In this document: positions 1 to 64,000 of the stretch, in pieces
How positions within the stretch are numbered: the stretch's first letter is position 1
Layout: each line of letters starts with the position of its first letter
DNA from: Halorubrum sp. PV6
GTDB lineage: Archaea > Halobacteriota > Halobacteria > Halobacteriales > Haloferacaceae
DNA length: 64,000 bases
Direction: 5' to 3'
Assembly (NCBI RefSeq): GCF_003990725.2
Contig: NZ_CP030064.1
Span: 620,001-684,000 of the forward strand
Position numbers and translations under genes: made by a program
Notes under the pieces: model-generated
The model's database searches: none
Told to the model about the DNA's origin: nothing
The model's input: the letters and a program-made list of their open reading frames with translations, nothing else

Positions 1-62
1 TCGCGACCGACGACGGAGCGCGCCGCTCCGACACCAACGGCGACACAGACACCAACACATGA
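1..62 (+). CDS. C-terminal end of an upstream gene (partial)
   Basis: From base 3 one frame stays open for 19 codons and ends in TGA at 60-62, overlapping the S3Ae start codon as ATGA. The visible tail is hydrophilic (DDGARRSDTNGDTDTNT) with haloarchaeal codon choice, so this is probably the last residues of a gene cotranscribed with S3Ae. From memory a KEOPS Pcc1-type subunit often sits here in haloarchaea, but the fragment is too short to identify. Confidence 0.55.
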   Translation, partial: ATDDGARRSDTNGDTDTNT

Positions 63-706
63 GCGAACGATCCGTATCCAAGAGCAGAGAACAGAAGCGC
101 TGGTACACCGTGCTGGCGCCCGAACAGTTCGACCGGCAGGAGATCGGCGAGACCCTCGCCGAGGAGCCCGACCAGGTCGTCGGCCGCACGATTACGACGA
201 CGCTCGGCGAGCTCACCGGCGACTCCGGCGCGAACAACACGAAGCTAACCTTCAAGATCACCGACGTGGGCAGCGACACGGCCTACACCGAGTTCATCAC
301 GTACGAGCTCACGCGGGACTACCTGCGCTCGCTCGTCCGCCGCGGCGCCTCGAAGGTCGAGGCGTCGATCACGGTGCTGACGACGGACGACTACCGCATC
401 CGCGTCCAGCCCGTCGCGCTGACGACGAAGAAGGCCGACCGGTCCCAGGAGAAGGCGATCCGTCGCGTCATGATCGACAAGGTCCACGCGGCCGCCGAGG
501 ACCGCACCTTCGAGTCGTTCGTCGACGCCATCGTCGAGGGGAACCTCTCGTCGGCCATCTACGGCGAGGCGAAGCTCATCTACCCGCTCCGCCGCGTCGA
601 GGTCCAGAAACTGACGCTCGAGGCGCGCCCGTCCGAGGTCGCCGCCGAAGAGGAGACCGCCGTCGACGTCGACGCCGACGAAGTGGCCGTCGACGCCGAC
701 GAGTAA
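59..706 (+). CDS. rps3ae: 30S ribosomal protein S3Ae (eS1)
   Basis: This 215-residue protein is the archaeal/eukaryotic small-subunit ribosomal protein S3Ae (eS1), which binds 16S rRNA near the mRNA exit platform. Recognisable family features are the N-terminal KRWYTVLAPEQF segment, the GRTITTTLGEL stretch, a central RDYLRSLVRRG and the late IYPLRRVEVQKLTL block. The C-terminus ends in a haloarchaeal acidic tail of Asp, Glu and Ala. Its start overlaps the stop of the preceding gene by four bases, so translation is probably coupled. Identification is secure. Confidence 0.95.
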   Translation: MSERSVSKSREQKRWYTVLAPEQFDRQEIGETLAEEPDQVVGRTITTTLGELTGDSGANNTKLTFKITDVGSDTAYTEFITYELTRDYLRSLVRRGASKVEASITVLTTDDYRIRVQPVALTTKKADRSQEKAIRRVMIDKVHAAAEDRTFESFVDAIVEGNLSSAIYGEAKLIYPLRRVEVQKLTLEARPSEVAAEEETAVDVDADEVAVDADE

Positions 707-823
707 CCTCGCCGAGCGCACCGCCGTTTTCCCGTTTATAAATCGCGTAGCGGCGGCGCCGTTGACTGGGCGTTGGGCGGGGTCTCCCGCCGACTCAGTT
801 TTAAATAGCTATCACGCACCTCC
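707..823. other. Convergent gap with T-rich stop region
   Basis: This gap lies between two genes that point at each other. It holds T-rich tracts (727-730, and around 799-808) and an AT-rich element near 733-743. The T tracts fit archaeal-type termination for the S3Ae and acetyltransferase transcripts. No gene is seen. Confidence 0.3.
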
Positions 824-1363
824 TCACTCCACGTCCCGCGTCAACTGCTCGCGATACGGCTCGAACCCGTGCTTCGCGTAGAACGCCCGAGCGCGCTCGT
901 TGTCGACGTCGACGTCGAGCCGGATCTCGCCGCAGCCCTGCTCGCGGGCGTCGGCCGCTGCGCGGTCCAGCAGGCGGTCTGCGAGGCCGGTACCGCGGTG
1001 CGGCTCCGTCACGTATATCTCCCCGACCACGAGCCGGTCCGAGCGGTCGAACGGGTCGGGGCACTCGTCGACGCTCGTCAACAGCAGGCCCGTCAGTTCG
1101 AGGGCTGGGTCCGCGACCGGCGCGGTTGCGGGGTCGACCTCGGCGTCGTCCGCGCCGCTCACCGCCACCCACCCCCGGTTCCCCTCGTCTTCGAGCCGGT
1201 TTCGGGTGAACTCGACGTTGCGCTCGACGAACCGCTCGTCGGGCCAGTCGGCCAGCGCGTGCGCGTCGACTTCGGTCGCGAGACCCCGGTGGTAGGGGAG
1301 CCACAGTTCGGCCGCGTAGCGGCGGAGGGACTCGTCGTCGGTGGGGAGGCGTCGGATCGCCAT
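824..1363 (-). CDS. GNAT family N-acetyltransferase
   Basis: A 179-residue GCN5-related acetyltransferase that would move an acetyl group from acetyl-CoA to an amine; the substrate is unknown. The acetyl-CoA loop is visible as EPHRGTGLADRLL (about residues 120-132), preceded by the strand VVGEIYV and followed by the NERARAFYAKHGFEP block typical of motif B. I chose the ATG at 1363 because a TATA-like CTTTTAAG lies about 26 nt upstream, which fits a leaderless mRNA. An upstream in-frame extension exists but would run past that promoter. Confidence 0.85.
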   Translation of the reverse strand: MAIRRLPTDDESLRRYAAELWLPYHRGLATEVDAHALADWPDERFVERNVEFTRNRLEDEGNRGWVAVSGADDAEVDPATAPVADPALELTGLLLTSVDECPDPFDRSDRLVVGEIYVTEPHRGTGLADRLLDRAAADAREQGCGEIRLDVDVDNERARAFYAKHGFEPYREQLTRDVE

Positions 1364-1455
1364 GTCGTCGCCTGCGTCCACGTCGCTTAAAAGGCCTGTC
1401 GTGGCGTGCGGACGGTCCGCATCCGCCGATATCCGGGAGACGAAACCTTGAAACG

Positions 1456-1476
1456 CGCCTCGGGCGAATCGAGGCG
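1456..1476 (+). promoter_or_regulatory. Inverted repeat abutting the rpoL start
   Basis: A perfect 7-bp inverted repeat (CGCCTCG, seven-base spacer, CGAGGCG) ends one base before the rpoL ATG. It could be an operator or an mRNA hairpin. A weak TATA-like CCTTGAAA lies around 1446-1453. Confidence 0.35.
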
Positions 1477-1477
1477 T

Positions 1478-1756
1478 ATGGAACTGCGGGTCATCGAGAA
1501 GACCGACACGGAACTCCGCATCGAGATCGCCGGCGAAGACCACACGTTCATGAACGTGCTGAAGGGCGTCCTCTTAGAGACCGACGATGTCGCGGCCGCG
1601 ACCTACGACATGAACCCCGAGCAGTCTGGCGGCCAGACGGAGCCGGTGTTGACGGTGAAAGCCGAGTCCGGCGACCCGCTCGACGTGCTCGCCGACGCCG
1701 CGGCGTCGATCACGGACCGGACGAACGCGCTGCGCGACGCGGTGCAGGCGGCCTGA
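1478..1756 (+). CDS. rpoL: DNA-directed RNA polymerase subunit L
   Basis: A 92-residue homologue of eukaryotic Rpb11, which pairs with subunit D to form the assembly platform of archaeal RNA polymerase. The opening [17 protein letters not shown] and the [12 protein letters not shown] segment (about residues 20-31) match the family, and the length is normal. The start is the ATG directly after the inverted repeat; an in-frame extension reaching back to 1406 lacks family similarity. It is divergent from the acetyltransferase gene. Confidence 0.92.
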
Positions 1757-1881
1757 CCTCGCGGGCGTCTCTTTCACTCGGTTTTTTCCTCGCTTTCGCT
1801 CGCGCTGCTCGCCGACGCTCGCGAGTCGCGACCGCGCGGGCGAGGGGCATACCTAAGTGGCGACTCCCGAAACGGGGTGGT

Positions 1882-2928
1882 ATGCCACCGAGCGTACTCA
1901 TGCTGGGATGGGGCTACCCGCCGAACATCACCGGGGGCCTCGACGTTCACGTCGGTGAACTGTTCTCCGGGCTCCGCGACGACTTCGGGGTCGACGCCAC
2001 CCTCGTGTTGCCCGCAGAGTTCGCGCCCGACGACGAGGACGGTATCGAACCGGTCGAGACCGGCGAGGGCGACGTCGCCGCGCGCGTCGACCGACTCAGC
2101 GACCGGTTCGCGGAACTCGCTCCCGACCACGACGTGATCCACACGCACGACTGGTTCGGCTACGGCCCCGGCCGACAGGCCGCCCGCGCCTCGGACGCGA
2201 CGTGGGTGTCGTCGTTCCACTCGCTCGCGAGCGACCGGAACATCGACCCGCCGACGCGCGAGGTCGAAACCGAGCGCCGCCTCGCGAACGCCGCGGACAC
2301 CAACATCGCGGTCAGCGAACTCGTCCGCGAGGACATCAAAGAGCTGTACGACGCCGACTCGCGGGTCGTCTACAACGGCTTCTCGACGCCGACGTTCTCC
2401 GGGAAGGACGTTCGCGAGGACCTCGGTATCGACGGCGAGATGCTGTTTTTCGTCGGGCGACACACCGACCAGAAGGGCATCTCGCACCTGCTGTACGCGC
2501 TGAAGAAACTCCGTCGACCCAACGTCACGCTCGTGGTCGGCGGGTCGGGCCACCAGACCGACCAGCTGAAGCGGTTCGCCGAACTGCTCGGCATCGACGA
2601 CCGCATCGAGTTCGTGGGGTACGTGCCGGAAGCGGAACTGGGCGACTACTACGCCGCCGCCGACGTGTTCGTCTCGCCGTCGTACGCCGAGCCGTTCGGG
2701 ATCACCATCACCGAGGCGCTGGAAGCCGGAACGCAGGTCGTCGCGACGCGGTCGGGCGTCGCCGAGGTGCTACCGGACGGGTGTCTCGTCGAGGTCGAGA
2801 CCGACTCTGAGTCGATCGCCGACGGGATCGCGACCGCCCTCGACCGGGAGGAGCCGCCCGCGTTCGAGCGCCGGGAGTGGTCGGACGTCTGTGAGGACAC
2901 GCTGGCGCTGTACGAAGACGTCGCGTAG
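1882..2928 (+). CDS. Glycosyltransferase family 4 (GT-B, GlgA-like)
   Basis: A 348-residue GT-B glycosyltransferase that would transfer a sugar from a nucleotide-sugar donor. The N-terminal half opens with a Gly-rich YPPNITGGLDVHVGEL loop, as in starch/glycogen-synthase-like enzymes. The C-terminal half has FFVGRHTDQKGI (about residues 189-200) and the donor-site motif AEPFGITITEALEAG (about 271-285) with its paired glutamates. Acceptor and product are unknown; glycan or glycolipid synthesis is possible. A TATA-like element lies near 1848-1856, about 30 nt before the ATG. Confidence 0.85.
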   Translation: MPPSVLMLGWGYPPNITGGLDVHVGELFSGLRDDFGVDATLVLPAEFAPDDEDGIEPVETGEGDVAARVDRLSDRFAELAPDHDVIHTHDWFGYGPGRQAARASDATWVSSFHSLASDRNIDPPTREVETERRLANAADTNIAVSELVREDIKELYDADSRVVYNGFSTPTFSGKDVREDLGIDGEMLFFVGRHTDQKGISHLLYALKKLRRPNVTLVVGGSGHQTDQLKRFAELLGIDDRIEFVGYVPEAELGDYYAAADVFVSPSYAEPFGITITEALEAGTQVVATRSGVAEVLPDGCLVEVETDSESIADGIATALDREEPPAFERREWSDVCEDTLALYEDVA

Positions 2929-2988
2929 GCGGCCGCTGTCAGTTATTTGTGCGCGCTCGACCGTTCTGCCTCGTTTACTCGGCCCCGT

Positions 2989-3306
2989 CTACTCGGCGCC
3001 GCGGTACACGTCGAACTCGGTCGTCGGCTCCGGGTGCGTGATCCGGAATCCCTCTGCGGTCTCTATCACGCCGCGCGTGCTCGCGGACGCGCCGCCGTAC
3101 GGGCTCTCTTCGCCGTCGACGCCGCTTCCGCCCTGATACGGCGAGGTGTACGGTGACTCGGAGACGGGTTCGTCGAAGTCTTCCGGGGGGAGGTAGATCC
3201 GCTCGCCGCTCGCGGAGCGCACCACGACGGCGACGTCGCGGGTGCCGGTCACGTCGATGACGGTCCGGTCGTCGGTGACGCGCGTGTCGATGTCGATCTC
3301 GTCCAT
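2989..3306 (-). CDS. Small acidic protein of unknown function
   Basis: A 105-residue soluble, acidic protein with no cysteines and no membrane segment. Residues 1-45 look like beta strands (IDTRVTDDRTVIDV, then DVAVVVRSASGERIYLPP). The middle holds a tyrosine/serine-rich SPYTSPYQGG and SPYGG segment, and the C-terminus is a short beta-like tail. The start is placed at the ATG at 3306, where acidic codon usage begins; the upstream extension is Arg-rich and unlike the rest. It is divergent from rpa1, which hints at a shared promoter region but not at a function. I do not recognise it. Confidence 0.65.
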   Translation of the reverse strand: MDEIDIDTRVTDDRTVIDVTGTRDVAVVVRSASGERIYLPPEDFDEPVSESPYTSPYQGGSGVDGEESPYGGASASTRGVIETAEGFRITHPEPTTEFDVYRGAE

Positions 3307-3446
3307 GCCCCACGTTGTGACCGGGGACGGTTTAGCACTACCGGCGGTCGCCGCGCTCGCGCCGCGCCCGCGCTCCGTTCGGTCGTGCCCGGCCTCTCTC
3401 CGGGGGTGGTGAATCCTTTTGTGCGGCCGCATCGAAGTTGGGGCCG

Positions 3447-4721
3447 ATGGACGTCAACAGCCATGCCGAGGAGCTCGCCTCCGACCTCGGCGTCGACAAA
3501 GAGGAGGTCATCGCAGACCTGCAGAACCTACTGGAGTACAGCGTCCCGATAGACGAGGCCAAACAGAGCGTCCGCCGGAAACACGGCGGCGGAGGCGGGG
3601 GCTCGTCGCCGACCCCGGACGCGGTCGACGTGGGCGAGATAACCACGGAAAACAGCGGCGTGACGGTCACCGTCCGGGTGCTCACGCAGGGGACGCGGAC
3701 GATCCGGTATCAGGGGGACGACCTCACGATCCGGGAGGGAGAGGTCGCCGACGAGACGGGCGTCATCTCCTACACCGCGTGGCAGGACTTCGGGTTCGAG
3801 GCGGGCGACTCGCTGACGATCGGTAACGCCGGCGTCCGCGAGTGGGAGGGCGAGCCGGAGCTCAACCTCAACGACTCCACCACCGTCGCCATCGCCGACG
3901 AGCCGGTCGACGTCGATCACGAGGTCGGCGGCGACCGGAGCCTGGTCGACATCGACGCGGGCGACCGCGGGCGAAACGTCGAGGTCCGGGTGTTGGAGGT
4001 CGACGAGAAGACGATCTCCGGGCGCGACGGCGAGACGGAGATACTGGAGGGCGTCGTCGGCGACGCCACCGCGAAGCTCCCCTTCACCGACTGGCAGCCG
4101 CGGTCGGAGCTGACGCCGGGGACCGACCTGCGGATCGAGGACGTGTACGTCCGCGAGTTCCGCGGCGTCCCCTCGATCAACCTCACCGAGTTCTCGGCGG
4201 TGACGCCCCTCCCCGACCCCGTCGAGGTCGCCGAGGACGCGCCCCGCCTGTCGATCGCCGAGGCGGTCGGCTCCGGCGGGATGTTCGACGTGGAGGTGGT
4301 CGGCAACGTCCTCGAAATCCGGGACGGCTCGGGGCTCATCGAGCGGTGTCCGGAGTGCGGCCGGGTCGTCCAGAACGGCCAGTGTCGGAGCCACGGCGAC
4401 GTGGACGGTCAGGACGACCTCCGGGTGAAGGCCATCGTCGACGACGGCACCGACACCGTCACCGTCGTCTTGGACGACGAGCTCACGGCCGAGGTGTACG
4501 GCGGCGGACTCGACGACGCCCTCGAAGCCGCGAAAGCGGCGATGGACAAGGAGGTTGTCGCGGACGCGATCGCCGACTCGGTCGTCGGCCACGCGTACCG
4601 CGTCCGCGGGAATCTCTCGGTGGACGACTACGGCGCGAACCTCGACGCCACCGAGTTCGCGCTCGCGGACGACGCGCCGGCCGACGCCGCCCGCGCCGCG
4701 CTCGCGGAGGTGAGCGAATGA
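3447..4721 (+). CDS. rpa1: Replication protein A, Rpa1 type
   Basis: A 424-residue single-stranded-DNA-binding protein for replication and repair. Several OB-fold repeats follow a short helical N-terminus; the repeated strands with VTVRVL, VEVRVLEV and FDVEVVGNVL mark them. A zinc finger of Cx2Cx8Cx2H type (CPECGRVVQNGQCRSH, residues 301-316) lies before the last OB fold. A Gly-rich linker sits at about residues 46-53. A TTG start nine bases upstream is possible, but the ATG fits. It overlaps rpap1 by ATGA, in the gene order known for Haloferax rpa1-rpap1-rpe. Confidence 0.92.
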   Translation: MDVNSHAEELASDLGVDKEEVIADLQNLLEYSVPIDEAKQSVRRKHGGGGGGSSPTPDAVDVGEITTENSGVTVTVRVLTQGTRTIRYQGDDLTIREGEVADETGVISYTAWQDFGFEAGDSLTIGNAGVREWEGEPELNLNDSTTVAIADEPVDVDHEVGGDRSLVDIDAGDRGRNVEVRVLEVDEKTISGRDGETEILEGVVGDATAKLPFTDWQPRSELTPGTDLRIEDVYVREFRGVPSINLTEFSAVTPLPDPVEVAEDAPRLSIAEAVGSGGMFDVEVVGNVLEIRDGSGLIERCPECGRVVQNGQCRSHGDVDGQDDLRVKAIVDDGTDTVTVVLDDELTAEVYGGGLDDALEAAKAAMDKEVVADAIADSVVGHAYRVRGNLSVDDYGANLDATEFALADDAPADAARAALAEVSE

Positions 4722-6424
4722 GCGACGACGGGCCGGGCACCCGCGAGGTCGCCCACCGGCTGTTCGCCGCCGAGTTCGACGACGCCTCCCTCTCGTACTC
4801 CGAGAGCGACGAGGAGCGCGCCCCGAACTACGTCGTCACGCCGACCGGCGCGCGCGTGAACCGACTGTTCGTCGCGGGCGTGCTCACCGAGGTCGAGCGC
4901 GTGAACGACGAGACGCGACGCGGCCGGGTCGTCGACCCCTCCGGCGCGTTCGTCACCTACGCCGGCCAGTACCAGCCCGAGGCGCAGGCGTTCTTGGAAC
5001 GCGCGGAGCCGCCGTCGTTCGTCGCGCTCACGGGCAAAGCGAGGACCTTCGAGCCGGAGGACTCCGACCGCGTGTTCACCTCGGTCCGCCCCGAGAGCCT
5101 CAACGAGGTCGACGCCGACACCCGCGATCGGTCGGTCGTCACCGCCGCGGAGGCGACGCTCGACCGCCTCGCCGTGTTCGCGAAGGCGCTGGACTCCGAC
5201 CTCCGGGGCGAGGACCTCCGCGCGGCCCTCGAAGCCGGCGGTGCGTCCGCGTCGCTCGCGGCCGGCATCCCGAAGGCGATCGCCCACTACGACACCTCGA
5301 CGGCCTACGTCGAGGCGGTCCGCCGGCTCGCCGTCGACGCCTTGGAGTTGATCGCCGGCGACCGCGACGAGGTCCGATCGCCCGAGATCGCGCCTGACGG
5401 CGGCGGCGAGGCCGTCATCGGCGCCCTCCCGGAGACGGACGTGACGATCGAACCGCCGAGCGAGTCGGTCTCCGAGGCGGACCCCGTCTCCGAGGCGACC
5501 GATCCCACCGACGAGTCGGCGTCCACAGCGACCGCGGACGACTCCACCGACTCGGCCGAGGCCGAGTCGCTCGACGCCGAACCGGCTGAGGCCGAACCGA
5601 CTGGGGCCGAGTCGCTCGATGCCGAGTCGTCTGAGGCCGAACCGCCTGCGAGCGAGATGTCCGCAAGCGAGTCGGCTTCCACCGCGTCGACCGAGACCGA
5701 CCCGGTCGAAACGACCGGAGCCGACGCCGGCGATACGATCGAGACGGAGGCAGCCGCGGACGACTCCGATCCGATCGAAACCGCTTCTGACTCCGACCCG
5801 GCCGCCTCCGATCCGGCTGCCTCCGAGCCCGCCGCCTCCGACGCGTCTGCAGCCGACGACGAGGGCGTCGGCCTCGGCGACTTCGACGCCGGCCCGGACG
5901 ACGCGGGGGCCGACTCCGCAGACGGCGAGCCCGCTGCCGACGAGCCGGCAGTCGAGGAGTCGGCGAGCGACGCCGACGAGATGTACCAACTCGACGACGC
6001 CGAGCGCGAGGAGATAGAGTCCGAGTTCGGCACCGACTTCGCGACCGGGACCGAGGTCGACGACCCCGGCGAGGCCGACATCGACGTGCCCGACCCGGAG
6101 GAGATGGCAGAGGCGCCGACAGAGGAGCCCGCGGGCGCTGCAGACGAGGGCGCGGACGAGCCCGTCGCCCCGGAAGCCGACGCGACGCCCGCCGACGAGC
6201 CGGCGGCCGACGAGGGCGCAGCCGCCGACGTCGACCTCGAAGCCGCGGCCGTCGACGCGATGGGCTCGCTCGACGACGGTGACGGCGCCGACCGCGAGGC
6301 GGTGGTTGAGGCGGTCGTCGACGACCACGGCGTCGACGCCGAGGCAGTCGAGGACGCGATCCAGGACGCGCTGATGAGCGGGAAGTGCTACGAGCCCGGC
6401 GAGGGCGTGCTCAAGCCGATCTGA
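4718..6424 (+). CDS. rpap1: RPA-associated protein Rpap1
   Basis: A 568-residue partner of Rpa1. The first 230 residues form an OB-fold-containing domain of the COG3390 type (VNRLFVAGVLTEVERV, then VVDPSGAFVTYAGQY). A long acidic, Ala/Ser/Glu/Asp-rich low-complexity region covers roughly residues 245-510, with imperfect repeats of the AESLDAEPAEAEP kind. The last 60 residues form a folded helical domain (VEAVVDDHGVDAEAVEDAI) resembling a winged-helix interaction module. It is translationally coupled at both ends: ATGA overlap with rpa1 and TGATG overlap with rpe. In Haloferax such RPA-associated proteins co-purify with their cognate RPA. Confidence 0.88.
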   Translation: MSDDGPGTREVAHRLFAAEFDDASLSYSESDEERAPNYVVTPTGARVNRLFVAGVLTEVERVNDETRRGRVVDPSGAFVTYAGQYQPEAQAFLERAEPPSFVALTGKARTFEPEDSDRVFTSVRPESLNEVDADTRDRSVVTAAEATLDRLAVFAKALDSDLRGEDLRAALEAGGASASLAAGIPKAIAHYDTSTAYVEAVRRLAVDALELIAGDRDEVRSPEIAPDGGGEAVIGALPETDVTIEPPSESVSEADPVSEATDPTDESASTATADDSTDSAEAESLDAEPAEAEPTGAESLDAESSEAEPPASEMSASESASTASTETDPVETTGADAGDTIETEAAADDSDPIETASDSDPAASDPAASEPAASDASAADDEGVGLGDFDAGPDDAGADSADGEPAADEPAVEESASDADEMYQLDDAEREEIESEFGTDFATGTEVDDPGEADIDVPDPEEMAEAPTEEPAGAADEGADEPVAPEADATPADEPAADEGAAADVDLEAAAVDAMGSLDDGDGADREAVVEAVVDDHGVDAEAVEDAIQDALMSGKCYEPGEGVLKPI

Positions 6425-7224
6425 TGGCCGCTGGCGGACCGCTCGCCGTCGAGCCCGTGGTCGACGAGCCGGCGGCCGTCGCCGACCTCGGCGACGAACG
6501 GGCGCTGCTCGTCGCTGACGTCCACGCCGGCATCGAGGTCGGGCTCCGGTACGAGCGCGGCGTCGAACTCGACAGCCGAGCCGCCGAGCGACGCGAACGG
6601 CTCTGCGGGTTGATAACTGAGACCGGCGCCGACCGACTCGTCGTCCTCGGCGACCTCGCACACCGCATCGCGGCCCCGGAAGGCGACGAGCGCGACGAAC
6701 TGGTCGAACTGATCGAAGCGGTCACCGACCGCGTTCCGATGACGCTCGTCGAGGGCAACCACGACGGCGGGGTCGCCGAGGCGTTCGCCGACGAGTTGGA
6801 CGTGATCGGTGCCGCCGGCGGCGTTCTCGGCGGCTCGCGGCAGGGAGACGGGCCGACGGTCGGCGTCCTCCACGGCCACACGTGGCCGACCCCGGATCTC
6901 CTCGATGTCGACGTGATATGTATGGGTCACGAACACCCGCAGGTCCGGCTGGAGGACGCGGTCGGCGGCTCGCGGGTGGAGCGCGCGTGGCTCCGCGGGA
7001 CGCTCGACCCGGCGGCGTTCGTGGAGGGCGGCACCGTGACAACAGAACAAGCCGCGGACCCGCCCGAACTCGTCGTCTTCCCGGCGTTCAACGAGCGCTC
7101 CGGCGGGACCTGGGTCAACGTCGACGGCCAGTCGTTTCTCGCGCCGTTCCTTCCGGCGGCGCTCCCGGACAGTGACGCGTACCTGCTGGACGGGACGCGA
7201 CTCGGCGCGTTCCGTCGGGTGTGA
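6424..7224 (+). CDS. rpe: RPA-associated calcineurin-like phosphoesterase
   Basis: A 266-residue metallophosphoesterase of the COG1407 type, third gene of the rpa1 operon. The two-metal site is visible in order: VADVHAG (about residue 35), VVLGDLAH, VEGNHDGG, LHGHTWP and MGHEHP. It shares one base with the rpap1 stop (TGATG). A nuclease or phosphatase role in DNA transactions is inferred from the operon; the substrate is not known. The length is normal for the family. Confidence 0.88.
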   Translation: MAAGGPLAVEPVVDEPAAVADLGDERALLVADVHAGIEVGLRYERGVELDSRAAERRERLCGLITETGADRLVVLGDLAHRIAAPEGDERDELVELIEAVTDRVPMTLVEGNHDGGVAEAFADELDVIGAAGGVLGGSRQGDGPTVGVLHGHTWPTPDLLDVDVICMGHEHPQVRLEDAVGGSRVERAWLRGTLDPAAFVEGGTVTTEQAADPPELVVFPAFNERSGGTWVNVDGQSFLAPFLPAALPDSDAYLLDGTRLGAFRRV

Positions 7225-7260
7225 GCCGGTTACAAATGTGAGCCGGTTAAAAACACGCCT

Positions 7261-7713
7261 CTACTCGTCGACCGGTCGGAACCGGAACCCGTCCCACGCC
7301 TGGCTCTCCGGTTCCCTGATCCCGGCGCCCGGCTCGCGGAGCTCCGTCGCGTAGACCGGCTCGACGCGGTCGCCGATGTCGACGTCGAACGCCTCCTCGG
7401 ACCCGTCTTCGCGCTCGGCGATCTGCCCGAGCGCGCGCACCGCCGGGCCGTCGTACGCCGGCCCCATGTCGAACTCGACGATAGCGAGGGTGTTCGGCTC
7501 GCGCACGCCGGGCGGGGTCGCGGTCGAGGTCGTCCAGGTGAGAACGTGACCCTCGTACTCCCGGAGGTCGACCGTCCCGACGCGCTCGGCGCCGGTCGGG
7601 CTCACGGTGTGCGGCGGGTACGTGACGGCGCCGTCGGCGTACTCGGCGGCCGCGAAGGTCGGCTCCTCGTCGCGGTTCGTCCCCGTCGCGTCGTCGGTCT
7701 CGTGGTCGCTCAT
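7261..7713 (-). CDS. Beta-ketothiolase small subunit (DUF35 OB-fold)
   Basis: A 150-residue OB-fold protein of the DUF35 type. It starts inside the last codons of the thiolase gene (overlap 7710-7713), so the two are almost certainly a complex. The fold is suggested by TVDLREYEGHVLTWTTS and DIGDRVEPVYATELRE. Unlike many DUF35 proteins it contains no cysteine at all, so the usual N-terminal zinc ribbon is absent. In Haloferax mediterranei the PhaA and BktB thiolases each pair a catalytic alpha subunit with such an OB-fold beta subunit; this pair matches that pattern. Confidence 0.85.
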   Translation of the reverse strand: MSDHETDDATGTNRDEEPTFAAAEYADGAVTYPPHTVSPTGAERVGTVDLREYEGHVLTWTTSTATPPGVREPNTLAIVEFDMGPAYDGPAVRALGQIAEREDGSEEAFDVDIGDRVEPVYATELREPGAGIREPESQAWDGFRFRPVDE

Positions 7714-8870
7714 TGGTTGCCCTCCAGAATCGCGGTGGTCACGCAGTTCCCGAACCCGCCGACGTTGCAGGCGAGCCCCGTCTCGGCGTCGACCTGTCGG
7801 GCTCCGGCGTCGCCGGTGACCTGTTTATAAATCTCGTACACCTGCGCGACGCCGCTGGCCCCGAGCGGGTGGCCCTTCGATTTGAGGCCGCCGGAGGTGT
7901 TGATCGGGAGGTCGCCGTCGCGGTCGGTGACGCCCTCCTCGACCGCCTTCCACCCCTCGCCCTTCTCGAAGAAGCCGAGGTCCTCGCTCTGGAGGAATTC
8001 GAGGATGGTGAACATGTCGTGGAGCTCCGCCACGTCGATGTCGTCCGGGCCGATGCTGGCCATCTCGTAGGCGATGTCCGAGGAGTCGGCGACCCCGCCC
8101 ATCGTCGTCGGGTCCGCGCGCTCGTGGACGACGTGGGTGTCGGTCGCGCCGCCGATACCGGAGATGACCGCGTACTCGTCTTCGGGGACGTACTCCTCGG
8201 CGACCGACTCTGGACAGAAGACGAGCGCCGCAGAGCCGTCCGTGATCGGACAGAAGTCGTACAGCCGGAGCGGGTCGGCGACGATCGGCGATTCGAGGAC
8301 GGTGTCGAGGTCGACCTCCTTCCGGAACTGCGCGTGGGGGTTGTCCACGCCGTTCCGGTGGTTCTTCACCGCGACCTTCCCGAGGCTCTCGCGGGGGGCG
8401 TCGTACGTGTCGAGGTAGAGCCGCGCGGTGAGCCCCGCGAACGAGGGGAGCGTCACGCCCTGCTTGTACTCGACCGGGTGGGTGAGCGAGGCGATCACGT
8501 CGGTCGCCTCCGCGGTCGTCCGGTGGGTCATCTTCTCGCCGCCGACCAACATCGTGAGGTCGGAGGCGCCCGAGGCGATCGACTGCCACGCCGCGTACAC
8601 GCCCGCCCCGCCCGACGAGGAGGTCTGGTCGATACGGGCGGTGTACGCCGGGGTCGCCGCCAGATCGTGTGCCAGCGCGTTCGGGACCCCAGTTTGGCCC
8701 TCGAACTCGCCGCTCGCCATGTTCGAGACGTACAGGTGATTGAGGTCGTCGCCGTCGATGCCGGCGTCGTCGAGGGCGGCTGCGCCCGCCTCGGCCAGCA
8801 GTTCTCGGACCCACGCGTCGCGCTGCCCGAACTGGGTCATCGACGCGCCGATGATTGCTACGCGTTCCAT
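7710..8870 (-). CDS. Haloarchaeal-type beta-ketothiolase catalytic subunit
   Basis: A 386-residue thiolase-fold enzyme for condensing or cleaving acyl-CoAs. The C-terminal GHPLGASG motif and the central ELHDMFT motif supply the two histidines. At the position of the nucleophilic cysteine of ordinary thiolases (ACASG) this protein reads TSSSGG, placing a serine at about residue 84. A Ser-His-His triad is described for two-subunit haloarchaeal thiolases, so this is a family trait rather than damage. Substrate chain length cannot be read; fatty-acid breakdown, polyester or mevalonate supply are all possible. Confidence 0.88.
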   Translation of the reverse strand: MERVAIIGASMTQFGQRDAWVRELLAEAGAAALDDAGIDGDDLNHLYVSNMASGEFEGQTGVPNALAHDLAATPAYTARIDQTSSSGGAGVYAAWQSIASGASDLTMLVGGEKMTHRTTAEATDVIASLTHPVEYKQGVTLPSFAGLTARLYLDTYDAPRESLGKVAVKNHRNGVDNPHAQFRKEVDLDTVLESPIVADPLRLYDFCPITDGSAALVFCPESVAEEYVPEDEYAVISGIGGATDTHVVHERADPTTMGGVADSSDIAYEMASIGPDDIDVAELHDMFTILEFLQSEDLGFFEKGEGWKAVEEGVTDRDGDLPINTSGGLKSKGHPLGASGVAQVYEIYKQVTGDAGARQVDAETGLACNVGGFGNCVTTAILEGNQ

Positions 8871-8948
8871 ACGCGTGGGTCCACGGCGCCCGCCTAAAAC
8901 GTACCTCTCTGGGAGCGCGGGAGGCCGCCCAGGCCGCCGCCCCCGCGA

Positions 8949-11261
8949 TCACTCTGCGCGTCGTCCGGCGTGACCGGGGTAGTCGCGCTCGAACCGCGAC
9001 CCGATCTCCTCGCGGTCGAGGCGGATCACGACCGGCCGGCCGTGCGGACAGGCGTACGGGTTCTCGCAGTCGTCGAGCCGGTCGAGTAAGTCCACGACCG
9101 ACCCCTCGGTCAGCGACGTGTTCCCGGTCACGGACGGGTAACACGCGAGATCCGCGAGCAGCTCGTCCACCACGTCCGTCACGGGTTCCTCGCCCGCGCC
9201 GGCGTCGCCGACGAGCGCGGAGAGGACGTCGCGGAGCAGGGACGGGTCGAACGCGGCGTCGAAGACCGCCGGGACCGACTTCACGACGACCTCGCGCTCG
9301 CCCGCGCGCTCGGCCCGGAACCCGACGGCGGCGAGGTCGTCTCCGAACTCCTCGAACAGCGCCGCCTCGCGCGCGGTGAGTTCGATCCGGACCGGCTCGG
9401 CGAGCGCCTGCGCGTCCGCGCCGTCGGCGAACACGCGCTGCAGGCGCTCGTAGTTCACCCGCTCGTCGGCGGCGTGTTGGTCGATCAACACCAGCCCGTC
9501 GGGCGCTTCGGCGACGACGTACGTCTCGTGAAGCTGGCCGAGCACCCGGAGCGACGGGAGCGAGTCGTAGGTGCGCTCCGCGCTCGTGGGCTCGCCGGCG
9601 AGGGTGTGCTGGTCGCTCGCGGCCGACGCCCCGAATCGGTCGCGGCCGTCCGGTGATTCGGCGTCCGTCTCGGGGCGCGTCGCGTCGGCGTCTCTGTCGT
9701 CGCCCGCCTCGCTCTCGCCGGTCGCGGGTGACGGCCGCCCGGTTCGCGACGGCGGGGTCGCGGTTTCGGAATCGGCGGAGGCGGCGTTGGCGGAGTCGGC
9801 GGCAGCCGCGGAATCCGATGACCCGCCGGTATCGACCGTCTCGACCGACCGATCGGTCGCGGACGCGCTCGGGTCGGGGCCGTCGTCCGCGGTCACGTCG
9901 CCGACCGCCCACGCCGACTCGTCCGCGGGGTCCAACTCCGTGGCGGTCGTCGCGTTCGCCTCGCCGGTCGCGCTGCCCGACTCGGCCGACTCGTCCGCGT
10001 CGCCCGACTCGCTCGCGTCGTCGTCATCCCGATCGCGCCGTGCGGCGCGCTCGTGGTCAGTTCCGGCGCCGCCGACGGCCTCGGTCTCGGCCGACTCGGG
10101 TCTGATCTCGGTCTGCTCCGGCGCCGACCGGCCCCGCGGTGCGGTCGAGCGGATCAGGCCGCGGTCGATCAGCGCGGCCTCGACCGCCTCCTTGACGGCG
10201 GCCCGCACCGCCGGCTCCTCGTCGAACCGGACCTCGAGTTTGCGGGGGTGGACGTTCACGTCCACGTCGCCGGGCGGCACGTCGACGAACAGCACGGCGA
10301 AGGGGTATCGGTCGGGCGCGAGCTGGCCGCCGTACGCCTCGAGGACGGCCTCGCGGAGGGCGCTCGCGGTGACGTACCGGCCGTTCACGTACGTCGCGAG
10401 GTACTCGCGGCTCGCCCGCGTCGTCTCGGGGTGCGAGATGAGGCCGCTGACGGCGCGGACGGGCGAGTCCTCGGGAGGCGAGTCCTCGGGAGGCGAGTCC
10501 TCGGGAGGCGAGTCCTCGGGAGGCGAGTCCTCGGGAGGCGAGTTCTCGGCGAGTGACTCGTCGCCCGGCGGCGTCCAGTCCACGTCGATCATCGCCTCCG
10601 CGACCTCGCGGCCGTAGACGGCGAGCACGGCCGACCGGAGGTCGCCGTTCCCCTCGGTCGCGAAGGTCTCTCGACCGTCGTGTTCCAGCGAGACGGCGAC
10701 GCCGGGGTTGGCAAGCGCGTAGCCGGTCACCACCGTGTTCACGCGGTCGAACTCGGTCGCGGTCTGTTTGAGGAACTTCTTGCGCGCCGGCGTATTATAA
10801 AAGAGGTCGTCGACCTCAACGGTCGTCCCGGTCGGACAGCCGGCGGGACGGACCTCGCCCACGTCGCCGCCGTCGACGCGTATCTCCGCGCCCGCCGCTG
10901 CGTCCGGCGGGCGCGATCGGACCGTGAGACGCGAGACGGCGCCGACGGTGTACAGCGCCTCGCCGCGGAAGCCGAGGGTGCCGACGCCGCGGTCGAGGTC
11001 CTCGATGTCGCCGATCTTCGAGGTGGCGTGCTCCGCGACGGCCGCCTCCAACTGGCCTTCCGGGATACCGACGCCGTCGTCGCGGACGCGGACCCCCTCG
11101 GCGCCGCCGGCCTCGACCGATACGGCGACGCGGCTCGCGCCCGCGTCGAGGCTGTTCTCGATCAGCTCCTTGACGACGCTGGCCGGGCGCTCGACGACCT
11201 CGCCGGCCGCGATCCGCTGGACGGTCCGTTCGTCCAACCGCTCGATGTCTGGCGGCTCCAT
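8949..11261 (-). CDS. mutL: DNA mismatch repair protein MutL
   Basis: A 770-residue MutL. The GHKL ATPase is intact: ELIENSLDAGA (Glu32, Asn36), RDDGVGI, ATSKI and GFRGEAL; YVNGRYV belongs to the S5-like transducer. A long acidic, Ser/Ala/Asp-rich linker spans about residues 360-570. The C-terminal domain keeps the metal-binding endonuclease motif DQHAADERVNYE (about residue 592) and the late CPHGRP, so nicking activity is likely. A five-fold SPPED repeat (residues 237-267) sits inside the N-terminal region. I chose the ATG at 11261; a GTG nine bases upstream is less likely. No mutS lies nearby. Confidence 0.95.
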   Translation of the reverse strand: MEPPDIERLDERTVQRIAAGEVVERPASVVKELIENSLDAGASRVAVSVEAGGAEGVRVRDDGVGIPEGQLEAAVAEHATSKIGDIEDLDRGVGTLGFRGEALYTVGAVSRLTVRSRPPDAAAGAEIRVDGGDVGEVRPAGCPTGTTVEVDDLFYNTPARKKFLKQTATEFDRVNTVVTGYALANPGVAVSLEHDGRETFATEGNGDLRSAVLAVYGREVAEAMIDVDWTPPGDESLAENSPPEDSPPEDSPPEDSPPEDSPPEDSPVRAVSGLISHPETTRASREYLATYVNGRYVTASALREAVLEAYGGQLAPDRYPFAVLFVDVPPGDVDVNVHPRKLEVRFDEEPAVRAAVKEAVEAALIDRGLIRSTAPRGRSAPEQTEIRPESAETEAVGGAGTDHERAARRDRDDDDASESGDADESAESGSATGEANATTATELDPADESAWAVGDVTADDGPDPSASATDRSVETVDTGGSSDSAAAADSANAASADSETATPPSRTGRPSPATGESEAGDDRDADATRPETDAESPDGRDRFGASAASDQHTLAGEPTSAERTYDSLPSLRVLGQLHETYVVAEAPDGLVLIDQHAADERVNYERLQRVFADGADAQALAEPVRIELTAREAALFEEFGDDLAAVGFRAERAGEREVVVKSVPAVFDAAFDPSLLRDVLSALVGDAGAGEEPVTDVVDELLADLACYPSVTGNTSLTEGSVVDLLDRLDDCENPYACPHGRPVVIRLDREEIGSRFERDYPGHAGRRAE
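10462..10551. repeat. 15-bp tandem repeat within mutL
   Basis: Five perfect copies of a 15-bp unit (GGCGAGTCCTCGGGA) run from 10462 to 10536, followed by one diverged copy to 10551. The unit is a multiple of three, so copy-number change adds or removes five residues (S-P-P-E-D) without a frameshift. Confidence 0.95.
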
Positions 11262-11653
11262 TCGTGGCACATCGGACGAGCGCGCACTTCAAGCCGTTGT
11301 CGGCGGCGGCGACGCGAGGTCGGTCCGGCTCTCACGGACTGTCATTGATAAGTAACACCGCGGTGCGGTGGCGTCGCCGGCGGCAGAGCCGCCGGCTGAC
11401 GAGGTGTGAGGTGCTGTGCGGAGCGGGGAGAGACTCAAAGGGCCCGCCTCGCGGCTGGAGATTTGGGAGTGTCCACCGCCGTTCCTCCGTCCGTCATTTA
11501 TAAGCGAACAGTTGGGGCTGTGGAAGCGTTCACCGCGGCGGCAGCGGCTTCCGGTCTCGTGAACGACACCCCGACCGTTCCCGATCCCGATCCGGCGAGA
11601 AAGGACGAACGATCGGTTCACACGTCGGGGCCGCCTCCCGGAATCGGTTCTTC
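11262..11653. other. Gene-free gap with orphan promoter and hairpin
   Basis: This 392-bp stretch lies between the mutL start and the ABC-ATPase stop. It contains a strong 9-bp hairpin (GCCGGCGGC-AGA-GCCGCCGGC, 11376-11396) and a good TATA element (ATTTATAAG, about 11500-11508). No annotated gene uses that element on the plus strand. Downstream are further potential stems, GGAAGC with GCTTCC and GTTCAC with GTGAAC (about 11522-11568). An unannotated small RNA is possible; no convincing protein is seen. Confidence 0.4.
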
Positions 11654-12787
11654 TTACGCGACCGCGGCCGCGATCTCCTCGTCGGTCAAGAACACGTCCT
11701 CGCCGGTCTCGGGGTCGAACAGGTGGATGTGTTCCTCCTTGAACGAGACGCCGACCGCGTCGCCGGCCGCCGGCTTCACGTCCGCGGGCGAGCGCGCGAG
11801 GAAGTCGTCGGTCACGGTGAGGTGGACGTAGTTGTCCGAGCCGATGGGCTCGACGACCTCCACCGTCGAGCGCAGGGTCTCGGTCCCGCCGGGCGACTCC
11901 TCAACGGCGATGTTCTCCGGCCGAACGCCCAGCGTGTACCGACCGCTCCCGAGGTCGTGGCCCCGGACGTACTCCGCCGAGAGGTCGAGTTCGAGGCCGG
12001 CGTCCTCGTTCCGGACCGTCGCGCCGGCGCCGTCCGTCGCCACGTCGACGTCGACGAAGTTCATCGACGGCGAGCCGATAAAGCCCGCGACGAACTCGTT
12101 GACGGGGTTCTGGTACACCTCGGTCGGCTCCCCGACCTGCTGGAGCTCGCCGTCGTTCAAGATGGCGAGGCGGTCGCCCATCGTCATCGCCTCCTCCTGG
12201 TCGTGGGTGACGTACATCGCGGTGACGCCGAACTCCTTCTGGAGCTTCTGTATCTCCGCGCGCATCTCGGTGCGGAGCTTCGCGTCGAGGTTCGAGAGGG
12301 GCTCGTCGAAGAGGAACACTTCGGGCTCGCGCGCGATGGCCCGACCGAGCGCGACGCGCTGCTTCTGCCCGCCGGAGAGCTCGTCCGGCTTGTCGTCGAG
12401 CAGGTCTTCGATCCCCATCATCTCCGCCATCTCGTGGACGCGCTCGTGGCGCTCCTCCGTCGTCATGTCGGTGCTCATCTTGAGCCCGAACGCCATGTTC
12501 TCTCGGACCGTCTTGTGCGGGTACAGCGCGTAGTTCTGGAACACCATCGCGACCGGGCGCTCCTTCGCGTGGATGTCGGTGACGTCCTCGTCGTCGAAGG
12601 CGACGGTCCCCGAGGTCGGCTCTTCGAGGCCGGCGACCATCCGGAGCGTCGTCGTCTTCCCGCAACCGGACGGCCCGACCACGGTCACGAACTCCCCGTC
12701 GTCGATCTCGAGATCCAGATCGTTGACGGCGACGATGGTTCCTCGGTCGAACTCCTTCCGGAGCGTATCGAGCGTGACGCGTGCCAT
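11654..12787 (-). CDS. Sugar ABC transporter ATP-binding protein (MalK/UgpC type)
   Basis: A 377-residue ABC ATPase that powers a CUT1 sugar importer. In order: Walker A GPSGCGKTTT (residues 38-47), Q-loop VFQNYALYPH, signature LSGGQKQR (about 137), Walker B VFLFDEPLSNLD, switch histidine in VTHDQEEA, then a C-terminal TOBE/OB region. The MalK type is shown by that C-terminal extension of about 140 residues. It is divergent from the binding protein and permeases, which most likely form its complex. The open frame continues upstream past the ATG at 12787, but that part is antisense to the binding-protein gene and is not coding. Confidence 0.92.
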   Translation of the reverse strand: MARVTLDTLRKEFDRGTIVAVNDLDLEIDDGEFVTVVGPSGCGKTTTLRMVAGLEEPTSGTVAFDDEDVTDIHAKERPVAMVFQNYALYPHKTVRENMAFGLKMSTDMTTEERHERVHEMAEMMGIEDLLDDKPDELSGGQKQRVALGRAIAREPEVFLFDEPLSNLDAKLRTEMRAEIQKLQKEFGVTAMYVTHDQEEAMTMGDRLAILNDGELQQVGEPTEVYQNPVNEFVAGFIGSPSMNFVDVDVATDGAGATVRNEDAGLELDLSAEYVRGHDLGSGRYTLGVRPENIAVEESPGGTETLRSTVEVVEPIGSDNYVHLTVTDDFLARSPADVKPAAGDAVGVSFKEEHIHLFDPETGEDVFLTDEEIAAAVA

Positions 12788-12994
12788 TTCCCTGATGACG
12801 GGTCCGATGGCATATGAGTCCTTTGCTGTTTTACTGATAGATGGTGAATAATCTCTTCTCAAATATATCGCGCGACCGGGGCCGGATCCTCGGCGGCGAA
12901 TCGGTCCGGATCGACCCGCATCAATCCTGATCGATCGGGAGGTATCCCAAACACTAAATGTATGAAAATATAATTCATCACTTGTTCCAGTCAC
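12788..12994. promoter_or_regulatory. Divergent promoter region of the sugar ABC importer
   Basis: This AT-rich region separates the ATPase gene and the binding-protein gene. On the plus strand AAAATATAA (12965-12973) is centred about 26 nt before the binding-protein ATG, so that transcript is probably leaderless. The same TATA is embraced by a 5-bp inverted repeat ATGAA-N7-TTCAT (12962-12978), a likely repressor site. On the minus strand a TATATTT element (12862-12868) could serve the ATPase. Confidence 0.6.
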
Positions 12995-14272
12995 ATGAAC
13001 GAGAAACGTAGAACGCTGCTCAAGGCGGTGGGGGGATCGACTGCGCTCGCGGGGCTCGCGGGCTGTATCAGCACCGGCGGCGACGGCTCGGACGGGTCCG
13101 GCGGGAGCGACGGTTCGGACGGTTCTGACGGATCCGGCGGCGGAGACACCGGATCCGCGCGGCTGTGGGTCGACCTCTCCGACGCCGAGGACGAGGCGAT
13201 CTCGGAGTACATCGACCAGTACGAGTCCGACACGGGCGACACGATCAACAAGGAGGCGCCCGGTGGCGAGCTCGACCAGCAGCTGGAGACGGCCATCCCG
13301 GCCGGCGACGGCCCCGACTCGTGGGTCTGGGCGCACGACTGGGTCGGCCGGTTCGCCGTCCGCGAGGACCCGTCCTTCCTCTACGACGCGAGCGACGACG
13401 TCGACGTCTCGCTCGACAGCTACACGCAGGCGGCCCGCGAGGCCGCGCAGTTCGACGGCTCCCTGTATGGGCTCCCGTTCGCCTCCGAGACCGTCGCGCT
13501 GTTCTACAACGAGGACATGGTCGACGAGCCGCCGGAGACCTTCGAGGAGATGGTCTCGGTCATGGACGAGTACCACGACCCGGAAAACGGGGAGTACGGC
13601 CTCTCGTACCCCGTCACCGACCCCTACTTCGTCAGCGGCTTCATCCAGGCGTACGGCGGGAACATCTTCGACGAACAGAGCCGCGAGGTCGGCGTCGACA
13701 GCGACGCGTGCAAGCGGGGCATGGACGCGCTCGAGACGCTGTCGCAGTACGTTCCGGCCGACCCCGGCTACGAATCGCAGATCGTCGCGTTCGCGGACGG
13801 GCTGGCGCCGTTCGCGATCAACGGGCCGTGGGAGCTCGGCAACCTCGACGGCGCGGTCGAGAACCTCGGCGTCACGACGCTGCCGACCGTCGACGGGAAC
13901 CACCCGCGCTCGTACTCCGGCATCCAGCTGTTCTACTTCTCGTCGATGCTCGCCGACGCGGACCAGTCGCGGGTCGACGCCGCGACCGGGCTCGCCGAGT
14001 GGTACACGACGAACGAGGAGGTCATCCAGACCAACGCCGCAGAGCAGGGGTACATCCCCGTGTTGACCGACGTGGTCGGCAACGACGACCTCTCCAGCGA
14101 GGTCCAGGCGTTCGCTCAGCAGGTCGACCACGGCGTCCCGATCCCGACGCACCCGGACATGAACAGCGTCTGGACGCCCGTGACGGACGCGTTAGAGCGC
14201 GTCTTCAACGACGAGCAGGACAGCGACGCCGCGCTCGACCAGGCCGCCTCCGAGATCCGGGAGGCGCTGTAG
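12995..14272 (+). CDS. Sugar ABC transporter substrate-binding lipoprotein
   Basis: A 425-residue extracellular solute-binding protein of the maltose-binding (CUT1) type. The signal has a twin-arginine start (RRTLLK, residues 5-10) and a lipobox LAGC with Cys24, so it is probably exported by Tat and lipid-anchored. A Gly/Ser/Asp linker (about residues 25-50) follows, then the mature domain with GPDSWVWAHDW, LPFASETVALFYNEDM and FAINGPWELGNL. Two permease genes follow on the same strand. The sugar cannot be told from sequence; malto-oligosaccharides or another glycan-derived sugar are guesses. Confidence 0.92.
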   Translation: MNEKRRTLLKAVGGSTALAGLAGCISTGGDGSDGSGGSDGSDGSDGSGGGDTGSARLWVDLSDAEDEAISEYIDQYESDTGDTINKEAPGGELDQQLETAIPAGDGPDSWVWAHDWVGRFAVREDPSFLYDASDDVDVSLDSYTQAAREAAQFDGSLYGLPFASETVALFYNEDMVDEPPETFEEMVSVMDEYHDPENGEYGLSYPVTDPYFVSGFIQAYGGNIFDEQSREVGVDSDACKRGMDALETLSQYVPADPGYESQIVAFADGLAPFAINGPWELGNLDGAVENLGVTTLPTVDGNHPRSYSGIQLFYFSSMLADADQSRVDAATGLAEWYTTNEEVIQTNAAEQGYIPVLTDVVGNDDLSSEVQAFAQQVDHGVPIPTHPDMNSVWTPVTDALERVFNDEQDSDAALDQAASEIREAL

Positions 14273-14287
14273 GCACCCCTCGGACCG

Positions 14288-15283
14288 ATGGCCTCTTCGC
14301 AAACCGGAACAGGTGTGAGCGGGCTGGCACGCCTCCGCTCGGTGCTGCCGTTCTCCAGTCGCGACTGGGGGCTGCTCCTCGTCGCGCCCGGCGTCATCCT
14401 CTTTTCGAGTTTCATGCTGTACCCCATCTTCTACCTCTTCTACATCTCGCTCACCGACGCGACGTTCGCGGGGTCGGTGATCGGCGGGGGCGCCGAGCTG
14501 ATCGGGCTGTCGAACTACGCGCAGCTCCTCTCCGATCCGCAGTTCAGGACGTCGATGCTGACGACGTGGCTCTTCGTCGCCGTCTCGCTCGTCTTCAAAG
14601 TGATCCTCGCGGTGGGGATCGCGCTCCTGTTGAACCACGTGCGCGTCGCCGGCAAGCGGTACATGCGCGCAGCGGTGATCGTTCCGCTGGGCTTCCCCGG
14701 CATCTTCACGATCACCGTCTGGCGCGGGATGTTCAGCGACGCGCGCTACGGCGTGTTCAACACGATCTTGGGCCGGTTCAACGATCTGTTGGTGTCGCTG
14801 TCGGCGCCGCAGGCCCTGCTCTTCGACGTGCCGATCGGCTTCCTCAGCGGTCGCTGGGCGGCCTTTTTCGCGTACGTCACCACCGAGGTGTGGCTGGCGT
14901 ACCCGTTCATGGTGATCATCATCGTGAGCGCCTTACAGGACGTGCCCCGGTCGCTCCACGAGGCCGCGATGGTCGACGGCGCCGGCTGGCTCCAGCGGTT
15001 CCGCACCGTGACGCTGCCCGCGATCAAGGGCCCGGTGCTGTTCGCGTCGATCCTCACGGCCGCCACGTCCTTCCAGCAGTTCCTCATCCCGTGGGTGTTC
15101 AATCAGGGAGGGCCGTCGAGACAGAACGAACTGATCATCGTGTACGGCTACCGCGAGGCGATCACGTTCAACCAGTTCGGCCTGTCGGCCGCGATCCTGA
15201 TCGTCGGGATCGCGTTCGTCGGCCTGTTCATGTACGTCGCCGTCCGCTACGGCGGCCTCGCCGAGGGGGTGGGTGACGAATGA
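14288..15283 (+). CDS. Sugar ABC transporter permease (MalF-like)
   Basis: A 331-residue membrane permease with about six transmembrane helices, beginning at the GVILFSSFMLYPIFYLFYISL segment region. The EAA loop that docks with the ATPase is HEAAMVDGAGWLQRF (about residues 224-238). It starts 15 bases after the binding-protein stop and overlaps the next permease by ATGA, so the three genes form one operon. It would form a heterodimeric channel with the next gene product. Confidence 0.92.
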   Translation: MASSQTGTGVSGLARLRSVLPFSSRDWGLLLVAPGVILFSSFMLYPIFYLFYISLTDATFAGSVIGGGAELIGLSNYAQLLSDPQFRTSMLTTWLFVAVSLVFKVILAVGIALLLNHVRVAGKRYMRAAVIVPLGFPGIFTITVWRGMFSDARYGVFNTILGRFNDLLVSLSAPQALLFDVPIGFLSGRWAAFFAYVTTEVWLAYPFMVIIIVSALQDVPRSLHEAAMVDGAGWLQRFRTVTLPAIKGPVLFASILTAATSFQQFLIPWVFNQGGPSRQNELIIVYGYREAITFNQFGLSAAILIVGIAFVGLFMYVAVRYGGLAEGVGDE

Positions 15284-16362
15284 GCCCCCTCGACTCTGCG
15301 GTCGCGCTGGTCGCCTCCGCGGTCGGGCTGGTTCGCGCGAAACTCGTCGGCCTCGCGACCGCGCCGAAGCGGCTCGCCGTGTTGATCCAGCGAGCGATCT
15401 ACGACGTTCGCACGGGGAAACGCAGCGTGTGGGACGTCTCGAAGAGCGTCCTGATGACGCTGTTTGGGCTCGCGATGGTGCTCGTGCTGCTGTTCCCGCT
15501 GTTCTGGATCACGACGGCGTCGCTCGCGGAAGGGTCGCGGCTGTTCAACACGAGCGGCATCTTCCCGGACCCGTCGACGTACAACCTCGGCGCGTACCGG
15601 TGGGTGATCTTCGAGTCCGACTTCTTCTTCGTCGACGGCGACTGGGGGTACCCCCAACTCGTCCTCGGGGGAGCCGACGGACTGATCGGTTTCCGGTGGG
15701 CCGGCACCGAGACCGGGCCGGGCGCGGTGTTCAACAGCCTGTACATCGTCAGCGTGACGCTCGCGGCCGGGTTCGGCATGATCGTCCCGGCGGCGTACGC
15801 GTTCTCGCGCCGGCAGTTCGTGGGCCGCAAGCGCATCCTCTACGGCTACGTGCTGTTCACCCAGATCGGCGCCGGGCTGTCGATCGCGACGCTCGTGGCA
15901 CTGTACTCGCTTTTCAGCTCCTACGGGCTCACGAACAACCTGTTCATCCTCGGGCTGTTCTACGCGGCGTCGGCGATCCCGTTCAACACGTGGCTGTTGA
16001 AGACGTACATGGACAACATCCCCGTCTCCTACGAGGAGGCGGCGATGGTCGACGGCGCGAGCTTCTTAGAGACGATCCGCGAGGTGATCATCCCCCTCAC
16101 GAAGCCGGGGCTCGCGGTCGTCCTCATCTTCGTGTGGCTGGCCGGCTGGAACGAGTTCATCATCGCGCAGACGCTGCTGCGTCCCGAGAACTACCCGCTC
16201 TCGGTCGAGCTGTACAACATCGCGACCGAGGGACGGTTCTCGACGCCGTGGACGCGGTTCGCGGCGTTCGCGAACCTGTTCGCGCTGCCGGTCGCGATCG
16301 TCTACTTCGCGGCCCAGCGGTCGGTCGAGGACGGCCTCTCCTTCGGCGGGATGGAGGGATAG
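15280..16362 (+). CDS. Sugar ABC transporter permease (MalG-like)
   Basis: A 360-residue permease, partner of the preceding one. About six membrane helices are visible, the first at LMTLFGLAMVLVLLFPLFW after an amphipathic N-terminus of about 60 residues that is longer than in bacterial MalG. The EAA loop is EEAAMVDGASFLETI (about residues 251-265). An insertion after the first helix (about 87-140) should lie outside the cell. The operon ends here. Confidence 0.92.
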   Translation: MSPLDSAVALVASAVGLVRAKLVGLATAPKRLAVLIQRAIYDVRTGKRSVWDVSKSVLMTLFGLAMVLVLLFPLFWITTASLAEGSRLFNTSGIFPDPSTYNLGAYRWVIFESDFFFVDGDWGYPQLVLGGADGLIGFRWAGTETGPGAVFNSLYIVSVTLAAGFGMIVPAAYAFSRRQFVGRKRILYGYVLFTQIGAGLSIATLVALYSLFSSYGLTNNLFILGLFYAASAIPFNTWLLKTYMDNIPVSYEEAAMVDGASFLETIREVIIPLTKPGLAVVLIFVWLAGWNEFIIAQTLLRPENYPLSVELYNIATEGRFSTPWTRFAAFANLFALPVAIVYFAAQRSVEDGLSFGGMEG

Positions 16363-16437
16363 GCCGACCGCCTCGGCCCGTCGGTCCGTACTCTCGCCGG
16401 GTGCGCCGCTCTCGTCGTCGCGTTACGCCGGTCCCCT

Positions 16438-17469
16438 TTAGTCCGCCGCGTCCGGCGTCGGCGCCTCGCCGTCGAGTCGGTCGCGGTCGTGGGGGGCCGC
16501 GAAGTCGAGGTCGGGGCCGCGCGCGATGATTCGCGTGGGCGTCACGTCCGGGTGGGTGGTGTAGTAGTGCTCTTTGATGTGGTCCATCTCCACCGTCTCA
16601 GCGACGCCGTCGGTCTGGTAGAGGTCGCGCAGGTACGGCCAGAGGGCGTCGTACTGGTGGATGAACTTCCGGTTGCACATGAAGTGGGTGTGGTACACCT
16701 GATCGAAGCGGACCAGTGTGGTGAACATGCAGATGTCGGCCTCGGTGAGCGAGTCGCCGACGAGGTAGCGCTGGTCCGAGAGGCGGTCCTCGTAGCGGTC
16801 GAGCGCGCCGAACAGGTCGGCGACCGCCTCGTCGTAGGCTTCCTGCGAGGTCGCGAAGCCGGCGCGGTAGACGCCGTTGTTGATCGGCTCGTAGATGTCG
16901 GTTATCACCTGGTCGACCGCCGCGACGGTCGCGTCGTCGCCCGCGTCGGGCAGCAGCGAGACGCCGTTGCCGAGCTCCGTGAACGCCGTCGAGAGCATCC
17001 GCAGAATCTCGCGTGACTCGTTGTTGACGATCGTCTCCTCCTCGGTGTCCCACAGGACGGGGACGGTCACCCGGCAGGTGGCGTTGGGGTCGGCCGCGAC
17101 GTACAGCTCGCGCAGGTAGTCGCTGTCGTGGAGGTGGTCGGGCGTACAGCCGTCCTTCTCCGGCGAGAACTGCCAGCCCCCCTCGCCGCGGTACGGGTCG
17201 ACGACCGACACGCCGATAGCGTCTTCGAGCCCCAGGAGCGACCGGGCGAGCAGCACGCGGTGCGCCCACGGACAGGCGTACGAGACGTACAGGTGATACC
17301 GGCCGGCCTCCGGCTGGAACCGCTCGTCCGGTTCGGCGTCGACGTGGTCGGGCATGTCGCTGCCGGCGATCCAGTTCCGGAACGTGGTCTCCCCGCGCTG
17401 GAACGAGCCGTCCTCGTCGGTCGCCTCGTAGGTGTCCGTCCGCCACTCGCCGTCGACGAGTTGATTCAT
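16438..17469 (-). CDS. Glutathionyl-hydroquinone reductase-like GST (ECM4/YqjG family)
   Basis: A 343-residue xi-class glutathione-transferase homologue. The catalytic motif YACPWAHR puts the active cysteine at residue 66 of the thioredoxin-like half; the helical C-terminal half has the conserved YDEAV, SLTEADICMFTTLVRFD and YHTHFMCN segments. Bacterial and fungal members reduce glutathionyl-hydroquinones. Haloarchaea use gamma-glutamylcysteine rather than glutathione, so the natural thiol here is uncertain. The start at 17469 has a TATA-like element 22-31 nt upstream. It appears monocistronic. Confidence 0.88.
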   Translation of the reverse strand: MNQLVDGEWRTDTYEATDEDGSFQRGETTFRNWIAGSDMPDHVDAEPDERFQPEAGRYHLYVSYACPWAHRVLLARSLLGLEDAIGVSVVDPYRGEGGWQFSPEKDGCTPDHLHDSDYLRELYVAADPNATCRVTVPVLWDTEEETIVNNESREILRMLSTAFTELGNGVSLLPDAGDDATVAAVDQVITDIYEPINNGVYRAGFATSQEAYDEAVADLFGALDRYEDRLSDQRYLVGDSLTEADICMFTTLVRFDQVYHTHFMCNRKFIHQYDALWPYLRDLYQTDGVAETVEMDHIKEHYYTTHPDVTPTRIIARGPDLDFAAPHDRDRLDGEAPTPDAAD

Positions 17470-17809
17470 ACGCGATCGGAGGGGCGGGAGCCTCATAACG
17501 TGGCCGGGGACGCGCATGTCACCGGGTTCGACCGCCGCAAGAGGCCCGCCGGCCTCCCGTCGGCACCGACCGGAATATTGCCGGCTCGCGACGGGTTTAT
17601 GAGACGCACGCGAATACCGACTGACAGTTATGGCCGCACAGGCGATAGATCGCGTTCCGCGATCGTGATGAGGTCTTTTCCGTGAGTATCGACACTGCCC
17701 ACCGACCCGACGCCTCCGGGCGCCGAGCCGACAGGCCGCGAGCCGTCGGAGTCGGCGACCCAGTCGGCGCACGGGCTCCCGCCGGGTCGCTAACGGAGGC
17801 GATCGGTCG
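17470..17809. other. Gap with leader-like promoter, mini-ORF and hairpin
   Basis: This 340-bp region lies between divergent genes. A TATA-like TTTATGA (17597-17603) is followed about 30 nt later by an ATG-started 12-codon frame (17630-17668). That frame contains a 7-bp hairpin (GATCGCG-TTC-CGCGATC, 17648-17664), then a T4 tract near 17675-17678. The arrangement resembles a short leader transcript with an attenuator. A GTG-started 44-codon frame (17682-17816) also overlaps the next gene out of frame, but has no independent support. Confidence 0.35.
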
Positions 17810-18604
17810 ATGTTGACCGGTCGCGAAGCGGTCGCCCGAACCGGTATCGACGCCGTGGCGCTCAAACCCGCCGAGTGCGACGTGTCGCGGGCGGTCGACC
17901 TCCCGATCGACCGGGTGACGATCGACTACGAGGGCCGCGAACACCTCCCGGACGACGAGACGCTCGACCGCCTGGCCGACGAGACGGACCTGTACGTCAC
18001 CACGCCGGTCCGGGCGGACGGATTCGACCCGCTCGGCGACGACTCGCTGGTCGACCGGATCCCGGACGCGGCCCGTCGCGTCCTCGTCGCCGGACACGGC
18101 GCGTACCTCTCCGAGGAGGAGTCGTCGCGCGCCGTCGCGCCGCGGCTCGGGGCCGCGAAACGGAACGCCTCCGGCGCGTGGGTCGGCACCGAGGGAATCG
18201 AGCGCGTCGCGCTGGCGGCGGGCGGGACCCAGTTCGAACTGCTCTCCCGGTCGACCGACCGGGACGTGCGCGGGCTCCGCGCCGCCGGGTTCGAGGGCGA
18301 GGTCGCGGTGTACGCCCCGACCGTCCTCACCGACGACGAGGACGCGGTCCTCGACGCCGTGGGCGCGTACGTCGCCCGCCGCCGCCCGGTCGCTCGCGCG
18401 CTTCCGGACGGCGGCGAGGCCGACGCCCCCTCGACGGACGCCTCAGCCACCGGTCGCACGCGCGAAGTCCTCTCGGCGGCCGCGCGGGACTTCGCGCTGG
18501 TCGGGTCCCCCGAGACGGTCCGCGAGCGCGTCGACGCGCTGCGCGAGGTCGGCGTCGATCACATCGTCGGCTACCCCGCACGCGGGCTGGCCGAGTTCGT
18601 ATAA
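17810..18604 (+). CDS. Luciferase-like-monooxygenase-related protein, function unknown
   Basis: A 264-residue acidic soluble protein. The C-terminus (LVGSPETVRERVDALREVG, then VDHIVGYPARG) resembles the end of F420/flavin-dependent luciferase-like enzymes. The N-terminal two-thirds look like a diverged TIM-barrel: DAVALKPAECDVSR, YVTTPVRADGFDP, VLVAGHGAYLSEEE and VAVYAPTVL. I do not recognise a characterised enzyme. It ends 44 bases before a flavoprotein oxidoreductase on the same strand, which has its own TATA element. Redox metabolism is a guess from that neighbour. Confidence 0.7.
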   Translation: MLTGREAVARTGIDAVALKPAECDVSRAVDLPIDRVTIDYEGREHLPDDETLDRLADETDLYVTTPVRADGFDPLGDDSLVDRIPDAARRVLVAGHGAYLSEEESSRAVAPRLGAAKRNASGAWVGTEGIERVALAAGGTQFELLSRSTDRDVRGLRAAGFEGEVAVYAPTVLTDDEDAVLDAVGAYVARRRPVARALPDGGEADAPSTDASATGRTREVLSAAARDFALVGSPETVRERVDALREVGVDHIVGYPARGLAEFV

Positions 18605-18648
18605 GCGCCGTCGCCGCCTTTTAAACCACGCCCGCGAAACGGCAGCGT

Positions 18649-19923
18649 ATGACCCGCACAGACGCGTCGGTAGCCGGCGGCGGCGCGACCGACGCGGACG
18701 CGCCATCCGTCGCGGTCGTCGGCGGCGGCGCCGTCGGCGTCACCGCGGCCGCCGACCTCGCGGCTCGCGGCGCCGACGTGACCCTGTACGACCGGGGCGA
18801 CCTCGCCGCGGAGAGCTCGGGACGCGCCGCGGGCGTGCTGTATGACGCCTATGCCGAGGACGTCGACGCCGCGATCGCCGCCCGCGCGATGGAGCGGTTC
18901 CGCGCGTTCGATCGGTCGCTCCCCGGATTCTCGTTCACCCCGTGCCCCTACGTCATCGCCGTCCGCGAGGGCGACGCCGACGCCGAGGCCGTGCCGGCGA
19001 TGGTCGACCGCATGCGCGACCACGGCCGCGCGGTCTCGCTCGTCGACCCGGCGGCGCTCGGCGCGCGATACCCCCTCGCGACCGACGACCTCGCGGTCGC
19101 CGGGGTCGCCGACGGCGCCGGGTGGTGTGCCCCCGCGAGCTACGTCGCCGCGATGGGTGATCGCGCGCGTCGAGAAGGCGTCGCCGTCGAGACCGACACC
19201 TCGGTCTCGCTCACCGGCGGCGGCTCGGAACTGCGGGTCGACGGCGCGGATCGCGGCGGCGTCCGCGCGTTCGACGCCGTCGTCGTCGCCGCCGGCGCGC
19301 ACACGGCCCGATTCCTCGCTGGCGCGGGAGTCGACGTGCCGGTCGTTCCGTATCGCGTGCAGGCCTTGACGGCTCGACTCGGTGACGACTCGACGGGGTT
19401 CGACAGTCCGACTTCGACCGGCTACGACGGCCCGATGGTGTACGACGCGACCGCGGGCGTGTACGCTCGCCCGCACCCGACCGGGCTGCTCGCCGGCGAC
19501 GGGACGGAGCCGGTCCCGGCCGATCCGGACGCGTACGACGAGTCGGGCGACGACTGGTTCGTCGAGTCGGTCTCGGCGACGCTGCGCGAGCGACTGGACG
19601 CGGTGGGTGCGGGGGGTCCGACAGTCGAGCGCGCGTGGGCCGGGCTCTGCACGGCGACGCCCGACGGCGACCCGCTCGTGGGGCCGGTCGGGGACCCGGC
19701 GGACGGCGTGTTCGTCGCCGCCGGCTGGCAGGGACACGGATTCATGCGCGCGCCGGCGATCGGTGAACTACTGGCCGAGGGCGTGTTGGCGTCGCTCACT
19801 GGCGTCTCTGCGGGGCGCGCAGACTCACCGTGGATCGACGCGTTCGATCCCAACCGCTTCGACGGCGACGAGACGTTCGAGATCGTCGAGGGAATGTCGG
19901 TCGAGCGGCGGCAGACAGAGTGA
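18649..19923 (+). CDS. FAD-dependent oxidoreductase (DAO / glycine oxidase type)
   Basis: A 424-residue flavoprotein that would oxidise an amine or amino acid. The FAD-binding Rossmann motif VAVVGGGAVGVTAAADL opens at about residue 22 after a short extension. The core shows RAAGVLYD, VVVAAGAHTARFL and YRVQALTA, and the C-terminal FAD contact is AAGWQGHGFMRAPAIGELLA. A TTTTAAA element (18619-18625) lies about 27 nt before the ATG, giving a leaderless transcript. The substrate is unknown; sarcosine, glycine or hydroxyglutarate-like compounds are all possible in this family. Confidence 0.87.
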   Translation: MTRTDASVAGGGATDADAPSVAVVGGGAVGVTAAADLAARGADVTLYDRGDLAAESSGRAAGVLYDAYAEDVDAAIAARAMERFRAFDRSLPGFSFTPCPYVIAVREGDADAEAVPAMVDRMRDHGRAVSLVDPAALGARYPLATDDLAVAGVADGAGWCAPASYVAAMGDRARREGVAVETDTSVSLTGGGSELRVDGADRGGVRAFDAVVVAAGAHTARFLAGAGVDVPVVPYRVQALTARLGDDSTGFDSPTSTGYDGPMVYDATAGVYARPHPTGLLAGDGTEPVPADPDAYDESGDDWFVESVSATLRERLDAVGAGGPTVERAWAGLCTATPDGDPLVGPVGDPADGVFVAAGWQGHGFMRAPAIGELLAEGVLASLTGVSAGRADSPWIDAFDPNRFDGDETFEIVEGMSVERRQTE

Positions 19924-19952
19924 GCGCTGATAACAGATGGATCGCGTCTCGG

Positions 19953-20384
19953 TTACTCGTCGTCGTCGGCTTCGTCTTCTTCGACCACCGCGACGTCGCG
20001 ACCGTCGTCTTCTTTCGGGATTTCGACCTGGAGCGTGCCGTTCCGGGTGAGCGTCGCGTTCGCTCCCTGCGGCGTCACGTTCGCGTCGCGGGGGAGGTCG
20101 GCCTGTCCCGAGAGCGTGACGCCGCGACCGGGGAACAGCATCTCGTAGCCGTCGTAGAACTCCCGGAATCGGTCCAGTTCGACCTCGACGGTGTGGTCGA
20201 GGAACGTCACGTTGAGGTCCTCGCCCCGGACGCCGGGGGCGTCGAAGACGACGAGGTACGCGTCGTCGCTCTCGAGGAGGTCGTACGAGAGCGGTCGGCG
20301 CTCCTGCATCTTGCTCCAGCCGCGGCCGACGCGTTCGAGCGCGCGACGGACGACCGACCGGCCGGTCTCGACGAGTTCGCTCAC
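19953..20384 (-). CDS. Hsp20/alpha-crystallin small heat-shock protein
   Basis: A 143-residue small heat-shock protein that would hold unfolding proteins. The alpha-crystallin domain covers about residues 35-125: YLVVFDAPGVRGEDLNVTF, VTLSGQADLPRDANV, and the terminal strand TLTRNGTLQVEIPK. The tail is strongly acidic (EEDEADDDE). It starts four bases after the stop of a zinc-ribbon microprotein gene, so it is the second gene of that operon. Confidence 0.88.
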   Translation of the reverse strand: MSELVETGRSVVRRALERVGRGWSKMQERRPLSYDLLESDDAYLVVFDAPGVRGEDLNVTFLDHTVEVELDRFREFYDGYEMLFPGRGVTLSGQADLPRDANVTPQGANATLTRNGTLQVEIPKEDDGRDVAVVEEDEADDDE

Positions 20385-20387
20385 GGG

Positions 20388-20543
20388 TTACACCTCGATT
20401 TCGGCGAGGTCGCTTCCGCCGCAGTACGGACACGAGAGGTCCTCGACCGCGTGGTCGTCGGGAACGTCGTAGGTGTAGTGGTTCTCGAACATGTCGAGTT
20501 CGCAGTCGTCGGACTCGCACTTGACCTCCATGGTCATTGGCAT
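20388..20543 (-). CDS. Zinc-ribbon microprotein (DUF7559-like), 51 aa
   Basis: A 51-residue protein beginning MPMTMEVKCESDDCELDMFE. Two cysteine pairs, Cx4C near residue 9 and CPYC near residue 38, would bind one zinc. The acidic middle carries NHYTYDVPDDHAVEDLS. I recall very similar haloarchaeal microproteins annotated as DUF7559. The ATG at 20543 is preferred over two internal ATGs because a TTTAAG element sits about 28 nt upstream. Its stop is four bases before the hsp20 start, so both share a transcript. Function unknown; small zinc proteins of this size often act by protein or RNA binding. Confidence 0.82.
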   Translation of the reverse strand: MPMTMEVKCESDDCELDMFENHYTYDVPDDHAVEDLSCPYCGGSDLAEIEV

Positions 20544-20669
20544 ATGTCCATCCGTTGGATCGGCGAGGGCTTAAACGGCGTGGCGGCGCGTCGGCGCTCG
20601 CGGCGACGAACAGCGATCCCCCACCGTTCCGCACGCTTTTCCCGTCTCGGCCGACTACGGTGGGGCAAC

Positions 20670-22547
20670 ATGACTGACTCGCCCGCGTCGGGCCGGGGTT
20701 CGCTCCCGCCCGACCCGAACGACCTCGCTGTCACCATCGTCGACGGCTACGTCGACGAGCCGGCGCACTTCGGCGTGCCGCCCTACGTCTCGACGTATCC
20801 GCGGTACACGGCCGGTGCGCTCGTCGATGCGGGCGTCCCCGAATCGCAGATCACCTACCACACGATCGACGAACTGCGGGACGACCGGAGCAAACACGCC
20901 GACGTCGCCGACGCCGACCTCATGGTGTACGTCGGCGGGATGACGGTCCCCGGCAAGTACGTCGGCGGGACCCCCGCCGAACCGGACGAGGTGCGCGAAC
21001 TGGGCTGGACCGCCGACGGCGTCACCCTGCTCGGCGGCCCGGTTCGGTTCGGGGTCGGCGAGGAGAACGCGGGCGCGACGGAGACGGAGCGCGACGACCT
21101 CGACTACGACTTCGTCGCGATGGGCGACGTGGAGGCGGCCGCCTACGACCTCGTTCGCGAGGGGTTAGAGGGGTTCGGCAACCGGATGCGCGAGAACGCC
21201 GAGATCGACCGATGGGCCGAGAAGGGGGCGTTCGTCGTCGAGCAACACCCGAACCACCCCGACTACCTCATCTGCGAGATGGAGACCTCTCGCGGGTGCG
21301 CGTATCGGTGCTCGTTCTGCACGGAGCCGCTGTACGGCGACCCCGCCTTCCGGGCGCCGCAGTCCGTCGTCGACGAGGTGGACGCGCTCTCCGACAGGGG
21401 GGTCAGACACTTCCGACTCGGCCGGCAGGCCGACATCCTCGCGTTCGGCGGCGACGGCGAGGCACCGAACCCCGACGCGCTCAGGGAGCTGTACGGCGGG
21501 ATCCGCGAGGTCGCGCCCGACCTCCGGACGCTCCACCTCGACAACATGAACCCGGTGACGATCACCGACTACCCCGAGGCCTCCCGCGAGGCGATCCGCG
21601 TCATCGCCGCGCACAACACGCCCGGCGACACGGCCGCGTTCGGCCTCGAATCGGCCGATCCGGTCGTCCAGGAGCAGAACAACCTGCTCGTCACGGCCGA
21701 GGAGTGTTTGGAGGCGGTCCGCGTCGTCAACGAGGAGGGCGGGTGGCGGCCGGGTGACACGGCCGAAACGACGCCCGGCGCCGATGACCGCGTCATGGGT
21801 CCTTCGACCGGGCCGGACGCCTCGCCCCGGCTCCCGAAGCTCCTCCCCGGAATCAACCTCGTCCACGGGCTCGCCGGCGAGCGCCCCGAGACCTACGAGC
21901 ACAACAAGCGGTTCCTCCGGCGCGTCTACGACGAGGGGCTGATGCTCCGCCGGATAAACGTCCGGCAGGTGATGGCGTTCGCCGGCACGGAGATGGCCGA
22001 GACGGGCGCCGACATCGCACAGGAGCACAAAGACCAGTTCCAGGCGTACAAACGCGAGGTCCGCGAGACGGTCGACAACCCGATGCTCGACCGGGTCGTG
22101 CCGCCGGGGACGGTCCTCCCCGACGTGCACTTGGAGTACCATCAGGACGGCAAGACGTTCGGGCGGCAGCTCGGCACCTACGCGCTCCTCGTCGCCGTGC
22201 CGGGCGAACGAGAGCTCGGCACCGCCATCGACGTGGCGATCACCGACCACGGCTACCGCTCGGTGACGGGGGTTCCGTACCCTCTCGACGTCAACGCCGC
22301 ATCGATGGCCGAACTGACGGCGATTCCCGGTATCAACCGGAGCAAAGCGGGCGACATCGTCGTCGGGCGCCCGTACGGGTCGGTCGAGGAGGTCGACGCC
22401 GGCGTCGCCGACATCTCGCGGTTCGCCGTCGCCGACGCCGCCGACGTCTCGATTCCGGGACGCGAACGCGCCGGGTCCGGCCCCGGCCCCGCCGCGCGAT
22501 CGCTGCTCGACCGGCGGGACGAATCCTCGGTCGGACGCGGGGACTGA
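20670..22547 (+). CDS. Radical SAM protein with C-terminal helix-hairpin-helix
   Basis: A 625-residue iron-sulfur enzyme. The N-terminal 190 residues look like a B12-binding-like Rossmann domain without a clear cobalamin histidine motif. The radical SAM cluster motif is CAYRCSFC (Cys210, 214, 217), followed by barrel segments HFRLGRQADILAFGG and LHLDNMNPVTI. A helix-hairpin-helix (MAELTAIPGINRSKAGDIV, from about residue 546) suggests nucleic-acid contact. It resembles MiaB/YgiQ-type proteins in layout, but the product is unknown. The MBL gene follows after four bases, so they form an operon. Confidence 0.88.
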   Translation: MTDSPASGRGSLPPDPNDLAVTIVDGYVDEPAHFGVPPYVSTYPRYTAGALVDAGVPESQITYHTIDELRDDRSKHADVADADLMVYVGGMTVPGKYVGGTPAEPDEVRELGWTADGVTLLGGPVRFGVGEENAGATETERDDLDYDFVAMGDVEAAAYDLVREGLEGFGNRMRENAEIDRWAEKGAFVVEQHPNHPDYLICEMETSRGCAYRCSFCTEPLYGDPAFRAPQSVVDEVDALSDRGVRHFRLGRQADILAFGGDGEAPNPDALRELYGGIREVAPDLRTLHLDNMNPVTITDYPEASREAIRVIAAHNTPGDTAAFGLESADPVVQEQNNLLVTAEECLEAVRVVNEEGGWRPGDTAETTPGADDRVMGPSTGPDASPRLPKLLPGINLVHGLAGERPETYEHNKRFLRRVYDEGLMLRRINVRQVMAFAGTEMAETGADIAQEHKDQFQAYKREVRETVDNPMLDRVVPPGTVLPDVHLEYHQDGKTFGRQLGTYALLVAVPGERELGTAIDVAITDHGYRSVTGVPYPLDVNAASMAELTAIPGINRSKAGDIVVGRPYGSVEEVDAGVADISRFAVADAADVSIPGRERAGSGPGPAARSLLDRRDESSVGRGD

Positions 22548-22551
22548 GCCG

Positions 22552-23421
22552 ATGCCGGCGCCGGCGACGAACCCGACCGTCACTCGGGTCGACGTGTCGG
22601 TCGACACCCGCGCTCCCGGCGGAACGACGAACGCGTACCTCGCGACCGGCCTCCTCGTCGACCCGGCGGCTCGGACGGACGCGCTCGACGCGGCTGTCGG
22701 TTTAAAAGAGGGGGACGGAGCCGACGCAGCGACCAGTCCGGTCGGCGCGATAGCGGTCACGCACACCCATCCGGATCACGTCGGCGCGGTCGCCGAGTAC
22801 GCCGAACTGACGGGCGCGCCGGTCTTCGCGCACGCGGACCACACGGATCGGTTCGCGGCGGCGACCGGCGTCGATCCGGACGGAACCTTCCGCGACGGCG
22901 ACCGAATCGGACCGACGCCCGTCCGCGCGGTCGACACCCCCGGCCACGCACCCGATCACGTTGCGTTCGCGGTCGGCACCGAGCGCGACGAGCGCGAGCC
23001 AGAAACAGGTGAGGACGGCTCGCTCGCTCTCCTCTGTGGTGATCTCGCCGTCGCCGAGGGAAGCGTCGTCGTGGGCGCTCCAGAGGGCGATCTCAACGAC
23101 TATTTAAGTAGCCTCGAACGCGTCCGAGAGCTGAGCGTCAACCGGCTGTATCCCGGCCACGGCCCGCCGATCGACGACCCCGAGCAGGTTTGTACCCGTT
23201 TGCGAGATCACCGGCTCGACCGCGAGCGGTCGGTTCTCGCGGCGGTCGAAGCCGGCGCACGCGACGTCGACGCCGTGGTCGACGCCGCCTACGAGAAGGA
23301 TCTGACGGGCGTCGCCGACCTCGCGCGGGCAACGGTTGTCGCGCATCTGGAGAAACTGGTCGCGGAGGGGCGGATCGACGAGACGTGGAGCGGGGAATCC
23401 GACCCCGATCCGTCGATGTAG
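22552..23421 (+). CDS. MBL-fold metallo-hydrolase
   Basis: A 289-residue metallo-beta-lactamase-fold hydrolase. The metal motif THTHPDHVG gives His71, His73, Asp75 and His76. Later ligands are in DTPGHAPDHV, LLCGDLAV and YPGHGPP. The last 60 residues form a winged-helix-like tail (LARATVVAHLEKLVAEGRID), as in LACTB2-type enzymes, some of which cut RNA. It sits four bases behind the radical SAM gene and 30 bases before the kinase-like gene. Confidence 0.88.
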   Translation: MPAPATNPTVTRVDVSVDTRAPGGTTNAYLATGLLVDPAARTDALDAAVGLKEGDGADAATSPVGAIAVTHTHPDHVGAVAEYAELTGAPVFAHADHTDRFAAATGVDPDGTFRDGDRIGPTPVRAVDTPGHAPDHVAFAVGTERDEREPETGEDGSLALLCGDLAVAEGSVVVGAPEGDLNDYLSSLERVRELSVNRLYPGHGPPIDDPEQVCTRLRDHRLDRERSVLAAVEAGARDVDAVVDAAYEKDLTGVADLARATVVAHLEKLVAEGRIDETWSGESDPDPSM

Positions 23422-23451
23422 TTTTATCAGGTCCACCGGAATGGACGGGGT

Positions 23452-24990
23452 ATGGGAGACGATTCCGGCGATCCGTCGATGTCGACACGGCTCCTCGGTC
23501 GGTACGGCGGACCGATCGTCGCCGGGCTGGGATTCGTCATCACGCGCTTTTTCGTTGCGGAGGCGGTCACCCTCTCCGGCGAACCGATCGCCGTCGCCGC
23601 CACCGCCGGGTCGCTGGTGGTCGGACTCTCCCTCACGGTCGCGGGCGTCGGGCTCGCAGTCGGCGCGTTCACCTCGGCGTTCGTCGCCGATGTCAGCCGC
23701 GGGTGTCTGCTCGGAACCGGGGCGACGGCGGCCGCCATCGCCATCACGATTGCGGCGACCAGCGTTGGCATGATCGATGCGGCGGTCGGCACGCAGTTGC
23801 TCGTCGCCAACGTCCTCCTCGCGGGCGCCATCGGCGGCATGGTCAACGGCTATCGCAAGGCGTTCCTCCGCCAGCGGCGGGCGGCGGTCATGCGCGGCGC
23901 GAACCGGGCTCGGTTTATTAATCGGCTGCTGCGTCACGAGGTGTTGAACGCCGCGACGATCATCGACGGACACGCCGACCTGCTTCGCGACGACGGCGGA
24001 GACCGGGAGCGGTCCGTCGGCGCCATCCGCCGCGGCGCCGCTCGGATCGAGTCGACGATCAACGGGGTCGGAACGATCGCCGAAGACCGCACGAGAAACG
24101 CGGTTTCGCTCGCGAAGATGATCCGTACTGCGGTCGACTCGGTCGGTGACGGCGGGAGGTATGACCGCGACGTGTCGATCGATGTCGGCAGCGCCACCGC
24201 CGACTCGGTGCGCGTCGACGCCGACGACCGGCTCTCAATCGTGTTCGAGCGGTTGATCGAGCACGCTGTGGATGTCCGTGGCGCCGAGATTGTCCGGATC
24301 GAGACGACGGTTGAGCGACACGCGGCCACCGTGACGATGATCGACGACGGTTCCCTGCCGTCCGACCGACAGCGCGGCGTTCTCGAGCGTGGGTCGTTCC
24401 CCGAGTTCGACGACCCGACGAACGGGTTCGAACTGCAGGCGGCCTCCCTCCTCGTCGGCGAGTACGAGGGAACGATCCGCGTCGAGCGCGGCGAGGAAAC
24501 GCGAGTCGTTGTTCGGCTCCCATTAAAAAGCGCTGACGCGGCAGTGGCCGCGGTCGGCGTTGAGTACCCGTCCTTGGTTCGTGCGATCACCGCAGGGTTC
24601 GCCGCTGGTATCGCCATGGGCGGCCTGTTCTTGACGGCGAGCGGCACGCTCCCGGTGATCGGTGCGCTCTACGGCGCCGAGAGCGCCGCTATCGGGTGGA
24701 TAACACACCAGTTCCACAGCGTCGTGTTCGCGCTGCTGTTCGTCGCCGGGGTGTCGCGATCCCCCCTCAGCGACCGCACGCACCGCCCGCTTGCAGCGAG
24801 CGTCGCCGGTCTCGCGTGGGGAGTGCTGCTCTGGTTAGTCGCCGCCGGACTGGTCATGCCGATCTGGCTCCGGGCTGTCGGAATCCTGGCGACGCTGCCG
24901 AACCTCCCCTGGATCGGTCTCCTGTCGCACGGGATCTGGGGCGTGACGCTCGGGGTGGGATACGTCCTCATCGGCGGTCGCTTCGAGTAA
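23452..24990 (+). CDS. Histidine-kinase-like membrane protein with degenerate ATPase
   Basis: A 512-residue protein in three parts. Residues 15-145 contain four or five membrane helices. Next comes a HisKA-like dimerisation helix with RLLRHEVLNAATIIDGHADLL, phosphoacceptor candidate His162. The ATPase part has lost key residues: the N-box reads FERLIEHAVD, the G1 box DDGSLPS in place of DDGPGIP, and the G2 box GFELQAA in place of GFGLA. About residues 375-512 add four more membrane helices ending YVLIGGRFE. It may be a pseudokinase or only a phosphatase/phosphotransfer partner. It follows the radical SAM and MBL genes. Confidence 0.8.
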   Translation: MGDDSGDPSMSTRLLGRYGGPIVAGLGFVITRFFVAEAVTLSGEPIAVAATAGSLVVGLSLTVAGVGLAVGAFTSAFVADVSRGCLLGTGATAAAIAITIAATSVGMIDAAVGTQLLVANVLLAGAIGGMVNGYRKAFLRQRRAAVMRGANRARFINRLLRHEVLNAATIIDGHADLLRDDGGDRERSVGAIRRGAARIESTINGVGTIAEDRTRNAVSLAKMIRTAVDSVGDGGRYDRDVSIDVGSATADSVRVDADDRLSIVFERLIEHAVDVRGAEIVRIETTVERHAATVTMIDDGSLPSDRQRGVLERGSFPEFDDPTNGFELQAASLLVGEYEGTIRVERGEETRVVVRLPLKSADAAVAAVGVEYPSLVRAITAGFAAGIAMGGLFLTASGTLPVIGALYGAESAAIGWITHQFHSVVFALLFVAGVSRSPLSDRTHRPLAASVAGLAWGVLLWLVAAGLVMPIWLRAVGILATLPNLPWIGLLSHGIWGVTLGVGYVLIGGRFE

Positions 24991-25024
24991 TCAGTCCGCT
25001 CAACTGCGCGCTCGTCGTCCGAAC

Positions 25025-25654
25025 TCAGAGTTCGGCTTCGAGCTGCGCCGCTAACCCGTCGAGCGGCGTCTCCGTCACGTCGACGAACCGGCCGCCGACC
25101 TCCTCGATGCCGCCGTCCGTCTCGGGGTCGTCGCCGACGTGGACCAGCGACGCCGGGTCGACGCCGAGCGACTCGGCCGCCGTCTCGAACGCCTTCGCGT
25201 GGGGTTTTCGCCACCCGCAGCCGATGCTCGTCGTCACCGCGTCGAACTCGCCGCGGAGCCTCGCGCGGATCAGGGTCTTCGGCACCAGTTCCGGCACCGC
25301 GCAGTTCGAGAGGAGACCGACGGGGCCCTGCTCGCTCACGTCGCGGACGGCCGCTAACGCGCCGTCTCGTCGGGTTACGTCGGGGTCGAACGCCGCGACG
25401 ACGGCGTGTCTGACGACGTTGTCCGCCGCGTCGACGCCGCGGGAGTTGAGCGCGTGCGCGACGTGGGCCGGCAGCGGGACCTCCGCGCCCACCGGGGCGT
25501 CTACGTGTCGCTCGCCGTACGCGGCGTGCCAGTCGTCGGGCACCTCGACGCCGCGCGACTCGAGTTCGCGGGCGACGATCTCCGCGGGGTCGGACGGGTA
25601 CTCGACGTCGACGAGCGTCCCGAACAGATCGAATGTGACTGCCACGATACGCAC
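25025..25654 (-). CDS. HAD-superfamily hydrolase
   Basis: A 209-residue haloacid-dehalogenase-type phosphatase. Motif I is FDLFGTLVD with Asp9 as the nucleophile. Motif II is the LLSNCAV serine, motif III the lysine in WRKPHAKAFE, and motif IV VGDDPETD. A helical cap lies between motifs I and II. The substrate is unknown. Its stop lies 34 bases from that of the convergent histidine-kinase-like gene, and it appears to stand alone. Confidence 0.87.
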   Translation of the reverse strand: MRIVAVTFDLFGTLVDVEYPSDPAEIVARELESRGVEVPDDWHAAYGERHVDAPVGAEVPLPAHVAHALNSRGVDAADNVVRHAVVAAFDPDVTRRDGALAAVRDVSEQGPVGLLSNCAVPELVPKTLIRARLRGEFDAVTTSIGCGWRKPHAKAFETAAESLGVDPASLVHVGDDPETDGGIEEVGGRFVDVTETPLDGLAAQLEAEL

Positions 25655-25739
25655 ACTACGACGAAAACGGGATTGAACCTGTCGGTCGGCGCGGTCGATG
25701 CCGCTGTCTCCCGGCTCGCGCTCGGCCGGTCCGGAGTCC

Positions 25740-26231
25740 TCAGAGCAGCGGCGCCAGGTGCAGCGAGTACAGCCGGTAGAGGCCGGTCACCCACGCACAG
25801 AGCCACAGGACCATGAATCCGGCCACGCCGGCCCGAAGCCGCGAGCGCCAGTGGCCCATGTCCTCGTGGATCTCGTCGATGTCGACGCTCGGGTCCTCGT
25901 AGGCGTCCGCGTTGCGCTTCGCCTGGAGGATGCGCACGATGCCCGTGAGCGCGAACGCCAGCAGCGCGTACGCCTGCACGCCGAAGAACGCGTGGATCAC
26001 GGCGATTCCGGAGAGGTTGATGAGATCGACGAAGAGCCGCGGGATCATCCACCCAACGATCGGGACGGTGGTGAGGACCAGCCCGACGGCGATGTATCGC
26101 AGGTGACGCATGAGCACGGTCCACGTCACGGTTTCGGTGTCGATCATTATCCAGGCCCCGTACAGCAGAAACGGGAGGCTCGCCGTCACCGACAGCCCGG
26201 CAGCCGCCGCGATAACCGACTCGTCGACCAT
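25740..26231 (-). CDS. Four-helix membrane protein beside the cytochrome b locus
   Basis: A 163-residue protein with four predicted membrane helices, opening MVDESVIAAAAGLSVTAS. A cytoplasmic-looking acidic loop (about residues 110-130) holds DPSVDIDEIHEDMG before the last helix. There are no haem or metal ligand patterns beyond scattered histidines. A TTTAC element about 26 nt upstream supports the ATG at 26231. It is divergent from the cytochrome b complex genes. I recall haloarchaeal DUF73xx families (DUF7321 here) in this position, unverified. Function unknown. Confidence 0.7.
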   Translation of the reverse strand: MVDESVIAAAAGLSVTASLPFLLYGAWIMIDTETVTWTVLMRHLRYIAVGLVLTTVPIVGWMIPRLFVDLINLSGIAVIHAFFGVQAYALLAFALTGIVRILQAKRNADAYEDPSVDIDEIHEDMGHWRSRLRAGVAGFMVLWLCAWVTGLYRLYSLHLAPLL

Positions 26232-26393
26232 TATCGGTGAGTTAGGTCTCTGGCGCGTAAAGTCCCGCGGTCCGCGGCGCGCGCGACTCGCGACCGCCGC
26301 GACGCTCCCGCCTCGCAGCGGGCGGCCCGGCGTCGCGGCTCGGCGCGACCGTAGACGAAAACAGTTAGCGTCCGGAGCACATATCGGGGAACA

Positions 26394-27281
26394 ATGGAGG
26401 ACACCTCGACGGAACCGGAGCCGGAGCCGCGGCCGGACCGGGCGCCGGACGAGTCCGCGGGCGACGGCGAGGGCCCACGAGCCGACGCGTCTCACGGCGA
26501 CACGGACGCCGCCGGCGACGCGGGAGGTGACGGCGACGCCCGCGAAACGGACGCCGAGGGCGACGACGACCTCGCCGCGCTCCGCCAGCGCGTCGACGAG
26601 GAGTACGACTTCGACGACTTCGGGCCCTCCGACATGGCGCGGATGAGCGCCGAAGAGTGGGACGCCGCGTTCGACCCGGACTCGTGGATCACCGGTCGGC
26701 GACTCCTCGACCGCGCGGAGGCGGAGCTGAAGACCCGTATCGCCCGCCGGGACGTGTTCGGCGTGTTAGAGCGCGTCCGCGAGGACGGCGAAGAGCGCAT
26801 CCTCGTCTACTCCGACGAGGGGTACGCCATCGTCCGTCCGTCGGGCGAGGTGAGCGGGCAGGGGACGGTCCTCCGCGACATCGAGCCGATCGTCGCGCTG
26901 GCGGCGATGGAGGCGTACGACGTGCCGGAGCCCCCGGACGACTGGTCGCTCCCGCATCCCGACACCGTCCCGCAGGGCACGGGCGAGTTCGGCAACCTGA
27001 TGGTACAGGTGATCGCGGCCGTACAGGTGCTCGCCGGCGCCGCGCTGCTCGTCGCGTCGTTCGTCATGGACCTGAACACGATCGTCGCCCCGGCGATCGG
27101 GATCGTGTTCCTGATAATCGGGCTGTTGCTCTTCGTGATGGTCGCGAACGCCCGCCTCTCGGACCGGTTCCGATCGGAGGAGTATCGCGAGCGTCTGCGG
27201 GCCCTCCGACAGGCCAAAGAGCGCCCCGACTTCGTGCCGGTCGAAGGGGGGGTCATAAACGACGAGGAGCGGGACGAGTAA
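26394..27281 (+). CDS. Acidic-tailed membrane protein upstream of halocyanin
   Basis: A 295-residue protein. Residues 1-65 are an acidic, disordered tail. Residues 70-180 are a soluble domain (VFGVLERVREDGEERIL, VYSDEGYAIVRPSGEV). Two membrane helices lie at about 203-225 and 230-250, with a basic C-terminal tail. I recall it as DUF7319 in haloarchaea, unverified. It precedes the halocyanin gene by 95 bases and may be an assembly or regulatory partner of the cytochrome b complex; that is inference from position. Confidence 0.7.
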   Translation: MEDTSTEPEPEPRPDRAPDESAGDGEGPRADASHGDTDAAGDAGGDGDARETDAEGDDDLAALRQRVDEEYDFDDFGPSDMARMSAEEWDAAFDPDSWITGRRLLDRAEAELKTRIARRDVFGVLERVREDGEERILVYSDEGYAIVRPSGEVSGQGTVLRDIEPIVALAAMEAYDVPEPPDDWSLPHPDTVPQGTGEFGNLMVQVIAAVQVLAGAALLVASFVMDLNTIVAPAIGIVFLIIGLLLFVMVANARLSDRFRSEEYRERLRALRQAKERPDFVPVEGGVINDEERDE

Positions 27282-27345
27282 ACCGTCGATATCGATAGAT
27301 AGAGGCCTTGTAAACCCCTCCACGTCGACGGATTCAGTCGGTGGG

Positions 27346-27351
27346 TTTAAG
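27346..27351 (+). promoter_or_regulatory. TATA element of the halocyanin-cytochrome b operon
   Basis: TTTAAG is centred about 28 nt before the halocyanin ATG at 27377, the spacing for a leaderless haloarchaeal transcript. It therefore separates the halocyanin-to-30772 operon from the preceding gene. Confidence 0.55.
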
Positions 27352-27376
27352 CGCACGCCGTCCCGAGTGAACCTGT

Positions 27377-28024
27377 ATGAAAAGGCGGGAATTTGTGCGG
27401 ACGGCCGGCGGTGCCAGCGCCGCGGTCGCGGCCTCGGCCGGGGCGACCGGAACGGCCGCCGCACAGGAAGCGAAACCGGACTGGCCGAGCGGGGTCACCG
27501 ACGGGAATCTCGGAGAGTACCAGGACGCCCGCGGCGAAAGTGAGGTGACCGTTGAGGTCGGCGCGGGCGGCAACGGGCTCGCGTTCGCTCCGACACAGCT
27601 GTGGGTCGACACCGGCACGACGATCACCTTCGAGTGGACGGGCGCCGGCGGCGCCCACAACGTCCAGACGGTCGAGGGTGGCGGGCCGGCCAGCCTCGAC
27701 AGCGGCGACCCCGTCGGCGAAGAGGGGTACACCTACGAGTACGAGGTGACCGAGGAAGACGCGGGCATCACCCACTACCACTGCGTGCCCCACACCGCGG
27801 TCGGCATGCACGCCGGCATCGCCGTCGGCGGGGACGTCCCCACCGTCGAGACGGGCGGCGGCAACACCGGGTGGCCGGAGAACATCGCCCACGTCGGCGT
27901 TCCGCTGCACGCCCACTGGGTCGGTATCGCCGCGATCCTCGGTATCGCGCTGACGTTCGTGTTCACGTTCTACCTCCTGAAGTACGGTGAGTCGGCACAC
28001 ACCGGCCACGGGGGTGCACAATGA
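27377..28024 (+). CDS. Membrane-anchored halocyanin (blue copper protein)
   Basis: A 215-residue type-1 copper protein for electron transfer. It opens with a Tat signal (KRREFVR, then an Ala-rich core ending AAAQ). The copper ligands are visible: His94 in GGAHNVQ, and Cys136, His139 and Met144 in HCVPHTAVGM. Unlike soluble halocyanins, it ends in a C-terminal membrane helix (WVGIAAILGIALTFVFTFYL) after a His-containing linker. The stop overlaps the next ATG (ATGA). Its place directly before cytochrome b genes suggests that it receives electrons from, or replaces part of, that complex. Confidence 0.92.
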   Translation: MKRREFVRTAGGASAAVAASAGATGTAAAQEAKPDWPSGVTDGNLGEYQDARGESEVTVEVGAGGNGLAFAPTQLWVDTGTTITFEWTGAGGAHNVQTVEGGGPASLDSGDPVGEEGYTYEYEVTEEDAGITHYHCVPHTAVGMHAGIAVGGDVPTVETGGGNTGWPENIAHVGVPLHAHWVGIAAILGIALTFVFTFYLLKYGESAHTGHGGAQ

Positions 28025-28410
28025 GCTCCGGCGGTTCCTCGTACGGTGACATCCACCGGTACGAACCGGCTCGAGAGAGCACGGCCGCGGCGATCGCGAT
28101 CGTGTTGCTCACCGTCATCGAAGTCGTGTTCGTCGCGCTCTTCGTGTACGGGCTCATGTCGGCGTGGGCGTCGACGGAGGCCGGCAACATGTTCGCGGGC
28201 GCGCTCCTGGCGATGATCTTCATCGATCTCGCCTTCATCCTCCTGCTGTACCGCAAGGAGTTCCTGCCTGACGTGATGATCGTGAAGAAGCGCCGCCGCA
28301 AGTGGGAGGACCTGTACATCCGCGAGGAGGACAAAGACGGCACCACCGTTGACACCGACAACCTGACCGAGACGCTCAAACGGGCCGTCTACCCGTACTA
28401 CAAGAAGTGA
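28021..28410 (+). CDS. Two-helix membrane protein of the cytochrome b operon
   Basis: A 129-residue protein with two membrane helices (about residues 22-48 and 58-76). A basic cytoplasmic segment (VKKRRRKWEDLYIREED) and a Tyr/Lys-rich end (RAVYPYYKK) follow. It overlaps the halocyanin stop by ATGA and ends eight bases before cytochrome b, so it is probably a small subunit or assembly factor of the complex. I recall DUF7318 for this protein, unverified. No cofactor ligands are evident. Confidence 0.75.
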   Translation: MSSGGSSYGDIHRYEPARESTAAAIAIVLLTVIEVVFVALFVYGLMSAWASTEAGNMFAGALLAMIFIDLAFILLLYRKEFLPDVMIVKKRRRKWEDLYIREEDKDGTTVDTDNLTETLKRAVYPYYKK

Positions 28411-28417
28411 TCTGACA

Positions 28418-29227
28418 ATGAGTCTTAAAAAACAAGACGAGATGGACCACAACGCGTGGCTCAAAAACCAGGATCTGACGGTCATCGAGACCGCGTTCCT
28501 CACCACGCTCATCTGGCTCGACAAGCGGCTTCGCATCGTCGACTACCTCGAGCTGCTGGAGACGATGTACTACCGCGCGAACCTCCAGATGCCGAAGAGC
28601 CACACCGAACAGTACGACCTCGACAACAAGTTCTGGTACTGGTACCCCCTGTACTCGCTCGGGTCCCTTTCGATCATCGCGTACCTCGTCGCCGCCGTTT
28701 CGGGGGCGCTCCTGGGGTTCTACTACGCCCCGTCCACCGCCGGCGCCGCCGCGCAAGGCGACCCGACGGCCGCGTACGACTCCCTCGTGATGATCATGAA
28801 GGACGTCCAGTTCGGGTACATGCTCCGCTCGATCCACCGCTGGGCGGCCCAGTTCATGGTGGCGGCGGTGTTCCTGCACATGCTTCGTGTGTACTTCACC
28901 GGCTCCTACAAGGAGCCCCGTGAGGTCAACTGGATCCTCGGGATCGTCCTCATCGGCCTGACGCTGCTGTTCGGCTTCTCCGGGTACGTCCTCCCGTGGA
29001 AGCAGCTGTCCTTCTGGGCGGCGCAGATCGGCGTCGAGATGGCGCTCGCGACGCCCCTCGTGGGCGAGTGGGCGGCACAGCTCCTGTTCGGCGGCTTCAC
29101 CCTCGGGCAGGCGACGCTGGTGAGAATGTACATCCTGCACGTCTTCGTGTTGCCGTTCGTGGTGACGGGCCTCATCGCCCTCCACGTCGGCATCGTTTGG
29201 GTGCAGGGCATCGCGGAACCGCACTAA
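28418..29227 (+). CDS. Cytochrome b, N-terminal part (b6-like)
   Basis: A 269-residue di-haem cytochrome b that oxidises quinol. Haem ligands pair as His140/His154 (SIHRWAAQFMVAAVFLH, thirteen residues between) and His241/His256 (fourteen between); the second spacing is that of b6-type proteins. The Qo-site segment SGYVLPWKQLSFWAA is conserved. The N-terminal 80 residues before helix A are longer than usual. The C-terminal half is a separate gene four bases downstream, as in b6f-type split complexes. A pet-type name is often used, but I do not assign one. Confidence 0.93.
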   Translation: MSLKKQDEMDHNAWLKNQDLTVIETAFLTTLIWLDKRLRIVDYLELLETMYYRANLQMPKSHTEQYDLDNKFWYWYPLYSLGSLSIIAYLVAAVSGALLGFYYAPSTAGAAAQGDPTAAYDSLVMIMKDVQFGYMLRSIHRWAAQFMVAAVFLHMLRVYFTGSYKEPREVNWILGIVLIGLTLLFGFSGYVLPWKQLSFWAAQIGVEMALATPLVGEWAAQLLFGGFTLGQATLVRMYILHVFVLPFVVTGLIALHVGIVWVQGIAEPH

Positions 29228-29231
29228 TCCA

Positions 29232-30020
29232 ATGACTGACGACACCACTCCCATGACGGACGGAGGCACCGACGCGGACGCGCGGACGGACGGCGGCCCG
29301 CCCGCCGCCGTGCCGCCGGACGACGAGACGCCGACCTGGACGGAGCGTAAAGAGCACTCTCAGGGGCTCGCACAGCTCACGTACCAGTACTTCGAGCGGT
29401 CGCGCCGCGAGGACGAGGACTTACGCGCCGAGTCGACGTACGTCGAGCGCGACGTCCTCGGGTTCCCGACCTGGCCCCACGAGACGCTCCGGAACTTCGC
29501 TATCACGAGCTTCTTCGTCGGGATCATGATCCTGGTCGCGGCGCTGATGCCGGCTCACTTCGGTGAGCCCGCCAACCCCGGCGCGACGCCCGCCATCATC
29601 CTCCCCGACTGGTACCTCTACTGGTCGTTCGGGCTGCTGAAGCTGAACCCGCTCAACCCCCAGCTCGCCGTTCTCGGCGGCAACATCGTGATGTCGAACG
29701 AGCTGCTCGGCATCGTCGCTCACGGGATCATCTTCGGGATCATCGGGCTCGTGCCGTTCCTCAACAAGGGGAGCGCGCGCCGTCCCGTCGAGCAGCCGTT
29801 CTGGGCCGCCGTCGGCGTGACGGGCGTCATCCTGGCGTTTACGCTCGCGGCGCTGGCGATCCAGAACTTCTTCCCGATCTCGCTCGACCTGCTGCTCACC
29901 CTCACGTTCATGCTGCCCGTCCTCGGCGGCATCCTCACCTACGCGGTGTTGAAGACCATGCGTGAAGGATACATGTACGACCTGAACCGCCGGTACTACA
30001 TGCTGCGGCCCCCGAAGTAA
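29232..30020 (+). CDS. Cytochrome b, C-terminal part (subunit IV-like)
   Basis: A 262-residue partner of the preceding cytochrome b, equivalent to subunit IV. After an acidic disordered start (about residues 1-40) and a soluble region come the Qo-site motif PDWYLYW (PEWY in most families) with WSFGLLKL, then further membrane helices (IVAHGIIFGIIGLVPFL and later). The end EGYMYDLNRRYYMLRP is basic and Tyr-rich. It forms an operon with the cytochrome b gene. Confidence 0.9.
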   Translation: MTDDTTPMTDGGTDADARTDGGPPAAVPPDDETPTWTERKEHSQGLAQLTYQYFERSRREDEDLRAESTYVERDVLGFPTWPHETLRNFAITSFFVGIMILVAALMPAHFGEPANPGATPAIILPDWYLYWSFGLLKLNPLNPQLAVLGGNIVMSNELLGIVAHGIIFGIIGLVPFLNKGSARRPVEQPFWAAVGVTGVILAFTLAALAIQNFFPISLDLLLTLTFMLPVLGGILTYAVLKTMREGYMYDLNRRYYMLRPPK

Positions 30021-30057
30021 GGCGACCGACCACCGATTTTGCGGTACCCGTTTCCCG

Positions 30058-30489
30058 ATGTCACCATCACCAGACACCAACGACACGCAGGCGTTCGACG
30101 AGACCGGAGATCCGGTCGCGAAAGCCGATCAAGAAGACCCGCGAGACGAACCGACCGGGCCGCGTGTCGGTCCCGACGGTCGGGAGGTCGTCGTCCCCTT
30201 CCGGCTTTATAAGGCCGTTACCGTCTTCTCGACGCTCGCCGCGGTCGTCGCCTACCTGATCGGTTTCACGCTGATCGACGCCGCGACGCTGCAGATCAGC
30301 TTCGTGCGGACGGCCATCGTCTACCTGCTCAACAGCGCCGGGCTGTTCCCGTCGAACGACCTGCTGGTCGCGACCCTCGTGATCACCGGGATCGCGTTCC
30401 TCGTCGCCGGAACGACGGTGTACGTTCTCGGGACGCGGTTCCGCGGGCAAGGGATGGGAAAGGCTCAAGGTGACTCCAGCGAACAGTAA
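30058..30489 (+). CDS. Two-helix membrane protein of the cytochrome b operon
   Basis: A 143-residue protein: an acidic N-terminus of about 45 residues (ending VGPDGREVVVPFRLY), a helix at about 52-75, and a second at about 100-125. A positively charged tail (GTRFRGQGMGKAQG) follows. It lies 37 bases after cytochrome b subunit IV. No redox ligands are seen. I recall DUF7315, unverified. A structural subunit of the quinol-oxidising complex is the simplest inference. Confidence 0.72.
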   Translation: MSPSPDTNDTQAFDETGDPVAKADQEDPRDEPTGPRVGPDGREVVVPFRLYKAVTVFSTLAAVVAYLIGFTLIDAATLQISFVRTAIVYLLNSAGLFPSNDLLVATLVITGIAFLVAGTTVYVLGTRFRGQGMGKAQGDSSEQ

Positions 30490-30493
30490 GGTA

Positions 30494-30772
30494 ATGGCAG
30501 ACGAGTTCATGAAGGGGTTCACCCTGTTCACGCTCGGCGGTCTCGGATGGCTCACCTTCGGCGGCTGGTACCGGACGCCCTCGTACTACGAGATCGTTCA
30601 GCTCGTTAACCCGGCCGAGGGAGTCAACACGGCGTACGGAGAGATCGGTCTGATCGCCGGCGACGCGTCGTTCTGGATCATGATCCTCGGCGCACTCACG
30701 TTCTGGGTGCTCATCCCGGCGAGTCGCGAGCTTCGCGACATGCTCGACGACGACGCAGAAACCGCGAACTAA
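30494..30772 (+). CDS. Small membrane protein ending the cytochrome b operon
   Basis: A 92-residue protein with two membrane helices (about residues 8-25 and 58-75) joined by a loop with TPSYYEIVQLVNPAEG. The acidic end is LDDDAETAN. I chose the ATG at 30494, four bases after the previous stop; a GTG eight codons earlier would overlap that gene. I recall DUF7314, unverified. Function unknown, presumed part of the same complex. Confidence 0.72.
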   Translation: MADEFMKGFTLFTLGGLGWLTFGGWYRTPSYYEIVQLVNPAEGVNTAYGEIGLIAGDASFWIMILGALTFWVLIPASRELRDMLDDDAETAN

Positions 30773-31105
30773 CGTCGCCTCTCTCCTCTGCCTTCCTTCC
30801 CCGCTGAGCGACGACGCCGCTTCGCGTGTTGCGGTCTGCGCTCGCTCCGTCTTATCGGCTCGGATAGACGACGCGCCCGCTAGCCGTTCGCGACTGCTGG
30901 ATTGCCGGTGCGCCGTCGCCTTCGGAACTCGCGAGCGCATCGGCCGTCATCGCGCGCTCCGGTCTGTGTCCCGTCTCGACGACGGCGCACAGGCTCACAT
31001 ACGCACTAGTTAAAAATGCACACGGCGGCGCCGCGTCGACGACGGGCGGCGCTCGGTTTCGCGATCGATATTCAAGCGGGAACCCGGTTCGCCGGGCGGC
31101 TCACC
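30773..31105. other. Convergent gap with UUCG hairpin
   Basis: This 333-bp region is flanked by genes that point toward each other. Near its right end is a plus-strand hairpin CCCGG-TTCG-CCGGG (31083-31096), whose loop is the stable UUCG tetraloop. An AT-rich GTTAAAAAT (about 31009-31017) lies nearby. Mixed pyrimidine tracts at 30780-30800 may end the cytochrome b transcript. No coding region or tRNA is seen. Confidence 0.35.
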
Positions 31106-31549
31106 TCACGCGACGACGAACTGGTTCCAGATCCCCGAGACGAGGAAGAAAAGCGAGTAGTAGCCGACGAACACCATCAACACGAGCGAGGCGGCGATCG
31201 AACTCTTCGGCGCCTCGATCGGCATGTCGTTGCGCGCTTCGACGTTACGCGCTTCCAGCTCGAACAGGTCGGCGATCAGCATGGTGATCACGATCACCGC
31301 CACGATCACGCCGCTGACCGGGGCATCGAGGGTGAACAGAAACGACAGGAGCACCAGCCCGATGTTCGTGAACGCGTGAGGCGTGTACGGCTCGACGCTC
31401 TCTCCGTCCGTTCCCTGCTCGACGTGGCGCCGGTGCGCGATGTGTCTGGTCGCGAGGTTCGCGACCGCCATCACGAGCAGCGCGTATGGCAGCATCGGCC
31501 CGACTTCGGACAGCCAGCCGAGCGGAACGAGGAACTGCAGTGGGTCCAT
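31106..31549 (-). CDS. Four-helix membrane protein beside the cytochrome b locus
   Basis: A 147-residue protein with four hydrophobic helices. It opens MDPLQFLVPLGWLSEVGPML; a His/Arg-rich loop (RHIAHRRHVEQG, about residues 34-46) and an EAPKSS loop separate the helices. It starts 14 bases after the NAD-kinase-like gene and so is probably cotranscribed with it, not with the cytochrome genes it faces. I recall DUF7313, unverified. Function unknown. Confidence 0.7.
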   Translation of the reverse strand: MDPLQFLVPLGWLSEVGPMLPYALLVMAVANLATRHIAHRRHVEQGTDGESVEPYTPHAFTNIGLVLLSFLFTLDAPVSGVIVAVIVITMLIADLFELEARNVEARNDMPIEAPKSSIAASLVLMVFVGYYSLFFLVSGIWNQFVVA

Positions 31550-31563
31550 ACCGATCCATCCGG

Positions 31564-32334
31564 TTACGAGTTATTAGAGTGTTTCCGATCGGCGCGCTCG
31601 CGAGCCGCCACGGGTGCCGCGAACGCGACCCGATCGACGGGTTCGATCGCGACCGGTCGGTGCGGCGCGACCACGGAGCGCCGCTCCCCGTCGACGACGA
31701 TCGCGACCGGTTCGCCCTCGCGCTCGACCGTGAGCCGAACCCGGTCGGGCGTCACCCACGTGTCCGTCCGCGTGCTGAAGGGAGCGATCGGCGCGACCGG
31801 GAACCCGCCACCCGGCTCGACGATCGGTCCGCCGACGGCGTTCGCGTAGCCGTCGCTGCCGAGCGGCGTCGCGACGACGACGCCGTCGGCGCGGACCGAC
31901 TCGGTCTGTCGCTCGGTGAACTCGACGGCGAACTCCGAGATCCGAGCCGGCTCGCTGGTGACGAGCGCCACGTCGAACAGCGCTTTCGCCGGCGGGGCCG
32001 TGCCGTCCGTGACCGCCATCACCGGGTGTTCGACGCGCGCGACGCGTTCGCCGGCCGCCGCCGCGTCGAGCAGTTCCCGGAGGGCCGCGACCGCGCCGTC
32101 GCGATCGAACGCGAGCCGCCGGTCGCCGACCGGAATCACCGTCCCGTCGGGCGCCGAGACGGCGGCGTCGCGGATCGCCTCGTCGCCGAGCGCGACGACG
32201 ATGGGCGCCTCGGCCGCGTCGCTCGCGCTCGCGAGGTCCGTGAGGTCGGCTCCGGCGCCCTCGACCGCGTCCCGAAGGGTCGACGCGCGCCCGTCGTCAC
32301 CGACGACGGCGACGCGGCGTTCCGACGCTTCCAT
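31564..32334 (-). CDS. NAD kinase-like protein with altered GGDG motif
   Basis: A 256-residue member of the ATP/polyphosphate-NAD kinase fold. The second half keeps the family core: ATPLGSDGYANAVGGPIV (normally TPTGSTAY...AGGP) and a C-terminal beta sandwich. The catalytic GGDGT motif of ordinary NAD kinases is replaced by ALGDEA, which keeps the aspartate but loses two glycines and the threonine. It may be a diverged kinase or a binding protein. It lies between an M28 peptidase and a small membrane protein on the same strand. Confidence 0.78.
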   Translation of the reverse strand: MEASERRVAVVGDDGRASTLRDAVEGAGADLTDLASASDAAEAPIVVALGDEAIRDAAVSAPDGTVIPVGDRRLAFDRDGAVAALRELLDAAAAGERVARVEHPVMAVTDGTAPPAKALFDVALVTSEPARISEFAVEFTERQTESVRADGVVVATPLGSDGYANAVGGPIVEPGGGFPVAPIAPFSTRTDTWVTPDRVRLTVEREGEPVAIVVDGERRSVVAPHRPVAIEPVDRVAFAAPVAARERADRKHSNNS

Positions 32335-32392
32335 GTCCGACGGTGCGACCGGCGAGCGTGAAAACCTCCCGGTTCGCGACAGGCCGACTCCC

Positions 32393-33709
32393 CTAGAACG
32401 GCCAGTCGCCGGTGATCTTCATCCCCGTGGCCTTCCCCTCCCGTTCGAGTGCGGCCGCGATATCGGCCGTCGGCCGGCGTTCCGTCGACACGTCGTCGCC
32501 GGCGAGGTCGACGACGAGCGCCGTCAGGAGGATCGCCTGCTCGCGGAGGGTCCGCGACTCCAGTTTGTCGATCGTGTCGGCGCCGGTGTGTCCCCACCCC
32601 CGCCCGCGCCCCGCCGTCTCGCCGGAGACCATGTAGCCGGGGATCCCGCGCTGGACGAACGACCAGTGGTCGCTGTGAGGAACCTGCGCGCCGGCGAGCG
32701 CGATCGGGTGGTCGAACCGCTCGCTCACGCGCTCGCCGGCGGCCTCCAACGCGTCGAACCCGTGGTGGTCGAGCCTGAGCGTGCGACCGAACACGTTGCT
32801 GTCGACGTTGACGACGGCCTTGACCCGATCCGGATCGACGCCCTCGGCGAAGCGCCCGGAGCCGACCAGCCCCACCTCCTCGGCGCCGAAGCCGACGAAC
32901 CGAACTCTCGTGTCGAGGTCGCCCTCGCGGGCGGCGAGCGCCGTGGCGATTTCGACGACCGTCGCGGTGCCGGCGCCGTTGTCCATCGCCCCCTCTGCCA
33001 GATCGTGGGCGTCGACGTGCGAGGAGACGACGACGTACTCGTCCGTGTCGGGGCCGACGTCGGCGACCACGTTCCCGCTCGTCGCGTCCGGAGTCTCACA
33101 GTCGACGGCGACGGTCACCTCTTCGCCCTCGTAACGACGCGCGAGGCGCGCGCCGGTCTCCTTGGAGACGCCGACCGCCGGAATTTCGCCTATCGGCGCG
33201 TCTTCGGTGCCGACGCTTCCGGTCGGCGGCAGGGTTCCCTCGACGTGGTTCGCGAAGACGAACGCCGCGGCGCCCGCCTCCACCGCGTGGTAGTACTTCT
33301 CTCGGCGGTGGATGAAGCGGTCGACCGAGTCGGGCGTGTCGGACGACACCATCACGACCGCTCCGGTCAGGTCGCGCTCGAAGTCCTCGGGGACGCCGTA
33401 CCCCAGGTCGACGAACTCGCCGGTCGCCTCGTCGCTCGGGCTTCGGGGGAGCGCGATACAGGCGTTCCCTCCGGCGGCGAGGACCTCGTCGCCCCGCCGG
33501 ATCTCGCTGTCGCCGCGCGTCCAGCCCTGGATCTCGAACTCCTCGATCCGGGCGTCGCGCGCGCCCGCGTCTGCCAGCGCGTCGCGGGTCAGTTCGAGAC
33601 CGGCGCGCTCGCCCTCGGACCCCGCCATCCGGTCGCCGACGTCGACGAGCGCTTCGAGGTGGTCCCATCCGGCGTCGCTGGTGAACGTCTCACCGATCCA
33701 GTCGGTCAT
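32393..33709 (-). CDS. M28 family zinc metallopeptidase with PA domain
   Basis: A 438-residue aminopeptidase-like enzyme. The two-zinc site shows SSHVDAHDLAEGAMDNGAG, then GFGAEEVGLVGS, NVDSNVFG and, near the end, GWGHTGADTIDKLE. A protease-associated domain fills about residues 85-205 (VVMVSSDT, GAAAFVFANH). There is no signal peptide, so it acts in the cytoplasm unless exported by another route. Substrate peptides are unknown. Confidence 0.88.
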   Translation of the reverse strand: MTDWIGETFTSDAGWDHLEALVDVGDRMAGSEGERAGLELTRDALADAGARDARIEEFEIQGWTRGDSEIRRGDEVLAAGGNACIALPRSPSDEATGEFVDLGYGVPEDFERDLTGAVVMVSSDTPDSVDRFIHRREKYYHAVEAGAAAFVFANHVEGTLPPTGSVGTEDAPIGEIPAVGVSKETGARLARRYEGEEVTVAVDCETPDATSGNVVADVGPDTDEYVVVSSHVDAHDLAEGAMDNGAGTATVVEIATALAAREGDLDTRVRFVGFGAEEVGLVGSGRFAEGVDPDRVKAVVNVDSNVFGRTLRLDHHGFDALEAAGERVSERFDHPIALAGAQVPHSDHWSFVQRGIPGYMVSGETAGRGRGWGHTGADTIDKLESRTLREQAILLTALVVDLAGDDVSTERRPTADIAAALEREGKATGMKITGDWPF

Positions 33710-33769
33710 GGGGTGTCGGTTCGGCGGCGGCGAGTCAAGGGTTTCGGTGGCGGCCGGCGGGGCCGGGGA

Positions 33770-34432
33770 TTATACGCCGCTCCCGAGCGGGAGCAGGAGC
33801 GTCGCGGCCTCGGCGGCCGCGAACGTCGAACTGTACGCGTGGTTCAACATGAGGTACGTGACGACGCCGAGCACCAGCGAGAGGAGCCACGCGCTCGCGG
33901 CGATCCGGCCGACGCGGCGGTGCGGCGTCTCGTTGCGCAGTTCCGACTCGGTGTGCGTGAGCCCGAGGACGATGGCGTAGAGGACGACCGGGACGGAGAC
34001 CACGGAGAGGATGATGTGGATCGCGAGCATCAGCAGGTACGCCGGGTAGACCCAGTCCCACAGGGGGACCCAGCCGTACGACGACTCCAGGACGAACTCC
34101 CGCGTTCCGCCGCCGGCGACCTTCGGGAGGTACATCCCCAAGAACACGAGGATGAGGGTAAAGGAGGTCGTCATCGCGGCCGCGTGTTTCTTCACCTCGT
34201 TGTTTCGGATCCAGTACCACCCGAGCGAGAGCGTGAGTATCGTGACGGAGTTGACGGCCGCGATGGCGTGCGCGAGGAGGTCGACGGTGTCCCGCGTCAG
34301 GTCCGGGAAGAGCGCCTGAAACTGCGGCACGAGGAACACGCCGCCGACGGCGCCGTAGCCGATGATCGTGAGGAGTACGGTGATCGCGCCGGCCCGACCC
34401 TTAGCCCGGTCGCGAACGCTGGCGGTGGACAT
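33770..34432 (-). CDS. DUF420 family membrane protein
   Basis: A 220-residue integral membrane protein with about six helices. Conserved DUF420-type histidines appear in the helices: LLAHAIAAVNSV, RNNEVKKHAAAMTTSF, AIHIILSVVSVP and LNHAYSSTF. Some relatives sit beside cytochrome oxidase or haem-synthesis genes, and a role in respiratory-chain assembly has been suggested. The ATG at 34432 is preferred; 17 upstream codons in frame look non-coding. Confidence 0.8.
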   Translation of the reverse strand: MSTASVRDRAKGRAGAITVLLTIIGYGAVGGVFLVPQFQALFPDLTRDTVDLLAHAIAAVNSVTILTLSLGWYWIRNNEVKKHAAAMTTSFTLILVFLGMYLPKVAGGGTREFVLESSYGWVPLWDWVYPAYLLMLAIHIILSVVSVPVVLYAIVLGLTHTESELRNETPHRRVGRIAASAWLLSLVLGVVTYLMLNHAYSSTFAAAEAATLLLPLGSGV

Positions 34433-34522
34433 ACGAACGCTTGTCGCGGGACGGTTATTTCGCTTTCGAGGCTCGGGGAGCACGCGGGTCGTCGCCGGGG
34501 TGCAATCGAGGTCGTGTCCGCG

Positions 34523-35575
34523 CTATCGCTCGATGACGCCCGTCGCGGTCGCGACCTCGATGGCCGCCTCCTCGTTTATGCCGCCCTGTAAGATCGTGTA
34601 TCGGTCGCGGATCTCGTGGGCGCTCGTGAGCGCGGCGAGCAGCTCCGCGTCGTCGATGCCGAGTTCGGCGGCGGTCGTCGGCGCGTCGAGTTCGGCGAGC
34701 GCGTCGCGGATCGCGGCCCACTCCCCGTTCTCGCCGCTGTGGAGGTACTCGGTCAGGATCGAGGCGACGCCGACCTGGTGGCCGTGGAGCGCCTTCCCCG
34801 GCGCGATCCGGTCGAGCTGGTGTGAGATGAGGTGCTCCGCGCCGGAAGCGGGCCGAGACGACCCGGCGATCGACATCGCCACGCCGGAGGAGACGAGCGC
34901 CTTCACGACCACCCACGCCGACTCCTCTAAGCCGGGGCGGATCATGTCGGCGTTCTCGACGAGCAGCTCCGCGGTCATCTCCGAGAGCGCTCCGGCGTAC
35001 TCGCTGTACTCGACGTTTCGCAGCCGACGGGCGAGCCGCCAGTCTCTCACCGCGGTGTAGTTCGAGATGATGTCCGCACAGCCCGCGGTGGTGAGCCGCC
35101 ACGGGGCGTCCGCGATCAGCGTCGTGTCCGCGACGACCGCGAGCGGCGGGTCGGCCGCGACCGAGTGGCGCGTGTCGCCTTCGGGGATCGACGAGCGCCC
35201 CGAGACGATCCCGTCGTGCGAGGCGACCGTCGGGACGGAGACGAAGCCGACGCCGAGGTGGTCGGCCGCCATCTTCGCGATGTCGATCGGTTTCCCGCCG
35301 CCGAGGGCGATCAGGTAGCCGGGGTCGACCGCCTCCGCGGTCGCTTTCAGGTCCTCGACCGCGTCGAAGGAGGCCTCCTCGACGACGGCGGTGGCGGGGT
35401 CGTCGAACTGCGCCCGGACGCGGTCGCCGGCGATGTCGTTCGGCGTCGGGCTGGTGACGATGAGCGGCCGCCCGGTGAGGTAGAGTTCGCCGACCGCTTC
35501 CCCGAGGTCGTCGAGGACGCCGTGTCCCACGAGCACGTTTCGCGGGAGCTTGATCCACGTGGTCTTCTCGAACAT
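34523..35575 (-). CDS. egsA: NAD(P)-dependent glycerol-1-phosphate dehydrogenase
   Basis: A 350-residue enzyme that reduces dihydroxyacetone phosphate to sn-glycerol-1-phosphate, the backbone of archaeal ether lipids. The nucleotide-binding motif is ALGGGKPIDIAKMAA (about residues 88-102). The zinc-site segments are TVASHDGIVSG, AGCADIISNYTAV, ASGAEHLISHQLD and ALHGHQVGVAS. Length matches the family. The start at MFEKTTWIKLP is the usual one; in-frame codons upstream overlap the LysE-type gene and are not used. Confidence 0.95.
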   Translation of the reverse strand: MFEKTTWIKLPRNVLVGHGVLDDLGEAVGELYLTGRPLIVTSPTPNDIAGDRVRAQFDDPATAVVEEASFDAVEDLKATAEAVDPGYLIALGGGKPIDIAKMAADHLGVGFVSVPTVASHDGIVSGRSSIPEGDTRHSVAADPPLAVVADTTLIADAPWRLTTAGCADIISNYTAVRDWRLARRLRNVEYSEYAGALSEMTAELLVENADMIRPGLEESAWVVVKALVSSGVAMSIAGSSRPASGAEHLISHQLDRIAPGKALHGHQVGVASILTEYLHSGENGEWAAIRDALAELDAPTTAAELGIDDAELLAALTSAHEIRDRYTILQGGINEEAAIEVATATGVIER

Positions 35576-35663
35576 ACCGGCCGGTCGTCCGCGGGCGTGA
35601 AAGCCGTTGTCCATGCCGGCGGTGCGTAGCCCGACGCGACCGTCGCCGCGTCGCCGCCGAGCG

Positions 35664-36362
35664 TCAGACCCCAAGCGCCGCGAGCGTCGTCGCGGCGTCG
35701 TACAGGAAGTAGACGCCGAACCCGGCGAGGACGACGGCGGAGCCGACCGCGACGAACGGCGCGAACGTCTCGATCCGGCGCTCGGCCGCGACGAGCCCCG
35801 TCGGGAACCCGACGATCCACGTCAACACGCCGAGGAAGAAGCCGCCGATGAGCGCCGGGGATCCGGTGGCGACCACGAGCGTCCCCGCGAGGTCGTCGCC
35901 GACGACGGGGAGCCTGGCGAGGACGTCGAGCTGGCCGGGTCGGAGGAGCCCGACCCCGACCGTCAGCCAGAAGAGGACCTGATAGGGGTTCGTCAGCGCG
36001 AGCACCAGCGCCTTCTGGAACCCCTTCCCCTCAGAGACGAGCGGCTCGTCGCCGGCGGTCGGCCGGAACGACGCCCGCGCGCCGCGGACCGCGCCGACGG
36101 CGAAGTACAGCATGAGGACGCCGCCGACCGCGATCATCGCGCCGCGGAGGAGGGGGAACGCCTCCACGACCGCGACGACGCCGAGGTACGCGAGGACGAA
36201 GAATATCGCGTCGGCGGTCGCGGCGCCGAGCCCGGCCCGGAAGCCGGCGAGTCGGCCACGCAACACCGACTCCTCGGCGATCACGGCGTTCATCGGTCCC
36301 GGCGGGGCCGCGAGCGCCAGCCCGAAGACGACGCCGGCACCCAGCGTTACGAGCAGAGTCAC
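35664..36362 (-). CDS. LysE family exporter
   Basis: A 232-residue membrane exporter of the LysE/RhtB type, which expels amino acids or similar solutes. The N-terminal signature GLALAAPPGPMNAVIAEE is clear, and about six helices follow. ALVLALTNPYQVLFWL in the middle is the second typical block. The start is a GTG at 36362, with a T-rich element about 27 nt upstream; further upstream in-frame codons lack the family pattern. The exported substrate is unknown. Confidence 0.85.
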   Translation of the reverse strand: MTLLVTLGAGVVFGLALAAPPGPMNAVIAEESVLRGRLAGFRAGLGAATADAIFFVLAYLGVVAVVEAFPLLRGAMIAVGGVLMLYFAVGAVRGARASFRPTAGDEPLVSEGKGFQKALVLALTNPYQVLFWLTVGVGLLRPGQLDVLARLPVVGDDLAGTLVVATGSPALIGGFFLGVLTWIVGFPTGLVAAERRIETFAPFVAVGSAVVLAGFGVYFLYDAATTLAALGV

Positions 36363-36513
36363 ACGGGAACAGAGGGTTGGTTTCGTGAAAAAACTCGCGA
36401 ACAAACCGTGGGCGTCACGGCCGACGAACCCGCATCGATGTACGATTGTGGGTGCCGTGCGTTGGTGGGTGCGCAGTCGATGAGGGCCGTCCGCGCGAGG
36501 CGCCACGCGCCGA

Positions 36514-37173
36514 TCAGTCGGCGTCTTCGACCCGGATCGACCGGGCGATCTCCGCCGGGAGGCTCTGCTCGCCGGTCGGCGTCGTCACCGTCACCATCCC
36601 GAACGGGGCGACGTCGGTGACCTCGATTTTCGTTCCCGGCGTGATCCCGGCGTCGGCGAGGTACGCGAGTTCGTCCTCGTCGCGGTCGGAGACGCGACTG
36701 ACGACCACGCGGTCGCCCTCGGTCCGGTCCGCGAGGCGCGCGCCGGTCCCCTCGTCGACGGGTTCGAGGTCCGCGCCGGGGATCGGGTCGCCGTGGGGGT
36801 CGACGGTGGGGTCGCCGAGCGCCTCCGCCACGCGGCGCTCGAACGCCTCGGAGATGTGGTGTTCTAGGGCGTCCGCCTCGTCGTGGACCTCGCTCCAGTC
36901 GTAGTCGAGCCGCTCGGCGAGAAACGCCTCCAACAGCCGGTGGTGGCGGACGATCTCCAACGCGACGGCCTCGCCGTCCGCCGTCAACTCCACCCCGCGG
37001 TACGGCTCGCGCTCGACGAGCCCGCGCTCCTCTAACTTGCCCAGCATGTCCGTGACCGAGGGCGCGGTCTTATCGAGGTACTCCGCGATCGCCGAGGTCG
37101 AAACCGGCGGGTCCTGTTCGGACTGGAGGACGTATATTGCTTTTAAATAGTCCTCCATCACGTCGCTCAGCAT
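36514..37173 (-). CDS. DtxR/SirR family metal-dependent regulator
   Basis: A 219-residue DNA-binding repressor responsive to iron or manganese. The N-terminal winged helix is DYLKAIYVLQ, then VSTSAIAEYLDKTAPSVTDML. The metal-binding dimerisation part has IVRHHRLLEAFLAE and LEHHISEAFERR. The C-terminal FeoA/SH3-like domain ends ITPGTKIEVTDVAPFGM. It lies behind the LysE-type gene on the same strand with a 151-base gap, so regulation of a neighbour is not obvious. Confidence 0.9.
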   Translation of the reverse strand: MLSDVMEDYLKAIYVLQSEQDPPVSTSAIAEYLDKTAPSVTDMLGKLEERGLVEREPYRGVELTADGEAVALEIVRHHRLLEAFLAERLDYDWSEVHDEADALEHHISEAFERRVAEALGDPTVDPHGDPIPGADLEPVDEGTGARLADRTEGDRVVVSRVSDRDEDELAYLADAGITPGTKIEVTDVAPFGMVTVTTPTGEQSLPAEIARSIRVEDAD

Positions 37174-37255
37174 TTATAAACGATCGCGGACGCCGGCTGA
37201 AATACCTACCGGGAGACGGCGATGTGTGAGCCGTGAACGGCCGTCGACGACCGGG

Positions 37256-38020
37256 TTACTCGTCTTGGAGCTCCGCCTCGCGCAGCGCCTCGTTGAGGTC
37301 CTCGCGGACGCGCTCGCCGGTCTCGCGGTCCATCGCGGTGGTGACGATGCGGTTCTCCTGAACGCTGGAGCCGTCTCGCAAGAGCAGCCGCACGTTCCCG
37401 TTCGTCCCGGCGCGCGTGGCCTTCGCGCGCAGCCCCGTCCGCGACCCGGTGCCGCCGGCGTCTATCGGACCGGGGACGATCTTCTTTACGTGCGGGTGGT
37501 TCGCGACCGTGCTGACCGCCTTTCGACCCTTTCGGTCGCCGATGAGCGTCGAGTGGGACCCGCCGATCTTCTCTCTCGGCGGCGTCTCGATCACCTCCAA
37601 CGCGCGGTCGCCGCGACGGTCGAGGACCCACGCGACGACGGGGCTCGCGTGTTCGTCGTCGGCAGACTCCCCGTCGACGCCCGCGTCGGGAACGCGGTAG
37701 AACTCGTGGTGGACCTGCGCGCGCGTCTCGCGGAGCGGCTCTCGGTCGCCGGCGGCGTAGACGGTGTCCGGTCGCTTTCGGCGGATCTCGTCGGCGACGC
37801 GCCCGGCGAAGTTGCGGAGCTGTATCTCGGTGAGCTGCTCGTCGGTCTCGGGGCGAGTCGTCACGGTCGTCTCGCCGACGACCTCCTCGTCGTCGAGCAT
37901 CGTCAGCCGCGCGCGGCGCTCGCCGAACTCGACGACGACCGCGTCGGCGTTGGCGGTGTTACACGTGAGACAGTAGTCTCCGGGCTTGCGAAGCGGGGTC
38001 CCACACCGCCGACAGTTCAT
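37256..38020 (-). CDS. DUF2103 metal-binding protein
   Basis: A 254-residue protein with an N-terminal zinc ribbon: CRRC at residues 3-6 and CLTC about residues 17-20. It is followed by an archaeal NMD3-like or nucleic-acid-binding-like domain. Conserved blocks are RNFAGRVADEIRRKRPDTVY, then GGSHSTLIGDRKGRKAVSTV and HPHVKKIVPG. RNA binding is plausible but unproven. The ATG at 38020 begins exactly at the zinc ribbon; codons before it are not acidic and are left out. Confidence 0.82.
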   Translation of the reverse strand: MNCRRCGTPLRKPGDYCLTCNTANADAVVVEFGERRARLTMLDDEEVVGETTVTTRPETDEQLTEIQLRNFAGRVADEIRRKRPDTVYAAGDREPLRETRAQVHHEFYRVPDAGVDGESADDEHASPVVAWVLDRRGDRALEVIETPPREKIGGSHSTLIGDRKGRKAVSTVANHPHVKKIVPGPIDAGGTGSRTGLRAKATRAGTNGNVRLLLRDGSSVQENRIVTTAMDRETGERVREDLNEALREAELQDE

Positions 38021-38109
38021 ACTCCACGGAGGAGCGTGACGGATAAAAGCGCGTCCGTTCGCCGAGTCGCGGAGACAACCCATTTAGCCGGCGACGGCCT
38101 GGTAGTGGT

Positions 38110-38802
38110 ATGAACACCGACCGATCCGCGGCGGATCCCCCGGAGCGTGAGTCCGGTGACGACGCCGATCCGGCCGCTCCCGACCCCGACCTCCCGGAGG
38201 GAGACGCCATCGAGGACCGGTTGGCGCGGCTGTTCCGCAGCGGGCGGACCAACGCGGTGATCGCGTGGTCGATGGTCGCCGTCCTCGCCGGCGTGTTCGT
38301 CGAGAGCCTGCTGGGTCTCGACATCCTTCCGATGGTCCTCGTCGCCGCCGTCGCCGCCGTCGTGGTCGCACCGGCGGTCGCCGCGCGGAACCCGCAGGTG
38401 ATGCTCCCGTGGGAGGTCCTCGGGCTCGCGCTGCTGCCGATACTCGTGCGGACGCTTCTCGGCGGGGAGTTGGGGACGTTCGCGACGTACCTCGCGATCG
38501 CCGCGTTCGCGCTCATCGTCACCGTCGAACTCCACATGTTCACCTCGCTGCGAGTCACGCACTGGTTCGCGGTACTTTTCGTCGTGTTGACGACGATGGC
38601 GACGGCGGCCGCGTGGACGATCCTCCGATGGAACGCCGACCGCCTGCTCGACACCGCCTTCCTGACGACGAACGAGGCGCTGATGATCGAGTGGCTCTAC
38701 GTGACGCTGGCCGGGCTCGTCGCCGGGGTCCTCTTCGACGCGTACTTCCGGCGGCGCGGGCTGCGGCTCCGCCGGGCCATCCGCCGGGTGGTGAGCCGAT
38801 GA
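38110..38802 (+). CDS. Membrane protein, first of a coupled pair
   Basis: A 230-residue protein. Residues 1-38 are acidic and disordered, followed by about five membrane helices (from NAVIAWSMVAVLAGVFVESL onward). A basic C-terminus (RRRGLRLRRAIRRVVSR) would sit inside the cell. The stop overlaps the next gene by ATGA. No family with known function is recognised. Confidence 0.7.
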   Translation: MNTDRSAADPPERESGDDADPAAPDPDLPEGDAIEDRLARLFRSGRTNAVIAWSMVAVLAGVFVESLLGLDILPMVLVAAVAAVVVAPAVAARNPQVMLPWEVLGLALLPILVRTLLGGELGTFATYLAIAAFALIVTVELHMFTSLRVTHWFAVLFVVLTTMATAAAWTILRWNADRLLDTAFLTTNEALMIEWLYVTLAGLVAGVLFDAYFRRRGLRLRRAIRRVVSR

Positions 38803-39452
38803 ACCTCCGCGGGGTCGTCCGCCTCCGCCCGTCGCTGCGCACGCAGCGTCGCCTCACCAGAGTGATGCAGGTCCTGCTCGTCGGTATCGTCCTCTACGGC
38901 GTCGTCTTCGGCCAGCCGAAGGCGATCACGAACGGCGGGCTCGGGCTCTTCGTCACCTTCGTGCCGGCGCTGCTCGAACGCAACTACAACATCCCGCTCG
39001 ACCCGTGGCTGGGCGTGTGGATCACGTCGGCCGTCTTCCTCCACACGCTTGGGTCGGCGTGGTTCTACGCGCAGATATCCTGGTGGGATCACCTCACGCA
39101 CGCGCTGTCGGCGTCGCTCATCGCCGGGGCCGGGTACACGACGCTCCGCGCCATCGACCTTCACAGCGACGACATCTACATCCCCTCGCGGTTCGCGTTC
39201 GTGTTCATCTTCGTCGTCGTCCTCTCGTTCGGCGTGGTCTGGGAGCTCTTCGAGTTCGGCCTCGACATCGTCGCCGACGAGACGGGAATCTCGATGCCGC
39301 TCGCGCAGTTCGGCCTCGACGACACCGTCGCGGACCTGATGTACAACTCGGTCGGGGCGCTGCTCGTGGCGATTTTCGGGCAGGCGCACCTCTCGGGAGT
39401 CGCAGAGACCGTCCGAGAGGCCCTGTTTGGAACGTCCGAAGACCGGGCCTAA
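38799..39452 (+). CDS. DUF2238-like membrane protein, second of a coupled pair
   Basis: A 217-residue integral membrane protein with about five helices. Motifs resembling DUF2238/YjdF-type proteins are visible: WWDHLTHALSASLIAGAGY (about residues 88-106) and GVVWELFEFGLDI (about 144-156), with DDTVADLMYNSVGAL near the end. Function unknown. Its TAA stop overlaps the TAG stop of the convergent Get3/ArsA gene. Confidence 0.75.
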   Translation: MNLRGVVRLRPSLRTQRRLTRVMQVLLVGIVLYGVVFGQPKAITNGGLGLFVTFVPALLERNYNIPLDPWLGVWITSAVFLHTLGSAWFYAQISWWDHLTHALSASLIAGAGYTTLRAIDLHSDDIYIPSRFAFVFIFVVVLSFGVVWELFEFGLDIVADETGISMPLAQFGLDDTVADLMYNSVGALLVAIFGQAHLSGVAETVREALFGTSEDRA

Positions 39453-40627
39453 CGCAGGCAGGCGGCGACGACCCGCAGCGCGTCCTCGCCGCGAACCTCC
39501 TTCGCGAGCAGCGGCACCCGCTTTACCTCGCGGCCGCGGAACAGGTCGGTCGCTCGGCGCAGCGCGGCCTGCTGGACCTCCCACCGCCGGGCGCAGAACT
39601 CGCAGGTGTCCGGGTTCGGCTCGACGATCCAGTCGGGGTCGATCCGCGGCGCGTCCTCGCCGTCCGCCGGCTCGGTCACGTCGCCGACGCCCTCCATCAC
39701 GCGGTTGACGACGAGGGTGTTCACCGGAATCCCGAACTCGTCGAGGCGCGCGACGAGGCGTTCGGACTCGGCGACGCTCATCTCTTCGGGGATGGTTACC
39801 ACGCGGAAGTCGGTCTTCGCGGGGTCGCGCAACACGTTTCGGAGCCGCTCGATCCGGTCGCGGAGTTCGTCTAAGTCGGCCGAGGGGTCGGGGTCGTCGT
39901 CGCCGCCGAACATCCCTTTGATCCCGTCCATCATCCCCGAAAAGCGGTTGCGGAGCTTCATCACGCGACCGATCATCGAGTCCATGATCTCCGGTAACTG
40001 GAGCAGCCGGAGGGTGTGACCCGTCGGCGCGGTGTCGACGATTACCCGGTCGAAGCGCGGGTCGTCTAAGTACTCCAGCAGCTGGCGCATCGCGGCCGCC
40101 TCGTCCGCGCCGGGCATCGTCCCGCCGAGCAGCGAGCCGAGGCCCCCCTCGTCCTCACCGGGGCCGTCCGCGTCGCCCGCGCCGCCCATCATCCCGCCCA
40201 TCGCGTCACCCATCTCGCCCATACCGCCGAGCGGGTCGCCGTCGGCGCCGAACATCCCCTCCTCCATCGCGTCGTCGGGGTCGATCTCGGCGGCGTACAG
40301 CGGGACGTCCTCGCGGATGCGCGTCGGCTCCGCCGGAATCTCCGTCTCGTAGGTGTCAGAGAGGGAGTGGGCCGGGTCGGTGGAGACGACGAGCGTGTTG
40401 ATCCCGCCGGCCGCCGAGGACAGCCCGGTCGCGGCCGCCATCGTCGTCTTCCCGACGCCGCCTTTCCCGCCGTAGAGCACGTATTCGGGGGCGTCGACGC
40501 CCACCGGGAGCTGCGTGGTCACGTCGGTTTCGGTCGGGAGGTCCGACTCGGCGCCCGCGGCGTCGGCGCGTTCGTCGCTGGCTGCGTCCTCGACGCGATC
40601 GACCGGCTCGACGTCGATATCGTCCAT
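39449..40627 (-). CDS. ArsA/Get3 family ATPase
   Basis: A 392-residue SIMIBI-class ATPase. The deviant P-loop is YGGKGGVGKTTMAAATG (about residues 52-68), switch I has STDPAHSLSDT, and switch II DTAPTGHTLRLL. A single CEFC pair near residue 345 matches the zinc-linking CxxC of the Get3 dimer. Two Gly/Met-rich inserts, GGMGEMGDAMGGMMGG and FSGMMDGIKGMFGG, fall where Get3 proteins carry the hydrophobic substrate-binding helices. Membrane-protein targeting is more likely than arsenite export; no ars genes are nearby. Confidence 0.88.
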   Translation of the reverse strand: MDDIDVEPVDRVEDAASDERADAAGAESDLPTETDVTTQLPVGVDAPEYVLYGGKGGVGKTTMAAATGLSSAAGGINTLVVSTDPAHSLSDTYETEIPAEPTRIREDVPLYAAEIDPDDAMEEGMFGADGDPLGGMGEMGDAMGGMMGGAGDADGPGEDEGGLGSLLGGTMPGADEAAAMRQLLEYLDDPRFDRVIVDTAPTGHTLRLLQLPEIMDSMIGRVMKLRNRFSGMMDGIKGMFGGDDDPDPSADLDELRDRIERLRNVLRDPAKTDFRVVTIPEEMSVAESERLVARLDEFGIPVNTLVVNRVMEGVGDVTEPADGEDAPRIDPDWIVEPNPDTCEFCARRWEVQQAALRRATDLFRGREVKRVPLLAKEVRGEDALRVVAACLR

Positions 40628-40742
40628 ACCGGGTCGTGGGTGCGGCCCGCTTGTGTACCCGTCGGTCCCGGTTCGTCCCGGCGCTCCGGCCGCGTCCGCG
40701 TTGCCGGCCGCGGCGCCCGTCGTTCCACCCCTGCCGCGCCGT

Positions 40743-42584
40743 TTAAACCCCCCAGATGACGGCGATGCCCGCTGTCGCGACGACGGCGAGGAGCAACTGG
40801 AGCGGGCCGCCGACGCGCAGGAAGTCGGTGAACTCGTACCCGCCGGGGCCGTACACCATGAGGTTCGTCTGGTAGCCGACCGGCGTCATAAACGACGTCG
40901 CCGACGCGAACATCACCGTCAACAGGAACGCGAACTCGTTCGCACCGAGCTGTGCAGCCGCGTTGACGCCGACCGGGATCATCAACACGACGGTCGCGAC
41001 CGGCGTGATGACGCTCGCGAGGACGCCCGCGACCGCGTACAGGACGAACATGACGCCAACCGGCGGGAGGACGCTGTCCGTCGCGACGAGGAACTCTGAG
41101 ACGAGGGCCGCCCCGCCCGTCGACTCCAACGCGATCCCGAGGGGGATCACCCCCGCCAGCAGGAAGATCACGTTCCAGGAGACGGCGTCGTAGGCGTCGC
41201 TCGTCGTCAAACAGCCGGAGACGACCATCGCGACGACGCCGGCCAGCGCCGCGATCACGATCGGGAGGACGTCGAGGGCGGCGAGCGCGACTACGCCGAC
41301 GAGGACGCCGACCGCGACGGGCGTCTTCGGCGACAGCGGCGCGATGTCGTCGATGTCGGCGTCGGCCAGCCGGTCGAGCGCGCGCTCGTCGGCGACGACG
41401 AGACTGCCGGTGTCCGTGAAGTACCGGACGGCCGCCGGCGTCGTCCGAACCAAAAGCAGGTCGCCCGCCTCGAGCGTGCGGTCGCCGAACTCCGTCCGGA
41501 ACAGGTCGCCACCCCGACGGAGGGCGAGCACGCTCGTCTCGTGGTAGTCGTGGAGGCCGGTCTCGGCGACGGTCTCGCCGACGAACGGCGACTGGTCTGT
41601 GACCACCGCCTTCGCGAGCATCCCGTCGGTGGCCGTCGACTCGAACGTCTCCTCGGTCACGGTCTCGCGAGGCCGCCGCCCGAGCGTCGCCGCCTCGCGA
41701 AACCGGGTGACGGCCTGGAGGGGGCCGTGGACGATCACGCCGTCGCCCGTCTCGATGATCCGGTCGGAGTGCGGGCCGGCGTACGCCCCGCCGTCGCGCC
41801 GGATCTGCAGGATGCGGACGTCCGGGTGCGCGTCGTCGAACGCCTCGACCGACTGGCCGGCCGCGGGCGACCCCGGTCTGACGTACAGGTGAGTGAGGTA
41901 GTCGTCGAGGTCGAACTCCGCGACGGGGTCGCTGTCGACGGGCACGCGGGCCGGCGTGAGCCGCCAGCCGACGGTCAGCAGGTACGCGGTTCCGACGACC
42001 AGCAACACGGCGCCGAGCCCCGTGAACTCGAACATCCCGATCCCGTCCCGGCCGTCGATGAGGAGGCGCGCAAGGTCGCTGGCCAAGATGTTCGTCGCCG
42101 TGCCGATGAGCGTGAGCGTCCCGCCGAGGATGGCGGCGTACGAGAGCGGGAGCAGGAGCTTCGAGGGGCTGACGCGGGACTCCTCGGCGAGGCTGGTAAC
42201 CATGGGGATGAAGACGGCGACGACGGGCGTGTTGTTCACGAACCCCGCGATGGGGCCGGTCGTACAGACGGTGGCGACGAGCGCGCGGTAGTCGCGCCCG
42301 CCGGTGAAATCGGCGAGGTACAGGCCGAGCCGCTCGACGACGCCCGTGTTCTGGACGCCCGCGCTGAGCATGTACATCGCCATGATGGTGACCGTCGCGG
42401 GGTTCGCGAACCCGGAGATGGCCGCCCTGGCGCCGACGCCGGTCCACGGTTCGAGCACGACGAGGGCGGCGACGACGCTGATCGCGGTGACGTCGTTGGG
42501 GACCACCTCGGTGACGAACGCGACCAACACGGCGAGGATGAGCAGGAAGACGACGGCAGCGCCTGACGCCTCGACGATTGACAT
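40743..42584 (-). CDS. SLC13-type permease with two TrkA-C domains
   Basis: A 613-residue carrier of the divalent anion:sodium symporter group. The N-terminal half has helices with PLSYAAILGGTLTLIGTATN, a signature loop of the family. Two regulatory TrkA-C/RCK-C domains (about residues 215-385) interrupt the transporter. The C-terminal half ends with SFMTPVGYQTNLMVYGPGGY. Sulfate, phosphate or dicarboxylate could be the substrate. The ATG at 42584 precedes the first helix. Confidence 0.88.
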   Translation of the reverse strand: MSIVEASGAAVVFLLILAVLVAFVTEVVPNDVTAISVVAALVVLEPWTGVGARAAISGFANPATVTIMAMYMLSAGVQNTGVVERLGLYLADFTGGRDYRALVATVCTTGPIAGFVNNTPVVAVFIPMVTSLAEESRVSPSKLLLPLSYAAILGGTLTLIGTATNILASDLARLLIDGRDGIGMFEFTGLGAVLLVVGTAYLLTVGWRLTPARVPVDSDPVAEFDLDDYLTHLYVRPGSPAAGQSVEAFDDAHPDVRILQIRRDGGAYAGPHSDRIIETGDGVIVHGPLQAVTRFREAATLGRRPRETVTEETFESTATDGMLAKAVVTDQSPFVGETVAETGLHDYHETSVLALRRGGDLFRTEFGDRTLEAGDLLLVRTTPAAVRYFTDTGSLVVADERALDRLADADIDDIAPLSPKTPVAVGVLVGVVALAALDVLPIVIAALAGVVAMVVSGCLTTSDAYDAVSWNVIFLLAGVIPLGIALESTGGAALVSEFLVATDSVLPPVGVMFVLYAVAGVLASVITPVATVVLMIPVGVNAAAQLGANEFAFLLTVMFASATSFMTPVGYQTNLMVYGPGGYEFTDFLRVGGPLQLLLAVVATAGIAVIWGV

Positions 42585-42876
42585 ACCCGGAGGACTCGCG
42601 TCGGTGACTTCACTGTTCCCCCCACTCGGCCGGCGTACCTCACACGGGCACAAAAATCGACGGCGACCGGCAGGGCGCGGTCAGCGGGACCGCAGACAGC
42701 GACCAGCAGCCCGACGACAGCGACCAGCGGGACCGGCGGCAGCGACCTGCAGCCCGACGACAGCGTCCGAAGGCGCTCTACCGCCCTTCTTCCGCATTTA
42801 AATATACAGATGAATCTGGGCTGGCCAGTTATAAGGAACTGCACGACCGCCACCCCACCGACCGGCTCGCCGACGC
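42585..42876. other. Gap with AT-rich element and 43-bp duplication
   Basis: This 292-bp region lies between two minus-strand genes. It carries a 43-bp tandem duplication and an AT-rich segment (ATTTAAATATAC about 42797-42808, then GTTATAAG about 42829-42836). Those elements are more than 200 bases from the carrier start and are not needed by it, so they could drive an unannotated transcript or a long leader. No convincing ORF is seen. Confidence 0.4.
42682..42767. repeat. 43-bp tandem duplication
   Basis: Two head-to-tail copies, 42682-42724 and 42725-42767, share long identical blocks such as CAGCGGGACCG and GCAGCCCGACGACAGCG (42706-42722 and 42749-42765). The copies differ at a few positions, so the duplication is recent but not brand new. 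It is intergenic. Confidence 0.8.
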
Positions 42877-43380
42877 TCAGTCGCTTCCGGCGCCGTTCCG
42901 CACCTTGACCGCGACGCCGCTCGCGAACTGCTCGGCCTCGGCGCCGGAGAGTTCGGCCCGCCCGACCGCGAACAGCGCGTCGTCCTCGTCGACGACGAGC
43001 ACCTCGTCGCCGGGGCGGATCCCGTCGTCGGCCGCGGTGACGAACTTCGCGAACGCGTTGCGCCCCTCGCGGACGAACGGTTCGCTCTCCTCGCCGACGA
43101 CCATTCGGTGGTGCGGGGCCGGAAAGGCCCCGCGGAGCCGGCGCCCGCCGGCGACCCCGAGGGTGAATCGCCCGTCGGTTCCGTAGGAGACGAGACGGTC
43201 GCCCTCCGGGCTGCCGGGGTCGTCGTCCACGTCGCCGACGATCACCTGTCGGGGGCGGCCGCCGCTCGACCGCCGCAGCGTCAGCGTCTCGTCCGGGGGA
43301 AACAGCGCGTCGCCCGCGCCCGCACCGAACTGGTAGTCGGCGCCGGTCCGCAGGTCCGCGAAGGCCGCTACGTCGCTCAT
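42877..43380 (-). CDS. PUA domain protein (archaeosine-transglycosylase-like C-terminus)
   Basis: A 167-residue RNA-binding protein made of the C2 and PUA domains found at the end of archaeal tRNA-guanine transglycosylases. The PUA part is clear: EPFVREGRNAFAKFV, IRPGDEVLVVDEDDALFAVG and FASGVAVKVRNG. The catalytic barrel is absent. It may act with a separate tRNA- or rRNA-modifying enzyme, or as a stand-alone RNA binder. It is probably monocistronic. Confidence 0.82.
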   Translation of the reverse strand: MSDVAAFADLRTGADYQFGAGAGDALFPPDETLTLRRSSGGRPRQVIVGDVDDDPGSPEGDRLVSYGTDGRFTLGVAGGRRLRGAFPAPHHRMVVGEESEPFVREGRNAFAKFVTAADDGIRPGDEVLVVDEDDALFAVGRAELSGAEAEQFASGVAVKVRNGAGSD

Positions 43381-43491
43381 ACACCGGCTATCGGGGCCAC
43401 CCGCAAAGCGGTTGCGACACGCCGCCCGGCGCGCTCGGTGACGCGCCGCGAAGACGCGAGACGCCCACGGGCGGCGGGCGGCGCGCTTCGA

Positions 43492-44385
43492 TTACAGCTC
43501 GATGCGGTCGACGATCGACCCGTCGCCGTCCCGGTGGGTGTTGATCGCGACCGTCCGGAGTTGGTCTTGTAACAGGGACCCGTCGATCTTCGCTTTGAGC
43601 AGGGAGTCGACCTGGTACACCCCCGCCGCGTTGTTCATCCGGATCACGACCTGCGCCGGCGTCTCCTCGCCTTGACGCAGCGAGACGCGCTCGATCGACT
43701 GCGAGGAGACGGTGTTGATGCCGCGACCGCCCTCCTCGTAGGGGACCCGCGAGCGCCCGCGCTCCATGTCGAGGCCGTCGGCGACCCGGACGACGCCCGC
43801 CTCGCGCGTCAGCGGACGCTCCTCGGTGTGGTGACAGAGGATGGCGTGTAACACCTCGGCTTTGATCCGGACCCGCTCCGGAACGTCGTAAAACGAGGGC
43901 AGGAAGTCGTCGAGGAGGTCGGCCGCGAGCGGAATCGAGTAGTACGGGTGGTCGTCACGGTGGACGACGTGGCCGATGTCGTGGAGGGTGGCCGCGAGCG
44001 CGATGATGACCGACTCGTCGGCCTCGTCGAGCCCCTGCTGGCGGGCGCCGTTGAACTCGACGCCGCCGGCTTTTAAGAGATCGTAGAGGCGGAGCGCCCG
44101 GTCGCGGACGATCTCGACGTGTTTCGCGCCGTGGTCGTTGTACCCCTTCCGGTCGACGGGGTTGACGTTCTGTGCCTCCAGGTACGCCGTGATCTCCGGG
44201 TCCGACTCGATCCGGTCGAGGACCGCTCTGAGCCGGTCGTCGGGGAACGCGTGGTCGCCGTCCGGGTGGAACTCGTGGCGGTCGGCGTCCGGGTTGGGGT
44301 CGACTTCGCGGTCGACGTCGACGGCGTCGTCAAGCGCGCGGTCGCTGTCGGTTTCAGCCTCCACGTCGTCCGTGCTGTCGCTCAT
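43492..44385 (-). CDS. HD domain phosphohydrolase
   Basis: A 297-residue metal-dependent HD-superfamily phosphohydrolase. The motif TLHDIGHVVHRDDH (about residues 131-144) supplies the HD pair; earlier HGAKHVEIVRDRAL and later ILCHHTEE and RVADGLDMERGRSR complete the site. Residues 1-50 are an acidic tail. The ATG at 44385 begins this tail. Substrate (nucleotide or other phosphoester) unknown. It is divergent from the lysine operon. Confidence 0.85.
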   Translation of the reverse strand: MSDSTDDVEAETDSDRALDDAVDVDREVDPNPDADRHEFHPDGDHAFPDDRLRAVLDRIESDPEITAYLEAQNVNPVDRKGYNDHGAKHVEIVRDRALRLYDLLKAGGVEFNGARQQGLDEADESVIIALAATLHDIGHVVHRDDHPYYSIPLAADLLDDFLPSFYDVPERVRIKAEVLHAILCHHTEERPLTREAGVVRVADGLDMERGRSRVPYEEGGRGINTVSSQSIERVSLRQGEETPAQVVIRMNNAAGVYQVDSLLKAKIDGSLLQDQLRTVAINTHRDGDGSIVDRIEL

Positions 44386-44463
44386 GGATCCTGCAGAGAC
44401 GCTCGATACGGATAAATGCGCGAGCCGGGCGCGGCGACCGGCAGTTTCGACCCGAGGCATAAT

Positions 44464-44500
44464 CTATAAGCGCGCGTCGGTCACACTGGTTGGTGTGACC
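44464..44500 (+). promoter_or_regulatory. dapA promoter with perfect inverted repeat
   Basis: A TATA element (CTATAAG, 44464-44470) is followed by a perfect 8-bp inverted repeat GGTCACAC-TGGTTG-GTGTGACC (44479-44500). The expected transcription start, about 25 nt after the TATA, falls inside the repeat. It could be a repressor operator for the lysine operon. The mRNA would then carry a leader of about 170 nt before dapA. Confidence 0.55.
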
Positions 44501-44667
44501 CGCCCCGCGTCAGTACGCTGCTCGCGAACGCCGGCAGCGACGCGGTTCTTCTCGAAAAAACGCGCGTGACCTGTTCGGAGGCGGGAGTGGCATCCCCGTC
44601 CCGGACGACCCCCGACCGCGCGAGCGCGTACTCGACGACCGACCTTCGCTGCGACGACTCCCACACC

Positions 44668-45654
44668 ATGACGGACACCACGACAACCACGCCGTACACG
44701 ACCGACGAGACGGATCGAGAGACCACAGACGAGCCCTTCGAGGGCGTCTATCCCGCGATGACGACCCCCTTTACCGACGACGACGCGGTCGATCACGACC
44801 AGCTCGCCGCCAACGCCCGCTACCTCGAACGCGCCGGCGTCGACGGGGTCGTCCCCGTCGGCTCAACCGGCGAGTCGGCCACGATGACCCACGACGAACA
44901 CATCGACGTGATCGAGACGGTCCGCGACGCCGTCGAAGACGTGCCGGTCATCGCGGGCACCGGCTCGAACAACACCGAGGAGGCGCTCTCGCTGTCCCAG
45001 CGCGCGGCCGACGCGGGCGCCGACGGGCTCCTCCTCATCTCCCCGTACTACAACATGCCGGAGCCGGAGGGTTTTTTGACCCACTACCGGACCATCGCCG
45101 ACGCGGTCGACCTCCCGCAGATCGTCTACAACGTCCCCAGTCGGACGGGCCAGTCGATCCCCGTCGACGTGAGCGTCGAACTCGCGAGCCACCCGAACAT
45201 TCAGGGGTACAAGGCCGCCTCCGGCGATCTGAACCTCATCAGCGAGGTGATAGAGCGCACGCGCGACGAGGAGTTCTCCGTGCTGTCCGGCGACGACGGG
45301 CTCACCCTCCCCGTCCTCTCTATCGGCGGCACCGGAACGATAAGCGTCGTCGCCAACGTCGAACCGGAGCGCTCCTGTGCGATGGTCGGCGCCGCGCTCT
45401 CGGGCGATTACGACCGCGCCCGCGCGCTCCACCACGAGCTGGCGCCGCTGATCCGCGAGCTGTTCGCCGAGACGAACCCGATTCCGGTCAAGGAGGCGAT
45501 GCACCTCCGCGACCGCGGCGGCCCGCACGTGCGCCCGCCGCTCAGCCGACTCTCCGAGGAGCGCCGCGAGTCGCTCCGCGCCCTGCTGGCCGAGTACGAG
45601 AACGGCACGCCGGAGCCGGCCGAAACCGAACGCGTCTCCGGGGGCGCCGAATGA
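44668..45654 (+). CDS. dapA: 4-hydroxy-tetrahydrodipicolinate synthase
   Basis: A 328-residue class I aldolase that condenses pyruvate with aspartate semialdehyde, the first committed step to lysine. The Schiff-base lysine is Lys182 in GYKAASGD; the proton-relay tyrosine is Tyr154 in VYNVPSRTG. The substrate loop VGSTGESATM is intact. About 25 Thr/Asp-rich residues precede the barrel. The ATG at 44668 starts that tail; an in-frame GTG at 44566 gives an unlikely extension. The stop overlaps dapB (ATGA). Confidence 0.93.
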   Translation: MTDTTTTTPYTTDETDRETTDEPFEGVYPAMTTPFTDDDAVDHDQLAANARYLERAGVDGVVPVGSTGESATMTHDEHIDVIETVRDAVEDVPVIAGTGSNNTEEALSLSQRAADAGADGLLLISPYYNMPEPEGFLTHYRTIADAVDLPQIVYNVPSRTGQSIPVDVSVELASHPNIQGYKAASGDLNLISEVIERTRDEEFSVLSGDDGLTLPVLSIGGTGTISVVANVEPERSCAMVGAALSGDYDRARALHHELAPLIRELFAETNPIPVKEAMHLRDRGGPHVRPPLSRLSEERRESLRALLAEYENGTPEPAETERVSGGAE

Positions 45655-46439
45655 GCGGCGAACCCCTCTCTCTCGCCGTCACGGGCGCCGGCGGCCGGAT
45701 GGGGCAGGAAGTGATCGCGGCGGCCGCCGACCGCGAGGGGGTCGCGGTCGCGGTCGCGGTGAACCGCACGCCGACCGACCCGGTGGCGGGCGTCGCCGTC
45801 GAGGACGCCGACCGTCTCGACGAACTGATCGCGACCGCGGAGCCGGACGTGCTCGTCGACTTCACCGGCCCCGAATCGGCGGTCTCGTACGCCGAGACCT
45901 GCGCCGACGCGGGAGTGCCGATGGTCACGGGGACGACCGGCTTCTCCGAGCCGCAGCGCGACGCCCTCACCGCCGCGAGCGAGTCGATCCCGGTTCTTAA
46001 GGCGCCGAACTTCGCGCGCGGCGTCGCGGCGCTCCGACGCGCGGTCCGGACGGCCGCCGCCGCGCTCCCCGGCTACGACGTGGAAGTGACCGAGACGCAC
46101 CACAACGCCAAGCGGGACGCCCCCTCGGGCACCGCGGCGTCGATCCTCGACGACGTGGAGTCCGTCCGCGAGGACCTCGACGAGCGCGTTCACGGTCGCG
46201 AGGGCGACGCGCCGCGCGAGGCGGGCGAAATCGGCGTCCACGCGCGGCGTGCGGGCGACGTGACCGGCGAACACGAGGTCCTCCTCGCGGGGAACCGCGA
46301 GGTCGTCGAACTGACGCACCGCGCCGGCGACCGGGGGGTGTTCGCCGAGGGCGCGCTCGACGCCGCCGACTGGCTCGCCGACCGCGACCCCGGCTGGTAC
46401 GGGTTCGGCGACGTGCTGGACGCGGATGCGGACGCGTGA
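45651..46439 (+). CDS. dapB: 4-hydroxy-tetrahydrodipicolinate reductase
   Basis: A 262-residue NAD(P)H-dependent reductase, second step of the lysine pathway. The nucleotide-binding motif VTGAGGRMGQEV opens at residue 9, and the catalytic block ETHHNAKRDAPSGTA (about residues 147-161) is textbook. The GTTGF segment (about 93-97) is also present. It is coupled to dapA by ATGA and followed after 53 bases by dapD, which has its own promoter-like sequence. Confidence 0.94.
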   Translation: MSGEPLSLAVTGAGGRMGQEVIAAAADREGVAVAVAVNRTPTDPVAGVAVEDADRLDELIATAEPDVLVDFTGPESAVSYAETCADAGVPMVTGTTGFSEPQRDALTAASESIPVLKAPNFARGVAALRRAVRTAAAALPGYDVEVTETHHNAKRDAPSGTAASILDDVESVREDLDERVHGREGDAPREAGEIGVHARRAGDVTGEHEVLLAGNREVVELTHRAGDRGVFAEGALDAADWLADRDPGWYGFGDVLDADADA

Positions 46440-46442
46440 CGC

Positions 46443-46474
46443 GTGTCGGGACATCGACGAGTAAATACCGACAC
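46443..46474 (+). promoter_or_regulatory. Internal promoter and inverted repeat before dapD
   Basis: TAAATA (46462-46467) lies about 28 nt before the dapD ATG, a normal spacing for a leaderless promoter. It is flanked by a perfect 7-bp inverted repeat, GTGTCGG (46443-46449) and CCGACAC (46468-46474). This suggests separate control of the second half of the lysine operon. A dapB terminator hairpin is the alternative. Confidence 0.5.
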
Positions 46475-46492
46475 CCTGCGATACACTAGCCA

Positions 46493-47332
46493 ATGACACT
46501 CGAAGCCGACGTCTCCGATCTGTGGGACCGCTACCAGGAGGGACTGACGACCGCGGACGCGACCGACGCGGACGCAGCCGTGATCGACGAGTTCCTCGCC
46601 GCGCTGGAGGCCGGCGAGGTCCGCGCCGCCGAGAAGACCGGCGACGACGTGACCTCGTGGGAGGCCAACGAGTGGGTCAAACGAGGCATCCTGCTCAACT
46701 TCGGCCTGCGCGAGACCGAGCCGCGCGAGTACGGCGGCGTCACCTATCACGACGTGCTCTCCCTGCGTGACACCGCCGACCTCGGCGAGCGCGGCACCCG
46801 AAACACGCCGGACGGCACGGCGATCCGTCGCGGGGCGTACCTCGGCAGCGACTGTATCATGATGAGCCCCTCGTTCGTCAACATGGGCGCGTACGTCGGC
46901 GACGGCACCCTCGTCGACTCCTGTGACACGGTCGGCTCCTGTGCGCAACTCGGCGAGAACGTCAAACTCGGCGCCAACACGCTGATCGGCGGGGTCCTCG
47001 AACCGGTCGAGGACGCGCCGGTCGTGATCGAAGACGGCGTCTCGCTCGGCGCGGGCTGCCGAGTCACTTCGGGGTTCCGGGTCGGCGAGCACTCCATCGT
47101 CGGCGAGAACACGCTCCTCACCCCGCGAATTCCCGTCTACGATCTCGTCGAGGAGGACGTCATCTACGGCCACCTGCCCGCCGAGCGCCGCGCGTTCACC
47201 CGGATGGTCGAGTCGTCCGTCGGGGACCACGAGCTGTTCGACGGCGGCGCGTACAAGCCCGCGGTCGTCGCCACCCACGTCGAGGAGGAGACGCTGGAGG
47301 CGACACAGCGCGAGGACGCGCTCCGGGAATGA
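46493..47332 (+). CDS. dapD: Tetrahydrodipicolinate N-succinyltransferase
   Basis: A 279-residue left-handed beta-helix acyltransferase that succinylates tetrahydrodipicolinate. Hexapeptide-like turns run through residues 100-215 (NMGAYVGDGTLVDSCDTVG, CAQLGENVKLGANTLIGG, then VSLGAGCRVTSG). Its presence shows the succinylase branch of the DAP route. The stop overlaps lysA by ATGA. Confidence 0.93.
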   Translation: MTLEADVSDLWDRYQEGLTTADATDADAAVIDEFLAALEAGEVRAAEKTGDDVTSWEANEWVKRGILLNFGLRETEPREYGGVTYHDVLSLRDTADLGERGTRNTPDGTAIRRGAYLGSDCIMMSPSFVNMGAYVGDGTLVDSCDTVGSCAQLGENVKLGANTLIGGVLEPVEDAPVVIEDGVSLGAGCRVTSGFRVGEHSIVGENTLLTPRIPVYDLVEEDVIYGHLPAERRAFTRMVESSVGDHELFDGGAYKPAVVATHVEEETLEATQREDALRE

Positions 47333-48684
47333 GCGAACGCGACGCGCGGGACGCGGACGCGGACGCCCCGGTAACCGAGCCGGTCCGTCGCGTGACCGAC
47401 TGGGACGCCGACCGACTGCGGCGCCTCGCCGCCGACCACGACACCCCCCTGTACGTCCAGGACCTCGATCGGGTCCGGGAGAACTGCGAGCGCCTGACCG
47501 ACGCCTTCCCGGACGCGGACGTGCGGTACGCGGTGAAGGCACACACCGGCCGCGCCGTGTTGGAAGCGGTCCGGGCCGCCGGCCTCGACGCCGAGTGCGC
47601 CTCCGCCGGCGAACTCGACCGCGCGCTCGCGGCCGGATTCGACGGCGAACGACTCCACTACACCGCGGTCAACCCGCCCGCTCGCGACCTCGACTACGTC
47701 GTCGGCGTCGCCGCGGCCGAACCCGACCTCACCGTCACCGTCGGCGCCGTCGACACCCTCGACCGACTGGCCGAGCGCGGGTACGACGGCCGGGTCTGTG
47801 TCCGGGTGAACCCCGGCGTCGGCGCGGGCCACCACGAGAAGGTCCGGACCGGCGGCGCCGCGAAGTTCGGGATCCCCTACGACCGGGCCGCAGAGGCGGC
47901 GCGAACTGCGGCCGAGCGGTTCGACGTGGTCGGGATCCACGCCCATGCCGGCTCCGGGATCGACTCGGACCAACTGGACAGCCACCGCGAACTGGTCGCC
48001 CGGATGGGCGAGCTGGCACGCGAGCTGGCGTCGCCCGACGGTGATGCGGCACCCATCGATATCGAGTACGTCGACGTCGGCGGCGGGTTCGGCGTCCCCT
48101 ACGAACCGGCCGACTCGCCGCTCGACCTGCCCGCCGTCGCCGAAGCGACGCGCGAGGCGGTCGCCCCGCTCCCGGCGGACGCGACCCTCGCGATCGAACC
48201 GGGCCGGTACGTCGTCGCCGACGCCGGCGTCCTCCTGACGCGCGTCAACACGGTGAAGCCGGCTGGCGACGAGCGCGTGGTCGGCGTCGACGCCGGGATG
48301 ACCGACCTGTTGCGCCCGGCGATGTACGACGCGTACCACCCGATCCGCAACCTCGGCGGCGACGGTTCGGACGCACCCGCCCCGGACGACCGACCGGCAA
48401 CCCCTGTCACCGTCGCCGGACCTATCTGTGAGACCGGAGATGTCTTCTGTAGGAACCGAGCGCTCGCCGACCCGATTCGGGGGGACCTCCTCGCGGTCGG
48501 GATCGCGGGCGCGTACGGATACGAGATGGCGAACCAATACAACTCGCGGCCGCGACCGGCGGAGATTGCACTCGACGGCGACACCTCGACGGTCGTCCGC
48601 CGCCGAGAGACACTCGACGACCTGACGACGGTCGAGCGGGAGGCGGGAGCCGACCGCTCCGCGCGCTCGGGGGTGGACCGGTGA
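47329..48684 (+). CDS. lysA: Diaminopimelate decarboxylase
   Basis: A 451-residue PLP enzyme that decarboxylates meso-diaminopimelate to lysine, the final step. The PLP lysine is Lys70 in RYAVKAHTG. The barrel shows GIHAHAGSGIDS and DVGGGFGVPY, and the C-terminal domain has EPGRYVVADAG and GPICETGDVF with the active-site cysteine. The gene overlaps dapD (ATGA) and dapF (GTGA). Confidence 0.95.
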   Translation: MSERDARDADADAPVTEPVRRVTDWDADRLRRLAADHDTPLYVQDLDRVRENCERLTDAFPDADVRYAVKAHTGRAVLEAVRAAGLDAECASAGELDRALAAGFDGERLHYTAVNPPARDLDYVVGVAAAEPDLTVTVGAVDTLDRLAERGYDGRVCVRVNPGVGAGHHEKVRTGGAAKFGIPYDRAAEAARTAAERFDVVGIHAHAGSGIDSDQLDSHRELVARMGELARELASPDGDAAPIDIEYVDVGGGFGVPYEPADSPLDLPAVAEATREAVAPLPADATLAIEPGRYVVADAGVLLTRVNTVKPAGDERVVGVDAGMTDLLRPAMYDAYHPIRNLGGDGSDAPAPDDRPATPVTVAGPICETGDVFCRNRALADPIRGDLLAVGIAGAYGYEMANQYNSRPRPAEIALDGDTSTVVRRRETLDDLTTVEREAGADRSARSGVDR

Positions 48685-49613
48685 GCACCCACGCCGTCCC
48701 GTTCGAGAAGTACCACGGGACGGGCAACGACTTCCTCGTCGTCGACGCGGCCGCCGAGGCCGTCGGCGACCGCGCGGCCTTCGCGCGCGCGCACTGCGAT
48801 CGTGACACGGGCGTCGACGGCGCGGACTTCCTCGACGACGCGGAACGAGCGGGCGGAACCGGACGACGCGGCGCCGACGGCGTCCTCTTTTTAAGTATCG
48901 AGGAGCGGTTCGACCCGACTCGCGTCGTGATGACGCTCGTCCAGCCCGACGGCTCCACGGCGACGATGTGCGGCAACGGCGCGCGCGTGGTCGCTCGGTG
49001 GGCCCACGACCGGACCGGCGACCGCGAGTTCATGATCGACACGCAGGCCGGCACCCGGCGCGCCTCGGTGAACGCGGACGCGACCGCGGCCACCATCGAG
49101 ATGGGCGAGCCGACGTTCGACCCGGCTCGCGTCCCCCTCGCACGCGACGAGCCGCTGATAGACGAGTCGGTCGCGGGGTTGAGGGTCACCGCGGTCAACA
49201 CCGGGGTCCCGCACGCCGTCGCGTTCGTCGAGGGCGGCCGCGACGACCCCGCCGGCATCGATTCCGTCGACCTCGACGCGGTCGCGCCGCCGGTCCGCAA
49301 CGCCGACGTCTTCCCCCACGGCGCCAACGTGAACCTCGCGAGCGTCGTCGACGACGGGCGCGGCGACGGGCCCGCCGTCATCGACCAGCGCACCTTCGAG
49401 CGCGGCGTCGAGGGCGAGACGCGCTCTTGTGGCACCGGCGCGGTCGCCGTCGTCGCGGTCGCGCGCCGCCTCGGCCTGATCGCCGGCGAGTCCGCGGTCA
49501 GTCGCCCGCCGGGCGGCGATCTCGAGATCACGGTGCCCGACCGCGGGCACGCGACCCTGACGGGCGCCGTCGCCCGCGAGTACGAGGGGACGCTCCCCGT
49601 CGACCCGCGATGA
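48681..49613 (+). CDS. dapF: Diaminopimelate epimerase
   Basis: A 310-residue cofactor-free epimerase that converts LL- to meso-diaminopimelate. The two catalytic cysteines are Cys97 in TMCGNGARV and Cys250 in RSCGTGAVAV. FEKYHGTGNDFLVVD at the start is typical. Translation begins at GTG 48681, overlapping the lysA stop (GTGA); the reading starts STHAVPFEKY, as expected. The stop overlaps dapE. Confidence 0.94.
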   Translation: MSTHAVPFEKYHGTGNDFLVVDAAAEAVGDRAAFARAHCDRDTGVDGADFLDDAERAGGTGRRGADGVLFLSIEERFDPTRVVMTLVQPDGSTATMCGNGARVVARWAHDRTGDREFMIDTQAGTRRASVNADATAATIEMGEPTFDPARVPLARDEPLIDESVAGLRVTAVNTGVPHAVAFVEGGRDDPAGIDSVDLDAVAPPVRNADVFPHGANVNLASVVDDGRGDGPAVIDQRTFERGVEGETRSCGTGAVAVVAVARRLGLIAGESAVSRPPGGDLEITVPDRGHATLTGAVAREYEGTLPVDPR

Positions 49614-50800
49614 GCGACCCGGCGTTCGACCCGGTGTCGTTCCTCGAAACGGCGGTACAGACCCCGTCCCACGAGTCGGTCGACGCCATGCGGCAGTTCG
49701 TCGTCGAGACGCTCGACCGGTTCGGGGCCGACGCCGAGGTCGTCGCCGGCGGCTGCCTACTTGCAGAGAAACGCTCGCCCGCGCCCGCCGACGGCCCCCA
49801 TCTCGTCTTCAATACGCACCTCGACACGGTGACCCCGCACGTGCCCTTCGAGCGCGGCGCGGCCACCGACGACGAGCGCGGCGCGGACGGGGCCGAGACC
49901 GAGGTGATCCGCGGCCGGGGTGCCTGCGACGCGAAGGGGCCGCTGGCGGCGCTGCTGGCGGGCTTCCTCGCGGCCGACCCGGACGTCGGTCGGCTCACGC
50001 TGGCGCTCACGCCGGACGAGGAGGCGCTGTCGCTCGGCGCCGCCGAGCTGACCGGCCGGCTGCCCGACACGGCGGACCGACTCGACGCCGACCTCTTCCT
50101 CGTCGGCGAGCCGACCGGACTCGACGTCTGTACGGCGGCGAAAGGACGGTTTCAGGGAACGGTCGAACTGTCGGGGACCGCGGCACACGCGGCGGAGTTC
50201 GCGGGCGCGAACGCGGTTGCGGCCGCCGAGGGCGCGCTCGGCGCGATACGCGCGTTCGACGACGGCGCCGACGAGCACCCGCAACTCGGCCCCCCGAAGC
50301 TCACCCCGACCGTCATCGAGGGCGGCGGGGCGACGAACCAGGTGCCGGCCGGCTGCGCGATCACCGTCGACCGGCGGAGCGTCCCGCCGGAGTCGGCCGA
50401 GGGGTTCCGGTCGGCGCTCGCGGCCGCGGTCCGCGAGTCGACGCCCGCCGCGGTCGGCGTCGACGTCGCCCTGACGGACCGGGCGTCGCCGTTCTTCGAG
50501 GCGTTCTCGACCGACCCGGACCACGACCTCGTCGGCGCGGTCGCGGAGGCGGCCCGGACCGCCGGCCAGTCGGCCGGTCTCCCGGCGGACCGGGGCGCCG
50601 GCGTGCGTCCCTTCGGCGCGGCGACGGAGGCCTCGTACTTCGCGCCGACGCCGACGGTCGTGTTCGGCCCCGGCGACCTGGCGGACGACGCCGGCGCGGT
50701 CGCCCACGCCGAGCGGGAGTACGTCCGCGTCTCGGAGGTCGAAGCGGCCGCGGAGACGGTCTCGCGTGCGGTTTCGGCGCTGCTCGCCGCGGGGCGCTGA
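49610..50800 (+). CDS. dapE: Succinyl-diaminopimelate desuccinylase (M20 family)
   Basis: A 396-residue zinc amidohydrolase. The metal motifs are FNTHLDTVTPH, RGACDAKGPLAALLAG, TPDEEALSLGA and GEPTGLD, with ASYFAPTPTVVFGPG near the end. As an isolated sequence it could be another M20 peptidase such as an ArgE/LysK type, but the operon with dapD makes DapE the natural reading. It overlaps dapF by ATGA and ends the operon. The N-succinyl-DAP aminotransferase needed between DapD and DapE is not encoded in the window. Confidence 0.9.
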   Translation: MSDPAFDPVSFLETAVQTPSHESVDAMRQFVVETLDRFGADAEVVAGGCLLAEKRSPAPADGPHLVFNTHLDTVTPHVPFERGAATDDERGADGAETEVIRGRGACDAKGPLAALLAGFLAADPDVGRLTLALTPDEEALSLGAAELTGRLPDTADRLDADLFLVGEPTGLDVCTAAKGRFQGTVELSGTAAHAAEFAGANAVAAAEGALGAIRAFDDGADEHPQLGPPKLTPTVIEGGGATNQVPAGCAITVDRRSVPPESAEGFRSALAAAVRESTPAAVGVDVALTDRASPFFEAFSTDPDHDLVGAVAEAARTAGQSAGLPADRGAGVRPFGAATEASYFAPTPTVVFGPGDLADDAGAVAHAEREYVRVSEVEAAAETVSRAVSALLAAGR

Positions 50801-50820
50801 CGGACCGGACGGCCGACTAC

Positions 50821-51318
50821 CTATAAGAGGAAGGTCTCCTCGTCCTCGGCGAGGTCCACGAAGTCGTCCGCGGCCTCGATGAGCTCGTCGGCCGCGGAGT
50901 TCCCGAACCCCATCGCCTCGACGCGGACGCCCTCGTGTCTGAGGTGCGAGCAGAGCCGCGCGAAGTCGCCGTCGCCGGTACAGAGGACGACGGTGTCGAC
51001 GTGGCTCGCGAGCGACACGGCGTCGAGGCTCATCCCGAGGTCCCAGTCGGCCTTCTTCGAGCCGTCGGCGAACGTCTTTATCTCCTTTATTTTCGTCTCG
51101 AAGCCGATGTCGCGGAGCGCCTCGAAGAAACTCTCCTCCTCCGGCGAGTCGGCGCGGATCACGTACGCTATCGCCCGGACCAGCGAGCGGTCGTCGACCG
51201 CGGCCGACAAGAGCCCGGAGTAGTCGATGTTTTGGGAGTAAAAACTCTGTGCGGAGTGATACAGGTTCTGTGAGTCGGCGAGCACCGCGACGCGCTGGTG
51301 CGGATGTATCTCGGTCAT
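50821..51318 (-). CDS. NYN domain (LabA-like, PIN fold) protein
   Basis: A 165-residue PIN-like nuclease fold protein. Acidic site residues are visible in VAVLADSQNLYH (start), KKADWDLGMSLDAV (middle) and LCTGDGDFARLCSHLR (late). RNA cleavage is the expected activity for the family, but no target is known. It points at dapE, with the stops 20 bases apart. Confidence 0.86.
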   Translation of the reverse strand: MTEIHPHQRVAVLADSQNLYHSAQSFYSQNIDYSGLLSAAVDDRSLVRAIAYVIRADSPEEESFFEALRDIGFETKIKEIKTFADGSKKADWDLGMSLDAVSLASHVDTVVLCTGDGDFARLCSHLRHEGVRVEAMGFGNSAADELIEAADDFVDLAEDEETFLL

Positions 51319-51432
51319 GTCGGTACGTTCATCGGCGCGGCTTAGTGGCTTTGGGATCCGTCCTCCCGGCTCCTTGGCGTCGGTCGCCGCGGGCCGGTCT
51401 CGCGCTCGCCGGCTCCGGCGGCGTGCTCGCGG

Positions 51433-52179
51433 TCAGTCGCCAGCGAACGACGGCAACGTCGCCCGGACCGGTTCCGGAACCGTGGCCTCGCTGTCGGCGG
51501 CGACGACCGCCACGTCGCCGCGACGCTCGGCAGGCTCGCCGTCGGCGCGTGCGGTCAGTACGGCGGTTCCGCCGACGGAGAGCGGGGCGACCACGCCGGC
51601 CGCGAGCGCCCGCGCGTCCGCGAAGTCGCCCCGGAGGACGACCCGCGTCTCGGCGTCGATGCCGTGTCGCTCGACGACCGCGGCGGCCGCCGCGAGGAGG
51701 GCACGGTGGGTGACGGGCGCGTCGCCCTCGCGCACGACCGGGTCGGCAGGGCCGACGCCGCTCGGCGGCATCCCCGGATTCTCGCTCCACAGCTCCTGTT
51801 CCCAGTGGGTCGTCTCGGGTCGCTCCGGCGGCCCGCCGAAGACGGCGAGGTTGGTTCCGGGCGCCGGCTCGGTCGTCGGCTCGTCGGCCACGTCGACGAG
51901 GACCACGCGGTCGCCCCGTTCGATTCCCGCCGCGGGGTCGAAGCGGACGGGCGCGCCCACCCCCGCGGCCCCTAAAAAGGCGAGCGTCGTGTGGAGCCGC
52001 GGCGTCGCGTCGACGGCGACGGTCGACCCCTCGCGCGCGCCGAGGTACCGCAACACGTTGGCGGCCTTGTACGCGTTGGTGATCAGGTCGCGGTACGTCC
52101 GTTCGCGTCCGTCGGCCGTGACGAGCGCGGCGTCGCGGCTCCGTCTCTCGCGTGCCAGCAGGTCCCCGACGACATCCAT
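51433..52179 (-). CDS. Truncated AMP-ligase-like protein
   Basis: A 248-residue protein related to the N-terminal part of acyl-CoA synthetases (acyl-adenylate family). The start is family-like: DLLARERRSRDAALVTADGR, RTYRDLITNAYKAANVLRYLG, and FLGAAGVGAPVRFDP. The ATP-binding P-loop, the adenylation motif and the whole C-terminal domain are absent, so it cannot be a standard ligase. The codon usage is normal and no frameshift is seen, so it may be a real short protein. A cupin gene lies 42 bases upstream on the same strand. Confidence 0.72.
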   Translation of the reverse strand: MDVVGDLLARERRSRDAALVTADGRERTYRDLITNAYKAANVLRYLGAREGSTVAVDATPRLHTTLAFLGAAGVGAPVRFDPAAGIERGDRVVLVDVADEPTTEPAPGTNLAVFGGPPERPETTHWEQELWSENPGMPPSGVGPADPVVREGDAPVTHRALLAAAAAVVERHGIDAETRVVLRGDFADARALAAGVVAPLSVGGTAVLTARADGEPAERRGDVAVVAADSEATVPEPVRATLPSFAGD

Positions 52180-52221
52180 ACCCGGCTCTCGGAGCGGGTG
52201 AGACTTAAAAACGCGGAGGAC

Positions 52222-52542
52222 TCAGGGCGCGCCGGCGATGACCATCTTCGACCCGTCTGCGGTAAAGGCGAGGTCGCGCGTCGAATCGGCATCGACCCGA
52301 ACCGCGTCGCCGGGGCCGAGTGCGACGGCGTCGCCGTCGACGGTGAGCGTCGCTTCCCCGTGAAGCAGCACGTACACCTCCTCGTGGCCCTGTTCGCCGT
52401 GGTCGTGTTCCATGCCTTCCCAGCCGTCGTCGGCCTCGACGACGGTCACGCCGAGTCCCTCACAGCCGAGCGCGTCGCGGAGGAAGTACATGCCCGGAGC
52501 GCGCGGTTCCACGTCGTCGTAGGCGGTCGCGTCGTAGCCCAT
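52222..52542 (-). CDS. Cupin domain protein
   Basis: A 106-residue single cupin. Motif 1 is EHDHGEQGHEEVYVLLHG, with His-Glu-type metal ligands (about residues 45-62), and motif 2 is ALGPGDAVRVDADSTR. Such small cupins may be metal-binding isomerases, dioxygenases or ligand binders; the substrate is unknown. It is upstream of the mini ligase-like gene and may be cotranscribed. Confidence 0.86.
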   Translation of the reverse strand: MGYDATAYDDVEPRAPGMYFLRDALGCEGLGVTVVEADDGWEGMEHDHGEQGHEEVYVLLHGEATLTVDGDAVALGPGDAVRVDADSTRDLAFTADGSKMVIAGAP

Positions 52543-52656
52543 GCCGGTACCACACGCCGGCGCGAAGAAAAGGTCGGGGGTGGTAAGCGGGCGTCGACGC
52601 CGCAGGCCCCCGCGGGGCCGAGAGGGCGGCTCGGTCGCTTCGGAACCCGTCAGTTC

Positions 52657-53826
52657 TTAAAAGGAACTTTTGAGCTTCTCGAAGAAGCCGCCGCCGACGT
52701 CGACGTCCTCGCCGCCGGCCTCGGCGAACGCCTCCAGCGCCTCGCGCTGTTCGTCGTTGAGCGAGTCCGGAATCACGACGCCGACCTTCACGTAGAGGTC
52801 GCCGCGTCCCCGCCGGCGGAGCCGCGGCATCCCTTTCCCTTTGAGCCGGAACGTCTCCCCGCTCTGCGTGCCGCCGGGAACGTCCATCTCCACGGTGCCG
52901 TCGACGGTCTCGACGTCTATCGTGTCGCCGAAGACGGCCTGTGGGAAGGAGACGGCCTCGTTGACGCGGAGGTCGTCGCCGTCGCGCTCGAACCGGTCGC
53001 CGACGTCGACGTCGACTTCGATCAGCAGGTCGCCGTTGGGGCCGCCGTTCTCGCCGGGGGCGCCCTCGCGCTCCATCCGGAGGCTCTGTCCGGACCGGAT
53101 CCCGGCCGGAATCTCGACCGAGAGCGTCGCCTCCTCGCGGACGACGCCGTCGCCGCCGCAGTCGGCGCAGTCCTCGCTGTACAGTTCGCCCTCGCCCTCG
53201 CACCGCGGGCACGTCGAGGTCTGCTGGACGCGACCGAGCGGGGTCTGCTGGACCTGCTGGACCTGCCCCTGTCCGTTACACTGCGGACAGGTCTCCACGT
53301 CGGCGTCCGGGGGGTGTCCCGCGCCGTCGCAGGTGTCGCAGGCGGTCGGCCGAGTGAGCGTGACCTCCTTGGTCGCGCCCTCGAACGCTTCCTCGAGGTC
53401 GATTGAGAGCCCGGTTCGGAGGTCTTGTCCCTGCCGGGGGCGGTTGCCGCCACCGCCGCCGCGACCGCCGCGGCCGCCGCCACCGCCGAAGAACTGGTTG
53501 AAGATGTCCTCGAAGCCGCCGGCGCCGCCCGCACCGCCGGCGCCGCCGAAGGGACCGCCCGCGCCGCCGGGGCCGCCCCCGCCGGTCGCGCCGCGCTTGT
53601 CGGCCTCGGTGAAGCGGTCGTGACCCAGCTGGTCGTATTGCTGTCGCTTCTGCTCGTCGGTGAGCACCTCCTTGGCCTTCTGTATCTTCTTAAACCGCTC
53701 CTCGGCGTCGTCGTCGTCGCTGACGTCCGGGTGGTGTTCGGCGGCTTGCTTGCGGTACGCCTGCTTAATCTCCTCCTCGCTGGCGTCCCGCGATACCCCG
53801 AGGACGTCGTAGAAGTTCTCGCTCAT
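52657..53826 (-). CDS. dnaJ: Chaperone protein DnaJ
   Basis: A 389-residue type I J-protein, co-chaperone of DnaK. The J domain has HPD at residues 32-34. A Gly/Phe-rich linker (about 78-130) is followed by four zinc-binding CxxCxGxG repeats: [24 protein letters not shown] and CADCGGDG. The C-terminal peptide-binding domains end normally. It lies 52 bases after the dnaK stop on the same strand, so dnaK-dnaJ form an operon. Confidence 0.96.
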
Positions 53827-53878
53827 GCGTTACGTTCGGTGTGTTGGTTGTAAATGGTGGTCCGAGACCCGAGCGGCG

Positions 53879-55795
53879 TTACGCGTCGTCTTTGTCGTCT
53901 ACGTCTTCGAAGTCGGCGTCGACGTACTCCTCGTCGTCGGCGTCCGCACCGGGGCCGGCACCGCCGGGACCGGCCGCGCCGCCCATGCCGCCCATGCCGC
54001 CGGGGCCAGCGCCGCCGGCACCGCCGGGTCCGGCCTGCGCGGCCTGCTGTCCCTCGTACATCTGCTTGCCGATCTCTTGGAGCTCCTCGGTGAGCGACTC
54101 GGTGACGGCCTCGATTTCGTCGGTCTCGGCGTCCTCGTCTTCGAGGACCTCTTCGACGTCTTCGATGGCCGCCTCGATGTCGGCGACGAGGTCGTCGTCG
54201 TCCAACTCCTCTTCGTTCTCCTCTAAGAGCGTCTCGGCGCGCTGGATCGTCGTCTCGGCCTCGTTCCGGGCCTCGATCCGCTCGCGGCGAGCCTCGTCCT
54301 CCTCTTTGTGTTTCTCGGCTTCCTCCTGCATCTCCTCGATCTCGTCGTCGGAGAGGCCGACGCCGCCCTCGATGGTGATCGACTCGGCGTTGCCCGAGCC
54401 CTGGTCTTCGGCCTCGACGTTGACGATCCCGTTCTCGTCGATGTTGAACGAGACCTCGATCTGCGGGGTTCCGGCGGGCGCCGGCGGGATGCCCGAAAGC
54501 TGGAACGCGCCGAGCAGCTCGTTCTCCTCCGCGATCTCGCGTTCGCCCTGGAAGACGCGGACGTTAACGGAGGTCTGGTTGTCCGCGGCCGTGGTGAACA
54601 CCTTCGACTCCTCGGTCGGGATCGTGGTGTTCTTCTCGATGAGTCGCTCGAAGAGGCCGCCCTTCACCTCGATACCGAGCGAGAGCGGGGTCACGTCGAG
54701 CAGGACGATGTCGTCGACGTCGCCGGAGAGCACGCCGCCCTGGACCGCCGCGCCGAGCGCGACCGCCTCGTCCGGGTTGACGTTCTTCTTCGGCTCCTGG
54801 CCGACGAGGTCCTCGACTTTCTCCTGGACCTGCGGCATCCGGGTGGACCCGCCGACGAGGATCACTTCGTCGATGTCCGACTCCGAGTAGCCGGCGTCCG
54901 AGAGGGCCTGCTTCGTCGGGTCGACGGTGCGGTCGATCAGGTCCGAGGTGAGCTTCTCGAACGTCGCGCGCGTGACGGACTGTTCGAGGTGGACCGGACC
55001 GCTGTCGGTCGCGGTGATGAAGGGGAGGTTGACCGTGGTCTCCTTTTTGTTCGACAGCTCGATCTTCGCCTCCTCGGCGGCGTCTTTCAGCCGCTGGAGC
55101 GCCTGTCGGTCCTCACGGAGGTCGATGCCGTGGTTGTTCTGGAACTCGTCGGCGAGGTGGTCGATGAGCGCCTCGTCCCAGTCGTCGCCGCCGAGGCTGT
55201 TGTCCCCGTTGGTCGCGACGACCTCGTAGACGCCGCCGCCCAGGTCGAGGACGGACACGTCGAAGGTGCCGCCACCGAGGTCGTACACGAGCACGGTCTG
55301 GTCGGCGTCGTCGTCGAGGCCGTACGCCATCGACGCGGCGGTCGGCTCGTTGACGATGCGGTCGACCTCGAAGCCGGCGATCTCGCCGGCGTCTTTCGTC
55401 GCCTGCCGCTGCTTGTCGTTGAAGTACGCGGGGACGGTGATGACCGCCTTCTCGATGTCGTCACCGAGGTACTCTTCGGCGTCGCGTTTGATCTTCTGGA
55501 GGATCATCGCCGAGACCTGCTCGGGCGTGTACTCCTCGTCGCCGATATCGACCGTGTAGCCGTCTTCGCCCATGTGCCGCTTGATCGACTGGATCGTGCG
55601 GTCGGGGTTCTGCACGGCCTGGTTCTTGGCCGGCTTGCCGACGAGTCGCTCGTCGTCGTCGGCGAAGGCGACGACCGAGGGAGTGGTTCGATCGCCCTCT
55701 GCGTTGGCGATGATCTCGGGCTCGTCGCCCTCCATCACCGCGAACGCGGAGTTGGTGGTACCGAGGTCGATACCGAGGATCTTGTTGCTCGCCAT
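53879..55795 (-). CDS. dnaK: Chaperone protein DnaK (Hsp70)
   Basis: A 638-residue Hsp70. The ATPase opens with [18 protein letters not shown]; phosphate loop [19 protein letters not shown] and adenosine motif [13 protein letters not shown] are intact. The substrate domain has [13 protein letters not shown], and the lid ends in a Gly/Met-rich and acidic tail. I prefer the ATG at 55795 (MASNKILG) over the GTG three codons upstream. No grpE is in the window. Confidence 0.96.
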
Positions 55796-56064
55796 CTTGC
55801 CCACAGGTAGCGGCTTGTGTCGGTTAAAGGTTACTAGACGGCGCGATCTCCGGCGCGCACCGATCCCGGCGCAGTCGTGCGATTTCCGCGATCGTGTGAA
55901 CGCATAACATCGGTGTATTTATACCGATCCGCAATCGCAGCACCCCGCTTCCGGTTCGACGGGGGCGTCACTCGGGAGACGGCCGCGGCCGTGTGGCCGT
56001 CGCTGACGCCCGGACAGGTACTCGTCGTAGAAAAATGCCAACTCGGATGCGATCTCGTCGGCGC
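55796..56064. other. dnaK upstream region with orphan reading frame
   Basis: A TATA-like TTTAACC on the minus strand (about 55822-55828) is about 30 nt before dnaK. Further up, a minus-strand frame without an ATG runs from inside tpiA to a TAA at 55919 and reads DEIASELAFFYDEYLSG, ending GCCDCGSV. Its composition looks protein-like but it has no usual start, so it may be a relic or a TTG/CTG-started microprotein. Confidence 0.35.
55909..55928. promoter_or_regulatory. Inverted repeat around a TATA element upstream of dnaK
   Basis: ATCGGT-GTATTTAT-ACCGAT is a perfect 6-bp inverted repeat with an eight-base AT-rich spacer that reads as a TATA box on either strand. It lies 114-133 bases before the dnaK start. 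It could be a stress-responsive promoter with operator, giving a leader of about 90 nt. Confidence 0.4.
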
Positions 56065-56709
56065 TCAGATCCCGCTTACGAGGTCTTCGAGCACGGCCGC
56101 CGGGTCGTCGGCTTTCGCCACGCCGGACGCGAGCAGGACGCCCGCAGCGCCGAGGTCGCCGGCGGCGGCCACGTCCTCGCCCGTCGAGACGCCGGCGCCG
56201 CAGAACACGTCGACGTCGGGGTCGACGGCCTCGGCGGCCGCGACCGCGTCCTCGACGATGCCGGGATCGGCCGTCGCCACGGAGACGTCGCCGCCGATGA
56301 GTTCCGGGGGCTCGACCGCGACCGCGTCCGGACCGAGCGCGGCGGCGGCGCCGATCTGTGCGGGGTTGTTCGCGCAGACGACGGTGGAGATGTCGGCGCG
56401 CTCGGCCGCGTGGACCGAGCCGTCGATGTCGGCGAGCTTCAGCCGGTTCTCGGAGTGGTTTATCAGGGTCCCCTCGGCGCCGTTGTCGGCGACGGCCTCG
56501 GCCAGGGTCGAGCCCGTGTGCGAGCCGTGCGCGTTCGGCGAGACGTGTTGGGCCCACGTCTCGACGCCCGTCTCGGCGACGCGAGCGATGTCGGCCGCCT
56601 GCGGCGAGACCGCGATCCGCGCGCCGGACGCCTCTGCGACGTCGCGAGCGGCGGTCGCGACTTCGATCGGATCGCACGGGTACGCCTTGAGATTCACCAG
56701 GATGAACAT
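56065..56709 (-). CDS. tpiA: Triose-phosphate isomerase (archaeal type)
   Basis: A 214-residue archaeal short TIM, interconverting dihydroxyacetone phosphate and glyceraldehyde 3-phosphate. The substrate lysine is Lys8 in [17 protein letters not shown] holds the electrophilic histidine, and VEPPELIG the catalytic glutamate. Phosphate loop [11 protein letters not shown] is present. The ATG at 56709 has a CTATTTG element about 27 nt upstream, so the mRNA is probably leaderless. Confidence 0.95.
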
Positions 56710-57015
56710 ACCCGACGTGAGGGACGGGGGCGCAAATAGGTTGATGCTTCGGCGACGCTTGGGCGACGCCTCGGTCACGCTTGTATCCTCCCGAGCAACG
56801 CCTCGGCCACGCTTGCATCCTCCCGAGCGACGCCTCGGCCACGCTTACACCCTCCCGAGCAACGCCTTCACCGCGCCTCGGCGGGCCAGACGGTCGGCGT
56901 CACGTGGCCGCTCCCCGCCGCCCAGTGGCCGATCCTCCTCGGTCCCCCTCCCCGATCCGCCGGACTCCGGGAGCAGAAACGACCTTATACCCCGCTGCTG
57001 TGGGTTCGACAAGGA
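56710..57015. other. Divergent gap between tpiA and the DICT gene
   Basis: This 306-bp region holds both promoters: a minus-strand CTATTTG near 56732-56738 for tpiA and a plus-strand CCTTATACC near 56983-56991 for the DICT gene. A 32-bp tandem repeat lies between them, just upstream of the tpiA promoter. No gene is seen. Confidence 0.5.
56766..56867. repeat. 32-bp tandem repeat (minisatellite)
   Basis: Three direct copies with a 32-bp period begin at 56766, 56798 and 56830, with a partial fourth at 56862. Each starts ACGCCTCGG and ends with CCTCCCGAGC plus two bases; only a few bases vary. Each unit contains CTCGG and CCGAG arms about 16 bases apart, so each could form a small stem-loop. No spacers separate the copies. 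Confidence 0.9.
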
Positions 57016-57780
57016 ATGTCCCTCATCGAGCTCATCGCGGGCGTGGAAGCTCACGAGGCCACGTTGACCGTGTTCAACGCCGAGCCGTCTGTCACCGACG
57101 AACTCCGGGCGTACTTCGCCGACCGGAACATCCGGATCGTCGACGAGCAGACCGCCTCCGGGCCCGAGGAGTTCGCGGTGTTGGCGCGGGACGGCGGGTT
57201 CGTCACCGCCGTCCCCGTCGGCGACCTGCTGCCCCGATCGGACGGCGGAAAGGGGGGGTCGACCGCGTCGGAAGGCGGCGGATCGAGCGACGGCCGCGTC
57301 GGGGAGCCCGTCTTGGACCACCTCGACGAGACGATGTTCACCTCGTACTCCCGCGACGACATGGTCGCCGCCTCCCGCGAGATCGAGGACCGCGCGTGGC
57401 GCGTCGGCAACGGCGAACTCCACGCCGGGTTCCAGACGCTCGACGTGTTGACCGGCGAGACAGACACCTACGACCTGCTCGGCGGGAAAGAGGAGTTGGA
57501 CGTTCACGCCTACGCCGCCGCGGAAGGCGCCGCGCCCAGCGTGGAACACTACACCGTTCACGTGGGCGAGACGGCCGAGATACGGGAAACGTGGTTCGTC
57601 GCCTACGACGGCGGCGGCTACGACCAAGCGAAGTGCGCCCTGCTCGCGGAGGAGCGCGCGCCCGGCGAGTTCTACGGGTTCTGGAGCTACGACCCCGAGA
57701 CGGTCGACTCGATCATCGAGTACCTGCGAGAACAGTACGGCGAGTCGGAGCCGACGGACGACGGCGGCGCCACGGTGTGA
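57016..57780 (+). CDS. DICT sensory domain protein
   Basis: A 254-residue soluble protein of the DICT type, thought to be a sensory module in light- or redox-linked signalling. Conserved parts are the opening MSLIELIAGVEAHEATLTVF, TMFTSYSRDDMVAASREIED (about residues 110-130) and the late YDGGGYDQAKCALLAEER with YGFWSYDPETVD. A Gly/Ser insert lies at about residues 76-96. It has no output domain. It overlaps the dsbB gene, so the two are coupled. Confidence 0.83.
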   Translation: MSLIELIAGVEAHEATLTVFNAEPSVTDELRAYFADRNIRIVDEQTASGPEEFAVLARDGGFVTAVPVGDLLPRSDGGKGGSTASEGGGSSDGRVGEPVLDHLDETMFTSYSRDDMVAASREIEDRAWRVGNGELHAGFQTLDVLTGETDTYDLLGGKEELDVHAYAAAEGAAPSVEHYTVHVGETAEIRETWFVAYDGGGYDQAKCALLAEERAPGEFYGFWSYDPETVDSIIEYLREQYGESEPTDDGGATV

Positions 57781-58187
57781 CGGCCAGGCCCTCGGCGACG
57801 ACGCTGTGCCTCTCGGCCGCCACGCTCGTCGCGGCGGTCGCGACCGCGGGGAGCCTCTGGTTCAGCCTCGGGCTCGGGCTCACGCCCTGCGATCTGTGTT
57901 GGTACCAGCGTATCTTCATGTATCCGCTCGTCGTGGTGCTCAGCGTCGCGACGTTCGAGCGGCGAGCGGCGGTCTCCCGGACCGCGCTGCCGCTCGTCGG
58001 TCTCGGACTGGGGCTCGCCGCCTACCACTCCTACCTGCAGGCGACGATGACGGCGTGCACGCTCGGGGGCTCGTGCGTGACCGTGCTCTGGCGGAGCCCC
58101 GTGTTCGGGCTCTCGATTCCGAACGTCTCTCTCGTCGCGTTCGGGACGATCGCGGCGCTGCTCGTCGTGGCCCGGGTGCGGGAGTAA
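57777..58187 (+). CDS. dsbB: Disulfide bond formation protein B (DsbB)
   Basis: A 136-residue membrane oxidoreductase with four helices that passes electrons from dithiols to quinone. Its two redox pairs are visible: CDLCWYQR (CxxC, about residues 38-45) and CTLGGSC in the second outer loop. A GTG start at 57777 overlaps the DICT stop; no ATG lies between it and the first helix. It has bacterial-type DsbB features in a compact form. The partner thiol oxidase is not in the window. Confidence 0.88.
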   Translation: MTARPSATTLCLSAATLVAAVATAGSLWFSLGLGLTPCDLCWYQRIFMYPLVVVLSVATFERRAAVSRTALPLVGLGLGLAAYHSYLQATMTACTLGGSCVTVLWRSPVFGLSIPNVSLVAFGTIAALLVVARVRE

Positions 58188-58236
58188 CCGACGACGACCG
58201 GCGAGAAACGGCGGATTTCCGAGCGGCGCCGACCGA

Positions 58237-58770
58237 TCAGTCCTTTCGTTTCACGACGTCGCCGAGGGTCATCGTCCCGGCGTCGCCGCTGTCCCAATCC
58301 GCGTCGTCGACCGACTCGCCTTCGACGAGCGTGATGTCGAGTTCGCTCTCTAACTTCCGCTGGATATCGTCGGTCGGGAGGGTGTCGCCGCGTTCGAGCT
58401 TCCGGATGAGACTCGCCTTCTCGTTGAGCTGGTTGGCCAGCTCCTCCTGGCTGAGTCCGCGCGACTCGCGGGCCGTGCGGATCCGGTCGTCGTAGTCCGT
58501 GGCGATCTCGTCCATGTCGTCGAACATGTCGCGGCGACGGGTCGAGCCGCCGGACCCGGACGAGCCGCTGGAGCCGGACGAGGAGGACGACCCCGAGGAC
58601 TTCCCGGTGCTCGAACTCGTGGAGTACTTGCTGCCACCGGAGCCGGTGGACTCGTCGCGGACCTCGGTGCCGAAGTCCGTACACGAGCTACACAGCTCCA
58701 GCTCGGCGCCTTCGACCTTCGTCGTCGTCAGCGAGGCCTGCTCGGCGCCACACATCTCACACTGGGGCAT
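58237..58770 (-). CDS. Multiprotein bridging factor aMBF1
   Basis: A 177-residue archaeal MBF1. A zinc ribbon at the start has CEMC and CSSC. A Ser/Gly-rich linker covers about residues 45-78. The helix-turn-helix is LSQEELANQLNEKASLIRKL (about residues 105-124) followed by ERGDTLPT. Archaeal MBF1 associates with the ribosome and possibly the transcription machinery. A TATA (CCTTTATACC, minus strand, 58792-58801) lies about 26 nt upstream, so the mRNA is leaderless. Confidence 0.92.
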   Translation of the reverse strand: MPQCEMCGAEQASLTTTKVEGAELELCSSCTDFGTEVRDESTGSGGSKYSTSSSTGKSSGSSSSSGSSGSSGSGGSTRRRDMFDDMDEIATDYDDRIRTARESRGLSQEELANQLNEKASLIRKLERGDTLPTDDIQRKLESELDITLVEGESVDDADWDSGDAGTMTLGDVVKRKD

Positions 58771-58922
58771 ACGCGTCGGTAACGCTCCCGATGGTATAAA
58801 GGGTGCGCCGGCGGCTCACGGCGGCCGCCGGCCCGCGCCGTAGGCCGGCCGGGCGAGAGCGGCGTCCCGCAGAATCGTGCCGCGGCCGGTACCCACTTGT
58901 CGTCGGGGCCGGCAGTGGGGGT

Positions 58923-60284
58923 ATGGACGTTCACGTCACCACCTCGACCGTGCGCGGCACCGCCCGCGCGCCGCCCTCGAAGAGCTACACGCACCGCGCG
59001 CTGCTGGCCGCGGGGTACAGCAACGGCGCGACCGTGCGCTCACCCCTCGTCTCGGCCGACACGAAGGCGACCGCTCGCGCCGTGCGCGCCTTCGGCGGCG
59101 CGGTCGACCCGGCGTCTGGAGCGAGTCTCGACGACGCCGCGGAACTCACAGTCGACGGCTTCGGCGGCCGCCCCGCCGTCCCCGACGACGTGATCGACTG
59201 CGCGAACTCCGGGACGACGATGCGGCTCGTCACCGCCGCCGCGGCGCTCGCGGACGGGACGACCGTGTTGACCGGGGACGGGTCGCTCCGCTCGCGCCCC
59301 CAGGGACCGCTTCTGGAAGCCTTAGACGACCTCGGCGTGCGCGCGGAGTCCACTCGCGGGAACGGGCAGGCCCCCCTCGTCGTGGGCGGGCCGCTCGCGG
59401 GCGGCGAGGTCTCGATCCCCGGCGACGTCTCCTCGCAGTACGTCACCGCGCTGCTGATGGCCGGCGCTGTCACCGAGTCGGGCGTCGAGATCGACCTGAC
59501 GACGCCGCTCAAATCGGCCCCGTACGTCGACATCACGCTCGAACTGCTCGCCGACTTCGGCGTCGAGGCCACGCCGGTCGACGGCGACGGCGACGCGCTC
59601 GACGGCGCGGCCGGCGCGGCCGGATTCGTGGTCGAGGGCGGCCAGTCGTACGCGCCGGCAGACGGGGAGTACACCGTCCCCGGCGACTTCTCTTCGATCT
59701 CCTATCTCGTCGCCGCCGGCGCGGTCGCCGCCGAGCCCGGCGAGCCGGTTCGAATCGACGGCGCCGTGCCGAGCGCGCAGGGCGACTCCGCCATCGTCGA
59801 CATCGCGGAGCGCATGGGCGCGGATATCGAGTGGGACCGCGAGGCGGGCGTCATCACCGTCCGTCGCTCCGAGTTGTCCGGCGTCGAGGTCGACGTGGGA
59901 GACACGCCGGACCTGCTCCCGACCATCGCGGCCCTCGGCGCGGTCGCCGACGGCGACACCACGATTACGAACTGCGAACACGTCCGGTACAAGGAGACGG
60001 ACCGCGTCTCGGCGATGGCCGAGGAGCTGGCGACGCTGGGCGCCGAGACGACCGAGGAGCCGGACACGCTGACGATTCACGGCGCTGAAAGCGAACTTCA
60101 GGGAGCGAGCGTCGACGGGCGCGCGGACCACCGGATCGTGATGTCGCTCGCGGTGGCCGCCTTGGTCGCCGACGGCACGACGACGATCCGCGGCGGCGAA
60201 CACGTCGACGTCTCGTTCCCCGACTTCTTCGAGACGATGGAGACGCTGGGCATGGACGTGCGTCGGGACGGAGACGGCGAGTAA
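58923..60284 (+). CDS. aroA: 3-phosphoshikimate 1-carboxyvinyltransferase
   Basis: A 453-residue EPSP synthase, sixth step of the shikimate pathway. Substrate-binding blocks appear in order: [48 protein letters not shown], then [16 protein letters not shown] and [10 protein letters not shown] slightly long insert sits in the second half. The ATG at 58923 is the obvious start. No aroC or other aro gene is adjacent. Confidence 0.95.
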
Positions 60285-60501
60285 CGCGACGAGGACCCCG
60301 AGGATCTCGACGAGGGCGACCTCGAACGATGGACCGCGGCGTCCGGATTCACGGTCGGCTCCTCCTTTTGCGCGTGCCGACTTCGAGTAGGCCGACAGCG
60401 GCCCGAGTCGCTGTTTTTCGCTCCTGTCGGTCGTGCAACGGCGAAAGTAATAGTTATACTAATACGCAATATATACAATACTATATGGTGGCTGATGGCG
60501 G
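60285..60501. promoter_or_regulatory. aroA downstream region and AT-rich promoter
   Basis: After the aroA stop the same frame reads DEDPEDLDEGDLERW, haloarchaeal-looking but startless, possibly a relic. Next come a T5 tract (about 60413-60417) that could end transcription and a very AT-rich block. In it AATATATACAATA (60468-60480) is centred about 28 nt before the ATG at 60502, and TAGTTATACTA (60451-60461) is a 4-bp inverted repeat that may be an operator. Confidence 0.5.
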
Positions 60502-60756
60502 ATGAACGGGGAATCGGCGGCGCACGCGGGCGGCGATCCACATCCCGCGGTCGTCGTCGGGGGCGTGTTCGCGACGATCGTGACGCTCACGCTGGTGGCG
60601 TACGCGGTTGCGGTGAACACGATCAACCTATTGGCCGTGGACGTGCTCGCGTACCCGGTCGGCGCAGTCGCGCCGTTCGTCGTGATCACCGGCGCGATTC
60701 TCACGATTCCGATCGTGATCCCGACGGCGCTGGTCTCTTTGAAGCGACTCGGGTGA
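60502..60756 (+). CDS. Small membrane protein, unknown
   Basis: An 84-residue protein with two membrane helices (about residues 15-38 and 52-76) and a short acidic/His N-terminus (MNGESAAHAGGDPHP). Codon usage is haloarchaeal, and the promoter spacing (TATA about 28 nt upstream) supports the ATG. No family is recognised. Its stop lies 28 bases from that of the convergent presenilin-like gene. Confidence 0.6.
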   Translation: MNGESAAHAGGDPHPAVVVGGVFATIVTLTLVAYAVAVNTINLLAVDVLAYPVGAVAPFVVITGAILTIPIVIPTALVSLKRLG

Positions 60757-60784
60757 GGAACGGGTCTGTTCTAGGAGGCGTCCC

Positions 60785-61777
60785 CTAGAGGAAGCCCGCG
60801 ATGCCGGCCGCCTCGACGAGGGGGACGCCCGCGACGACGGAACCGATCAGGTAGCCGCCGATCGCGCCTCCATTTAAGAGTGGTAACCCGGCGTGTGGCC
60901 GCCCTTTGATCACCCAACTCATCAGCACCAACAGCCCGCCGAGGCTGCCGACCATCGCGAGCAGCGCCGGGAGGTTGAGGCCGATGAAGGGGACGGAGAG
61001 GGCGGCCGCGGGCGAGAACGTCGCCGCGCTCGCCACCAGCACCGTCGGGATCACGGCGTCGCCGAGGCCGATGAAGAACGCGTCGCGGTCCTCGATGTCG
61101 GTCGGATCCGTGACGTCGCTGTCCGCGTCGCCGGCATCGTCGCTTGCGGAGTCGCCGTCTGCCACCGCGTCGCCCGCTCCCGACTCGCCGTCGTCTGGCT
61201 CCGCGTCGAGCAGCGAGTACGACACCGAAAGCGGGATGACGAGCACCACGGGGATGTTCAGGTCCATGACGCCTTCCGCGAGCGACAGCATGTGTTCGGT
61301 CCCGTACACCGATATCGCGTCGTACACCGCCAGAAAGCCCAACAGGAGCAGCGCTGGCAACAGCCCGAACGAGATGCCGAACAGCCCCGCCGCGCCGGCG
61401 CCCATCAGCACGCCCGCGGCGTCGATCACGTACCACTCGGGGTAGACGAGGAGGGCGACGCCGACCGCCGCCGCCGGGACCGCGGCCGCGAGCGGCGAGA
61501 CGAGCGCGGAGAAGACGTACCACGAGAGCCACGCCGAGACCCCGACGATGAGCAGCCTGATCCCCTGATCGAGGTCGTAGCGGAACGCCGCGAGCATCAC
61601 CCCGGTCATGGCGATGATCGCGAGGATGTAGACGACGCTGTTCGTCGGATTATCGGGGTTTTCGACCGCCTGATAGCCGCTCTCGGCGAACTCCGGCACC
61701 AGGGCCAGCGCGCCCAGTTGGACGACGAGGAAGAGGCCCACGACGAAGGCGACGCCGCGGTACTCGCGGGGGAACAT
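60785..61777 (-). CDS. Presenilin-like intramembrane aspartyl protease
   Basis: A 330-residue membrane protein of the archaeal presenilin homologue family (DUF1119). About nine helices are visible. The catalytic aspartates lie in AVYDAISVYG (about residue 152) and GLGDAVIP (about residue 240). The PAL-region motif reads AGLPLLNGG near residue 297. A strongly acidic loop of about 35 residues (DDGESGAGDAVADGD and on) separates the aspartate helices, where other family members also have a loop. Substrates are unknown. Confidence 0.88.
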   Translation of the reverse strand: MFPREYRGVAFVVGLFLVVQLGALALVPEFAESGYQAVENPDNPTNSVVYILAIIAMTGVMLAAFRYDLDQGIRLLIVGVSAWLSWYVFSALVSPLAAAVPAAAVGVALLVYPEWYVIDAAGVLMGAGAAGLFGISFGLLPALLLLGFLAVYDAISVYGTEHMLSLAEGVMDLNIPVVLVIPLSVSYSLLDAEPDDGESGAGDAVADGDSASDDAGDADSDVTDPTDIEDRDAFFIGLGDAVIPTVLVASAATFSPAAALSVPFIGLNLPALLAMVGSLGGLLVLMSWVIKGRPHAGLPLLNGGAIGGYLIGSVVAGVPLVEAAGIAGFL

Positions 61778-62385
61778 TCGACCGTCGGTTCGATATCCGA
61801 GGGTTTTGTCCTTGCGCTTCGCCTCGGGCGGGCGGCGACGCCTCTCGGCGAACGTCGGTCGCGTCGTAGAATGGGGATCGGGTACGGTGTGGGAGCAGGT
61901 TACCCGAGCCCGAACGCCAACGGACGACGGACGGTGGAAGCGAGTCTCCGGCCGGCCCGTCCGAGAACGGGGTGGGGCCGGCCGACTTCGTCCGCGGCGT
62001 GTGATTGCAGTCCCGATCGGCCTAAGTAGCTATCGCTCACATTATCGCGATTGATTCTCGTCCGGCGGGCGGGTGGTCGTCTCCATCGGCACGCGCGACG
62101 ATTGGCGACGCCGCTCGGTCGATGCAGGCGGCGTTCGAGAGAGCGCACGGAAAGGGAGGCGGCGAAGAGAGGCGGACGACGGTTGTGGCGAAGGCGAAGC
62201 GAACTTCGAACGACGGGAGGCGGGCGGGCGGCGGCCGAACAGCGGACCCCCAGGCTGTCACCGGCGTCGCCGCCCGAGTGGTCGGGACGGGCGCGTGGTT
62301 TTGTCACCGAACCCCAACGAGAAAAGCGTCGGACTTCGGCAAGTTTGTCTATACACTTCTCCGGTATAAATGAGACGGTCCGGCG
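61778..62385. other. 608-bp gene-free region
   Basis: No supported gene lies between the presenilin-like and nitrilase-like genes, both minus strand. The left edge should hold the promoter of the former (AAAACC, minus strand, about 61804-61809). AT-rich points occur near 62028-62052 and 62351-62372 (GGTATAAATGA). Between them the plus strand is purine-rich (about 62110-62235). An 83-codon plus-strand frame (62122-62373) is basic, not acidic, and uses rare AGA/AGG codons, so I do not accept it. A non-coding RNA or a decayed gene is possible. Confidence 0.4.
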
Positions 62386-63192
62386 TTACCGTCGGTCCCG
62401 CAACGCGGGGAACTCCTCGCGCACCGTCGCGACCTCGGCGGGGTCGACCTCTGCGGTCACCGTCGCCGGCGCCTCGCCCGCCGACGCCATCGTCGTTCCC
62501 CACGGGTCGTACACGGTCGTCCGGCCGCAGAGCGCGTCGCCGTCGAACGCGCCGCTCCCGTTGACCGCCGCGACGTACGAGAGGTTCTCGATCGCTCGCG
62601 CCCGCCCGAGCGTCCGCCAGTGTTCGACGCGGGGGTACGGCCACGCGCTCGGCACCAGCACGCACTCGACGCCGGCGTCGACCATCTGCCGGAACTGCTC
62701 CGGGAACCGGAGGTCGTAGCAGGTCGTCACGCCGACGCACACCCCCTCGATTTCCGTCACTGGCACCCGGTCGCCGGGGACCATTCTGTCGGTCTCCTCG
62801 GAGCCGTAGCCGAACAGGTGGCGCTTCCGGTAGACGAGCCGGCGCTCCCCGTCTCGGTCGAAAAGCACCGCGGTGTTCGCGAGCCCGTCGTCGGCCGGGA
62901 CCGCGATCCCGTCCGCCGCCGATGCGGCGAGGTCCTCGACGACGGTCCCCGCGAGCACGTTCACGCCGGCCTCGGCGGCGACCGCGGCGAAGCGGCCGAG
63001 TCGGTCGCCGGCGAGGCTCTCGGCCGCGCGCTGGTAGGCGTCGAACGCGAAGTATCCCACGTCGAACAGCTCCGGGAGGACGACCAGGTCCGCTCCCGCG
63101 GCGGCCGCGTCGCGCACCGCGTCGAGCGCGGCGGCGACGTTCTTCGCGACGGCACCGCCCTCGACGCCGAGCTGGACGCAGGCGAGCCTCAT
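62386..63192 (-). CDS. Carbon-nitrogen hydrolase (nitrilase superfamily)
   Basis: A 268-residue amidase-type hydrolase. The catalytic triad is visible: Glu41 in VVLPELFDVGYF, Lys123 in VYRKRHLFG and Cys158 in VTTCYDLRFPEQF. The sequence is closest in style to omega-amidase / deaminated-glutathione-amidase proteins. The exact amide is not known. It overlaps the SRPBCC gene by four bases (63189-63192), so the two are coupled. Confidence 0.88.
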   Translation of the reverse strand: MRLACVQLGVEGGAVAKNVAAALDAVRDAAAAGADLVVLPELFDVGYFAFDAYQRAAESLAGDRLGRFAAVAAEAGVNVLAGTVVEDLAASAADGIAVPADDGLANTAVLFDRDGERRLVYRKRHLFGYGSEETDRMVPGDRVPVTEIEGVCVGVTTCYDLRFPEQFRQMVDAGVECVLVPSAWPYPRVEHWRTLGRARAIENLSYVAAVNGSGAFDGDALCGRTTVYDPWGTTMASAGEAPATVTAEVDPAEVATVREEFPALRDRR

Positions 63193-63617
63193 GCCGTGCG
63201 TCCGAGCGACGCGCGGAGGGCCGCCTCCAAGTTGTCCAACTCCTCGCCGAAGTTGCTCTTGAAGAACGACTCGACGCCCGGAAGCCGCCCGTCGACCACG
63301 AACTCGTTTGCCAGCCGACAGCCGTCGTCGCTCTCGGTGATCGTGTGTTCTCCGGTAACGCGGAACGCGCGCGACTTCCCGACGAACTTCACGCGGCGCG
63401 GCGGGTCGCGTTCGATCTCTTCGGTGTCGACGGAGATGGTCGACCGGATCATCGGGATCGGGAGCGCGACGTGCCACGTCGCTCGTCCGTCGCCGTGTAC
63501 CTCGAAGGTGTCGACGACGCTTATCGCCCCTGCGCGCTGCTCGGCGTCCGAGATGAACGCCCATACGTCCGCTGCGGGCGCATCGAACTCGAACGTCCGG
63601 GAGACTCGGACGGTCAT
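63189..63617 (-). CDS. SRPBCC (CoxG-like) lipid/ligand-binding protein
   Basis: A 142-residue START-like fold protein. The start VRVSRTFEFDAPAADVWAFI with FISDAEQRAGAI is typical, followed by beta strands (ATWHVALPIPMI, FRVTGEHTITESDDG) and the long C-terminal helix. It should bind a hydrophobic ligand. Its promoter has GGTTTTAACC (63641-63650) about 28 nt upstream. It is the first gene of a pair with the carbon-nitrogen hydrolase. Confidence 0.85.
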   Translation of the reverse strand: MTVRVSRTFEFDAPAADVWAFISDAEQRAGAISVVDTFEVHGDGRATWHVALPIPMIRSTISVDTEEIERDPPRRVKFVGKSRAFRVTGEHTITESDDGCRLANEFVVDGRLPGVESFFKSNFGEELDNLEAALRASLGRTA

Positions 63618-63741
63618 ACGATTCCTGTTGGGACTGGGGGGGTTAAAACCACGCGAGTCGCGCGAGCGCGGCCGCCGCGGATCGCTCGGAAACCACAGAA
63701 CGGTCGAAGCAAAACCGGAATCGCCGGGAGTCGCGTCGAAC

Positions 63742-63969
63742 TCAGCCCTGCGGCGTCACGCGCCACGTCGTCGACCGCGCGCGACCCCACTTCTCGATGT
63801 CCACGTCGTCGGACTTCTCGGCGAGTCGCGGGAGTCTGGAGCCGACCTGCTTGGCGGTGAGGCCGATGGCGTCGGCGATCGTCTTCGAGCGGACGTACCG
63901 CTCGCCACGGGTGACGCTGTCCGTGAGGTACGCGAGGATGCGCTGCTCTTCCTCGGTGTACTCGCTCAT
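63742..63969 (-). CDS. Small winged-helix protein (DUF7123-like)
   Basis: A 75-residue DNA-binding-like protein. The helix-turn-helix reads VRSKTIADAIGLTAKQVGSR, followed by LPRLAEKSDDVDIEKW and a wing strand ARSTTWRVT. I recall DUF7123 for this haloarchaeal family, unverified. A TATA-like GTTAATAACG (63991-64000, minus strand) lies about 27 nt before the ATG, giving a leaderless mRNA. Target genes unknown. Confidence 0.78.
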   Translation of the reverse strand: MSEYTEEEQRILAYLTDSVTRGERYVRSKTIADAIGLTAKQVGSRLPRLAEKSDDVDIEKWGRARSTTWRVTPQG

Positions 63970-64000
63970 ACACAGAAGGTACGCGACAAACGTTATTAAC

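Follow-up and report, generated by a model that had tools for sequence, protein, structure and literature searches.

In DivL of Caulobacter, Tyr takes the place of the phosphoacceptor His and the N, G1, F and G2 boxes are kept (PMC4211667), and in the pseudokinase ChrS a frameshift in the CA domain seems to abolish phosphatase activity (PMC9491836). Archaeal proteins with HisKA and no HATPase have been described primarily from Archaeoglobi and Methanomicrobia, and the authors of that paper suggest phosphatase activity for them (PMC5847659); the HisKA_4TM domain (PF16926) has been reported as distinct to haloarchaea (PMC6944256). The protein described here, P0001 of Halorubrum sp. PV6, is a membrane sensor that derives from a HisKA-type histidine kinase (HK). 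It has lost the portions required for use of ATP and retains those with which such proteins contact signalling partners and turn them off; judged from its sequence and that of its relatives, it probably serves as an off-switch or regulator, not as a kinase.

Domain layout and ATP-binding site of P0001

Within the window, by which we mean the whole 64-kb stretch of DNA that was analysed, an open reading frame at 23452..24990 on the + strand encodes P0001 (512 aa), and reading of the sequence confirmed both the frame and the motifs. The genome that carries it measures 3.04 Mb. In order along the protein come a TM domain, the DHp helix, which is intact, a degenerate HATPase domain and four further TM helices, with the following features:

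23422..23427, + strand: TTTTAT, resembling a TATA box, its A 26 nt upstream of the start-codon A
23452..24990, + strand: P0001, HK-like protein predicted to be kinase-dead, 512 aa (ORF and motif reading)
23497..23856, + strand: N-terminal membrane domain, residues 16-135 (hydropathy, family alignment, low-confidence model)
23899..24096, + strand: DHp domain, residues 150-215 (Pfam, alignment, profile comparison)
23935..23937, + strand: His162, phosphoacceptor, intact (alignment)
23947..23949, + strand: Asn166 (H+4), HisKA phosphatase position (69/69 rows; PMC3510030)
24214..24531, + strand: degenerate HATPase (CA) domain, residues 255-360 (Pfam, alignment)
24262..24264, + strand: His271 replacing the N-box Asn (His in 8/8 window-clade sequences)
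24343..24363, + strand: G1 box DDGSLPS (first Asp and first Gly retained, second Gly of GxG gone)
24424..24435, + strand: G2 box GFEL instead of GFGL (alignment)
24547..24975, + strand: C-terminal four-helix membrane domain, residues 366-508, DUF6789/DUF1440-like (invariant H419, H422, S423, W472 and H493)

The phosphoacceptor helix LLRHEVLN, which contains the H-E/D-x-x-N/T box and the phosphoacceptor His, is intact, as a preliminary description had stated, and canonical N, G1 and G2 ATP boxes are not present. That description also held that the N-box (FERLIEHAVD) had lost its asparagines; this stands for the second, which is now His271, but the first position varies across the family anyway, so that the loss of the second Asn is the telling change. 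G1 does read DDGSLPS, with the refinement that its first Asp and first Gly are retained, and G2 reads GFELQAA with its glycine gone, again as described. Against Pfam, P0001 scores 22.9 bits with HATPase_c, below the cut-off of 26.4, 13.8 bits with HisKA (cut-off 26.9) and 15.7 bits with DUF1440 (cut-off 34.7). Of 54 listed HATPase_c matches in this genome, among which the window gene does not appear, 53 lie above the cut-off, so the wear of the P0001 ATPase goes beyond chance. The DHp and CA core aligns with HisKA kinases (PDB 9jfj, 3dge and 4cti) over profile positions ~157-365.

The four membrane helices placed behind the ATPase in the preliminary description were recovered, since hydropathy agrees with the secondary structure of a low-confidence model in which these helices span residues 374-395, 412-436, 446-475 and 485-510. 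This AlphaFold2 model was built from two sequences (P0001 and the Halobellus captivus copy, L038), has a mean pLDDT of 41.4 and a pTM of 0.26, and was used for its secondary structure alone. The N-terminal membrane domain, in which F28, T31, R32 and five glycines are invariant across 69 family rows, is perhaps HisKA_4TM-like; PF16926 matched one of 45 members with E 0.0021, and P0001 is not that member. A 2-isopropylmalate synthase match at about residues 178-226 (NCBIfam, PDB) was set aside as short and either far below cut-off or at E 0.35.

Motif classes and evolution of the family

Matches at E<=1e-25 were found at 80 places in 77 of the 392 genomes of the order that were searched. The set of loci (n=78) consists of 77 places together with L038, with G020 and G241 omitted and the second piece of G349 falling inside L065, and exclusion of nine partial or stand-alone loci (L029, L030 and L079-L085) leaves 69 full-length rows. 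When the phylum (392 genomes) was searched by profile, the matches that span the C-terminal domain had E<=1.9e-74 and lay inside the order, and the best E outside the order was ~1e-35, among matches without listed ranges. A member outside the order appears unlikely, and on these profiles the family is haloarchaeal. The L038 copy loses its frame near residue 493, after position 7440, and the copy in G098 (L079) was matched as two separate pieces.

The canonical residues (His, N-box Asn, GxG and G2) are present together in 31 of the 69 rows. Six rows form the window clade, 12 rows (clade B) have lost all ATP motifs, and 18 have Asp in place of the phosphoacceptor His, 13 of them with the ATP site kept and five with N-box loss as well; L027 and L065 each stand alone. 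Common to the six rows of the window clade are E-H-A in place of E-N-A, a missing second glycine in G1, and GFEL or GFAL instead of GFGL, and two further Halorubrum copies at the same locus (L222 and L223) carry the same ATP-site changes, which brings the count to 8/8. The preliminary description had proposed a pseudokinase, had called for an alignment of orthologues and had named a local lesion as the alternative. The changes prove to be common to all eight Halorubrum orthologues read at the locus, and canonical orthologues exist (31/69) but sit in other clades, so the state is clade-wide and derived and not a local lesion; together with the purifying selection described below, this leaves the pseudokinase reading well supported.

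Several members stand apart in their setting. At least three clade B genes are on plasmid records (L122 and L126 from Halobaculum, L123 from Halorubrum salinarum), and others are on contigs of ~3 Mb, for example in G340 and G331. In nine members (L044, L045, L049-L051, L054, L056, L057 and L064) Asp replaces the phosphoacceptor His and the ATP site is intact; each lies directly after a gene of ~690 aa or more that resembles uvrB, and these nine may be ATP-binding regulators. One Halorubrum genome (G720) has a canonical member at another place (L221); close by, a second match covers part of the C-terminal domain (residues 403-477). For the genes of this family, a database annotation as 'histidine kinase' can mislead.

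In the tree, the window-clade sequences group into a single branch next to canonical sisters, at a long distance from clade B. An AU test, made on a quick tree of 52 of the 69 rows with a simpler model, rejected a common origin of the window clade with clade B (p-AU 0.030) but left standing a common origin of the window clade with L027 (p-AU 0.475) and of the His-to-Asp rows among themselves (p-AU 0.654). Since the joint origin of window clade and clade B is the only one rejected, what we claim is two separate ATP-site losses, in these two groups, and not the four N-box changes that a parsimony count gives. Mean identity between the window clade and six canonical rows is 0.41 in the CA domain as against 0.53 among the canonical rows themselves; the corresponding values are 0.54 and 0.53 for DHp, 0.45 and 0.48 for the N-terminal and 0.52 and 0.52 for the C-terminal membrane domain. 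CA alone of the four domains has drifted from the canonical sisters.

All domains of the window-clade gene are under purifying selection, dN/dS being <0.5 in every domain in 5/5 window-clade pairs. DHp has the lowest value in each of the five (0.12-0.30), and CA values of 0.25-0.44 fall within the 0.10-0.45 of eight canonical pairs. In the N-box helix 15 of 20 positions are invariant in the six window-clade rows, and His271 is shared. An HK fold kept by selection with its catalytic residues lost is what is expected of a pseudokinase. The TATA box of a leaderless transcript is expected at about 26-27 nt before the start, and a TTTA/TTAT element is found 26-27 nt upstream of the ATG in 8/8 window-clade loci, as compared with 0.85% of random places. 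This element is a probable promoter of the gene's own, of the leaderless type, and its being shared argues for expression of P0001; in Haloferax volcanii, 72% of protein-coding transcripts are reported to be leaderless (PMC4983044). The shared changes, the selection and the common promoter-like element make the gene look alive and the change clade-wide.

Within Halorubrum the family is patchy, with a match at E<=1e-80 in 17 of 52 genomes and none in the other 35. Each of the 17 has a single match at this threshold: eight of the window kind, one canonical and eight of clade B, where G716 was placed by score alone. The locus order is radical SAM-MBL-[HK]-HAD. Among 11 gene-less loci examined (L210-L220), nothing was detectable in 10, and in L218 (G317) the last 54 residues (459-512, 74% identical) survive between the MBL and HAD genes, a remnant that looks like a deletion scar, so that the pattern of absence points to deletion. 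L223 (G714) has a frame break at the H-box together with an assembly gap in a draft genome that is 82% complete, where draft error and real lesion cannot be told apart, and its H-box was excluded from counts on these grounds. Because 35 of the 52 genomes are without a match and the L223 frame is broken, we call the gene dispensable in Halorubrum. Patchiness, empty loci, the 54-residue remnant and one broken copy in eight are also what a decaying pseudogene would give, but the frame is open in the other 7/8 window-clade copies, dN/dS stays below 0.5 throughout and the promoter-like element is shared, which makes decay scarcely credible.

P0001 is very probably unable to autophosphorylate with ATP. 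It is distinctly unlikely that nucleotide binding persists and that the protein serves as an atypical kinase or a nucleotide-gated switch. G1 retains Asp298, Asp299 and Gly300, of which the first Asp is adenine-binding in other kinases, and the conserved N-box helix with its shared His271 suggests new use and not decay. However, the N-box Asn, a metal ligand in other kinases, has been lost along with the second GxG glycine and the G2 glycine, and HATPase_c remains below its cut-off. In Myxococcus CrdS, the N-box mutant N482K is reported to be kinase-deficient (PMC3510030).

DHp signature and candidate functions

Only 19 positions are invariant in the 69 rows, and 17 of these are in the two membrane domains (8 + 9); L160 and N166 are the sole invariant positions of the kinase core. 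The H+4 residue is therefore Asn in 69/69 rows, in agreement with the Thr or Asn that marks HisKA phosphatases. All 51 rows that have the His have an acidic H+1, whereas 15 of the 18 His-to-Asp rows carry R, K or Q there, and H+4 is still Asn. In CrdS, the acidic H+1 is reported to be required for kinase and not for phosphatase activity, and the H+4 Asn for phosphatase and not for kinase activity; the half-life of CrdA~P is 53.5 min alone, 0.7 min with wild-type CrdS, 47.6 min with N375A and 2.6 min with the His mutant, which retains most phosphatase activity (PMC3510030). For NtrB and EnvZ the same source describes the DHp domain as sufficient for phosphatase activity, with CA greatly raising it (PMC3510030).

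This is the pattern to expect where dephosphorylation, or docking of a regulator, is the duty common to all members, and it speaks more for phosphatase activity or regulator binding than for the sensing, phosphotransfer or scaffold role suggested in the preliminary description. Active HisKA kinases also keep H+4, so its invariance in canonical rows carries little weight and the phosphatase argument rests on the 18 His-to-Asp rows, which are possibly of single origin. Our preferred reading, with a probability of roughly 0.4, is that P0001 is a kinase-dead membrane sensor working, under the control of a signal, as the phosphatase of a response regulator. This regulator would be phosphorylated by other kinases in the cell and dephosphorylated by P0001 on signal: the dimeric DHp bundle would bind the phosphorylated regulator, Asn166 would assist the attack of water on the phosphate, the remaining CA fold would stabilise or gate that bundle, and the two membrane domains would set the state of the protein. 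The sequences show the changes, how far they have spread, the conservation and the selection; the loss of kinase activity, the phosphatase activity and the partner regulator are inferred. The evidence against is real and comprises the apparent loss of activity with CA in ChrS, the absence of both activities in DivL, the loss of both in PleC H610A (PMC3510030), the lack of an adjacent regulator with the one probe used, and the dispensability of the gene.

With one receiver probe, no response regulator match was obtained in the window, and 2 of 78 neighbourhoods matched, the probe itself having been taken from one of the two; the conventional two-component arrangement, with an adjacent cognate response regulator, was not found with this probe. 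Besides the family gene, no cluster of neighbours recurs in more than 9 of the 78 loci, whose flanks are of unequal length. DUF3179-like genes are near 9 of the 78 (canonical L038, L127, L128, L142 and L065; clade B L078, L161, L162 and L164), the Pfam annotation having been run on the L038 copies only, and several of these loci also have pyridine-nucleotide oxidoreductases or regulators presumably of the HxlR type. The window clade is without them, and a function drawn from these neighbours was rejected because they are absent beside it. Among viral contigs, 27 stretches fit a pattern and none was confirmed as a relative.

The main rival of the phosphatase reading is that P0001 works without catalysis of its own, either as a scaffold or heterodimer partner that tunes another HK or as a reader of a phosphorylated regulator in the manner of RetS or DivL. 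We regard this as somewhat unlikely, with precedent in DivL, which is reported to sense DivK~P while having neither kinase nor phosphatase activity (PMC4211667), and in the pseudokinase ChrS with HrrS (PMC9491836). DHp, the most constrained domain in 5/5 pairs, could dimerise with other kinases, and the 53 HATPase_c domains above cut-off among those listed for the genome, not all of them kinases, would offer partners. However, a pure scaffold need not keep the H+4 Asn, and no close paralogue to pair with was found: the 17 Halorubrum genomes have a single match each (E<=1e-80), and the next match in P0001's own genome is 29% identical (E=3.4e-10, residues 147-364). His162 and Glu163 are retained in the 19 rows that lack N-box, G1 and G2 together (six window clade, 12 clade B and L027), as would be expected if His162 took phosphate from another kinase or regulator and passed it on. 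Such a relay seems quite improbable, since no receiver domain was found nearby with the one probe, His and Glu may equally serve phosphatase activity or docking, and the five N-box-loss rows of another group have Asp for the His.

The preliminary description had tied the extra membrane helices to the loss of the ATP site. This link is not supported: the second membrane domain is family-wide, canonical members included, and so does not explain that loss. In this domain G404, Y407, H419, F421, H422, S423, F426, W472 and H493 are invariant in 69/69 rows, and so His-rich a domain may bind a ligand. It joins the CA domain by a short link, through which it could act directly on CA. A search of P0001's own genome gave no second copy of the domain at E<=1. 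Elsewhere, L081-L085 are matched in this domain only and are mostly short stand-alone genes, with a second gene of the same kind adjacent to L081. The stand-alone L085 scores 25.7 bits with DUF6789 (1.4e-5, cut-off 27.1) and 24.6 bits with DUF1440 (2.8e-5, cut-off 34.7), and in L046 a clear relative (hhalign 98%, 4e-15), a small membrane protein, is encoded close to the family gene. E. coli YagU was considered as a direct relative and rejected as too weak (hhalign 7%, 0.0049, above 10/10 decoys at 0.05-0.82%). YagU is reportedly induced by external acid (PMC2270276), which is no more than a lead.

That this DUF6789/DUF1440-like domain is itself the working part, as sensor, channel or redox protein, with the HK core as a regulated dimeriser, would fit the existence of stand-alone forms and the 17 of 19 invariant positions in membrane domains, three His, a Ser and a Trp among them. 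It is nonetheless very improbable, because DHp has a dN/dS below that of either membrane domain in 5/5 window-clade pairs. Returning to the phosphatase reading, we tentatively extend it to the whole family, in a form that we consider doubtful: kinases with membrane domains at both ends would have repeatedly become kinase-free, signal-gated phosphatases by loss of the ATP site in some lineages and of the His in others, with the phosphatase Asn and the three membrane His unchanged throughout, and the His-rich C-terminal domain, attached directly to CA, would be a second input on it.

Comparison with known systems

The HisKA kinases ZraS, HK853 and EnvZ have the same H-E-x-x-N box that is intact here, but in the window clade the ATP site is lost and a second membrane domain follows CA. 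HisKA_4TM kinases have a similar N-terminal TM input, whereas P0001 has an extra C-terminal membrane domain. DUF6789, DUF1440 (YagU) and DUF2938 are likewise small helical membrane domains; all matches to them here are below curated cut-offs, and here the domain is fused to a kinase core.

DivL is likewise a kinase-dead HK core kept in evolution, and the family profile matches its structure (4q20). The loss is the opposite one, however, as P0001 keeps the His and loses the boxes; the 13 His-to-Asp rows with the ATP site intact are the nearer analogue of DivL. The archaeal proteins with HisKA and no HATPase similarly have a conserved His and no working ATPase, but a worn HATPase fold persists here, and in haloarchaea. 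Kinase-free, perhaps phosphatase-only HK relatives have already been suggested for archaea in that work (PMC5847659).

Among the literature matches shown there was no paper on this fused family, hits of the broad searches being largely unlisted. Pseudo-histidine-kinases (DivL, ChrS) and archaeal HisKA proteins without HATPase are known already. To these the sequences add a family of haloarchaeal proteins that carry a membrane domain at each end, different lineages of which have lost opposite halves of the kinase. As canonical, ATP-dead and His-dead versions occur in related genera, the function of an HK without kinase activity becomes directly testable.
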